Origin: Phycisphaerales bacterium
GTDB lineage: Bacteria; Planctomycetota; Phycisphaerae; SM23-33
DNA length: 37,599 nt
NCBI GenBank assembly: GCA_018644725.1
Contig: JABGPZ010000074.1
Span: forward strand, 1-37,599
Direction: 5' to 3'
Numbering within the stretch: the first letter of the stretch is position 1; each line of letters opens with the position of its first letter. Both the position numbers and the translations under genes were made by a program. The notes beneath the pieces are model-generated. The model ran no database searches. It saw nothing but the letters and a program-made list of their open reading frames with translations, and was not told where the DNA came from. Shown here piece by piece: positions 1 to 37,599 of the stretch.

Positions 1-12
1 GATAGCCTCGCA

Positions 13-40
13 CTCTAACGTCGCACGTGTCACGTTAGAG
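13..40. repeat. 28-nt near-perfect palindrome upstream of the NifU-like gene
   Basis: Arms CTCTAACGT (13-21) and ACGTTAGAG (32-40) are perfect reverse complements. The centre continues to pair (24-26 with 27-29), with one mismatch and one G-T pair. It lies 42 bases upstream of the start codon at 83 and has no T-run after it, so it is a poor terminator and a better candidate for an operator or 5'-leader hairpin. The upstream gene is outside the window. Confidence 0.55.
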
Positions 41-82
41 ACTTGAATCCGCCACGTGATCAACATTCAGAAAGGAACGATC

Positions 83-310
83 ATGGAACAGCAAGTACGT
101 GACGCAATTGAAACAGTTCGCCCGCATCTCCAGGCCGACGGCGGAGACATTGAACTCGTGGGTGTCAACGAAGAGACCGGAGTGGTGGAAGTTCGCCTTC
201 AGGGCGCATGCCGGGGTTGCCCGGGTGCCGCGATGACCCTCAAGATGGGCGTCGAACGGATTCTCAAGGAGAAAGTGCCCGCCGTGACCGAAGTGGTCGC
301 CGTGCAATAG
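83..310 (+). CDS. NifU C-terminal-domain Fe-S scaffold/carrier protein
   Basis: A 75-residue protein consisting only of the NifU C-terminal domain, which holds or transfers a [4Fe-4S] cluster in the cytoplasm during Fe-S protein maturation. The diagnostic CxxC lies in GACRGCPGAAMT, and the N-terminal half has the family pattern VRPHLQADGGDIELVGV. The ATG at 83 is chosen over a GTG at 56 because AAAGGA lies just upstream and the encoded start matches the family. Free-standing versions of this size are common. The gene is monocistronic in this window and is followed by a strong terminator. Several Fe-S clients lie nearby (the ferredoxin-like protein at 5.7 kb and leuD), but no suf or isc genes are visible. 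Confidence 0.9.
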   Translation: MEQQVRDAIETVRPHLQADGGDIELVGVNEETGVVEVRLQGACRGCPGAAMTLKMGVERILKEKVPAVTEVVAVQ

Positions 311-326
311 TATCCCCTCGCGAAAT

Positions 327-366
327 AAAAAGCCGTCGAAGACGATCGTGTCTCCGGCGGTTTTTT
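327..366. terminator. Bidirectional intrinsic terminator between convergent genes
   Basis: A-run, a 17-step stem with one mismatch and a GATCGT loop, then TTTTTT. The A-run on the left makes a T-tail on the other strand, so it can serve both the NifU-like gene (+) and the AraC-family gene (-), which ends at 396. Confidence 0.85.
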
Positions 367-395
367 AATGGAAATTCAAAGTGTGTTTTCGCGGG

Positions 396-1550
396 TCATC
401 GCATGCGGAATCGCTTGCGGTAGGCGCCGGGGGTCATGTCGGTGAATTGTTGGAAGGTGGAGTAGAAGCGTGTCTCGTTGCCATAGCCGCAGAGGGTGGC
501 GATTTCGCTGGTGGTCTGGTCGGTGTCGGCGAGAAGTTGTTTGGCCTTGTCCATGCGGATGCGGCGGATTTCGCTGAGTGGGCCTCGGCCGACGGCGGCT
601 TTGAAGTGTTTGATGAAGGTCGGACGCGAGACGGTTTGATGTTTGAGGACGTCTTTGACGCCGATGCCCGTGCAGGCGTTTTTGTGGATGAATTCGATGG
701 CCTCGCGGATCTTGGGATTTTCGATGGCGAAGGTTTCGCTGCTGGCGCGGGTGACGACATTGGTCGCGGCGATGCGGACGGGGTCGGCCGGCGCGGGCCT
801 GCCGCTGATCAGATCGCGCAGAAGGCTGAATGCCTCGAAGCCGACCTGCTCGGCCGGGACGCGAATCGACGACAGCGGCGGGTGGGGCAGGAGGTTGATG
901 TCCTCGTCGTCGTCCATGCCGAGGACGGCAATGTCATCGGGAACGTGGATCCCGGCGTGCGTGCAGGCATCAATGACGTGATAGCCCAGCACGTCGTTGT
1001 AGGTGCGCAGGACGGTCTGGCTGGGCAGTGAGGCGACCCATTCTTCCAGGCCGAGATCGGTTTCGTAGATGTCGATGGTTTGCCCGTCGTGGGGGACGGC
1101 AAACTCGAACCATTCAAATTCGCGCCCACGTCGCTTGAGTTCGCGATGGAGCGCGTCCCGGCGGCGCTGGCTGAGGAGATGGCCTTCCATGCCGACATAG
1201 CCGATGCGCCCGAAGCCGCGCTCGATGAAGTGGTCTGCGGCCAGACGCGCGGCGGCGTCTTCATCGACACAGACCGTCGGGATGGTAAAATCGCTCCGGC
1301 CAGAGCAGCTCACCAGCGGCAACCCCAGCGCCAGAACGTTCGAGCAGACCGGCCAATGGCCGATGATGATGCCGTCGGGCCCCCAGGCGCGGAGCGTGTC
1401 GGCGAGGGCTTCGCTTTGGCGGAAGGTGTGGCATTCCACGTCGCCGATGGCGTGGGCATGGCGGAAAATCCCGCGCCGCACACTGCGCGTGTACCCATAG
1501 TCTTCCGAGAGAATCACCGCGATCCGCAGTTTTTTCGTTGTAGGATTCAT
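396..1550 (-). CDS. XylR-like transcriptional regulator (LacI-type sensor + AraC DNA-binding domain)
   Basis: A 384-residue regulator. Residues about 8-270 form a periplasmic-binding-protein-like (LacI/GalR type) sensor, seen in RIAVILSEDYGYTRSVRRGI and in the late motif VLGMDDDEDINLLPHPPLSS. Residues about 285-382 are an AraC double helix-turn-helix (SRPTFIKHFKAAVGRGP and the signature region EIATLCGYGNETRFYSTFQQ). This arrangement is that of E. coli XylR, where sugar binding to the first domain controls DNA binding by the second. Such fusions usually control sugar-utilisation genes, but no sugar operon adjoins this one, so the ligand is unknown. The gene has a strong promoter with no leader and no Shine-Dalgarno sequence. 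A 14-nt palindrome upstream could be an autoregulatory site. Confidence 0.88.
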   Translation of the reverse strand: MNPTTKKLRIAVILSEDYGYTRSVRRGIFRHAHAIGDVECHTFRQSEALADTLRAWGPDGIIIGHWPVCSNVLALGLPLVSCSGRSDFTIPTVCVDEDAAARLAADHFIERGFGRIGYVGMEGHLLSQRRRDALHRELKRRGREFEWFEFAVPHDGQTIDIYETDLGLEEWVASLPSQTVLRTYNDVLGYHVIDACTHAGIHVPDDIAVLGMDDDEDINLLPHPPLSSIRVPAEQVGFEAFSLLRDLISGRPAPADPVRIAATNVVTRASSETFAIENPKIREAIEFIHKNACTGIGVKDVLKHQTVSRPTFIKHFKAAVGRGPLSEIRRIRMDKAKQLLADTDQTTSEIATLCGYGNETRFYSTFQQFTDMTPGAYRKRFRMR

Positions 1551-1556
1551 GTGGCG

Positions 1557-1585
1557 ATTTTAAAAAATAGAGGAAAAACAGTCAA
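1557..1585 (-). promoter_or_regulatory. Leaderless promoter of the AraC-family gene
   Basis: On the minus strand TTGACT (1580-1585), a 17-nt spacer, TAAAAT (1557-1562), then six bases (CGCCAC) to the ATG at 1550. Transcription is predicted to start at the A of the start codon. No ribosome-binding site exists in the intervening bases. Confidence 0.7.
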
Positions 1586-1596
1586 TGGAAAACTGT

Positions 1597-1610
1597 CATT
1601 TTGTAAAATG
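1597..1610. promoter_or_regulatory. Possible operator palindrome upstream of the AraC-family promoter
   Basis: CATTTT-GT-AAAATG is a perfect inverted repeat just upstream of the -35 box. A second weaker repeat, ACAGT/ACTGT, overlaps the -35 itself (about 1578-1596). The position suits autoregulation; the bound protein is unknown. Confidence 0.35.
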
Positions 1611-1724
1611 GCCTCTGTCGAGTGGATGTAACGTGCCTGTTTCAAAGGAGTAGCAGTATCCGGAGGTTTCCACAGGAACATTTTATTTTCGTTAGAGACG
1701 TTCTTTTGGTCCCTTTTCGGCCCT

Positions 1725-2501
1725 CTATTCTTTCTTGTTGCCTTTGGTGAAACACTGCAGGCAGGCGCCCGCGATAAAGCAGCCACCGATTGGCAAGAGC
1801 AGCAGCCACGGCTTGGGGCGCAGGGCGGAGTAGAGGGTTTGGCGAAGCTGGTCGTCCTGGAGGCACAGTGCGAGCAGGCCGCATGTGACGATGGCTGCCC
1901 CTTGGAGGGCGGTGACGGTTGCGATGGCCACGCGCAGCAACGACAGTGACAGCAGGATCAGAAGCACCGCCAACACCGCGCCGCCCACCCACGCATAGCT
2001 CGCGAGGTCTGGCCGCTGAAAAGCGCCAACGATGGTGGTCCAGCCGGCCGCGCCGAGGATGACCCCCAGTACGCCGCTGGAGAGAACGCACGAAACCTTG
2101 AGCAGCGGGAGCGCCATGACTCCCAGCGTGATCGCGCCGCCAATCGCGGCGATGTGGGCCTGGTTGGGCATGCCGAATTGGATCGCCACGAGTCCGCCGA
2201 TGGCCGCGCCGATGGCTGCGAGGTTCAGGGTCATCATCGCCCGCCCGAGGCGCAATCCGAGGACCATATACAGCAGCCCTACGAGCATCAGGAGGATTCC
2301 GTGGACGGGGTGGAGCGTTTCGAGATAGCCGAAAAATTGGTCAAGCGAGGGGGCTTGAATGTTCTGTAGCCAGGTGTGGAATTCGCCGAGGCGTTCGGGG
2401 ATCGCCGGGTCGAGGGGGACATTGTCCGGCAGGTCCGGCAGACCCGTGGGAATGGTATTCCCGTCGGAATAGATATTCATTCGTGCCAGAATGTGGAGCA
2501 T
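1725..2501 (-). CDS. Multi-pass membrane protein of unknown function
   Basis: A 258-residue protein. The first 75 or so residues are soluble (proline/aspartate-rich, with IYSDGNTIPTGLPDLPDN). About six or seven hydrophobic segments follow in the remainder (for example GILLMLVGLLYMVLGLRL and AVLAVLLILLSLSLL), ending in a lysine-rich cytoplasmic-type tail (TKGNKKE). Glycine-rich helices such as AAIGAAIGGLVA recall TMEM198/DUF4203-like proteins, but that resemblance is weak and was judged by eye. The ATG at 2501 is chosen because GAAGGAG lies just upstream; a longer frame to 2561 has no such signal. It is divergent from alaS and has its own promoter and a 5'-leader hairpin (TCGGGC/GCCCGA on the plus strand, 2554-2570). 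No function is proposed. Confidence 0.75.
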   Translation of the reverse strand: MLHILARMNIYSDGNTIPTGLPDLPDNVPLDPAIPERLGEFHTWLQNIQAPSLDQFFGYLETLHPVHGILLMLVGLLYMVLGLRLGRAMMTLNLAAIGAAIGGLVAIQFGMPNQAHIAAIGGAITLGVMALPLLKVSCVLSSGVLGVILGAAGWTTIVGAFQRPDLASYAWVGGAVLAVLLILLSLSLLRVAIATVTALQGAAIVTCGLLALCLQDDQLRQTLYSALRPKPWLLLLPIGGCFIAGACLQCFTKGNKKE

Positions 2502-2575
2502 GATGCAACTCTCCTTCGAAAAACGATTTGGCTTCGGCGGGCGTCTCCCCGTTTCGGGCATGCCGCCCGAGAATC

Positions 2576-2604
2576 AGTATGCACACATGATACAAAACGC
2601 GCAA
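2576..2604 (-). promoter_or_regulatory. Putative promoter of the membrane-protein gene
   Basis: Minus-strand TTGCGC (2599-2604), 17-nt spacer, CATACT (2576-2581). It gives a leader of about 70 nt containing a 6-bp stem-loop before the Shine-Dalgarno sequence. Confidence 0.45.
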
Positions 2605-2669
2605 TTGTAATTCCCGACCTTTTTTGGAATCTCTGGAAAATTGCGATTGCCAGGGGCAGGGGGATTGGA

Positions 2670-2697
2670 TTGTATTTTTCTCGAAATTCGTTATAAT
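2670..2697 (+). promoter_or_regulatory. Promoter of alaS
   Basis: TTGTAT (2670-2675), 16-nt spacer, consensus TATAAT (2692-2697). Predicted leader of about 32 nt with a GAGAGGA ribosome-binding site before the ATG at 2736. Confidence 0.6.
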
Positions 2698-2735
2698 TTT
2701 GCCACGAACTACGAAAACCCACCGAGAGGAATCCC

Positions 2736-5438
2736 ATGAGCAAATCAGGCAAGGCCATCCGCGCCGAATTCATCCAATATTTCCAGGACCTGCAGCACAG
2801 CCACGTCGTCTCAAGCTCGCTCTTGCCGGCTGACGACCCGACGCTGTTGTTTGCCAATGCGGGCATGAACCAGTTCAAGCCCGTCTTCCTCGGCACCGAA
2901 GCGCGCGACTATACCCGCGCCGTCAATAGCCAGAAGTGCATCCGCGCGGGCGGCAAGCACAACGACCTCGACGATGTCGGGCGCGACTGCTATCACCACA
3001 CCTTCTTCGAGATGCTCGGCAACTGGTCGTTCGGCGACTATTTCAAGGTCGATGCGATTGACTGGGCGTGGGATCTGCTGGTGAATCGTTGGGGCCTCGC
3101 GCCCGAGCGTCTCCACGCGACCTACTTCGAGGGCAGCGAAGCCGACGGCCTCGATGCTGACCTGGAAGCGCGCGATCTGTGGCTGAAATATCTCCCGGCC
3201 GACCGGATTCACACCGGCAACAAGAAGGACAACTTCTGGGAAATGGGCGAAACCGGGCCGTGCGGGCCGTGCAGCGAAATTCATTATGACGGCACCGATG
3301 ATTTCTCCGGCGGGCCGATGGTCAACAAGGATGACCCGCGCGTGATTGAAATTTGGAACCTCGTGTTCATGCAGTTTAACCGCGACGCGGCGGGCGTTCT
3401 CGCGCCGCTGCCCGCCCAGCACGTCGACACCGGCATGGGCCTTGAGCGCGTTACGGCCGTCATTCAGGGCAAGCAGTCCAACTATGCAACCGACCTGTTC
3501 ACGCCGATTATCGAGGCGATTGAAGCGATGTCCGGCAAGCAATATGGCGAAGGCCTTGATGGGGACCGCTATGATTCGACCGACGATGCGAGTTTGGTTG
3601 ACGTGGCGATGCGCGTGATTTCCGATCACGTCCGCACGCTGACGTTCGCGATTGCGGATGGGATTCTGCCGAGCAATGACGGGCGGGGCTATGTCCTGCG
3701 TTCGATTTTGCGTCGCGCAGCCGGCTTTGGTCGTCAGCATCTCGGCATCGAAGGAAATTTCCTGCACACGCTCGTCGAGGTGGTCGTTGAGGCCTTCGGC
3801 GACGCGTTCGGCGAACTCGTCGACCGCAAGCAGGTTGTCGTCGATACGGTTCGCGAGGAAGAAGAATCGTTCGGCAAAACGCTCGACCGCGGGTTGACGC
3901 TGTTTGATCGGTTGATCGAAACCGCGCGTCGCAACGGCGAGAAAAAAATTGAAGGCATGGACGCGTTTGAGCTCCACGCGACGTATGGCTTCCCGATTAC
4001 GCTGACGAAGCTGATGGCCGAAAAGGCCGGGCTGAGCGTCGACGAGCTGGGTTTTGCCGAAGCGATGGAGACCCACCGCAACGCCTCGCGCGGCGATGGC
4101 GGGAAGTTCAAAGCTGACGCGGTCATCGGCCTGCCCGCGAGCGACGACGGAGAAAAATTTTCCGCGACGAGTGTTGATGCCAAGGTTCTTGGCTGGGTCA
4201 TCGGTGACAAATTTATCACCGAGGGCACACTGGACGCGGGCACCGAAGCGGCGGTCGTTCTCGACCGGACATGCTTCTACGGCGAGTCGGGCGGCCAAGT
4301 TGGCGACACGGGGGAACTCCTCTGTGAGAACATGCGTTTTGTCGTCAGCGGCACGACCCTCGCGGGCAGCTGCGTCCTGCATGCGGGGGCGCTCGAGTCG
4401 GGCAGCCTGCGCGTTGGCTCGTGTGTTTCGGCCGCGCTGGACATGACGCGCCGCACCGCCATCGTTCGAAACCACTCTGCGACGCACCTGCTGAACTGGG
4501 CGCTGCGCCAAGTTCTCGGCGACGGTGTGAACCAGGCGGGCAGTGTCGTCGATGCCGAGCGTCTGCGGTTTGACTTTACGAATTCCAAAGCCGTCACCAG
4601 TGAGCAACTCGCCGAGGTGGAGTTGTTGGTGAACGGGAAAATTCTCGCGGACCTGCCGATCATCATCGGCTTTAAGCCGCTCGATGAAGCGAAACAGATT
4701 CCCGGTGTGCGCGCGGTGTTTGGCGAAAAATATCCCGACCCGGTGCGCGTGGCCGCGATGGGTCCGGACGTGCTGGACGCGACGCAGGCCACCGACGCGG
4801 TGGAGTTCTGCGGCGGGGTGCACCTCGCGCGGACCTCGCAAATCGGCCTGATGAAGATCGTCAATGAAGAGTCGGTCGCCAAGGGTGTGCGGCGCATTTC
4901 GGCCGTGACGGGCGACGCGGCAGCCGCGTGGGTCACCGAGGCCGACGGCGTGTTGCGCGAGCTTGCGGCGGTGCTGAAGGTCAAGCCCGACGCGATGGCC
5001 GAGCGCGTGTTGGCGATGCAAAAGGAAATCAAGAAACTCAAGAAGCGTCCCGCAGCCGCAGCCGGCGGAGGCGGGCTGAGCAATGAAGTCGAAGTTGAAA
5101 CCCCCGCAGGCAAAATTGTCGTTGCCCAGTCGCTTGCCCCCGATGCGGGCGCGATGCGCAATGCCGCCGACCAGCTTCGCCAGAAGGGCGCCGTTGCGGT
5201 GTTCCTTGGCGCGGCAGATGCCGACGAGGGCAAGGTGATCCTGATCGCGATGTGCGACGACGAGATCGTCAAGGGCGGCAAGCTCAGGGCGGGCGATTGG
5301 GTGAAGAACGTCGCGCCGGTCGTCGGCGGTGGTGGCGGCGGCAAGCCGAACCTCGCTCAGGCGGGCGGCAAGATCCCCGCCAAACTTCCCGACGCGTTGG
5401 CTGTTGCGGCCGAGTTCGCCAAAGAACAGCTCGGCTGA
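2736..5438 (+). CDS. alaS: Alanine--tRNA ligase
   Basis: A 900-residue class II synthetase that charges tRNA-Ala in the cytoplasm; bacterial AlaRS is usually about 875. The catalytic core is marked by DPTLLFANAGMNQFKPVFLG near residue 35 and by GETGPCGPCSEIHYD. The editing domain has the zinc ligands in HSATHLLNW (HxxxH) and CGGVH. The C-terminal C-Ala/DHHA1 part ends in a glycine-rich GGGGGGKPNLAQAGG, typical of the family. The ATG at 2736 follows GAGAGGA. It is transcribed alone and followed by a large inverted-repeat element rather than a simple terminator. The only unusual point is an extra poly-glycine run around residue 773, in the linker before the last domain. Confidence 0.98.
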   Translation: MSKSGKAIRAEFIQYFQDLQHSHVVSSSLLPADDPTLLFANAGMNQFKPVFLGTEARDYTRAVNSQKCIRAGGKHNDLDDVGRDCYHHTFFEMLGNWSFGDYFKVDAIDWAWDLLVNRWGLAPERLHATYFEGSEADGLDADLEARDLWLKYLPADRIHTGNKKDNFWEMGETGPCGPCSEIHYDGTDDFSGGPMVNKDDPRVIEIWNLVFMQFNRDAAGVLAPLPAQHVDTGMGLERVTAVIQGKQSNYATDLFTPIIEAIEAMSGKQYGEGLDGDRYDSTDDASLVDVAMRVISDHVRTLTFAIADGILPSNDGRGYVLRSILRRAAGFGRQHLGIEGNFLHTLVEVVVEAFGDAFGELVDRKQVVVDTVREEEESFGKTLDRGLTLFDRLIETARRNGEKKIEGMDAFELHATYGFPITLTKLMAEKAGLSVDELGFAEAMETHRNASRGDGGKFKADAVIGLPASDDGEKFSATSVDAKVLGWVIGDKFITEGTLDAGTEAAVVLDRTCFYGESGGQVGDTGELLCENMRFVVSGTTLAGSCVLHAGALESGSLRVGSCVSAALDMTRRTAIVRNHSATHLLNWALRQVLGDGVNQAGSVVDAERLRFDFTNSKAVTSEQLAEVELLVNGKILADLPIIIGFKPLDEAKQIPGVRAVFGEKYPDPVRVAAMGPDVLDATQATDAVEFCGGVHLARTSQIGLMKIVNEESVAKGVRRISAVTGDAAAAWVTEADGVLRELAAVLKVKPDAMAERVLAMQKEIKKLKKRPAAAAGGGGLSNEVEVETPAGKIVVAQSLAPDAGAMRNAADQLRQKGAVAVFLGAADADEGKVILIAMCDDEIVKGGKLRAGDWVKNVAPVVGGGGGGKPNLAQAGGKIPAKLPDALAVAAEFAKEQLG

Positions 5439-5465
5439 CTTTCACAACCATAAGGCAAGGAGTAA

Positions 5466-5652
5466 GCGCCGAAGGCGCGAAAGGATTTAGCCGGGGGCGT
5501 GAGCCCCCGGAATGTGGCAAAAAGAAAAGAGCCCCGAAGGGGCGAAAGAAACGTTCATCCTTCATTCTTCTTTCGCCCTTTCAGGGCTTTTCTTCTAAGA
5601 TCGTTTACCGGGGGCTCACGCCCCCGGCTAAATCCTGTTGCCCTTTCAGGGC
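5466..5652. repeat. Inverted composite hairpin element (BIME/REP-like)
   Basis: A two-hairpin unit occurs on the plus strand at 5466-5510 and inverted at 5608-5652. Hairpin 1 is a 5-bp stem with a GAA loop. Hairpin 2 is CCGGGGGCGTGAGCCCCCGG, an 8-bp stem with a GTGA (GNRA-type) loop. A GGATTTAG linker joins them. The 28-nt segments 5483-5510 and 5608-5635 are exact reverse complements. Two further copies of hairpin 1 sit inside, at 5531-5548 (+) and 5570-5587 (-). The stems differ between copies but stay paired (GCGCC/GGCGC, GCCCC/GGGGC, GCCCT/AGGGC). The element fills the alaS 3' gap; short frames within it are not credible genes. Confidence 0.85.
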
Positions 5653-5748
5653 AAAGGCAAACCCGGTCCAATCGGGTGGGTCATTGAGGCCCCGCTGGAT
5701 AATCATTGACTCGGATGGGTGTCTCATTCACTCCAATTTACTATGTTT

Positions 5749-6768
5749 TTATTTTGCGATGGCGCCGGTGGGGCAGGCCTCGATGAGGGCGGCGGCGAGT
5801 GCGGGATCGTTGAAGGGGTCCGTTGCATTGCGGCCGAGGGGCGCGGCGGCGGACAGGTCGAACCCGCGGCCATGCCAGGTCGGCCCGAGGTCTTTGCCGT
5901 GGGAGTTGGCGACTTCGACGCACAGGCCACACTGGATGCACTTGCCGGGCTCGAAGACGGCGTGCTCGCCGACAACAAGTTGCCATTGGCGGTGGGGCGC
6001 TTTGCGGGCGTTGGGGTTGGCGTCGAGGTGTTCGGCCCAGAGTCGCAGCGAGCAATCCTTCGCGTCGCGGCAGTCGCAGTGCATGCAGCGCGCGGCCTCG
6101 GCCATGGCGTCGTCGAGCGAGTCGATCGTCTCGTTGCGAGGTCTGTCGGCGGCGGTGGCCTTGACGGCGGTGGGGAGGTCGATGGCCGAAATCGGAATCG
6201 TCGTCGACAGGCGCGTCTTGGGTGTGACGGCGGCGGGGGATTCGGTCGCGCCAGTTTTGGCCGCGAGGAATTGCAGGATCCCCGCGATGTTCACGGGTGC
6301 GTCGTGGCGGGCGCGGCGGCAGGCTTTTTCATATTTCGTTTCGTCAAGCGTCGCCAGCGCACCGGCCGAGTTCGACAGGATCGTGGCCGCCAGATCCAGC
6401 TCGTCCGTTGCCACTACGCGCAGGATCGCGGGGATGTCGAGGCTGGCGGGGTGGGCTTTGCGGCAGGGCGCTTCGCAGTCGCCGAGGTGGTCGCCGAGGA
6501 GCAGTTCCATCGCTTCGCGGCGCATGGCCAGGACGTCCGGCGTTTCGGATTCCACGGCGAGTCCTTCGGCTGCGGGGAGTGCGCACGAGGGCACGAACGC
6601 GCCTGTGTCGCAGCGGCGCACAAGGCAGACCATGCAGCTGGTCCGCGCGTCGCAGCCGTCTTTCCAGCAGAGGTGCGGAATCGTCACGCCATGTCGCGCG
6701 GCGGCTTGGAGAACGGTTTCGCCGTCGCGGAATTCGATGCGCTGATTGTCGAGAAGGAAGTGTGGCAT
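5749..6768 (-). CDS. Multi-cluster Fe-S electron carrier, GltD-like without the flavin domain
   Basis: A 339-residue cytoplasmic protein. Residues 1-75 are a plant-type [2Fe-2S] ferredoxin domain with ligands C34, C45, C48 and C62. Residues about 85-180 resemble the Fer4_20 domain of glutamate-synthase small-subunit-like proteins (GDCEAPC, then CRRARHDAPVNI), but the third ligand of the usual CxxxCP is H106 and the GRVC...C pair is absent. Residues about 215-339 match the C-terminal module of the same large proteins (ARCMHCDCRDAKDCSLRL, KCIQCGLCVE, ACPTGAI). The FAD/NAD(P)H domain normally between them is missing. Its start overlaps the alcohol dehydrogenase stop by one base (TAATG), so translation is probably coupled and it may accept electrons from, or donate them to, that enzyme. 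No frameshift is visible. Confidence 0.75.
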   Translation of the reverse strand: MPHFLLDNQRIEFRDGETVLQAAARHGVTIPHLCWKDGCDARTSCMVCLVRRCDTGAFVPSCALPAAEGLAVESETPDVLAMRREAMELLLGDHLGDCEAPCRKAHPASLDIPAILRVVATDELDLAATILSNSAGALATLDETKYEKACRRARHDAPVNIAGILQFLAAKTGATESPAAVTPKTRLSTTIPISAIDLPTAVKATAADRPRNETIDSLDDAMAEAARCMHCDCRDAKDCSLRLWAEHLDANPNARKAPHRQWQLVVGEHAVFEPGKCIQCGLCVEVANSHGKDLGPTWHGRGFDLSAAAPLGRNATDPFNDPALAAALIEACPTGAIAK

Positions 6769-8054
6769 TATGGTGTCCTGATGAGGGAGGTGTCGCCGTC
6801 GGTGGCAGCGGCGAGAACCCCGCCGAGATATTCATCGACGTCCTCGACGGTGAGGGCGATGGGCATGTTTTGGAGTTTGCTTGCCAGCGCGGGCAGTTTT
6901 GCGGCCGAGAGGCAGCGCGTGATGTGGTCGCCGCAAAAGCCCTCGACTTCGCGCAGGGTCGTGGGGAACCCTACGCGTCTGGACAGCGCGAGCATTCCGC
7001 CGGCAACCACCAGGCCGAGTTCGCGCCCGGCGAGGGCAGACAAATCGGTCGCCGCGTCGATGTACCCGCAGCGCTGGTAGATCGCGCCAACGTCGCGCAG
7101 GCGGGGCTCGACGGCGGGGGCAAAGAAGATTGTATAGTAGGGGTTCAACAGTGCGCACGCCCGACCGTGTGGGAGAATGTCCACCAGCGAGAAGCTCGTG
7201 AGGTGTGCGCCGTTGGTGCCGCCCGTCATGATCGACACGCCGCCAAGGTCGGTGCCCAGCGCGAGGGCTTCGCGCGCGGCGAGGTCGGCGGGGTTTTCCA
7301 GCGCGTTGGGCAGGTTCGCAACGAGAAGCTCGATTCCGGTGAGGGCGACTTCGCGAACGGCGGCGAGCTTGGCCTCGTCGATGCCGAGGAAGACTTCGAG
7401 GCAGTGGGCCACGCCATCGAGAGCGCCGTCCATGGTGAACTCGCGGGGCATGGTCGTGGTCATCGCATAGTCGAACAGCGTTGCGGCCGGCACGAATGCG
7501 GGGTCGATGATGATGAATTTTTGCTTGGCGGCGACGTCGGTGCTGCACGCATATTTCGTGAGGTGCGATGCCGATGCCGAGGCGAGTTCGCACACTACGA
7601 GAGGCCGAAGCGTTCGGCCGGTGGTGTCGAGCATGGCCGAGACTGTCCCTATCCCGAAATAGCTTTGCAGATTCGGCTCGTGATCGCGCAGGGTTGCATA
7701 GGCCAGTGCCGTTTTCGCCGCATCGATCCCGCTGCCGCCGCCGACGGAAACAATCACCTCTGCATCGCTGGCGGCGATCTCGTCCGCGAGGCGCACAATG
7801 TCTTCGAAGGGGCTGTTGGGCGCACTGCCGCGGACCCATTCGCCGGCGACCACGCCAGAGGCATCAAGCGAGGCGCGCACGGTCGCGTGCATGTCCGTCG
7901 CCCAGCCGCTGCCGAGGCCACTGATGATCACCAGTGCCGAGCGGCCTTGGTTGGCGACAAGCCCGCCGAGTTGCTGGATGCAACCCGCGCCAAAGACATA
8001 ATTCGGATTGTGTGCGCGAAGTAATTCCCCCGCGCGGGCGGTCAGTTCGGTCAT
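6768..8054 (-). CDS. Iron-containing alcohol dehydrogenase
   Basis: A 428-residue group III (Fe-ADH) enzyme, somewhat longer than the usual 380-400. The NAD(P)-binding Rossmann half carries VIVSVGGGSGIDAAKT. The metal site is visible as DGALDGVAHCLE (Asp and His) and two further histidines in TNGAHLTSFS and DILPHGRA. These enzymes interconvert an alcohol or hydroxy-acid and its carbonyl using NAD(P)H; the substrate cannot be told from sequence. It is first in a two-gene operon with the Fe-S protein at 5749-6768. The ATG at 8054 is preceded by AAGGAG and by a near-consensus promoter. The gene is divergent from the sulfatase, with no shared regulator seen. Confidence 0.92.
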   Translation of the reverse strand: MTELTARAGELLRAHNPNYVFGAGCIQQLGGLVANQGRSALVIISGLGSGWATDMHATVRASLDASGVVAGEWVRGSAPNSPFEDIVRLADEIAASDAEVIVSVGGGSGIDAAKTALAYATLRDHEPNLQSYFGIGTVSAMLDTTGRTLRPLVVCELASASASHLTKYACSTDVAAKQKFIIIDPAFVPAATLFDYAMTTTMPREFTMDGALDGVAHCLEVFLGIDEAKLAAVREVALTGIELLVANLPNALENPADLAAREALALGTDLGGVSIMTGGTNGAHLTSFSLVDILPHGRACALLNPYYTIFFAPAVEPRLRDVGAIYQRCGYIDAATDLSALAGRELGLVVAGGMLALSRRVGFPTTLREVEGFCGDHITRCLSAAKLPALASKLQNMPIALTVEDVDEYLGGVLAAATDGDTSLIRTP

Positions 8055-8077
8055 AAGTCGTTCTCCTTGAACCCCTG

Positions 8078-8106
8078 AAAATAGGCGATTTGAGAAAGAT
8101 TGTCAA
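8078..8106 (-). promoter_or_regulatory. Strong promoter of the alcohol dehydrogenase operon
   Basis: Minus-strand TTGACA (8101-8106), 17-nt spacer, TATTTT (8078-8083). Predicted leader of about 18-20 nt ending in AAGGAG and the ATG at 8054. Confidence 0.7.
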
Positions 8107-8235
8107 TTTCCAAAAATGGATGTAATAAACCGGTCCCGATTACGATAGTATTTATAGACAGAAATGCGATTGAATGCCCGTAGCCGTTTCGCTGGGCGAT
8201 GCGGCTGTAGGTGTGTATTCCACCAGGAGACCGAT

Positions 8236-10200
8236 ATGATGAAGCGACGTGATTTTCTTCGCAGCGTAGGCGTAGCGACCGTGGCCGTTGGTGCCGCGGG
8301 TGCTTTGCGTGCCGAATCCAAGCAGAACCCCTTTGCCGCCGAAGGCAAAGAACGCCCGAACATTCTCTTCCTGTTCACCGACGACCAGTGCTTCCGCACG
8401 ATTGGCTCGCTGAACAACAAGGAAGTCAAGACGCCGAATATCGACCGCCTCGTCAAGCGCGGCACGACGTTCACGCACTGTTTCAACCAGGGCAGCTTCT
8501 CGGGCGCGGTCTGCCTCTGCAGCCGTGCGATGGTCCAGACCGGCCGCTATCTCTGGCAGACCACCGGCGGCGATTGCAAGGGCTTGCCGCTCTGGGGCGA
8601 GACGATGGGTAAGGCCGGCTACGAAACGTTCATGACCGGCAAATGGCACAACGGCGAAGATGCCCACGCGCGCAGCTTCAAACACAAAGGCGACCTCGGT
8701 GGTGGAATGTACCAAAGCCGACCGCCCAAGGACAGCAATGCGAACCCCTATAGCCGTGACAAGCAGGGCGATGCCCCCGGCGCGAAAAATAAGTGGACGC
8801 CGTGGGACCCTGCCTTTACGGGCCACTGGCTCAAGCGCGACGGCAAGGTGATCCACTCCTCTGATCTGTGGGGCAACGAGTCGCTGGAGTTTCTCAATAC
8901 GGTTGGCACGAAATCGGACAACCCGTTCATGATGTATGTCGCATTCCACGCGCCGCACGATCCGCGCCAGGCCCCCAAGGAATATGTCGACATGTATCCG
9001 CAGAAGGATGTGAACGTTCCGTCGAACTATGCGCCGGAACACCCCTTCGATCAGGGCGACCACAAGCTTCGCGACGAAAGGCTCGCGCCGTTCCCGCGCA
9101 GCAAGGAATGTGTCCAGCTGCACCGCCAGGAATATTACGCGATCATCACCCACGCCGACAAACAGATCGGTCGCATCCTCGACGCGCTGGACAAGTCCGG
9201 CAAGGCCGACAACACGATCATTATCTTCTCGGCCGACCACGGCCTCGCCGTCGGCGAGCATGGCCTGATGGGCAAGCAGAACATGTACGACCACTCGGTC
9301 CGTATGCCGTTTATCATCGCCGGGCCGGGCATCGAGAAGGATGTAAGAAATTCTGCGATGATCTATATGCAGAGCATCTTCGCCACGACGTGCGAAATGA
9401 CGGGTGTCAAGGCGCCCGACGGGTTGCAGTTCCCCTCGCTCGTGCCGTTGCTGACGGGCGAAAAGACGAAACTCTATGACGACGTGTATGGCGCGTACAA
9501 GACTCTGCAGCGCATGGTTCGCACCGAGCAGTACAAGCTGATTCGCTATCCGCATGCGAAGGAAGTTCAGCTGTTCGACATCGCGGCCGACCCGTTCGAA
9601 ACCAAGGACCTTGCCGAGGATCCCAAGTTTGCCGCCACCGTGGCCGACATGGACAAGCGCCTCGTGAAGTGGATGAAACTCACTGGCGACAATCAATTTG
9701 TCAGCAATGACGATCCGACGAATCTGGTTCCCCGCAAAGCGGGCAAGGCCCCCAAGAAGACCAAGGCGAAAAACAAATCCAACAAATCCAACAAATCCAG
9801 CAAGCCCAACAAGTCCGCTGGTCAGATTGTTTGCAGCCCGGATGCGGCGACTTGCACGGGCATGACCTATCAGCGCGACAAGAGCAACATCGGCGCCTGG
9901 AAAGACCCCAAGGGGACGGCTGTTTGGACGATTACTGTTCCCGAGACGGGCAACTACACCGTGACGCTTAACTACGGCGCGGGGTCGGCTGGTCGCGGAT
10001 TCGTTATCACGGCGGGTGATGCCAGCGTCGACGGCGTGACCGTCAAGACCGGCAAGAGCATGCGCAATCCCAAGGCCGTCAAGCTCGGGACGCTCGAGCT
10101 CGTCAAAGGCAAGCAGACGCTTACCCTCTCGGCCAAGCCGTTCAAGGATGGCGCGATTATGAACATCTACGGCGTGACGCTTACGCCTGTGAAGAAATAG
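8236..10200 (+). CDS. Tat-exported sulfatase (S1 family) with C-terminal beta-sandwich
   Basis: A 654-residue exported sulfatase predicted to remove sulfate esters from an extracellular glycan or small molecule. Residues 1-26 are a twin-arginine signal (KRRDFLRS). The alkaline-phosphatase-superfamily core has PNILFLFTDDQ (metal-binding Asp pair) and FSADHGLAVGEHGLMGKQ. The formylglycine motif CxPSR appears as C93-L-C95-S96-R97, with cysteine replacing proline. A linker rich in repeated NKS (around 510-535) joins a domain of about 115 residues resembling carbohydrate-binding beta-sandwiches (GNYTVTLNYGAGSAGRGF). No maturase gene is nearby. AGGAGA precedes two adjacent ATGs (8236 and 8239); either could be used. 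A terminator follows. Confidence 0.93.
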   Translation: MMKRRDFLRSVGVATVAVGAAGALRAESKQNPFAAEGKERPNILFLFTDDQCFRTIGSLNNKEVKTPNIDRLVKRGTTFTHCFNQGSFSGAVCLCSRAMVQTGRYLWQTTGGDCKGLPLWGETMGKAGYETFMTGKWHNGEDAHARSFKHKGDLGGGMYQSRPPKDSNANPYSRDKQGDAPGAKNKWTPWDPAFTGHWLKRDGKVIHSSDLWGNESLEFLNTVGTKSDNPFMMYVAFHAPHDPRQAPKEYVDMYPQKDVNVPSNYAPEHPFDQGDHKLRDERLAPFPRSKECVQLHRQEYYAIITHADKQIGRILDALDKSGKADNTIIIFSADHGLAVGEHGLMGKQNMYDHSVRMPFIIAGPGIEKDVRNSAMIYMQSIFATTCEMTGVKAPDGLQFPSLVPLLTGEKTKLYDDVYGAYKTLQRMVRTEQYKLIRYPHAKEVQLFDIAADPFETKDLAEDPKFAATVADMDKRLVKWMKLTGDNQFVSNDDPTNLVPRKAGKAPKKTKAKNKSNKSNKSSKPNKSAGQIVCSPDAATCTGMTYQRDKSNIGAWKDPKGTAVWTITVPETGNYTVTLNYGAGSAGRGFVITAGDASVDGVTVKTGKSMRNPKAVKLGTLELVKGKQTLTLSAKPFKDGAIMNIYGVTLTPVKK

Positions 10201-10215
10201 CATTATGGCACTCTG

Positions 10216-10249
10216 GCCCACCCCGGTTTGCGCCGAGGTGGGCTTTTTT
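10216..10249 (+). terminator. Intrinsic terminator after the sulfatase
   Basis: Stem GCCCACC/GGTGGGC, with partial further pairing inside, followed by TTTTTT. Confidence 0.88.
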
Positions 10250-10282
10250 GTGCCCAAGCGCGCCGAGTAGCGATATTCGACA

Positions 10283-10311
10283 CTGGACCATGCGCGAAAA
10301 ATGAATATAAT
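10283..10311 (+). promoter_or_regulatory. Putative promoter of the dCMP deaminase-leuD pair
   Basis: Consensus TATAAT at 10306-10311; the best -35 at a 17-nt spacing, CTGGAC (10283-10288), is weak. Confidence 0.45.
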
Positions 10312-10383
10312 AGGGCGACTGATGTTGCGCCTGCCGCAGCACCTGCATGTTCCATTGCGATCGATTCCATTTTGGAGACCACC

Positions 10384-10938
10384 ATGACCCATCCCGATCC
10401 TGTCCGTCCTGATGCGACTTGCCCTGAGGGGCAAGAAGAGTATATTCGCCCGACATGGGACGAGTATTTCATGGACGTGGCCAACACCATTGCCCGTCGC
10501 GCGACGTGCAATCGTGGCCGTAGCGGATGCGTGGTTGCGCGAGATCGCCAATTGCTGGTGACGGGATATGTCGGCTCGCCGCCTGGGCTGCCGCATTGCG
10601 ATGACGCGGGACATCAATTCAAGAAAGTGATTCACGAAGACGGAAAAATCACGCAGCACTGCGTTCGGACGATTCACGCCGAGCAAAACGCGATCTGCCA
10701 GGCCGCCAAGCTGGGCATTTCGCTCGCGGGCGCGACGCTCTATTGCCGCATGACTCCGTGCCGCACCTGTGCGATGCTGATTCTGGGCTGCGGGATTTCG
10801 CGCGTGGTTTGCGAACGACGCTATCACGCCGGCAGCGAATCGGAAGCCATGTTCGCCGAAGCGGGCTTGGAACTGAACTATGTCCACGATGAAATTCAAA
10901 CCTACCACGGGCAAACCATCGAGCCCGCAACCGAATAA
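10384..10938 (+). CDS. dCMP deaminase family protein (ComEB-like)
   Basis: A 184-residue zinc-dependent cytidine/deoxycytidylate deaminase. The catalytic motifs are HAE in RTIHAEQNAI and PCxxC in MTPCRTCAM. The extra conserved elements SGCVVARD and GYVGSPPGLPHC are characteristic of dCMP deaminases, which make dUMP for thymidylate synthesis. Free-standing bacterial versions are typically 140-190 residues. The ATG at 10384 is chosen because GGAGA lies five bases upstream; the longer open frame to 10228 overlaps the sulfatase terminator. leuD starts 10 bases after its stop, so the two are probably co-transcribed despite unrelated roles. A competence (ComEB) or other nucleotide role cannot be excluded. 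Confidence 0.88.
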   Translation: MTHPDPVRPDATCPEGQEEYIRPTWDEYFMDVANTIARRATCNRGRSGCVVARDRQLLVTGYVGSPPGLPHCDDAGHQFKKVIHEDGKITQHCVRTIHAEQNAICQAAKLGISLAGATLYCRMTPCRTCAMLILGCGISRVVCERRYHAGSESEAMFAEAGLELNYVHDEIQTYHGQTIEPATE

Positions 10939-10948
10939 GGAACACCAC

Positions 10949-11506
10949 ATGGAAACCAAACTCACCGGCCGAGTCTTTGTTCTCGGCGACGACATCGACA
11001 CCGATCAAATCATTCCCGCTGAATTTCTCAGCTACAATCCGTCCGTCCCCGAAGAGCGCAAGCAATTCGGACGCTATGCACTGTGCGGCGTGCCCGAAGG
11101 GCAAACGGGGCTTCCGCAGGGGGACATTCCCTTCACGGCCGAGGGGAAATATCAAAGCGAATTCTCGCTGATTGTCGCGGGGAAAAACTTCGGTTGCGGT
11201 TCGAGCCGCGAACACGCCCCGCTGGCGATCGCCGAAGCGGGATGCCAGTTCATCGTGGCGGAAAGTTATGCGCGTATTTTTTATCGCAACTGCATCAACG
11301 GGGGCTACTGTGCGCCGCTGGTGACGCCCGAAACGATCCGTGCAGAGTTTTCCACGGGTGATGAGGTCACGCTGGATATCGAGGTCAACACGCTCGTCAA
11401 CACGACTACGGGTAAATCGTTCGCCATTGATTCACTCGGCGACGCGGGAGAAATCATCTCCTCAGGCGGGATTTTCAAATACGCCCGCACCCATCAAACG
11501 GACTAG
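10949..11506 (+). CDS. leuD: 3-isopropylmalate dehydratase small subunit (LeuD/HacB family)
   Basis: A 185-residue aconitase-type swivel domain. Family marks are GDDIDTDQIIPAEFLSY at the start, GKNFGCGSSREHAP in the middle and ARIFYRNCINGG after it. The small subunit pairs with an Fe-S large subunit (LeuC) to isomerise isopropylmalate in leucine synthesis. The short N-terminus resembles the LeuD2/HacB branch, which also includes homoaconitase and methylmalate-type enzymes, so the exact substrate is uncertain. No leuC is in the window; it would have to be encoded elsewhere. AAGGA overlapping the upstream stop precedes the ATG at 10949. It converges on the histidine kinase gene with only 12 bases between stop codons and no terminator seen. 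Confidence 0.85.
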   Translation: METKLTGRVFVLGDDIDTDQIIPAEFLSYNPSVPEERKQFGRYALCGVPEGQTGLPQGDIPFTAEGKYQSEFSLIVAGKNFGCGSSREHAPLAIAEAGCQFIVAESYARIFYRNCINGGYCAPLVTPETIRAEFSTGDEVTLDIEVNTLVNTTTGKSFAIDSLGDAGEIISSGGIFKYARTHQTD

Positions 11507-11518
11507 TACCGGGCGGAG

Positions 11519-14227
11519 CTACGCCTTGCCAGCAGCGTCGAGGACGGATCGCAGGGTTTTCAGAAGAGCATTTTTCTGATACGGTTTGTGAATCAATGTT
11601 CCGCCGAAATCGCTGGACAGGTGAACGTCACTGTAGCCGCTGGCATAGATCAGCGGCAGGCCGGGACGGATTTTTTCGATTGCGTCGGCGGCCTGTGGGC
11701 CGGTTTTCCCCGGCATGATGACGTCAAACAGAAGAAGGTCAATTTCGTCTCGGTGGTGCTGGAAGAGCTGTACGGCGTGATCCCCATTGGTCGCTTCCAG
11801 AACAGTATAGCCCGCCTTGGAAAGAATCGATGACGCGAGGCGCCGGATTTGATCGTTGTCTTCGGCGAAGAGGATGGTCTCTTTGCCGCGGAGAGATTCT
11901 CCAGAACTTTGGTGTGTGACGGGTTCGGCGAGTTTTGCGTCGGGGTGAATGGGGAGGTAGACGTGGAAGACGGTCCCCGTGTTTTCGCGGCTGAAGACTT
12001 TGATGAATCCCTCGTGGCGGCGGATGATGGCGTATGTCGTTGCCAAGCCCAGCCCCGTGCCCTTGCCGACATCTTTGGTGGTGAAGAACGGTTCGAAAAT
12101 GCGCCGGGCGACTTCGTCGTCCATGCCGTGGCCAGTGTCGGCGACGGAGATTTCGAGATAGTTGCCTTCGCGCGCTTCGGGGATCAGGCGGGCGCCCTCG
12201 GTGTCCAGATAGAGTTCGCGCAGTGAGATTTTCAGTTGTCCGCCCTCTTCCATGGCATCTTTTGCGTTGAGGCAAAGGTTGAGCAGGACCTGTTCGATTT
12301 GCCCGGCATCGGCGAGGACCGGCGGAAGGGACGCGTCGGTGTGCGTGTTGAAGTTGATGGTCTCGGGCATGATGCGTCCGGCCATGCGGCCAATGCACTC
12401 GACGAGTTCGTTGAGATTGACTGCGGTCTGGTTCATCACGTCGCGGCTGCGCGAGAAGGTCATCAATTGGCGCACGAGAGTCATGGCGCGCTCGGAGGCT
12501 TGGAGGATTTCGTCGGCGATGCCCGGCAACTCTTCGGGTTCGAAGTCGCGCTGGAGCATTTCGGTATAGCCGACAATGATCTGAAGGAGGTTGTTGAAGT
12601 CGTGGCTGATTCCGCCGGCGAGTTTACCCACCGCCTCCATTTTCTGGGACTGGATCAGGCGCGTTTCCATTTCCAGACGTTCGAGTTCGCTGGTTTTTCG
12701 TTGGTGGATGTCTTGGAGGGTTCCGACGATGCGGCCGGGGGTGCCTTCGACATGCTCGGCAATTCGCCCGCGCCCATTGACCCACAGCCAATGTCCGCAC
12801 GCGCGGCGGATGCGGAATTCGCTACTGTAATATTCCTTGCGATTTCCGATGAGGTCGCGCATGTCCCGCAGAAGTTCCAGGCGATCCTCGGGGTGGATGT
12901 GATCGAGAATGGACCGCATGGTCAGGGGAGATTGCGGGAGTTGGAGCATTTCGGCGATGTGGGAATCGAAAAGGACCTGGTCGCTCTGGAGGACCCAATC
13001 CCATGTGCCGAGGTGCGCCGCGTCGAGGGCGAATTGCAGCCGTTCTTCACTTTCGTAGAGCTGGCCTTGGCTTTCTACGAGGTTGGCTTCACGGCGGGCA
13101 ATTTCTTCGCCCATGAGGTTGATGTTCTGGGCGATGGTGGTGATTTCGTCTTCGCCGCCGATGTCGATGTGGGTCGTATAGTTGCCTTGGGCAATGTTGG
13201 CGAGATTGGCGTTGATGGCAGAGATGCGTCGGAAGATGTTCTCCAGGCGTGGCGAGAGCAGCATGAGTGACAGCATGACCGTCATGCAGATTGCGATGGC
13301 GAGGTAGAGTAGCAGGCTGCTGGTATATTCTTCGACGGCGGCGTTGTTCAGGGTCAATTTCAGCAGGACCGGATTGGCATTGCTGAGCGTTGTAGACGAG
13401 GGGGCGGGGGAGACGGGGCGACTGTGATAGAGGATGGTTTTTTCGCCCACAGTGTATGTGTAAGTTCCCCGGTTGGCACGGAGAGAGTCATACAAACCCT
13501 CTGGGAGTTCTACTCGTTTCCCGAAATCCCGAAAGCTTCGGCCGGTGGTTTTGTCGGGAGAAAGGCCCATGAAGTCGGCCGAGCCCACGGGCTGAAAGGC
13601 CTGCTCAAAATTGAGGGCGGGGAGCATAAACAGTTCGCGGAACCGCATTTCTCCATGTTCTTTAGAGATATAGGCTCGCACGTCAATGGCCGTTTCGATG
13701 AGGTAGCTGCTTCCGATGGGACTGTAGTAAAAATATTTGTATAGGCCAGAACCCGTAGAGGAGAATCGTGCGGTGGTGGAAAGGCATTGGCCTCGCCCAT
13801 ACAGCTCGGAGGTCAGCTTGGTAAAACCGGGACACACTTCGCGAAGGTTGTTGTTCCGTTCTGACTCGAGGGTCGTATTGGTTACAACCCCGTCGCGATT
13901 GATAATGAAAATATGGTCGAGGCCCTTGTCGGCGGCAAGTTCGGCGAGTTCGCTGGCGGACATGGTGCTGGCGATTTCGTATGTGTCGAGGATTTGGGAC
14001 AGGTCGCGGGTCGCGGGGATCCCGATTTCGTCAATTTCTTTTTCAAAGGTGGCCAGTGCCGATTCCAGCTGGCGCAGGGTGGTCTGCCCTTGACGAAGAA
14101 TCCCCTTTTGTTGAACGTTCCAGAGGTCGGAGACCGCATACCAAGAATACCAGCCTGTGACCATGGCGATGATGGTACAGCTGATGAGCAGGCTAACGAT
14201 GAGGTTGAAAATGAATTGGTTCTTCAT
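11519..14227 (-). CDS. Membrane-bound hybrid sensor histidine kinase
   Basis: A 902-residue kinase. A first membrane helix (about 8-30) and a second (about 304-325) bracket a 270-residue extracytoplasmic sensor region, possibly Cache-like. Then come HAMP (about 326-380), PAS (about 395-515), HisKA with H542 in GGISHDFNN, and HATPase (N-box NLCLNAKDAM, G-boxes DTGHGMDD and GKGTGLGLAT). A receiver domain (about 785-898) follows with D835 in FDVIMPGKTG and K881. The arrangement matches PAS hybrid kinases in which the C-terminal receiver passes or modulates the phosphate signal. No separate response regulator or output domain adjoins it, so it is an orphan. Its ligand is unknown. It has its own promoter, and a Shine-Dalgarno sequence is not clear. 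Confidence 0.93.
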   Translation of the reverse strand: MKNQFIFNLIVSLLISCTIIAMVTGWYSWYAVSDLWNVQQKGILRQGQTTLRQLESALATFEKEIDEIGIPATRDLSQILDTYEIASTMSASELAELAADKGLDHIFIINRDGVVTNTTLESERNNNLREVCPGFTKLTSELYGRGQCLSTTARFSSTGSGLYKYFYYSPIGSSYLIETAIDVRAYISKEHGEMRFRELFMLPALNFEQAFQPVGSADFMGLSPDKTTGRSFRDFGKRVELPEGLYDSLRANRGTYTYTVGEKTILYHSRPVSPAPSSTTLSNANPVLLKLTLNNAAVEEYTSSLLLYLAIAICMTVMLSLMLLSPRLENIFRRISAINANLANIAQGNYTTHIDIGGEDEITTIAQNINLMGEEIARREANLVESQGQLYESEERLQFALDAAHLGTWDWVLQSDQVLFDSHIAEMLQLPQSPLTMRSILDHIHPEDRLELLRDMRDLIGNRKEYYSSEFRIRRACGHWLWVNGRGRIAEHVEGTPGRIVGTLQDIHQRKTSELERLEMETRLIQSQKMEAVGKLAGGISHDFNNLLQIIVGYTEMLQRDFEPEELPGIADEILQASERAMTLVRQLMTFSRSRDVMNQTAVNLNELVECIGRMAGRIMPETINFNTHTDASLPPVLADAGQIEQVLLNLCLNAKDAMEEGGQLKISLRELYLDTEGARLIPEAREGNYLEISVADTGHGMDDEVARRIFEPFFTTKDVGKGTGLGLATTYAIIRRHEGFIKVFSRENTGTVFHVYLPIHPDAKLAEPVTHQSSGESLRGKETILFAEDNDQIRRLASSILSKAGYTVLEATNGDHAVQLFQHHRDEIDLLLFDVIMPGKTGPQAADAIEKIRPGLPLIYASGYSDVHLSSDFGGTLIHKPYQKNALLKTLRSVLDAAGKA

Positions 14228-14265
14228 GGCAGGCTTTCAAGGAGCCAAGTGGTGCTCGACTTTTC

Positions 14266-14293
14266 ATTGTACCCGAATTGGTCGAAAAAACAA
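14266..14293 (-). promoter_or_regulatory. Putative promoter of the hybrid kinase gene
   Basis: Minus-strand TTGTTT (14288-14293), 16-nt spacer, TACAAT (14266-14271); predicted leader of about 32 nt. Confidence 0.5.
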
Positions 14294-14310
14294 CGGTCTT
14301 CCCTGTGGAG

Positions 14311-15213
14311 TTAGCGTCCCTGCAGGAGCGAGGAGTCCAGGCCGATGTCCACGGCGGGAGCGGAATGGGTCAACGCGCCGATGCTGATCCGGTCGACGCC
14401 GCTTTCGGCCGCGGCAACCAGGGGCTCCAGCGTGATCCCGCCCGAGGCTTCCAGCTCGATGTGCGGGGCGAGTTCGTTGCGCGTCGCAACGGCCTCGGCC
14501 ATCATCGCCGGGGGCATGTTGTCGAGCATGATGATGTCGATGGGCAGCGCGAGGGCCTTGCGGAACTGATCGAGCGTATCGACCTCAATTTGGACAAATC
14601 CGCTTGCGCCGAGCAATGGGCGGACGCGCTCGATGGGTTCGCGCAATCGCTCGATGGGCTCGCCTTCTCCTTCGCCCGCGATGGTCGCGATGTGATTGTC
14701 TTTGATGAGAATCGCGTCATAGAGCCCGCGTCGGTGGTTGGTTCCGCCTCCGACCCGCACGGCATATTTTTCGATATCGCGCCAGCCGGGGGTGGTTTTG
14801 CGCGTGTCGAGAACTTTGGCAGCGGTGTGGGCGACGGCGTCGACATAGCGGTGTGTGAGTGTCGCGATGCCGCTGAGGCGCTGGAGGAAGTTCAGCGCGA
14901 CGCGCTCGGCCGCGACGATGTCTCGCGCCGGGCCAGACCATTCGGCCAGAGCGACGCCTTTGTCGCAGGACTCGCCGTCGTGGCGCAGCAGGGTAGTGGT
15001 GATCGAGTCGCTGTAGGCGGCGGCGATTTCGTTCAGCAGCTCCAGTCCGCACGCGACGAGGGGCTCTCGGGCGGTGAACACGGTGTGGGCGCAGAGCGAT
15101 TCGTCGAGGAGCATTCCTGTGACGTCGCCGACGGTGGAAAGGTCTTCGGTGCGGGCGAGTTGAAGGAGCGTGAGGAAATTGTCGCGTTCGATGTCATACA
15201 GTTCGATGGGCAT
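14311..15213 (-). CDS. nadC: Nicotinate-nucleotide diphosphorylase (carboxylating), quinolinate phosphoribosyltransferase
   Basis: A 300-residue enzyme that converts quinolinate and PRPP to nicotinate mononucleotide, CO2 and pyrophosphate in de novo NAD synthesis. Clear signatures are ERVALNFLQRLSGIAT, LDTRKTTPGWRDIEKYAV, GGGTNHRRGLYDAILIKDNH and, near the end, EASGGITL with GVDRISIGALTHSAPAVDIGLD. Length is normal for the family (about 280-300). AAGGA precedes the ATG at 15213, which lies 15 bases after the stop of the arsR-like gene at 15229-15516. The two therefore form an operon with the regulator first, suggesting that this ArsR-type protein senses NAD status or a pathway intermediate. 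nadA and nadB are not in the window. Confidence 0.96.
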   Translation of the reverse strand: MPIELYDIERDNFLTLLQLARTEDLSTVGDVTGMLLDESLCAHTVFTAREPLVACGLELLNEIAAAYSDSITTTLLRHDGESCDKGVALAEWSGPARDIVAAERVALNFLQRLSGIATLTHRYVDAVAHTAAKVLDTRKTTPGWRDIEKYAVRVGGGTNHRRGLYDAILIKDNHIATIAGEGEGEPIERLREPIERVRPLLGASGFVQIEVDTLDQFRKALALPIDIIMLDNMPPAMMAEAVATRNELAPHIELEASGGITLEPLVAAAESGVDRISIGALTHSAPAVDIGLDSSLLQGR

Positions 15214-15228
15214 GGGAGTGTCCTTGTG

Positions 15229-15516
15229 TTAGATCGCTTCGAGGCGGGCGAGGAGGGCCTTGATGCTGCGCTTGCGGCTGGGGACGATGGCGTAGTAGAT
15301 TTCCTTGCCGCTGCGGCGATTTTCGGCCAGGCCCGACATCCGCAACAGGCTCAGATGGCGACTGACGGTGGATTGGGGCAGGCGCAGGCGGCGACAGATC
15401 GCCGAGACGTTGACCTCGCGTTCGCTCGCGAGGGTATAGAGGATGCGCAGGCGAGAGGGATCGCCGAGGAGCTTGAGGGTTTGAGCGACGGTTTGGATGG
15501 TTTTGACAGAGGGCAT
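15229..15516 (-). CDS. ArsR-family winged-helix repressor, first gene of the nadC operon
   Basis: A 95-residue winged-helix protein: LKLLGDPSRLRILYTLAS, VSAICRRLRLPQSTVSRHLS (recognition helix) and SGKEIYYAIV (wing). Size and order are those of ArsR/SmtB repressors. The metal-sensing cysteine pair of ArsR (ELCVCDL) is not present: the region reads VNVSAICRRL with a single cysteine, so a non-metal ligand or a redox signal is more likely. The ATG at 15516 is chosen over a longer frame because AAAGGA lies upstream and the promoter -10 falls inside the longer frame. The promoter is overlapped by a palindrome typical of autorepressed ArsR genes. Its coupling with nadC is the best clue to function. 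Confidence 0.85.
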   Translation of the reverse strand: MPSVKTIQTVAQTLKLLGDPSRLRILYTLASEREVNVSAICRRLRLPQSTVSRHLSLLRMSGLAENRRSGKEIYYAIVPSRKRSIKALLARLEAI

Positions 15517-15527
15517 GGGGGTCCTTT

Positions 15528-15570
15528 CATATCTACATTTGAGTATATGTTTTCCGTCGGGCAATGTAAA
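15528..15570 (-). promoter_or_regulatory. Promoter and overlapping operator of arsR-nadC
   Basis: Minus-strand TTTACA (15565-15570), exact 17-nt spacer, TATACT (15542-15547). An imperfect inverted repeat with CATAT (15528-15532) and ATATG (15545-15549) ends covers the -10 and the start site, as expected for a repressor site. Confidence 0.65.
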
Positions 15571-15590
15571 GGGGACTTTCAGAAATTGGC

Positions 15591-15619
15591 TTGCAACCGG
15601 CAGAGTTTTGCGAGACAAT
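15591..15619 (+). promoter_or_regulatory. Putative promoter of the gene at 15648
   Basis: TTGCAA (15591-15596), 17-nt spacer, GACAAT (15614-15619), then a GGAGG ribosome-binding site and the ATG at 15648. It is back-to-back with the arsR promoter. Confidence 0.5.
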
Positions 15620-15647
15620 CAGGTATCAAATAACCTGGAGGAAATTG

Positions 15648-16424
15648 ATGTCCAAGAAGAAGAAATCCAAAGTCAAACTCATCTCTCTCGTCGTCTTGCT
15701 TATCCTGTTGGGCTCCTTGGGGGTGGCGTTTTTGCTCGCGAGTATGCCTCCGGAAGAGTACAACCCATTTTTGCTGGACGACGCCGGGCAGGAACTCGCC
15801 GCCAATCGCTGCGCGACGCAGGTCCTTGCGCTGGCGAGTGAGTTCGAAAAGGTCGAGCCCATCCAGCATGTGATCACCGAAAAGGACATGAATCAGTATC
15901 TCGCGTCGCTGGTCCAGATCGCCATTTTTGCCCAAGGCGAGAAGGGGATGGCCACGGAATCTCCCCGCGTTGCCCAGGCCATGGAAAAGGCTGGCATCCG
16001 CGGGCCAATGGTGAAGTTCCGCGACGACGGCACGATCACGTTTATGGCTCAGTCGGACTCGACGCGGAAGATTATTTCCCTCGACCTGCATTTGCGCGTC
16101 AACGACAAGCGCGAGCTGTTCGTCACGCTTACCGGTGCCCGCATCGGCCGACTGCCGCTCCCGGTGGGACTGCTTACGGGCGCGGTCAAAGCGCTCCAAG
16201 GCACGCTGGGCAAACCCGCAGAACGAGCTGCCGGCGACAAGATTGACGCGTCGGAAGTGGTTTCGACATTGATCCGCGCCATCGACGACGAACCCCTCGA
16301 TACAACGATCACCCTCAGCCGGAAAAAGCCCAAGGCGCTCGACCGGCTGGAGATGCGCGATGGCACACTGACATTGTACTTTGTCCCTGTCAAGGCCGAA
16401 AAGAAGTCCGAAAAACCGCTTTAA
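15648..16424 (+). CDS. Single-pass membrane-anchored protein of unknown function
   Basis: A 258-residue protein with a lysine-rich start (KKKKSKVK), one membrane helix (LISLVVLLILLGSLGVAFLL, about 10-30) and a 225-residue domain probably outside the cytoplasm. The middle contains alternating hydrophobic strands (RKIISLDLHLRVNDKRELFV, TLTGARIGRLPLPVGLLTG). This pattern loosely recalls YpmS/DUF2140-type lipid-handling beta domains, but the likeness is weak. The C-terminus is again lysine-rich. GGAGG and spacing fix the start at 15648; an in-frame extension to 15591 overlaps the promoter. It is convergent with the small membrane protein at 16438-16833 with only 13 bases between, and no terminator is seen. 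No function is claimed. Confidence 0.7.
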   Translation: MSKKKKSKVKLISLVVLLILLGSLGVAFLLASMPPEEYNPFLLDDAGQELAANRCATQVLALASEFEKVEPIQHVITEKDMNQYLASLVQIAIFAQGEKGMATESPRVAQAMEKAGIRGPMVKFRDDGTITFMAQSDSTRKIISLDLHLRVNDKRELFVTLTGARIGRLPLPVGLLTGAVKALQGTLGKPAERAAGDKIDASEVVSTLIRAIDDEPLDTTITLSRKKPKALDRLEMRDGTLTLYFVPVKAEKKSEKPL

Positions 16425-16437
16425 TATAGACGCGGCG

Positions 16438-16833
16438 TTAGCCTGGGATCACTTCAAAGCCTAGCGCCAGCAGTGCCAGCCCGAGTGCGAGGATGACCGT
16501 GGAGGCCACTTTGAGTGCGGCGCCTTTGGAGATCATCATGTGGCAGAGCGCTTCGAACGCGGCGGGGAATGCCAGCAGCATCACACCTTTGATCAGTGCC
16601 GCCCAGCCGACGACCGTTGCAATCGCGGGTACGAGGCTGTCCCACGTCGTAAAGTGGATCACCATCGCATAGCCGACGGCTGCGGAAAGGAATCCGCCGA
16701 ACAGCATCAGCCCCGGCGATTTGGCGAAGTTGGCATAGACCGCTTTGAGATAGTCCGGGCCAGTGACCAGGAAACCCACGCCGATCGCGGTGTACATAAT
16801 CCCTAGAAGTTGAACGACTTGCAGTTCTGTCAT
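16438..16833 (-). CDS. Small four-helix membrane protein, unknown function
   Basis: A 131-residue integral membrane protein with four predicted helices: LLGIMYTAIGVGFLVTG, GLMLFGGFLSAAVGYAMVI, IATVVGWAALIKGVMLLAF and VILALGLALLALGFEV. There are few charged residues and no catalytic motif. Proteins of this shape occur widely in bacteria as DUF-type membrane proteins; the specific family was not recognised. The ATG at 16833 has a very strong GGAGGTG ribosome-binding site and its own promoter upstream. It is transcribed away from the PilB/GspE gene, and nothing in the context suggests a role. Confidence 0.75.
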   Translation of the reverse strand: MTELQVVQLLGIMYTAIGVGFLVTGPDYLKAVYANFAKSPGLMLFGGFLSAAVGYAMVIHFTTWDSLVPAIATVVGWAALIKGVMLLAFPAAFEALCHMMISKGAALKVASTVILALGLALLALGFEVIPG

Positions 16834-16877
16834 GGTGCACCTCCAAAGTTGGGGACGCGAAGTCCGACGGTCAATCT

Positions 16878-16906
16878 ATTGTACGATCTTTGACTGACAG
16901 GGTTAA
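16878..16906 (-). promoter_or_regulatory. Putative promoter of the small membrane-protein gene
   Basis: Minus-strand TTAACC (16901-16906), 17-nt spacer, TACAAT (16878-16883); leader of about 38 nt before GGAGGTG and the ATG. Confidence 0.5.
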
Positions 16907-16993
16907 CGATTTTTCCAATTCCCTATTGCGAAAATTTTCCCATGTGATTTCCCGTGGTCCAGGCCATGCCACTCGGCCGACGGGGCCGTACCC

Positions 16994-18658
16994 TTATGCG
17001 ATATTTGTGACGCGGGAGATTTCTTCGGGTGTGGTGACGCCTTCGGTGACGATGCGCCAGCCGTCTTTTCGGAGGAGGCGGATGCCTTCGTTTTCGGCCT
17101 GTTTGGTGATGGCCTCGGCCGAGGCGCGCGCCATGATCAGCTCGCGCGTTGCGTCCGAGAGCGTCCAGAGCTCAAAAATCCCGCGTCGCCCGCGATAGCC
17201 AGTGTTGTGACATTTTTTGCACCCTTTGCCGCGCTGGAGGGTCATGCCTTCTTCGTAGGGGAAGTCCGCGGGGAGGTCTTCGCGGTGGGGGGTGTACTCT
17301 TCGCGGCAGTCCTCGCAGATCGTCCGCACGAGGCGCTGGGCCATCGCGCTGGTGAGCGTGGAGGTCACCAGGAACGGTTCGACGCCCATGTCCAGCAGTC
17401 GCGTCGCGGCGCTGCACGCATCGTTGGTGTGGAGCGTGCTGAACACGAGGTGGCCGGTGAGCGCTGCCTGGATGGCGGCTTCGGCGGTTTCGAGGTCGCG
17501 AATTTCACCGATCATCACCACGTCCGGGTCGTGGCGCAAAATCGCCCGCAGCCCGCGCGCAAAGGTCATGCCGATCTCGGGCTTGGTCTGGATCTGGTTG
17601 ATCATGTGAAGGTGATATTCGACGGGATCTTCGACGGTGATGACTTTGAGTTCGGGGCTGACGATGGCCTGGAGCGAGGCATAGAGCGTCGTGGTTTTCC
17701 CGCTCCCGGTCGGCCCGGTGACGAGAATAATGCCGTGGGGGCGCTGGAGGAGATGCTCGAAGGTGGAAAAATCGTCCGCGCCCATGCCCAGCTCGGGCAG
17801 CGTGAAGAGCACCTGGGACTTGTCGAGGATACGCATGACGATGCCCTCGCCGAAGAGCATCGGAATCACGCTGACACGGACGTCGATCTGCCGGCCGCCG
17901 ACTTTCATGTCGATGCGCCCATCCTGTGGCAACCGTTTTTCGGCGATGTTCAGGTGCGCCATGATTTTGATGCGGCTGACGATGGCGTTGCGGAATCGGT
18001 CGATTTGCGGCGGCAGCGATGCTTCCTGCAGGACGCCATCGATGCGATAGCGGATGCTCATGCCGGTTTCATATGGCTCGATGTGGATGTCGCTCGCGCG
18101 TTCGTTGATCGCTTCGAGGAAGATTTCGTTCACGAGTTTGATCACCGATGCTTCCTGCGCCTGATCAAGCAGGTCGGTGGATTCGTTCGTTTCGATTTCG
18201 ATTTCCTCGCCCGAGACCATGTCACCGACGGTGTCGCCGCCGACGCCGTAGTGTTTGCGGATGATCTTGTCGATTTCTTCGCGCGTGGCGAGCATGACTT
18301 CGACCTCGCAGCCGGCGATGAGGCGGATTTCGTCGAAGGTGTACATATCAAACGGGTCGGCCGTCGCGACCACGAGATGGCCGTCGTCTTGGCGGAGGGG
18401 GATCGTGCGTTTTCTGTGGACCAGCTTGGGCGGCAGCAGCGCGATGGTCTCGGCCGGGATGTCGATGGTCGACAAATCGACGACTTCCATCGCCAGATGC
18501 TCCCCGAGGATCGCCAGCAGATCGTCTTCGTCCAGCGCGCCCGTATCCACGAGTGCCCAGTCCAGCCGCAAGCCCTTGGCCTGGCTGTACTCACGCGCGG
18601 CGGAAAGTTGGTCGTCGGTAATTCGGCCTTGTTCGGTCAAAAGTTTGGCAATGTCCAT
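16994..18658 (-). CDS. Type II secretion/type IV pilus assembly ATPase (GspE/PilB family)
   Basis: A 554-residue hexameric ATPase that drives pilin or pseudopilin polymerisation at the cytoplasmic face of the inner membrane. Residues about 1-140 are the T2SSE/MshE N-terminal domain. The core has Walker A GPTGSGKTT (about 315), the Asp box VITVEDPVEYHL, Walker B DVVMIGEIRD (about 380), the His box TGHLVFSTLHTNDA and the zinc-binding cysteines C448, C451, C480 and C483. Length is standard. AGGAG precedes the ATG, and a good promoter lies upstream in the short gap after the PHP gene. Its retraction-type paralogue (21287-22345) sits on the other side of the def-cysK-PHP cluster. No pilC, pilin or secretin gene is in view, so PilB and GspE roles cannot be separated. 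Confidence 0.93.
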   Translation of the reverse strand: MDIAKLLTEQGRITDDQLSAAREYSQAKGLRLDWALVDTGALDEDDLLAILGEHLAMEVVDLSTIDIPAETIALLPPKLVHRKRTIPLRQDDGHLVVATADPFDMYTFDEIRLIAGCEVEVMLATREEIDKIIRKHYGVGGDTVGDMVSGEEIEIETNESTDLLDQAQEASVIKLVNEIFLEAINERASDIHIEPYETGMSIRYRIDGVLQEASLPPQIDRFRNAIVSRIKIMAHLNIAEKRLPQDGRIDMKVGGRQIDVRVSVIPMLFGEGIVMRILDKSQVLFTLPELGMGADDFSTFEHLLQRPHGIILVTGPTGSGKTTTLYASLQAIVSPELKVITVEDPVEYHLHMINQIQTKPEIGMTFARGLRAILRHDPDVVMIGEIRDLETAEAAIQAALTGHLVFSTLHTNDACSAATRLLDMGVEPFLVTSTLTSAMAQRLVRTICEDCREEYTPHREDLPADFPYEEGMTLQRGKGCKKCHNTGYRGRRGIFELWTLSDATRELIMARASAEAITKQAENEGIRLLRKDGWRIVTEGVTTPEEISRVTNIA

Positions 18659-18678
18659 AACGGTCTCCTAATTCAAAA

Positions 18679-18707
18679 AGTATACCCGCCGGCCGTCTCA
18701 ATGCCAA
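18679..18707 (-). promoter_or_regulatory. Promoter of the PilB/GspE gene
   Basis: Minus-strand TTGGCA (18702-18707), 17-nt spacer, TATACT (18679-18684), then AGGAG and the ATG at 18658. The -35 lies just beyond the stop codon of the upstream PHP gene, so the ATPase can be expressed separately. Confidence 0.65.
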
Positions 18708-18713
18708 GGGGTG

Positions 18714-19595
18714 TCACGAAGTTACTGATACAAATCGACGCAGCGCGCGAGGGAGTTGGGACAGGCAGATCGCCGGGCGCGCGAGGTTGACATCGGGCTT
18801 GGCGTAGCCGTGATAGTCGCTGCCGCCGGTGGTTTCCAGGCCCAGTTCGCGAGCGAGATCGAGATAGTGTCGCGTTTGCTGGGGCGAGTGGGAGGAGTGG
18901 AAGCATTCGATCGCGTCGAGCCCGGCGTCGCGGTAGTCCGTGAGTTGCGTCCGGAGCTGGGAGAGGTTGCGCGTCTTGAGCAATTTGGGGTGCGCGAGCG
19001 AGGCGACGCCCCCTGCGGCGTGGATCGCGGCGATGACCTCGCGGGCGGGGGTATAGTCTTTCTCGATATACGCCAGGCCAGTTTCTCCAATGAGGCGATC
19101 GAACGCATCGGTGATATTTTTCGCGAAGCCGCGACGGATGAGCGTGTTGGCGATGTGCAGCCGCGCGACGACTTTGTTTCCGCCATCGTCGGGCGCGGGA
19201 ATGTCGTTCAGCACGTCGTCGTAGGACACATCGATCCCGGCGGCGTTGAGTTGGTCCATGATCTTGGGGTTGCGCTCTTCGCGGGCGGCGTACAGGCGTT
19301 TGCAGGTCGCGAGAATCTCGGCATTGGTTTCGTCAATGCCAAGCCCGAGGATGTGGAGGATGCCTGGGCCGTGGTGCAGGCCGGACATTTCGATCCCGGG
19401 AATGAACGCAAGGCCCGGATGGTTCGCCGCCTCGGCGCGCGCGGAGGCAATGCCCGAGACGGTATCGTGGTCGGTCAGGGAAATCGCGCCCAATCCCAGC
19501 CTCGCAGCCGCACGGATCACCTTGACCGGCGAGACGCTGCCGTCCGAGGCCGTTGAGTGGGTGTGCAGGTCAGCGAGTGCGGCGAAGTTCGTCAT
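18714..19595 (-). CDS. PHP-domain phosphoesterase (TrpH/YciV-like)
   Basis: A 293-residue member of the PHP family. Metal ligands of the family are visible as DLHTHSTASDGS near residue 9, ISLTDHDTVSG near 38, IPGIEMS near 65, ASLAHPKLL in the middle and TGGSDYHGYAKP near the end. The closest well-studied relative is E. coli YciV (RNase AM/TrpH), a 5'-3' exonuclease and nucleoside 3',5'-bisphosphate phosphatase. That activity also removes PAP from sulfate assimilation, which would fit its position eight bases downstream of cysK; this link is inference. It appears to be third in a def-cysK-PHP operon. The start at 19595 has only weak Shine-Dalgarno support. Confidence 0.88.
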   Translation of the reverse strand: MTNFAALADLHTHSTASDGSVSPVKVIRAAARLGLGAISLTDHDTVSGIASARAEAANHPGLAFIPGIEMSGLHHGPGILHILGLGIDETNAEILATCKRLYAAREERNPKIMDQLNAAGIDVSYDDVLNDIPAPDDGGNKVVARLHIANTLIRRGFAKNITDAFDRLIGETGLAYIEKDYTPAREVIAAIHAAGGVASLAHPKLLKTRNLSQLRTQLTDYRDAGLDAIECFHSSHSPQQTRHYLDLARELGLETTGGSDYHGYAKPDVNLARPAICLSQLPRALRRFVSVTS

Positions 19596-19603
19596 CGTGT
19601 AGC

Positions 19604-20548
19604 CTATTCTCCGAGGTGCGAAAACAACGGCGAGGAGAGATATCGTTCGCCGTAGCTCGGCAGGACGGTGACGATGGTTTTGCCCGCGAATTCGGCGGTG
19701 GCGGCGAGATGTTCGGCCGCGCAGATTGCCGCGCCAGAGCTGATGCCTACGAACACGCCCGCATCACGCGCGGCGCGTCGGGCCCATTCCACGGCCTGGT
19801 CGGTGCTGACGGTGACGACGCCGTCGAGGATGCCCACGTCGAGAACTTTGGGGATGAATCCCGCGCCGATGCCCTGGATGCCGTGCGATCCGGGGGCGAG
19901 GGGTTCGCCGTTGCGCTGCTGAGTGAGCACGGGGCTTTCGGCGGGTTCGATGGCGAAGAGCTTTACATTCGGATTGTGCTCGCGGAGATAGTGGCCGATG
20001 CCGGTCAGTGTCCCGCCGGTGCCCACACCCGCGACAAAAACGTCGACGTTGCCTGCGTCGCGAAGGATCTCCGGGCCGGTGTGTTCATAGTGTGCCTGCG
20101 GGTTGGCGGGGTTGTTGAATTGTTGGGGCAAAAAGGCGTCGGGGTCGGCCTCGACGAGTTCTTCGGCGTGGCGGATCGCGCCAGCCATGCCATCGGCGGC
20201 GGGGGTGAGTTCGAGCTTCGCACCGAGTGCCGCGAGAACTTTGCGTCGTTCGATGCTCATCGAGTCGGGCATGGTGAGAATGCACCGGTAGCCACGCGCG
20301 GCGGCGACCATCGCCAGGCCGATGCCGGTATTGCCGCTGGTGGGTTCGATGATCGTGCCGCCGGGCTTGAGGGTGCCAGCGCGTTCGGCCGCTTCGACCA
20401 TGCTCACGGCGATGCGGTCTTTGACCGAGCCCAGCGGGTTGCGCGCTTCGAGTTTGCCCAGCACACGTGCGGGCGCGTCGATCAGGCGTCCCAGGTCGAT
20501 CAGGGGCGTTTCGCCCACGGCCGTGGTGATATCGGATGCAAGTGTCAT
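19604..20548 (-). CDS. cysK: Cysteine synthase (O-acetylserine sulfhydrylase)
   Basis: A 314-residue PLP enzyme that makes cysteine from O-acetylserine and sulfide. Family marks: ARNPLGSVKDRIA with the PLP lysine, PTSGNTGIGLAMVAAARGY, the phosphate-binding GVGTGGTLTG, and VGISSGAAICAA. Length matches CysK (about 310). The ATG at 20548 has AGGAGG directly upstream; a longer open frame to 20869 runs through def and is rejected. It starts two bases after the def stop codon, indicating translational coupling, and the PHP gene follows eight bases after its own stop. No cysE is in the window. Confidence 0.95.
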   Translation of the reverse strand: MTLASDITTAVGETPLIDLGRLIDAPARVLGKLEARNPLGSVKDRIAVSMVEAAERAGTLKPGGTIIEPTSGNTGIGLAMVAAARGYRCILTMPDSMSIERRKVLAALGAKLELTPAADGMAGAIRHAEELVEADPDAFLPQQFNNPANPQAHYEHTGPEILRDAGNVDVFVAGVGTGGTLTGIGHYLREHNPNVKLFAIEPAESPVLTQQRNGEPLAPGSHGIQGIGAGFIPKVLDVGILDGVVTVSTDQAVEWARRAARDAGVFVGISSGAAICAAEHLAATAEFAGKTIVTVLPSYGERYLSSPLFSHLGE

Positions 20549-20550
20549 AC

Positions 20551-21084
20551 TTATGCCTCCTGCTGCAGGGCAGCGATTTGTTTCCGGAATTTCATCTTCG
20601 CCAGCATGGACAATTTGTCCAGCAAGATCACCCCGTCGAGGTGGTCGATTTCGTGTTGAATGATGCGCGCGTGGAGTTCGGTACAGTCTTCGCGGAAGAG
20701 CTCTCCGTTGAGGTCCATCGCCTCGACAACGATGTGTTCGGCGCGTTTGACCTGTCCGAAAATGTCCGGGAAGCTCAGGCATCCTTCTTCGTCGCTCTGG
20801 CTGCCGTCGGCTTCGACGATCACCGGGTTGATGTAGGCGCGCACGTCGTCTGGCTCGAAGGTGGGACACGCGATGAATAGCCGCACGTTGAGTCCGACCT
20901 GGGGCGCGGCCAAGCCTACGCCGCGGTGTTCGAACATCAGTTCGGCCATTCGCTCGACAAGCTGGATGACGGATTCGTCAACGGTGTCGATGCGTACAGA
21001 GTCCGCGAGCAGCCGCTTGTCGGGCCATTTGACCAGGTGAAGCGATGCGATAGTGGTGGCCGAGATGATTTGGTTTCCAGTCAT
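20551..21084 (-). CDS. def: Peptide deformylase
   Basis: A 177-residue metalloenzyme that removes the formyl group from the N-terminal methionine of nascent proteins. All three motifs are intact: GVGLAAPQVG, EGCLSFP (metal-binding cysteine) and QHEIDHLDG (HExxH). Length is normal. Two ATGs are possible, at 21093 and 21084. A promoter with its -10 at 21092-21097 rules out 21093 as a transcribed start, so 21084 is chosen. The resulting mRNA would begin at or one base before the ATG and have no ribosome-binding site. It is the first gene of a def-cysK-PHP operon and divergent from the PilT-like gene. Confidence 0.95.
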   Translation of the reverse strand: MTGNQIISATTIASLHLVKWPDKRLLADSVRIDTVDESVIQLVERMAELMFEHRGVGLAAPQVGLNVRLFIACPTFEPDDVRAYINPVIVEADGSQSDEEGCLSFPDIFGQVKRAEHIVVEAMDLNGELFREDCTELHARIIQHEIDHLDGVILLDKLSMLAKMKFRKQIAALQQEA

Positions 21085-21091
21085 GCATACC

Positions 21092-21120
21092 ATAATAGGA
21101 CGATTGCACTGATTTTGCAA
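21092..21120 (-). promoter_or_regulatory. Leaderless promoter of the def operon
   Basis: Minus-strand TTGCAA (21115-21120), exact 17-nt spacer, TATTAT (21092-21097), then seven bases (GGTATGC) to the ATG at 21084. Confidence 0.7.
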
Positions 21121-21209
21121 CCACTGACACAAGAAGACTCCCGGCGCAAATCAATTGAACCGGCGAGTTTTGGGCGGTCAGTTTTTTTGTGCCGATTTTC
21201 GATGAATCC

Positions 21210-21238
21210 TTGCACAACCCACGATCTTGCCGCACAAT
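21210..21238 (+). promoter_or_regulatory. Putative promoter of the PilT-like gene
   Basis: TTGCAC (21210-21215), 17-nt spacer, CACAAT (21233-21238); predicted leader of about 42 nt before GGGGGA and the ATG at 21287. Confidence 0.45.
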
Positions 21239-21286
21239 AGAGTTTCGCAGTTGACTACACCGCAACCACAGATTTGGGGGATCGCC

Positions 21287-22345
21287 ATGACGTTACTGAG
21301 CGACATTTTAACCTGTGCCCATGAAATGGGCGTGAGTGATATTTTCCTCGTGCCGGATCACGCGCCGATTGCCGTGCGCCACAAATCGCTCACCGAACTG
21401 GAGGGCTTCGGGATTCTCTCCGAAGAGGACACCGAGGGATTCGTCACCGAGATGGTGGGCGACCGCCTCAAGGACCTCCATACGCGTCGTGACTTGGACT
21501 ATTCCTATGCGCTGGAACACGTCAGCCGCTATCGTGTCAACGCCCACTATCAGCGTGAAAACATCGCCCTGGCGCTCCGGCCGATTACCGAGTCGATCCC
21601 CGACTTAAACACACTCCATTTGCCTGCGACGATTGGAAATTTCGTCAACATGCCGCGCGGGCTGGTGCTCGTGACCGGGCCGACGGGGAGCGGGAAATCG
21701 ACCACCCTCGCTTCGGTGATCGAGCAGATGAACGTGACTATGCGGCGTCACATTATTACGCTGGAAGACCCCGTTGAATACCAATTCGTCTCCCAGAAGT
21801 GTCTCATCGAACAGCGCGAAGTGGGCTTCGACGTGCACAGTTTTGCCGCCGGGTTGAAGTTTGCCCTGCGTCAGGCGCCGGACGTGATTCTGCTGGGTGA
21901 AATGCGTGACCTGGAGACGACGTCGGCTGCACTGAGTGCGGCCGAAACCGGCCACCTCGTCCTCGCGACCCTCCACACCCAGTCCGCCGCGCAGACCATC
22001 GAACGTATCGTCGATATCTATCCCGGCGAGCAGCAGCAGTACGTCCTGTCGATGCTTTCGAACGCATTGCGCGCCGTGGTCAGCCAGACGCTGTTGCCGA
22101 AGCTCGGAGGCGGCATGGTCCCTGCGGTTGAAATCATGCTGTGCACCGCGGCCGTGCGAAACTGTATCCGCGAGAACCGCATTCACGAAATTACAAACGT
22201 CATCGAGACCTCACGCGCCGAGGGCATGTGTACGCTCGACGACTCCCTGCGCGCGCTGGTGCTCAATGGCCTCGCTGATGGCGAGAAAGCCATCGCCAAG
22301 TCCAACAGCCCCGACAAACTCCGCCGAGACCTCGGCCTCGCCTAG
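21287..22345 (+). CDS. PilT-family twitching motility/retraction ATPase
   Basis: A 352-residue ATPase of the PilT/PilU branch, which lacks the long N-terminal domain and the zinc cysteines of PilB/GspE. It has Walker A GPTGSGKST (about 131), the Asp box IITLEDPVEYQF, Walker B DVILLGEMRDLET (AIRxGE-type region) and the His box ETGHLVLATLHTQSA. Members depolymerise type IV pili or regulate the assembly ATPase. The ATG at 21287 follows a G-rich GGGGGA; an upstream GTG-type extension from 21227 overlaps the promoter. Together with the PilB/GspE gene at 16994-18658 it suggests this organism makes a retractable pilus or uptake machine. The rest of the apparatus is outside the window. Confidence 0.9.
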   Translation: MTLLSDILTCAHEMGVSDIFLVPDHAPIAVRHKSLTELEGFGILSEEDTEGFVTEMVGDRLKDLHTRRDLDYSYALEHVSRYRVNAHYQRENIALALRPITESIPDLNTLHLPATIGNFVNMPRGLVLVTGPTGSGKSTTLASVIEQMNVTMRRHIITLEDPVEYQFVSQKCLIEQREVGFDVHSFAAGLKFALRQAPDVILLGEMRDLETTSAALSAAETGHLVLATLHTQSAAQTIERIVDIYPGEQQQYVLSMLSNALRAVVSQTLLPKLGGGMVPAVEIMLCTAAVRNCIRENRIHEITNVIETSRAEGMCTLDDSLRALVLNGLADGEKAIAKSNSPDKLRRDLGLA

Positions 22346-22349
22346 CGAG

Positions 22350-24572
22350 TCATTGTTCCGGGGAAAGGTTTGCGATGAGGTTCGCCATCAGAGCGATGGC
22401 GTCGTCGCGGTGGTAGGCGTCGAGCCTGGCCAGTGGATAGCCGACCAGTGCGCTGGCGAGATCAACGTGGCTGAAGATCGCGGACGGGCGTTTGCCGATG
22501 CGCGCCACGTCCAGCGGCGGACGCTTGTGTTGGGCGGCGGAGCGCTTGATCGGTGACGAGGCGCGATATCGAACGCTTGGCAGCAGGTAGGGCCCCATCG
22601 CGAGTAGCAATTTTTGTTCGTCGGAGGAAAGTGTGTCGAGTTTGCCCACGCGAGTTGCGAGCGCCTGGAACCATTTCATTGTCGAGGTGTTTGCCGCGGC
22701 GGCATCGACGATCAGCGTCCCGCCCGATTGGAGATAGCGGTCGAGTGCGGTGAGTTCTGCCGGCGAGAGCTTTGGCGCGGTCGTGGCGGTGAGATAGCAC
22801 ACCGGCGTTTCGTCGGCGCGGAGGTGTGTGGCGCGAACGGGGACGAGCTGCAGGCGGATTTGTTTGTCGCGTGCGAGTCGCCAGCAAAGTCGTTCGAGCC
22901 CGGCCGGCTCGGGGTTCCAGTTTCCGTCATGTTCCAAACGGGCCAGGCGGAGCGTGCGCTTGGGGGTTCCCACGCGCAGGGGCTTGGGCCAAGGATGGCG
23001 GGGCGTGGTGAACCAGCGGAGTTGGTCGCTGGTTTGGGCGGTGAGTTGGGCGAGGAGGTCGAATGCGGCGTGTGTTTTGTTCGGTCCGGCCGGGCCGAGG
23101 GTTTGGCTCAGGCCGCCGGGCGCGTGGACCCACAGGGTGCGGATGGAATTTGACGCAGTGAGCAGTGGCAGCGTTTTCAGCGCCGTGGTCGGTGCGCGCA
23201 GGGGCGCGGTTTTTGGCAGTGGGACCAGGGGCGTTGCGGGCAGGAGCTTCGCGCACAGGGCCTTGATGTCGCGGGTGAATTGGAGATCGCCGTTGGCCGA
23301 CTCGGACACGACGAGCCCGCCGCGTTGGAGGAAGTGCTTCAGGCGCAATTGCTGCTCGGCGGTGAGGACCAGTCGCCCGCTGCCCGAGAGGTAGAGCATG
23401 CGCGGGCCGGAGAGGTCGACGGGAATGTCGCTGGCGTCGATCACGCCCCAGCCGATCGGCCGTTCGTAGCGCTGGCCGAGGGAGTCGCACGCGTGGGCGA
23501 GGTCGCGCGGGAACGGTTGCCACCGTCCGCCGTGGCGAATTTTCGCGAGGAACATCGGCCGCGTCGCCCGCGTGCACAGCCACAGGTTCATCGCCGTCTG
23601 TTCGATGTCCGCGTCATAGCCCCAGCTGCCGTCGGGGTTCTGCTCGCGGCGAAGTGTCGTGCCGATTTTGCTCCAGAGGTCGATCCCGCCGAGGATGCGC
23701 TGGGCGGTGTGTTCGACGAAGAGCCCCGCCGTCAGCCGCCACAGGGGGAGCTGCTCGCGGCCTTTGTTGGGATTGGTCGAGAGCGACATCCGCTTGGCGA
23801 GCCACGCGCTCGCGCGGGCGATTGCGGCCTCGCTGGCCTTGCTGGGAGTGGGGGTCGCAGAGCGCAGCGCGACAATCGCGCCGGCGGTCATCGCACCACT
23901 GCCGCGCGGCGGGCGCTGGGGCTTGGCCCAGACGCGCCAGGGAAAGCTGCCATCGGGACGCTGCTGGGCGCGGAGGTGTGTGCCGAGGGCGTCGAAGAGT
24001 TTCGGGTCGATTTTTGCGCGGCGACGGCGGGCGGCGTCGAGCGCGAGCGCAACCCAGAAGGTGGTCTCGTTGTCGGGCTGAAATTTCGCGTCGGTCGCGG
24101 GCAGCAGGCCCCACGCGCCGTCGCGGCCGGCGGTGGCCAGCCAGTCTCCGTCGCGCTGGAGGAGGGTTTCGGCGCGTTTGTCGTCCCAGGCGGCGATGGC
24201 GATCATCCGCATCGCAACGGGTCGCACGGCTGTCGGCTTTTTAGCGAGTTCGCCGAGTGCGCGACGAAGGGCGGGGGAGGTCTTGGGCTCGCGGCCGGCT
24301 TCGAGGAGGCCCCATACGGCGAGGGCGGTTTTTGCCCCGCGCAGGGGGTGGGCCTTGGCGTATTCATTTTGGACCAGGCCGGTTTTGGTGAGCTGCGTTT
24401 CGAGGAAGGTCGCGGCGCGGAGGACTTCGGCGGGGAGCGTGCGCGTCGGCGCGGCGGGGGGCGGTGTGGGAGTCTTTGCGTCGGCGGGAGTTGGCGGTGC
24501 CTGCTGGGCGGTCGCGCACCACGGCCAGACGGCCAGGGCGAGAAGCAGAACAACGACGGCGCGCGGCGGCAT
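22350..24572 (-). CDS. Exported protein with squalene-cyclase-like helical repeats and two DUF4159 domains
   Basis: A 740-residue secreted protein. Residues 1-23 are a Sec signal (VVVLLLALAVWPWCATAQQ), followed by a proline-rich linker. Residues about 45-335 are alpha/alpha repeats of the prenyltransferase/squalene-oxidase type, with repeat marks such as GREPKTSPAL, RPDGSFPW and NPDGSWGYDAD. Residues about 340-535 and 540-740 are two related DUF4159 modules (KIRHGGRWQPFPRDLAHACD and RLEHDGNWNPEPAGLERLCW each start one). DUF4159 proteins are common in planctomycetes and have no established function; cyclase-type catalytic aspartates are not evident. The ATG at 24572 lies two bases after the tsaB stop, so it is probably translated by coupling. 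It converges on pilT with four bases between the stops. Confidence 0.85.
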   Translation of the reverse strand: MPPRAVVVLLLALAVWPWCATAQQAPPTPADAKTPTPPPAAPTRTLPAEVLRAATFLETQLTKTGLVQNEYAKAHPLRGAKTALAVWGLLEAGREPKTSPALRRALGELAKKPTAVRPVAMRMIAIAAWDDKRAETLLQRDGDWLATAGRDGAWGLLPATDAKFQPDNETTFWVALALDAARRRRAKIDPKLFDALGTHLRAQQRPDGSFPWRVWAKPQRPPRGSGAMTAGAIVALRSATPTPSKASEAAIARASAWLAKRMSLSTNPNKGREQLPLWRLTAGLFVEHTAQRILGGIDLWSKIGTTLRREQNPDGSWGYDADIEQTAMNLWLCTRATRPMFLAKIRHGGRWQPFPRDLAHACDSLGQRYERPIGWGVIDASDIPVDLSGPRMLYLSGSGRLVLTAEQQLRLKHFLQRGGLVVSESANGDLQFTRDIKALCAKLLPATPLVPLPKTAPLRAPTTALKTLPLLTASNSIRTLWVHAPGGLSQTLGPAGPNKTHAAFDLLAQLTAQTSDQLRWFTTPRHPWPKPLRVGTPKRTLRLARLEHDGNWNPEPAGLERLCWRLARDKQIRLQLVPVRATHLRADETPVCYLTATTAPKLSPAELTALDRYLQSGGTLIVDAAAANTSTMKWFQALATRVGKLDTLSSDEQKLLLAMGPYLLPSVRYRASSPIKRSAAQHKRPPLDVARIGKRPSAIFSHVDLASALVGYPLARLDAYHRDDAIALMANLIANLSPEQ

Positions 24573-24574
24573 GG

Positions 24575-25279
24575 TTAGTGTCCGTGGCGCTGTTCCCACA
24601 GGCGCACCGCTTCGGGGCGGCGGGCATAGACGGGGAGCAGGTGGTTGAAGTCGATCGTCTCGCCGGCCTCGGCCAGGCGTGCGCCGACGGTGAAGACGGC
24701 CTCGACGGTGGGGTACCATGGGCTCGTGCCGGCGGTTTGGTGTGCGCCGACGGGGTCGCCATAGGTCAGCCCTTCGCCGGCGAGTTTGGTTTCGTTCGGC
24801 CAGGCTGCGACGAGCTCGGCGATGGGCGCGAGTTGCGATTCGCCGTCGAGGGTCGGGTGGCCAGCGGCGTCGCGGGAGATCAGCGTCGCGTGGACGGTGG
24901 TGTCTTTGGCGGCGAGGAGCACGCCGAGATGGTCCCACGATTCTTCGATAACGGTTTCGGCCACCGCCAGCGGCGTGGGGACCGCGACGAGTTTCGCGTC
25001 TGGCAGAAGTTGGCCGAGTGTGCGCGCGACGGTGATGCCGACGCGCAGGCCGGTGAAGCTGCCCGGGCCGACCGAGATGTAGACCTCGGAAATCTCAGAC
25101 GGCGTCGCGTCGATCTCGGAAAGAAGTTCTACGAGGATCGGCAGCAGCATCGCCGCGTGTTTGCCCGTCGATCCCAGGGGCCGGGATGCGAGAAGATCGC
25201 GGCCGGAAGTCTCGGGATTCACCCGACCCACCGCCACGCCTCCTTCCCGACATGATGTCTCTATCGCTATGCAAATCAT
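24575..25279 (-). CDS. tsaB: tRNA threonylcarbamoyladenosine biosynthesis protein TsaB
   Basis: A 234-residue ASKHA-fold protein that partners TsaD and TsaE in t6A modification at tRNA position 37. The N-terminal IAIETSCREGGVAVG and the hallmark SVGPGSFTGLRVGITVARTL are clear. Length is typical. The protein begins directly with the first beta-strand (MICIAIET), so the ATG at 25279 is almost certainly right. A consensus TATAAT ends only six bases upstream, so the mRNA should be leaderless. The DUF4159 gene is translationally coupled behind it. tsaD and tsaE are not in the window. The toxin-antitoxin pair upstream ends 47 bases away. Confidence 0.93.
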   Translation of the reverse strand: MICIAIETSCREGGVAVGRVNPETSGRDLLASRPLGSTGKHAAMLLPILVELLSEIDATPSEISEVYISVGPGSFTGLRVGITVARTLGQLLPDAKLVAVPTPLAVAETVIEESWDHLGVLLAAKDTTVHATLISRDAAGHPTLDGESQLAPIAELVAAWPNETKLAGEGLTYGDPVGAHQTAGTSPWYPTVEAVFTVGARLAEAGETIDFNHLLPVYARRPEAVRLWEQRHGH

Positions 25280-25285
25280 AAAAGG

Positions 25286-25314
25286 ATTATACCGAAAATT
25301 GCCTGTTCTCGAAA
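25286..25314 (-). promoter_or_regulatory. Leaderless promoter of tsaB
   Basis: Minus-strand consensus TATAAT (25286-25291), six bases (CCTTTT), then the ATG at 25279. The -35 at a 17-nt spacing is TTTCGA (25309-25314), moderate only. Confidence 0.65.
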
Positions 25315-25326
25315 GGGCGGAGTTTG

Positions 25327-25590
25327 TCAGAGTTGGCGGTAGATGTCTTTGCGATGGGCGACGCGAATGACATGCACGAGAAGTTGTTGCTCAATAATTT
25401 CATATACGATTCGATAGTCCCCGACGCGGAAGCGATACGTTTTCTCACGGCCAACAAGTTTGCGGCTTTGTGGCGGCGTGGGGTCCTGGGACAGGATATC
25501 CAGAGCTCCGAAAACGCGACGTTGAACGGAGTGGGGAAGGGTTCGAATTTCCTTCCGCGCCGATTTGCGGATTGTGACTTCCCAAGCCAA
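25327..25590 (-). CDS. RelE/ParE-family toxin
   Basis: An 87-residue toxin of the RelE/YoeB/ParE fold: VTIRKSARKEIRTLPHSVQRRV, then YRFRVGDYRIVYEI and VIRVAHRKDIY. Most RelE-type toxins cleave mRNA at the ribosome; ParE types attack gyrase, and sequence alone does not decide. The C-terminal HRKDIY resembles RelE-type catalytic tails. The frame has no usable ATG near its start. It begins with TTG at 25590, directly after the TAA of the antitoxin (TAATTG), so translation probably depends on termination-reinitiation, which would keep toxin output tied to antitoxin output. It is second in the pair, as usual. Confidence 0.87.
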   Translation of the reverse strand: MAWEVTIRKSARKEIRTLPHSVQRRVFGALDILSQDPTPPQSRKLVGREKTYRFRVGDYRIVYEIIEQQLLVHVIRVAHRKDIYRQL

Positions 25591-25833
25591 TTAGAATCCG
25601 AGTTCTTTCTTCAATTCAGCAAGCGTAACAGTCGGTTCGTCGCGCCGTTCTTCGGCAATCTTGATATCCATGGCATCTTCAAGGCGTTCCAGTAATTCCA
25701 GGTCCTCCACGGGAACTAAGGCGCACAGCCCTTTTCCGCGACGCTCAATCATAAACCGCTCCCCGCCGTATGCGGCGCGGTTTCCAAGTTCCGGCAATGT
25801 TTCACGAGCATGGCTGATGGAGATGGTTGTCAT
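25591..25833 (-). CDS. Phd/YefM-family antitoxin
   Basis: An 80-residue antitoxin. The N-terminal half is the Phd/YefM DNA-binding and dimerisation fold (TISISHARETLPELGNRAAYGGERFMIERRGKGLCALVPVEDLELLERLED). The acidic/basic C-terminal tail (IAEERRDEPTVTLAELKKELG) would bind and neutralise the RelE-like toxin encoded immediately after it. AAAGGGG precedes the ATG at 25833. The promoter carries TGTAC-containing palindromes like those bound by YefM, so autoregulation together with the toxin is expected. The locus is a complete, apparently functional type II system placed between the M60-like peptidase gene and tsaB. Confidence 0.9.
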   Translation of the reverse strand: MTTISISHARETLPELGNRAAYGGERFMIERRGKGLCALVPVEDLELLERLEDAMDIKIAEERRDEPTVTLAELKKELGF

Positions 25834-25855
25834 TGTGAAAACCCCTTTCTGTACT

Positions 25856-25885
25856 AATTGTACAACTCGTACAATTAAAAGTCAA
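25856..25885 (-). promoter_or_regulatory. Promoter-operator of the toxin-antitoxin pair
   Basis: Minus-strand TTGACT (25880-25885), 17-nt spacer, TACAAT (25857-25862). A perfect inverted repeat, AATTGTAC/GTACAATT with five bases between (25856-25876), spans the spacer and the -10. A third GTAC half-site lies at 25851-25854, just downstream. The core matches the TGTACA-type motif known for YefM. Confidence 0.75.
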
Positions 25886-25897
25886 CTAAATTTGGGA

Positions 25898-28096
25898 TCA
25901 TTTCGTGTGTTTGAGTACCTCGGGGTGGGTCCATTTGGGGAGGGTTTTGACGGCCTCGCAGGCGGCGTCGGAGGGTTCGAGTCCCCACGCGATAAAGTGC
26001 GGCGCGAGGTTGCGCTTGACCTGTTTGGAATAGATTTCCAGAAAGAGGTCGCGCTTTTGCTGGTCGGTTTTCGGCCGCTGGTCGGCGGACAGTCCGCGAT
26101 AGGTTTTCGCCACGGCGAACCAATTGTCCCAGCCGAAGCCCTCGATGATCTGATAGTAGAACACCAGCCCCAGCCAGACGTCCGAAGTGAAATCTTTGTA
26201 GGTCGGCGTCTTGGAGAAATAGTTTTTCAGCCCCGGCCCGAGCTTGCTGCCGAAGCGTTTGTTGTCGCTCACCGGCCGCTTGAGCAGCAGGTTGTACCCC
26301 GCCAGCGGGAAGATGTTGACCGTCACTTCGCCGCCGTTGGTGAACGTCCAGTCGCGGTTCTGGTGGTTGTGGCCGAGTTCGTGGTACCAGCCCCATGGCA
26401 CGTCTTTGCTCAGCGCGTCGTTGTCGACGAGTCCGAGATTGTGGTTGTATTGGCCCATTGCGGGGTAGCCTGAGTGGAGATAACCGACGGAAATCTGCAG
26501 GCTGCCAGTGAGGCGTTCGGGGCTGGTGCGCGCGGCGGGATCGTTCCCGGAGACTTTCGCGCACAGGTCGAGGAACCGGTCCCAGCGCTCCATGAGTTCT
26601 TCGGGTTGGGTGACGGTTTTGGCCATCTCCGTCGGCACGATGAGGATGACTTTGTGGCCGCAGATCTCTGCCCACGGCGCGGGGTGTTTCAGTTCGGCGG
26701 CCCACTGCGCGGCCGTCATGCCGCGACGGAATACGGGCTGGGCAACACCGCCGGCGATGGTGAATTTGACGGTGCCGGAGAGGTTGCCACCGCGCGGGAC
26801 TTCAATGTAGACCGTGCCGCCGAAGCTGCACGCGGCGCGGGTGGTTGCCTTGGTGATCTCGAAGCTACGCGTGAGATGCGGGAAGCGCTGGAGGGTTTCG
26901 TGGCGCAGGTTGGAGTCTTTGTGCGCGCCGATGCGAACCTTGAAATTTTTGCCGAGGACGCTGGCGGGGGCGGTGACGGTGAGGACCTCGCCCGGGGCGG
27001 CATAGAGGCCCGTGGTGTGCCAGCGCGGGACGCTGAGGTCGACGTCGAGGGTTTTGGTGATGCGCTTGGCGCTGGGGGGGACCGCGCCGGGATAGACGTC
27101 GGCGGCGGGGTGGGCCTTGACGCGTTCGACGGGGGCTTTGGCGAGGTATGCATCGAGCAGTACCACGGCGAGATAATCGCGCGGGTTTTTCTCGATGTTG
27201 ACGGCTTTGGGGTCGCGCTGGTTCTTCGGCGGGACCACGGTCCAGCCGTATTTGGCGAGGGCGATGTACAGTTTGGCGAATTCGCTCGTTCGCGGGACGG
27301 CCGGGCCGGCGGCCTGGATCGTGTAGACGGCGTGAGCGCGCGGGGACTCCCACTTCACGACGGGCTTTTTCTGGCCGCGCTTGCGGCGGACGGGCTTGGG
27401 CGCGGGCGCATCCAGCGTGGCAAACGCCGCTTCGAGTTTGATTTCTTTGGGTACGCCATCGGCCGAGGCGGGCTGAATCGTGCCGCCATATTTTGCGGTG
27501 ATGTTGCGATTGGTGATCGAAATTCCAGCAGGCGAGAGGAGGCGATTGGCGGTGGCATCGCGCACGGCCGTTTTGCGGGAAACGCCACACGAAAAAATCA
27601 CGACGCCCTTGCCCGACTTGGCGAAGGCTTCTACGGCGGCGCGTTCGGCGTCGTTGCGCAGCCAGGTCACGCACAGGACATCAGCGTTCTTGAGGGTTTT
27701 CGCGTCGATTTTCCGTGTCGATTTTCCGGTCAGGCCTGCGGCGGCGAGATGTTTGCTCAGCGTTCCTACACGGAAAAACGCCACGCGCGGGGCGGGTTTG
27801 TCGGACGCGGCGCGCACCCAGTCCGCCGCCAGTTCGGCGTGGGCTTTGGAGCAGTCCTTGCGGAGCGGGGCCTGGAGTGAGACGGCGACGAGTCGTCCCT
27901 TGCCGAGGGTTCCCACAGCGGCGACGGGGGTCGCGACGAGTTTGGTCTTTTTGCTTCGCGGTGCAGCGACGACGTGCAGGGCCTTGGCGTCGCCCCACAG
28001 AGCGAGGGCAGAGGCGTTGGTTTGGTAGGGGATGTCTGCGGCGCTGGCGGAGAGGCACAGCAGGGCCAAGGTGCAGAAGTAGGGTTTCAGTTGCAT
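25898..28096 (-). CDS. Secreted M60-like (enhancin-type) zinc metallopeptidase
   Basis: A 732-residue exported protein. Residues 1-19 are a Sec signal ending in SASA. Residues about 20-220 resemble a class-I-amidotransferase/ThuA-like fold (GKGVVIFSCGVS) without an obvious catalytic set. Residues about 355-450 form a beta-sandwich with TTGLYAAPGEVLTVTAP, the usual accessory domain of M60-like proteins. The catalytic domain has H572-E573-x-x-H576 and E590 (WYHELGHNHQ...GGE), matching the HExxHx(8-28)E gluzincin pattern of the M60 family. Family members cut glycoproteins such as mucins, and a glycoprotein-degrading role is plausible here. AAAGGA precedes the ATG. It is transcribed alone and ends just past the toxin-antitoxin promoter. 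Confidence 0.9.
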   Translation of the reverse strand: MQLKPYFCTLALLCLSASAADIPYQTNASALALWGDAKALHVVAAPRSKKTKLVATPVAAVGTLGKGRLVAVSLQAPLRKDCSKAHAELAADWVRAASDKPAPRVAFFRVGTLSKHLAAAGLTGKSTRKIDAKTLKNADVLCVTWLRNDAERAAVEAFAKSGKGVVIFSCGVSRKTAVRDATANRLLSPAGISITNRNITAKYGGTIQPASADGVPKEIKLEAAFATLDAPAPKPVRRKRGQKKPVVKWESPRAHAVYTIQAAGPAVPRTSEFAKLYIALAKYGWTVVPPKNQRDPKAVNIEKNPRDYLAVVLLDAYLAKAPVERVKAHPAADVYPGAVPPSAKRITKTLDVDLSVPRWHTTGLYAAPGEVLTVTAPASVLGKNFKVRIGAHKDSNLRHETLQRFPHLTRSFEITKATTRAACSFGGTVYIEVPRGGNLSGTVKFTIAGGVAQPVFRRGMTAAQWAAELKHPAPWAEICGHKVILIVPTEMAKTVTQPEELMERWDRFLDLCAKVSGNDPAARTSPERLTGSLQISVGYLHSGYPAMGQYNHNLGLVDNDALSKDVPWGWYHELGHNHQNRDWTFTNGGEVTVNIFPLAGYNLLLKRPVSDNKRFGSKLGPGLKNYFSKTPTYKDFTSDVWLGLVFYYQIIEGFGWDNWFAVAKTYRGLSADQRPKTDQQKRDLFLEIYSKQVKRNLAPHFIAWGLEPSDAACEAVKTLPKWTHPEVLKHTK

Positions 28097-28161
28097 GGGA
28101 ATCCTTTCGAAGGGTGTCCTCTATCAACGTGCCAAGCGAGCCGGTATTTCAGGATTTAGAT

Positions 28162-28608
28162 TTACCAGTCCGGGCGGAGGGGGAGGGTGGTTTCGTCCTC
28201 GCGTTTGTAGAGGATGGTTTTTCCGGTGGGGTCAAGGTCGTTGTCGCTGGGGGTGACGAGGTCGGTGGAGATTCGGTAGATCCACCCGTCATAGGGCACG
28301 GTGATCGTGAGCGTGGCGGGGGGGCGGATTTTGGGCAGGTGGATGCGCCACGAGCGGCGTTGGGCGTGGCCGATGCGCTGGACGGTCAGGGGCTTGGATT
28401 GGGGGCTGTGCCACGGTCCGGCGGTGATTTCGGCGGTGGGGGGTTGGGTCCAGTCGATCTCGGGATAGCCGTGAAACGTCGTGACGATGGCAGTGCGCTC
28501 GCCGCCCTCGACGACCATGCGCGGCGCGATGAGACGCACGCCGGGAGAGTCGAAGCAGCCGCCCAGCAGGCCTGCAAAAAGCGCGATGACAATGGATCCA
28601 TATTTCAT
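28162..28608 (-). CDS. Small lipoprotein of unknown function
   Basis: A 148-residue lipoprotein: KYGSIVIALFAGLLGGC is a short hydrophobic signal with lipobox LGGC and lipidation expected at C18. The mature part contains beta-rich stretches (RRSWRIHLPKIRPPATLTIT) and is otherwise not recognised. The ATG at 28608 is preferred because a longer open frame to 28794 runs through the divergent mnmE promoter and start. The -10 box ends six bases upstream, so the transcript is predicted to be leaderless. The GGGGGT in those six bases is too close to the ATG to act as a ribosome-binding site. Confidence 0.75.
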   Translation of the reverse strand: MKYGSIVIALFAGLLGGCFDSPGVRLIAPRMVVEGGERTAIVTTFHGYPEIDWTQPPTAEITAGPWHSPQSKPLTVQRIGHAQRRSWRIHLPKIRPPATLTITVPYDGWIYRISTDLVTPSDNDLDPTGKTILYKREDETTLPLRPDW

Positions 28609-28614
28609 ACCCCC

Positions 28615-28643
28615 AGCATAGCGCCGCGGGGCCGATTTTTCAA
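28615..28643 (-). promoter_or_regulatory. Leaderless promoter of the small lipoprotein gene
   Basis: Minus-strand TTGAAA (28638-28643), exact 17-nt spacer, TATGCT (28615-28620), six bases, then the ATG at 28608. Confidence 0.6.
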
Positions 28644-28695
28644 TGATTCGATTTCCAAAAGCGTCATCGGGCGAGTTGTCCTCGTGCGCGAAATT

Positions 28696-28723
28696 TTGCA
28701 ACCGTCGAGGTTTCTGGTATACT
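28696..28723 (+). promoter_or_regulatory. Leaderless promoter of mnmE
   Basis: TTGCAA (28696-28701), 16-nt spacer, TATACT (28718-28723), then six bases (CGCGGG) to the ATG at 28730. It is divergent from the lipoprotein promoter 52 bases away. Confidence 0.7.
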
Positions 28724-28729
28724 CGCGGG

Positions 28730-30094
28730 ATGTGGACCCTTGACGACACCATCGCGGCGATTTCGTCGCCGCCCGGCCAAAGCCGCCGGACCATCGTTCG
28801 CCTTTCCGGCCCGGACGCGATCGCGATTGCGTGCGGGTTGTTTGCGCCCGATGCGGCCGAGTCCCTCTCGGAGGTGGGCGCGTTCCGGTGTGCGTCGGGG
28901 CGGGTGACGCTCGAGGACGGGCTGCTCGCGCCGGGGAGTGCCTATGTGTTCCGTGCGCCGCGAAGTTATACGCGGCAGGACCTCGTCGAGCTGCATCTGC
29001 CGGGGTCGAACCCGCTGGCGACCGCGACGCTCGGTGCGGCGCTTGAGCGTGGTGCGCGTCAGGCCAATGCGGGCGAGTTCACCGCGCGCGCGTTTCTCAC
29101 AGGGCGGATCGATTTGTCTGCCGCCGAGGCCGTCGCCGATATCATCGCAGCCGGGAGCGACTCTCAGCTCCGTAGCGCCCAGCGCGCCGCCGGGGGCGAG
29201 CTTCAACGCCGATGCGCCACCGCCGCCACGACCCTCACCGAAACGCTCGCTCTCGTCGAAGCGTCCATCGATATGGCCGAAGAGGGCATCACCCTTGCCG
29301 AACCGGCCGACCTCGCCACCACGCTTCGTGGCGCCGCGAGTGCGCTGAGCGACCTCGCCGCGAGCGCGACGGACATGCCCGACGCGAGCCACCTTCCGCG
29401 CGTGGTCCTTGCCGGCCGACCCAACGCGGGCAAATCCTCGATCCTCAATTGTCTCCTCGGCCGCGCACGCACGCTCGTGTCCGATCTCGCCGGGACGACC
29501 CGCGACGTGGTGTGCGAAGTGGCTGACCTCGACGGTGCGAAAATCGCATTGCTCGACGCGGCGGGCTTCCTCACGGGCGACATCGGCTGCGATCTCGACC
29601 TCGCCGCGCACCAGGCCGCACTGGCCGCGGTGGCCGAAGCGGACCTGATCCTCCACGTTCTCGACGCGACCACCGGCGACGACTCGCTGCTGGAGGCTCT
29701 GCGCGAAACCAACCCCGCTTCGCCCATTCTCACGGTCTGCAACAAATCTGACCTTGCGACGTTAACTATAGACGCGCTGATGGTTTCGGCCGAAACGGGC
29801 GAGGGCCTTGACGCGCTCAAAATCGAAATACGGAATGCACTGGCGATTTCTCCTGCTGCCACGGGCGAGGCCCTCGGGCTTCATCGTCGGCAGAAGCATT
29901 GCCTCGTCGAAGCCGTCGATGCGGTCGCACTTGCGGCTGGACTGCTGGACACCGCCGACCATGCCGCTGATGTGGCCGAATTGGTCGGGGTGGACCTGCG
30001 CGAGGCTCTGCGACACCTTGGACAAATTTCCGGCGAAGTCGTCACCGACGACCTCCTCGGCATCATCTTCTCGCGCTTCTGCGTGGGAAAATAG
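28730..30094 (+). CDS. mnmE: tRNA-modification GTPase MnmE
   Basis: A 454-residue enzyme that with MnmG installs the aminomethyl-type group on wobble uridine (U34) of tRNAs. The N-terminal folate-binding domain has DDTIAAISSPPGQ and RSYTRQDLVELHLPG. The helical domain follows, then the GTPase: G1 GRPNAGKSS, G2 in DLAGTTRDVV, G4 CNKSDL. The C-terminus is the diagnostic CVGK. The G3/switch II region reads LLDAAGFLTGD, where the family usually has DTAG followed by R and E residues needed for GTP hydrolysis. The N-terminal GRGG-type loop is also changed. The ATG at 28730 is fixed by the family start and by the promoter six bases upstream. The lipoprotein gene at 30161 follows after 66 bases. Confidence 0.93.
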   Translation: MWTLDDTIAAISSPPGQSRRTIVRLSGPDAIAIACGLFAPDAAESLSEVGAFRCASGRVTLEDGLLAPGSAYVFRAPRSYTRQDLVELHLPGSNPLATATLGAALERGARQANAGEFTARAFLTGRIDLSAAEAVADIIAAGSDSQLRSAQRAAGGELQRRCATAATTLTETLALVEASIDMAEEGITLAEPADLATTLRGAASALSDLAASATDMPDASHLPRVVLAGRPNAGKSSILNCLLGRARTLVSDLAGTTRDVVCEVADLDGAKIALLDAAGFLTGDIGCDLDLAAHQAALAAVAEADLILHVLDATTGDDSLLEALRETNPASPILTVCNKSDLATLTIDALMVSAETGEGLDALKIEIRNALAISPAATGEALGLHRRQKHCLVEAVDAVALAAGLLDTADHAADVAELVGVDLREALRHLGQISGEVVTDDLLGIIFSRFCVGK

Positions 30095-30160
30095 GAACGA
30101 AGAACGATGGGCGAACCATTGCCCGCTCCGACTGAAACAGACACACTGAAAAGGAACACG

Positions 30161-30754
30161 ATGAAACACACACTGCTACTGACATTTGCATTGACCACAC
30201 TTCTCGCGGGTTGCCACGGCGGCGTTGACGGCCGAAGCGGCGCGACGAAAAAGGTCAAGACGCCGATCAAGTCGGTCGCGACGGCGACCTCGTTTGGCAG
30301 TCGCCCCGGCCTCAACGGGACGCTGCTTTGCTACAATCCCGCCACGCCCGATCAGGCCCCGATGTACCGCGGTGGGATCATTCTGAACATCAGGGGGATC
30401 ACCGAACTCACCGACCGCGGCGTGAAGTCGATTCTTTGTCCGCTGACCGAGCCGGAATTGCCCGAACTCGCGCAGAAGGGGAACGTGCAGTTCCAGTCGA
30501 TCCACTTCACCGGGACGACGCTCGACCTTGCCACCGCCAAGGCGCTCATCGCCTACATGAAGGCCGCGCCCAAGCCAATGTATCTCTGCTGCCACGGCGG
30601 GTCTCATCGTGCGGGCATCCTCGCGATGCTCTACCGCATCCACGTTCAGCGCGCAAGCTATGCGGCGGCGGAAGAAGAATTCTTCTTCCTCGGCGGCAGC
30701 ACAGTCAAAGACGCACCTATGCTGGAGATCGTGCGCCAAACTCTGAAAAAGTAA
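30161..30754 (+). CDS. Lipoprotein with a tyrosine/dual-specificity phosphatase motif
   Basis: A 197-residue lipoprotein (LLLTFALTTLLAGC, lipidation at C18). After a basic linker the domain reads like a small cysteine phosphatase: LNIRGITELTDRGVKSI followed by the P-loop C144-H-G-G-S-H-R150 (Cx5R) and AGILAMLYRI. Cytoplasmic phosphatases of this type act on phosphotyrosine, phospholipids or nucleotides. An envelope-anchored version more likely acts on an extracytoplasmic phosphate ester; this is inference. No clear general-acid aspartate loop was identified. AAAAGGA precedes the ATG at 30161; the longer frame from 30107 lacks one. The Tat micro-gene starts 15 bases downstream and may be co-transcribed. 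Confidence 0.78.
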   Translation: MKHTLLLTFALTTLLAGCHGGVDGRSGATKKVKTPIKSVATATSFGSRPGLNGTLLCYNPATPDQAPMYRGGIILNIRGITELTDRGVKSILCPLTEPELPELAQKGNVQFQSIHFTGTTLDLATAKALIAYMKAAPKPMYLCCHGGSHRAGILAMLYRIHVQRASYAAAEEEFFFLGGSTVKDAPMLEIVRQTLKK

Positions 30755-30769
30755 CCCTCAGGATAGATC

Positions 30770-30895
30770 ATGCGACGACGCCAATTTCTGAAAACCATCG
30801 CGGCCGGGCCACTCGCCGCAAGCGTTTCACCGTTGATGTCTGCAGCGGATTCCAAGAAGCCCACAAAGCGAACCCGCCCCGCCAAAAAGAAATAG
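30770..30895 (+). CDS. 41-residue Tat signal micro-protein
   Basis: A 41-residue open frame with a classic twin-arginine start (RRRQFLK), a hydrophobic core (TIAAGPLAASVSPLM) and a likely cleavage site around SAA. It is followed only by a very basic tail (SKKPTKRTRPAKKK). AGGA lies six bases before the ATG. It is either a genuine exported basic peptide or the remaining start of a degraded Tat substrate, although the DNA downstream to 30993 shows no homologous continuation. It lies 15 bases after the phosphatase-like lipoprotein gene and before the argG promoter. Confidence 0.5.
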   Translation: MRRRQFLKTIAAGPLAASVSPLMSAADSKKPTKRTRPAKKK

Positions 30896-30918
30896 GTGCG
30901 CGGCTATAAAGGTTCAAC

Positions 30919-30946
30919 TTGAAATCTTGGCCACGAACGCTACAAT
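30919..30946 (+). promoter_or_regulatory. Promoter of argG
   Basis: TTGAAA (30919-30924), 16-nt spacer, TACAAT (30941-30946); leader of about 41 nt with AAGGAG before the ATG at 30994. Confidence 0.65.
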
Positions 30947-30993
30947 ACACGGCCACACTACGTTGACACCCCAATTTTCAGAAGGAGCCTCTG

Positions 30994-32199
30994 ATGGCCA
31001 AGAAAATCAAAAAAATCGTTCTCGCCTATTCCGGCGGGTTGGACACCTCGGTGATTCTGCCGTGGCTGAAGGAAAAGTATGACGCCGAAGTGATCGCCTA
31101 TGTCGCTGACGTGGGCCAGGGTATCGGTGAGCTGGATGGCATCCGCAAAAAGGCGCTCGCCACCGGCGCGAGCGAAGTGGTGATCGACGACCTCCGCAAG
31201 GAATTCGTCGAAGCGTACTGCTACAAGATGCTCCAGTCCGGCGCGATCTATGAAAAGAACTATCTGCTCGGCACGTCCATCGCCCGGCCGATTATCGCCA
31301 AGGGCCAAGTTGACTGCGCGCGGAAATTCAAGGCCGATGCCGTCGCCCACGGCGCGACCGGCAAGGGCAACGACCAGGTCCGCTTCGAGCTGACCTTCAT
31401 GGCGCTCGGGCCGAAACTCGAAATCATCGCACCGTGGAAAGATCCCTCCTTCGAGCTGACCAGCCGCGAAGCCTGCATCGCCTACGCCAAAGAGCGCAAG
31501 ATTCCGATCCCGGTCAGCAAGAAAAAGATCTACTCGCGCGACCGGAACCTCTGGCACATTTCCCACGAAGGGGCCGACCTCGAGGATCCCGCGAACGAAC
31601 CCAAGAAGAACCTGTGGGTGATGAGCAACGCGCTCGAGAAAACCCCCGCCAAGCCGACCTACGTTCAGATCGACTTCGTCAAGGGCAAGCCCGTCGCGAT
31701 TGACGGCGTGAAACTCCCCGGTCACGTTCTGCTGGACAAGCTCAACATCATCGGCGGCAAGCACGCCGTCGGCCAGGATGACCTCGTTGAAAATCGCCTC
31801 GTGGGCATCAAGTCCCGCGGCGTGTACGAAACCCCCGGCGGCACGATCCTCTATCGCGCTCACCAGGCCCTCGAGACGATCACGCTCGACAAAGACACGC
31901 TGCACTACAAGCAGCAGATCGCACACGAATATGCCCAGCTGGTGTATGATGGAAAATGGTTCTGCCCGCTGCGCAATTCGCTCGACGCGTTCGTGACCGC
32001 GACGCAGAAAAACGTCACCGGCAGCGTCCGCATCAAATGCTACAAGGGTCACGCGCTGCTCGCTGGCGTCGAGAGCCCCAAGAGCCTCTACAGCACCGAA
32101 CTCGCGAGCTTCACCATGGGGCAGGAATATACCCCCGAAGACGCCAAGGGCTTCATCCGCCTGTTCGGTCTGCAAATGAAAGGCCGCGGCCGGTCGTAA
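30994..32199 (+). CDS. argG: Argininosuccinate synthase
   Basis: A 401-residue enzyme that joins citrulline and aspartate using ATP in arginine synthesis. The N-type PP-loop AYSGGLDTSVILPWL, the GATGKGNDQVRFE motif, and the later SREACIAYAKERKIPI and NLWHISHEG regions are all canonical, and the length is standard for the type 1 family. AAGGAG precedes the ATG. It is transcribed alone with its own promoter and a strong terminator. argH is not in the window. The gene is bordered downstream by a cluster of palindromic repeats. Confidence 0.98.
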   Translation: MAKKIKKIVLAYSGGLDTSVILPWLKEKYDAEVIAYVADVGQGIGELDGIRKKALATGASEVVIDDLRKEFVEAYCYKMLQSGAIYEKNYLLGTSIARPIIAKGQVDCARKFKADAVAHGATGKGNDQVRFELTFMALGPKLEIIAPWKDPSFELTSREACIAYAKERKIPIPVSKKKIYSRDRNLWHISHEGADLEDPANEPKKNLWVMSNALEKTPAKPTYVQIDFVKGKPVAIDGVKLPGHVLLDKLNIIGGKHAVGQDDLVENRLVGIKSRGVYETPGGTILYRAHQALETITLDKDTLHYKQQIAHEYAQLVYDGKWFCPLRNSLDAFVTATQKNVTGSVRIKCYKGHALLAGVESPKSLYSTELASFTMGQEYTPEDAKGFIRLFGLQMKGRGRS

Positions 32200-32244
32200 C
32201 GACTGCCAAGAAAAAAGCGGCAACGAAGAACGCTTGTTATTATC

Positions 32245-32277
32245 GCCGACGATCCATCCGGGTCGTCGGCTTTTTTT
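32245..32277 (+). terminator. Intrinsic terminator after argG
   Basis: Perfect 8-bp stem GCCGACGA/TCGTCGGC with a 10-base loop, followed by seven T. Its right half and T-run recur at 32414-32436. Confidence 0.9.
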
Positions 32278-32299
32278 CTTGCGTGATTTTGTATTGTAG

Positions 32300-32319
32300 G
32301 GGCGAAAAATTTTTCGCCC
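32300..32319. repeat. 20-nt perfect palindrome, interspersed-repeat type
   Basis: GGGCGAAAAATTTTTCGCCC is perfectly self-complementary, in the context GTAGGGGCG...CGCCCTTG. It resembles the GTAGGGGCGA...TCGCCCCTAC class of interspersed palindromes seen in many bacterial genomes; membership is inferred from memory of that pattern. Confidence 0.7.
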
Positions 32320-32342
32320 TTGGGTGTGTTTGAAGGAAAATG

Positions 32343-32406
32343 GGGACAGGTACCTGGCAACAAATAGAAATTGAGAAACCAGAACAGAATAAAGGGTACC
32401 AGTCCC
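32343..32406. repeat. Inverted repeat GGGACAGGTACC/GGTACCAGTCCC
   Basis: Twelve-base arms (32343-32354 and 32395-32406) match at 11 of 12 positions and enclose 40 bases. Elements with a GGGGACAGGTACC-type end are often associated with REP-type Y1 transposases. No transposase is present here, so this would be a non-autonomous copy. Confidence 0.65.
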
Positions 32407-32413
32407 TATGGTT

Positions 32414-32436
32414 CCATCCGGGTCGTCGGTTTTTTT
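32414..32436 (+). repeat. Duplicated right half of the argG terminator
   Basis: CCATCCGGGTCGTCGG (32414-32429) plus seven T repeats the loop, right arm and T-run of the terminator (32254-32277). The left stem arm is absent, so this copy should not terminate transcription. The two copies flank the palindromes at 32300-32406. Apart from these repeats, the 32200-32537 gap holds only a probable promoter. Confidence 0.7.
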
Positions 32437-32470
32437 ATCAGAACAGGCGTTCTTTTCGTAATCTGCGTGA

Positions 32471-32476
32471 TATAAT
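32471..32476 (+). promoter_or_regulatory. -10 element upstream of the coiled-coil lipoprotein gene
   Basis: Consensus TATAAT; no convincing -35 at 16-18 bases. Leader of about 55 nt to a GGGAGG ribosome-binding site and the ATG at 32538. Confidence 0.45.
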
Positions 32477-32537
32477 GGAGTTGCCACGGCTCAGCGTGGG
32501 CCGGGCATCTCTAAGACATTTTTCGGGAGGTACTGCG

Positions 32538-33545
32538 ATGAAACGATTTACTTTGCTACTGTCGCTCGTGTTGATTTCTGGCCTGTTGATTTCGGGCTGT
32601 GACAAGCCCAAGGACACGGAACCCCCCACGGAGGACACGTCGCCCAACACAATTCCGAAGGTTGATCCGGATTCGGCCAAGACCCCGCCGCTGATTCCCA
32701 CCAAGGCCGACACGGCCGTCGCCGAGGCCAAGAAAATCGCGGACAGTCTCCAAGACCTTCTGAGCGAACGCGGGACTATTACCGATAAAATCAAGGCCGC
32801 GGATATCCTCCTCGGCGGCATCGGCAAAGTGGACATGATCGACGGTGCCATCTCGAAACTTCAGAAAGAGATTCCGCTACTCAACAACGAGTACGTCAAC
32901 AGTCTCAAGCAGAGCGCTGTCTTCAAAGAGGCCACCGCCAAGCTGATGCCGGACCTGCAAAGCAAGCTGGGGAACTATGAATCGCTGGCCAAAGCGGCGA
33001 TGTTGTTGCAGGGGAATTCGACCGACCAGTTCGCGGCGTTGCCCGCGATTAAGTCGCTGCTCGACGGCAATGCGGACCTCGGTAGCATGCTGAAATCTCT
33101 GTCCGACTTCCAGAGCAAACTTGACACGGCCAAGAATTCGGACAGTCTGGCCGAGCGTCTCGGCGCGGCACTGATCGAAAAACAGGTCACCGCAGAGCAG
33201 GCCAAGGTCGATGCCAAAAAGGCCGCGATCGTGGAAGATGCGTCCAAGGCGATGATCGCTGAGAAAAACGCCGAAGCCGATGCCGCCAAGGCCGAGGCTG
33301 ACGTGACCAAGGCGCAGGTGGCGAAGCTGGAAACCGACCAGGCCAAAGCGGCCGCCGATGCCGAAGCAGCCAAAGCCGACGCCGATGCGGCCAAAGCGAA
33401 ACTGGAAGAACTCGAAACTGCCCGGGTCGAAGCCGCCGCCGCTCAGGCAGAGCTCGACAAGGAACTTGCGAAGCAAGCGGCCATCGACAAGGAAATCGCC
33501 GAGATGAAGGCCAAGCTCGCCGAACTCGAAGCCGCACCGAAATAA
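32538..33545 (+). CDS. Coiled-coil lipoprotein of unknown function
   Basis: A 335-residue lipoprotein. The signal LLLSLVLISGLLISGC has its lipobox at LISGC (lipidation at C21), followed by a proline/threonine-rich acidic linker (DKPKDTEPPTEDTSP). A helical middle leads into a long alanine/lysine/glutamate-rich coiled coil (about 215-333) built from near-repeats such as KAEADVTKAQVAKLE, DQAKAAADAEAAKADADAAK and KLEELETARVEAAAAQAEL. Its form suggests a periplasmic structural or tethering protein; no enzymatic domain is seen. GGGAGG fixes the start at 32538, although the frame is open back to 32340 through repeat DNA. A terminator follows at 33575. Confidence 0.82.
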   Translation: MKRFTLLLSLVLISGLLISGCDKPKDTEPPTEDTSPNTIPKVDPDSAKTPPLIPTKADTAVAEAKKIADSLQDLLSERGTITDKIKAADILLGGIGKVDMIDGAISKLQKEIPLLNNEYVNSLKQSAVFKEATAKLMPDLQSKLGNYESLAKAAMLLQGNSTDQFAALPAIKSLLDGNADLGSMLKSLSDFQSKLDTAKNSDSLAERLGAALIEKQVTAEQAKVDAKKAAIVEDASKAMIAEKNAEADAAKAEADVTKAQVAKLETDQAKAAADAEAAKADADAAKAKLEELETARVEAAAAQAELDKELAKQAAIDKEIAEMKAKLAELEAAPK

Positions 33546-33574
33546 GACCAGCGTCTTTTCCATAACTCATAAAC

Positions 33575-33612
33575 AACCGCCTGGCGACCACTTCGGCCGT
33601 CGGGCGGTTTTC
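33575..33612 (+). terminator. Intrinsic terminator after the coiled-coil lipoprotein gene
   Basis: Outer stem AACCGCC/GGCGGTT with an inner partial stem, followed by a T-rich TTCTTTT tail. Confidence 0.75.
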
Positions 33613-33626
33613 TTTTGCCCGCCCAT

Positions 33627-33663
33627 AAAAAAACCGGCAGGAGACGTAATGTCTCCCACCGGT
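33627..33663 (-). terminator. Intrinsic terminator after pckG
   Basis: On the minus strand ACCGG, then GGGAGAC/GTCTCC, then CCGGT form an interrupted stem followed by seven T. Confidence 0.85.
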
Positions 33664-33697
33664 GGGGTTGCGATATTCGCAAGCGGTCTTCGCTAGA

Positions 33698-35506
33698 TTA
33701 GCTCAGGCGCTTTTTGAGGTTCTCGAGTTGCTCGGTGATCTGCACGGGCAGCTTGTCACCAAACTTCTGGAGGAAGGTCTCGCAGTCGATCACGGTCTTC
33801 TTGTAGAGATCGGTGTCAACCTTCATCAGTTCCGCCCAATCTTCTGCGGGCAGGTCCAGGCCGTCGATGTCCAGCTCGCCGTCGATCGGCATGTAGCCGA
33901 TGGGGGTTTCGCGGACGCCAACTTTGCCTTCGACACGGTCACACATCCACTTGAGGACGCGGGAGTTTTCGCCGAAGCCAGGCCACAGCCATTTGCCGTC
34001 GTCGGTCTTGCGGAACCAGTTGACGTAGAAGCAGCGAGGTGCTTTGTCGCCCAGTTTTTCGCCCATGTCGAACCAGTGCTGCATGTAGTCGCCAGCGTGG
34101 TAGCCGATGAAGGGGGTCATCGCGAAGGGGTCGATGCGGAGGGCAACGTTGCCCAGGTCGAGCGCCGCAGCGGTGGGTTCGGACGAAGCCGTCGCGCCCA
34201 TGTACACGCCGTGGTTGAAGTCGAATGCTTCGTGGACCAACGGGACGGTGGTGGTGCGCTTGCCGCCGAAGACGAAGATGTCAATCGGAACGCCAGCGGG
34301 GTTTTCCCAGTCTTCGCAGATCACCGGGCAGAGTTCTGCACGTGCGGTGAAGCGGCTGTTGGGGTGTGCGCCCTTGATGGGGTTGCCATCGGCGTCTTTC
34401 ATGTCGGGGGTCCAGGGGTTGTTCTTCCAGTCCGTGCCGCCGGCGCATTCGACGCCCATGTCTTCCCACCAGACATCTTTGTCGGGGGTGACAACGACGT
34501 TGGTGAAGATCGCGTCTTTGCGGCAGCTCGCCAGAGCCATCGGGTTGGAGTATTCGGCCGTGCCGGGGGCGACGCCGAAGAAGCCAGCTTCGGGGTTGAT
34601 CGCGTAGAGGCGACCGTCCGGTCCGGGCTTCATCCATGCAATGTCATCACCGATGGTTTCGACTTTCCAGCCGGGGACGGTGGACTGGAGCATGGCCAGG
34701 TTGGTCTTGCCACAGGCCGACGGGAATGCCGCGGCGATGTGGAACTTCTTGCCTTCGGGGTTGGTGAAGCGGAGGATGAGCATGTGCTCAGCCATCCAGC
34801 CTTCGCGGCCTGCCATCGCCGAAGCGATACGCAGTGCGAGGCACTTCTTACCGAGCAGGGCGTTGCCGCCGTAGCCCGAACCGTAGGACCAGATGAGGTT
34901 TTCTTCGGGGAAGTGCGCGATGTACTTCTTTTCGATCGGCGCGCAAGGCCAGCGGCTGTCTTCCTGGCCGGGCTCGAGGGGCGAGCCAACGGTGTGCAGG
35001 CAGGGGATGAAGTCGCCGTCGTCACCGAGGACGTCGAGAACCTTGTCGCTCACGCGCGCCATGATGTGCATGTTGACCACAACGTAAGGCGAGTCGGAGA
35101 TTTCAACACCGATCTTGGAGATCGGCGAGCCGATCGGGCCCATGGAGAAGGGGATCACGTACATCGTACGGCCCTTCATGCAGCCGCTGTAGAGACCCTT
35201 CATGGTCTCTTTCAGCTCGGCGGGGTCGATCCAGTTGTTGGTCGGGCCTGCATCTTCTTCTTTCAGCGAAGCGATGTAGGTACGGCCTTCAACACGGGCA
35301 ACGTCGGAGGGGTCCGAGTTGAATGCGTAGCTGTTGGGGCGCTTTTCTTCGTTCAGCTTGATGGCCATGCCGCTTGCGACCATTTCGCCCATCAGGCGGT
35401 CATACTCTTCGGTCGAGCCGTTGCACCAAACGACTTTGTCGGGGGTGCACATCGCTTCAACTTCAGCGACCCAGTTCAACAGTTTCTGATTTTTCGTCGT
35501 AGTCAT
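33698..35506 (-). CDS. pckG: Phosphoenolpyruvate carboxykinase (GTP)
   Basis: A 602-residue enzyme interconverting oxaloacetate and PEP with GTP/GDP, a key gluconeogenic step. Typical GTP-type features: [19 protein letters not shown] at the start, NNWIDPAE, the P-loop region [13 protein letters not shown] with the reactive cysteine, kinase-2 GDDIAWM, and [13 protein letters not shown]. Length matches the family (about 600). The ATG at 35506 is chosen by alignment to family starts and a GGAG close by; the open frame to 35569 is leader. The leader of about 95 nt is the longest predicted in the window and could carry regulation, but no riboswitch structure was recognised. Confidence 0.97.
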
Positions 35507-35607
35507 AATCTCCAGATTCCTCTCGTGGAAGGTGGGGGATAAACGGCCTGGACACACCCAAACCGTCATTTGTTTATTTCGAGTTCATGCCTTATTTCGG
35601 CAACGGT

Positions 35608-35635
35608 ATCATAGGCATCCTGCAAAAAAAGTCAA
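35608..35635 (-). promoter_or_regulatory. Promoter of pckG
   Basis: Minus-strand TTGACT (35630-35635), 16-nt spacer with a T-run, TATGAT (35608-35613); start site near 35601. Confidence 0.65.
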
Positions 35636-35640
35636 GGGAT

Positions 35641-35886
35641 ATTTAAGGAAATATTTCTCGATTAGGCTTTGCGAATAGTCTTTCTTCACTGAAAATACTC
35701 GTCAGGCCCAAAGTTACGCCGTCTGTGGGTCTGGAGAAAAAGAGAGAAATTTTCATGTTCAACGCGAAAATCGCCCTTTTGAAGCGGTCATTCCAATTCT
35801 CGTGAACTTTTTCGTGCGCAACGCGTCTATTCTGGGGTATGCTATCATGCACAGAGCTTTTTTACACCCATTCCATGGAGACGATT
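35641..35886. other. Intergenic region without recognisable gene
   Basis: AT-richer stretch between the divergent pckG and the C39/gluzincin lipoprotein gene. No convincing small gene, hairpin or RNA is seen. A TATGCT at about 35856 could be a -10 for the downstream gene, without a clear -35. A GGAG at 35878 is the ribosome-binding site for the ATG at 35887. Confidence 0.4.
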
Positions 35887-37437
35887 ATGAAACGACGGAC
35901 ATGGCGCGCCAATATAGGGACATTTGCGGTGTTTTTGGTGATTGCGGGCTGCGTGGCGGCTGAGACCAAGGCACCAGCCAAGGCAAGCAAGCCCGTGACG
36001 GCGTATGGCAAAACGGTCATCATCGAGGGCATCCCGCACGTCAAGCAGAAGACCGATTTCTGCGGCGAGGCGTGCGTGGAGATGCATCGTGGTTGGGTGT
36101 TGCGAGAGAAGAAACTCGCGGGAGAGCTGATTACGCAGGACGATGTGTTCGCGGCCGCGAAGTTGAATCCGTGCCTCGGGCGGGGGTGCTACGCGCCGAA
36201 CCTCTACGTGGCGCTTGATCGCCTGGGGTACAAGCTCGCCGCCAAAACAGCACTCTGGCAGAATCCCACGACGAAACTCCCGCAGGCCAAGCTCACCGAA
36301 CAATGTTTCGGGGAACTCGTGGCCGATCTGCGCAAGAACGTCCCGTCGATTGTTTGCATGAAATACAGCGACAAGCCTAAAACGACCGAGCATTTCCGCC
36401 TTGTCGTCGGCTATGACGCCAAGACGGATGAGGTGGTGTACCGCGAGCCGGCCCAGGCGCCGCTCAAGGACAAGGCATATCGTCGGATGAGTCGGACACT
36501 GTTTTTCAAGCTTTGGCCGATTGGCGCGACCAAGACGCTGATCCGCTTCGGCCTTGCGCCGGGCGAGAAGATGAAGTGGACGAAAAAGGCGCTGTGGGGT
36601 TCGCTGATCCGGGCCACGGCCGCGCCGGACCCATCGCCCGCCGACTATGCCCAGCATATCATGAAGATCAAGACGAAATATCCTTTTCTGAAAACGGGCT
36701 ATTCCATCGGGGCCGAAGGGCCGTTCATCGTCGTGGGCAACATGTCCGGCGCGTCGCTCGATCGCTATATCACGGGCACGATCCGTTGGGCGCACAGTCA
36801 CTTCCGCAACGATTATTTCGCGAAGAATCCGCCGAAGATTATCACGGTGTTTCTCCTCGCCGACACGAAGACCTACAAGGCCGTTGCCAAGGCCGTCAGC
36901 GGCGATCCGCCCGATACGCCGTACGGCTATTTTTCGTCCTACCGCAACGCAATGGTGATGAACATCCGCACCGGCGGGGGGACGTTGGTCCACGAGATGT
37001 TCCACGCCTACGGCCCGGCGAACATTCCCGACATGCCCAGCTGGATCAACGAGGGGATGGCCTCGCTCTATGAGCAGTGCGGCACGCGGAAAGTCGGCAG
37101 CAAGCAGCAGATCATCGGCCGAACCAACTGGCGACTCGCCGGCCTGCAGAAGCACATCAAGGCCAAGACGACCGTGCCGTTCGGGACCCTTTGTCAAACC
37201 ACCGATCGGCAATTCTATTCCACCGCCAGCGGCTATGCCCAGGCGCGGTATTTGATGTACTATCTCCAGGAAAAGCACAAACTTCGCGCGTTCTGGGCGG
37301 ACTATCTCAAGACCCGCAAGGAAGATCCGTCTGGCTGGACGGCGATGAAAACGACCCTCGCCGACCTCGGCCACAAGGATATCCCCAAATTTCAAGCAGA
37401 ATGGGAAAAATGGGTGCTGGAATTGAAGTTTCCGTAG
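35887..37437 (+). CDS. Lipoprotein fusing a C39-like cysteine peptidase domain to a gluzincin domain
   Basis: A 516-residue lipoprotein (VFLVIAGC, lipidation at C22). Residues about 45-200 match the C39/papain-like fold: IPHVKQKTDFCGEACVEM with Gln54 and Cys59, and His169 in TTEHFRLVVGYD; the third catalytic position reads REP rather than the usual DP. Residues about 250-516 resemble peptidase-MA/DUF1570-type zincins: TLVHEMFHAYG (H369, E370, H373) with E389 in WINEGMASLYE as the third ligand, then a helical tail. Two peptidase-like domains in one anchored chain is unusual. The ATG at 35887 follows GGAGACGATT; ATGs at 35839 and 35875 are less well supported. The micro-lipoprotein gene starts 41 bases after the stop. 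Confidence 0.82.
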   Translation: MKRRTWRANIGTFAVFLVIAGCVAAETKAPAKASKPVTAYGKTVIIEGIPHVKQKTDFCGEACVEMHRGWVLREKKLAGELITQDDVFAAAKLNPCLGRGCYAPNLYVALDRLGYKLAAKTALWQNPTTKLPQAKLTEQCFGELVADLRKNVPSIVCMKYSDKPKTTEHFRLVVGYDAKTDEVVYREPAQAPLKDKAYRRMSRTLFFKLWPIGATKTLIRFGLAPGEKMKWTKKALWGSLIRATAAPDPSPADYAQHIMKIKTKYPFLKTGYSIGAEGPFIVVGNMSGASLDRYITGTIRWAHSHFRNDYFAKNPPKIITVFLLADTKTYKAVAKAVSGDPPDTPYGYFSSYRNAMVMNIRTGGGTLVHEMFHAYGPANIPDMPSWINEGMASLYEQCGTRKVGSKQQIIGRTNWRLAGLQKHIKAKTTVPFGTLCQTTDRQFYSTASGYAQARYLMYYLQEKHKLRAFWADYLKTRKEDPSGWTAMKTTLADLGHKDIPKFQAEWEKWVLELKFP

Positions 37438-37478
37438 ACCGAAAAAGGGGGAAATCGGATAAACCAAGGGAGCAACCC

Positions 37479-37565
37479 ATGAAACTATTCACAATCACAT
37501 TCGCCCTGCTGACGACCATTCTGCTCAGCGGATGCAGTACCGGGCCTTATGGGTTCTTTGAATAA
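37479..37565 (+). CDS. 28-residue micro-lipoprotein
   Basis: A 28-residue frame: KLFTITFALLTTILLSGC is a complete lipoprotein signal with lipobox LSGC (C19), followed by only nine more residues (STGPYGFFE). AAGGGAG lies upstream at good spacing. Size and form recall entericidin-like small lipoproteins, but the mature part is far shorter. It lies 41 bases downstream of the C39/gluzincin lipoprotein gene in the same direction with no terminator between, so the two may be co-transcribed. Confidence 0.62.
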   Translation: MKLFTITFALLTTILLSGCSTGPYGFFE

Positions 37566-37588
37566 TAGCGTTTCGACTTTGAGTATTG

Positions 37589-37594
37589 TATAAT
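37589..37594 (+). promoter_or_regulatory. -10 element of the next gene (beyond the window)
   Basis: Consensus TATAAT five bases before the window ends; the -35 at 17 nt (TAGCGT) is poor. Confidence 0.4.
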
Positions 37595-37599
37595 GCGGT

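Follow-up and report, generated by a model that had tools for sequence, protein, structure and literature searches.

Inverted Acido-Lenti-1 arms beside alaS in a Phycisphaerales genome and their association with an IS200-class TnpA

What kind of element is the strongly folded stretch that separates alaS from its convergent neighbor, and what might have placed it there? The window analyzed here, contig C43 at its full length of 37,599 nucleotides, belongs to a Phycisphaerales genome of 2.54 Mb (112 contigs, 95% complete). The alaS gene (alanyl-tRNA synthetase; 2736..5438, plus strand) ends 27 bases before the element, which occupies 5466-5652, and the convergent gene (5749..6768, minus strand) encodes a 339-aa protein with an N-terminal 2Fe-2S domain (Fer2_4). 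The first-pass annotation of this DNA had described four 5-bp stems with GAA loops whose differing sequences always remain paired, three of them followed by GAAAG, together with 28-nt outer segments that are exact inverted copies. Direct reading of 5466-5652 bore out this description in every detail: GAAAG followed three of the four stems and AACAG the fourth, and the 28-nt GGATTTAGCCGGGGGCGTGAGCCCCCGG at 5483-5510 was the exact inverted copy of 5608-5635.

The element consisted of two inverted three-hairpin arms around a 17-nt core. Each arm followed one plan, namely hairpin A (a stem of 5 bp and a loop of GAA or GGA), a 12-nt linker with TTAG at its end, the TTAG-tagged hairpin B (8-bp stem, GTRA loop, either GTGA or GTAA), a spacer of approximately 20 nt, hairpin A', and GAAAGAA. 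In the left arm, on the plus strand, the outer hairpin A (GCGCC-GAA-GGCGC) was read directly at 5466..5478, followed by the linker GAAAGGATTTAG (5479..5490), which ends in the TTAG foot of hairpin B, hairpin B itself (CCGGGGGC-GTGA-GCCCCCGG; 5491..5510), the inner hairpin A' (GCCCC-GAA-GGGGC; 5531..5543), and GAAAGAA (5544..5550), the same motif that stands beside a transposase gene on contig C81. After the core (5551..5567), which varied between copies, the right arm ran on the minus strand and comprised A' (GCCCT-GAA-AGGGC; 5575..5587) and B (5608..5627), both read directly, the linker AACAGGATTTAG with its TTAG foot (5628..5639), and the outer hairpin A (GCCCT-GAA-AGGGC; 5640..5652). The window arms formed a 45-nt inverted repeat, 87% complementary, and the element region had a folding energy of −126.9 kcal/mol compared with −71.7 for shuffles (z = −10.8). 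Like a REPIN, the element is thus made of inverted palindromic units able to fold as one long hairpin. The right outer extension, common to other long copies of subfamily 1 and probably spanning 5653..5745 according to alignments, ended in a degenerate relative of an outer terminal inverted repeat (TIR) and a T-tract. The locus had been read as a two-hairpin unit; both hairpins were real, but the basic unit was the three-hairpin arm, two of whose three hairpins correspond to the Rfam family Acido-Lenti-1.

The proposal that this is a dispersed, folding composite of the REP/BIME type was confirmed in the same genome, where blastn with the element returned 96 matching stretches, including 11 that were full or nearly full-length at 84-100% identity, and a covariance model of the arm returned 68 matches at E ≤ 0.01, mostly inverted pairs with constant spacing; these copy counts are lower bounds, as some contigs start or stop inside or beside a copy. 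The starts of paired B hairpins were 116-119 bases apart in approximately 16 elements and 182-184 bases apart in five elements with a 67-nt insert, and the paired B hairpins were 610 bases (C81) and 557 bases (C68) apart where a TnpA gene lay inside. The insert, a hairpin of the type CCGGGGCTTGCCTTAGTC...GACTAAGGCCCCGG, was observed in the right spacer of at least five copies (L012, L013, L015, L017, and L018; also L028). Across 12 copies, the hairpins and linkers were 85-100% identical, the core 73%, and the outside sequence 66%; the two spacers were 81% and 30% identical, the second figure being pulled down by the insert. The inner hairpin A' of the left arm was 100% identical between the 12 copies, and the mean pairwise identity of its hairpin B among copies was 96.7%. 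Next to elements, the outer A hairpin was also repeated in tandem, in units of approximately 47-60 nt that lacked hairpin B (L031, 1050-1400 on C81; L004 on C100, upstream of the element).

Stem covariation, which had been noticed within the single locus, extended across the genome. When 56 arms were anchored solely by hairpin B, with the outer stem taken at a fixed offset so that arms were not picked by pairing, 278 of the 280 outer-stem cells were paired (99.3%), compared with a mean of 78.8% and a maximum of 84.6% in shuffles. A wider alignment with other genera showed double changes at 13 of 18 pairs; the B-anchored test is the fairer of the two because arms in the wider alignment were selected by hairpin detection. 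The two findings named beforehand as contrary to the proposal, a single genomic copy and stems lacking compensatory changes, were both looked for, and neither was observed. The foot of hairpin B and the inner motif were fully linked: GATAG occurred with G[GA]CAG in 15 arms, the TTTAG type occurred with GAAAG or GGAAG in 31, and there were no mixtures (15/0/0/31; p = 2e-12). The combination of TTTAG and GAAAG marks subfamily 1. Foot tags in this genome were mostly TTTAG or GATAG, with TGTAG in 2 of 56 arms; the window copy carried TTAG, which is not the 5′ GT[AG]G tag of REPINs, and GTAG was found in 7 of 19 arms from other genera.

The genome contained six Y1_Tnp matches. Two of these, 146-aa Y1/HUH transposase genes on C81 (L031) and C68 (L032), each lay directly between inverted A-B-A' arms, at the position taken by the 17-nt core in the window copy. 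The C81 arms carried the TTTAG/GAAAG signature of subfamily 1 and the C68 arms the GATAG/G[GA]CAG signature; the window copy groups with the C81 arms. Since two arm pairs enclose a 146-aa Y1 gene, the copy in the window resembles these elements with the gene removed. The two genes were 67% identical and each was single-copy, in contrast to the near-identical multi-copy transposase elements typical of IS200/IS605. Their proteins scored 81.5 and 71.5 bits against NCBIfam transpos_IS200 (cut-off 55) and only 21.9 and 23.7 bits against REP_Tyr_transpos, far under its cut-off of 80. The closest solved structures were the TnpAs of IS608 (E 3e-16) and ISDra2 (E 5e-15), and the Y1 HUH catalytic residues of IS200/IS605 were present in both proteins. 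Eight residues (H53, H55, W93, Q94, Y113, Q117, H120, and H121) were invariant in 18 TnpA sequences. The HxH, WQ, and Y---Q--HH motifs and the 146-aa length together make up the signature of TnpA-Y1 subclass 1.2 (HuH motif DH[IV]H, approximately 148 aa). A Y1 or RAYT-type mover had been suggested from the window alone; a cognate Y1 transposase was indeed present in the same genome, but it was an IS200-class TnpA with the subclass 1.2 signature and not a classical class-2 RAYT, as the cognate enzyme of a REPIN would be. The 226-aa Y1 proteins encoded on C111 and C47 were rejected as candidate movers, with zero arm matches on those contigs by blastn or the arm model.

These results suggest that the window element is probably a non-autonomous REPIN-like transposable element without its own transposase gene, whose arms are recognition ends for a subclass 1.2 TnpA. 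The arms appear to matter to TnpA because they are the most conserved parts, because their subfamilies match the two TnpAs, and because the association crosses phyla, as set out below. In the mechanism that we propose, each arm (A, the TTAG-tagged B, and A') would, as single-stranded DNA, form the recognition end for the Y1/HUH transposase, which, if it acts as the IS608 enzyme and TnpA-REP do, would recognize the tagged hairpins, cleave at their foot, and rejoin the DNA. A short, gene-less element with both arms could use the enzyme in trans, and the window copy and its relatives would be internal-deletion derivatives of tnpA-bearing elements, kept and spread in trans as has been proposed for REPINs. 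Inserted copies might supply bidirectional terminator-like hairpins at gene 3′ ends as a by-product. TnpA binding and cleavage at the arms, a single-stranded DNA substrate, and an origin of the copies through transposition by TnpA are all inferred. Our confidence is high for the anatomy and the arm/TnpA association and moderate for the transposition mechanism. Several points weigh against this reading: each TnpA gene is single-copy here, outer TIRs occur on many copies and are missing from the TnpA-bearing ones, two other genomes (G078 and G485) carry arms without a detectable TnpA, and Bacteroidota homologues seldom have the three-hairpin arm.

The match to a known family came from the Rfam model RF01687 (Acido-Lenti-1). 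Hairpin A, the linker, and hairpin B of the left arm matched on the minus strand at 5465-5510 with 57.3 bits, and those of the right arm matched on the plus strand at 5608-5653 with 48.2 bits (gathering threshold 37); both matches ran over model positions 1-46, the whole model, which reads A, linker, and B on the strand opposite to the arm. MicroRNA and snoRNA models of Rfam gave weak matches far under their cut-offs and were set aside. Acido-Lenti-1 was introduced as an RNA by Weinberg et al. in 2010 (PMC2864571), and a genome paper of 2026 still reports it as a possible regulator (PMC13298647). In our literature search, the family was described only as a candidate non-coding RNA of unknown function, and no paper tying it to a transposase was found. 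The complete model is covered by hairpins A and B and the 12-nt linker between them; in contrast to the published family, these two hairpins form here two thirds of a mobile-element arm, with the third hairpin A' in intact copies, and they usually stand in inverted pairs and adjoin TnpA genes, whereas Rfam and later papers treat them as non-coding RNA.

The association was then seen across genomes. A homologue of the C81 protein was found in 21 of 40 related genomes, this genome included, and most of the C81-type genes inspected in relatives had three-hairpin arms on one or both sides, the arms of relatives being picked by hairpin detection. All 21 genomes with a C81-type gene had at least one arm match and 19 had five or more, compared with five or more in 3 of the 19 genomes without the gene. 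Among 292 genomes of Planctomycetota, RF01687 and subclass 1.2 TnpA occurred together in 59, RF01687 only in 12, TnpA only in 10, and neither in 211 (odds ratio 104); among 198 genomes of a second phylum, probably Acidobacteriota, the corresponding counts were 38, 11, 7, and 142 (odds ratio 70), both by Fisher tests that ignore shared ancestry. Class-2 RAYTs, taken as a control, were a much weaker predictor of RF01687 (65, 6, 112, and 109 genomes; odds ratio 10.5), and their association was not significant among genomes lacking subclass 1.2 (odds ratio 3.2, p = 0.08), whereas subclass 1.2 still predicted RF01687 among class-2-positive genomes (odds ratio 63). Class-2 RAYTs were accordingly rejected as the partner of the family.

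The physical arrangement was also shared between genomes. In several genomes, the distance from RF01687 matches to TnpA genes was 53-131 bases; where two RF01687 matches lay close together, 13 of the 15 pairs had the same inverted arrangement. At 20 second-phylum loci picked by protein similarity alone, a strict A-B-A' arm was found at 12, compared with 0.0 expected from shuffles, and RF01687 matches were present at five further loci. Of 26 loci in a mixed set dominated by Bacteroidota, two had the strict arm, one in a Planctomycetaceae genome and one in Pontiella, neither of them from Bacteroidota; the three-hairpin architecture is therefore not universal in subclass 1.2. Flanks of Bacteroidota subclass 1.2 TnpA genes (L176, L178, and L181) carried simpler repeats such as AACCCCGAAGGGGTGA...TATAG, with hairpin A and without B, which are possibly a reduced version of the arm. 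In G243, homology between short copies stopped at the outer A hairpins, which fits the arms being the true ends of the element in that genome. G078 and G485 (e.g., L278-L283) had many RF01687 arms, in inverted pairs in G078, and no subclass 1.2 TnpA at E ≤ 1e-20; either these are orphan arm populations or the gene was missed. Two approximately 95% identical second-phylum genomes, G470 and G510 (L229-L236), differed in their RF01687 arrays at matching positions and beside the single TnpA gene, in so many ways that no clean insertion could be read when they were compared for empty sites. The alaS relatives scanned for an empty site were only approximately 50% identical and too distant at this locus. 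The genomic pattern of RF01687 arms as a whole argues for a DNA role.

A first alternative is that the dispersed copies are conventional MITEs, in which a DDE cut-and-paste transposase moved outer imperfect TIRs into terminator T-tracts with the Acido-Lenti-1 arms as passengers. Such TIRs were present on most long copies of both subfamilies (GGTTCATGGCAGAGTAGAGTGG in subfamily 1 and CTCTGTATAGAACAT in subfamily 2) and absent from the transposase-bearing copies, and the TIR pattern occurred 10 times in the genome and never in a reversed control. Most TIR ends adjoined the T/A tracts of intrinsic terminators, and in the three copies with both ends the tract was on the same strand at both sides, as a target duplication of 8-10 bp would give (TTTTTTAT twice, ACAAAAAA twice, and ATTTTTTTTA with ATTTTTTA), although chance duplications are likely, given the T-tracts. 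In G468, too, an arm was found inside another TIR-bounded element sitting in hairpin loops. Conservation, however, was strongest in the arms and weaker in the TIRs and outer regions; the TIRs of the two subfamilies were unrelated while the arm plan was identical; the short copies of G243 had nothing in common outside the arms; and no autonomous element with such TIRs was recognized. We regard this alternative as unlikely, although some copies may have taken a MITE route: in this genome, the most recent dispersal may have relied on another transposase that carried the arms along. Two further observations concern these termini. TIRs abutted terminator T/A tracts, for example at L008, L015, L017, and approximately 5726-5755 of the window, which suggests insertion into terminator tails. 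The arm-carrying element of G468 (L237-L253; TIR TGTCTGYGTCATAGC) was inserted into the loops of other short hairpins (GTCCC-NNN-GGGAC), where 3 or 7 bp were duplicated.

A second alternative follows the Rfam description, according to which the family is a functional RNA element, either a small RNA or a 3′-end structure that terminates or protects transcripts, maintained by the host. A transcript-end role at alaS had also been raised at the outset, and it is plausible: terminator-like hairpins lie on both strands between alaS and the convergent gene. On the plus strand, the right A' (5575-5587) reads as a terminator-like hairpin with TTTTCTTCTA after it, past the end of alaS, which it would serve; on the minus strand, the left A' (5543-5531) reads as another, with TCTTTTCTTT after it, which would serve the convergent gene. 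Four such hairpins were counted, compared with 0.7 in shuffles. None of the 31 copies lay within a predicted ORF, and the 22 resolved placements, with neighbor genes from a simple codon-usage caller, comprised 11 convergent, 10 tandem, and 1 divergent. The stems were moreover preserved with some G-U pairs. This placement fits a harmless or mildly useful position at gene 3′ ends and shows no selection for it, and an RNA or terminator role can be a secondary effect. An RNA role leaves the dispersal, the subfamily matching, and the unrelated host genes without explanation, and it does not account for copies that stand as exact inverted pairs around transposase genes and track transposase presence across genomes. 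As a primary explanation it is improbable. The weakest alternative, a classical REP/REPIN family mobilized by a class-2 RAYT elsewhere in the genome, appears very improbable: class-2-like Y1 genes are present on C111, C47, and C10 and the tag-plus-hairpin design recalls GTAG REPs, but the arms flank the two IS200-class genes only, the blastn and arm-model matches are on contigs other than these three, and class-2 RAYTs do not predict RF01687 once subclass 1.2 is absent.

The preferred reading, a REPIN-like element served by a subclass 1.2 TnpA, can be placed among known systems. As in the REPINs and REPtrons of class-2 RAYT/TnpA-REP (PMC3116915, PMC2817692, and PMC6006769), tagged hairpins form inverted doublets that have a spacer of fixed length and are scattered between genes, each cognate Y1 transposase has a sequence subfamily of its own with matching repeats on either side of its gene, and some tandem arrays occur. 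The present family differs in its IS200-class (subclass 1.2) enzyme, its three-hairpin arm, its lower copy number (68 arm matches), and its foot, which is TTAG or ATAG where REPINs have GT[AG]G. Subclass 1.2 has been described without REP sequences, generally without terminal hairpin structures, and mostly from Cyanobacteria and Bacteroidetes (PMC6006769). The proteins found here agree with that description in length (146 aa), DH[IV]H or NHLH, WQ, Y---Q--HH, a conserved C-terminal tail, and low gene copy number, but the published lack of REPs and terminal hairpins did not hold, as arms stood at most loci tested in Planctomycetota and Acidobacteriota; the hosts, the hairpin arms, and the dispersed derivatives all depart from it. 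IS200/IS605 elements of subclass 1.1 (IS608 and ISDra2) belong to the same Y1/HUH catalytic family and likewise carry one tnpA gene with hairpins close to each end; theirs are simple subterminal hairpins in place of the mutually inverted three-hairpin arms, and the gene here lacks many near-identical copies. BIMEs and TIRtrons/TIRYTs (PMC3733652) likewise show mosaic inverted palindromic modules and Y1 genes with flanking inverted repeats, mostly 3′ of genes. The 26 published TIRYTs comprise 20 proteins of class 2.1 and six of class 2.2 or 2.5, and a GGGGWSAS repeat motif accompanies most of them (PMC6006769), whereas the genes described here belong to subclass 1.2 and have Acido-Lenti-1 arms.

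Two things are new here, the link between a REPIN-like population and a subclass of IS200-class TnpA that was believed to lack one, and an identity for Acido-Lenti-1; REPINs as a kind of element were already known. The orphan family RF01687 thereby gains a concrete identity, and a transposase subclass described as having no such sequences gains candidate substrates. A single genome here has the same ends both on elements with an IS200-type gene and on short copies that lack it, as predicted for how REPINs originated (PMC3116915). On balance, we lean toward a broader interpretation in which Acido-Lenti-1 is the DNA end of unrecognized, phylum-crossing REPIN systems run by subclass 1.2 TnpAs and not an RNA gene family, and in which the intact elements are surviving intermediates between IS200 insertion sequences and REPINs, since they keep tnpA between the same arms that build the short copies. 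Separately, repeats of the GGGGACAGGTACC and AAAAGTAGTGCCTGTCC types near copies (flanks of L007, L257, L258, and L261) resembled the GGGGWSAS repeats of TIRYT (class 2.1) transposases.
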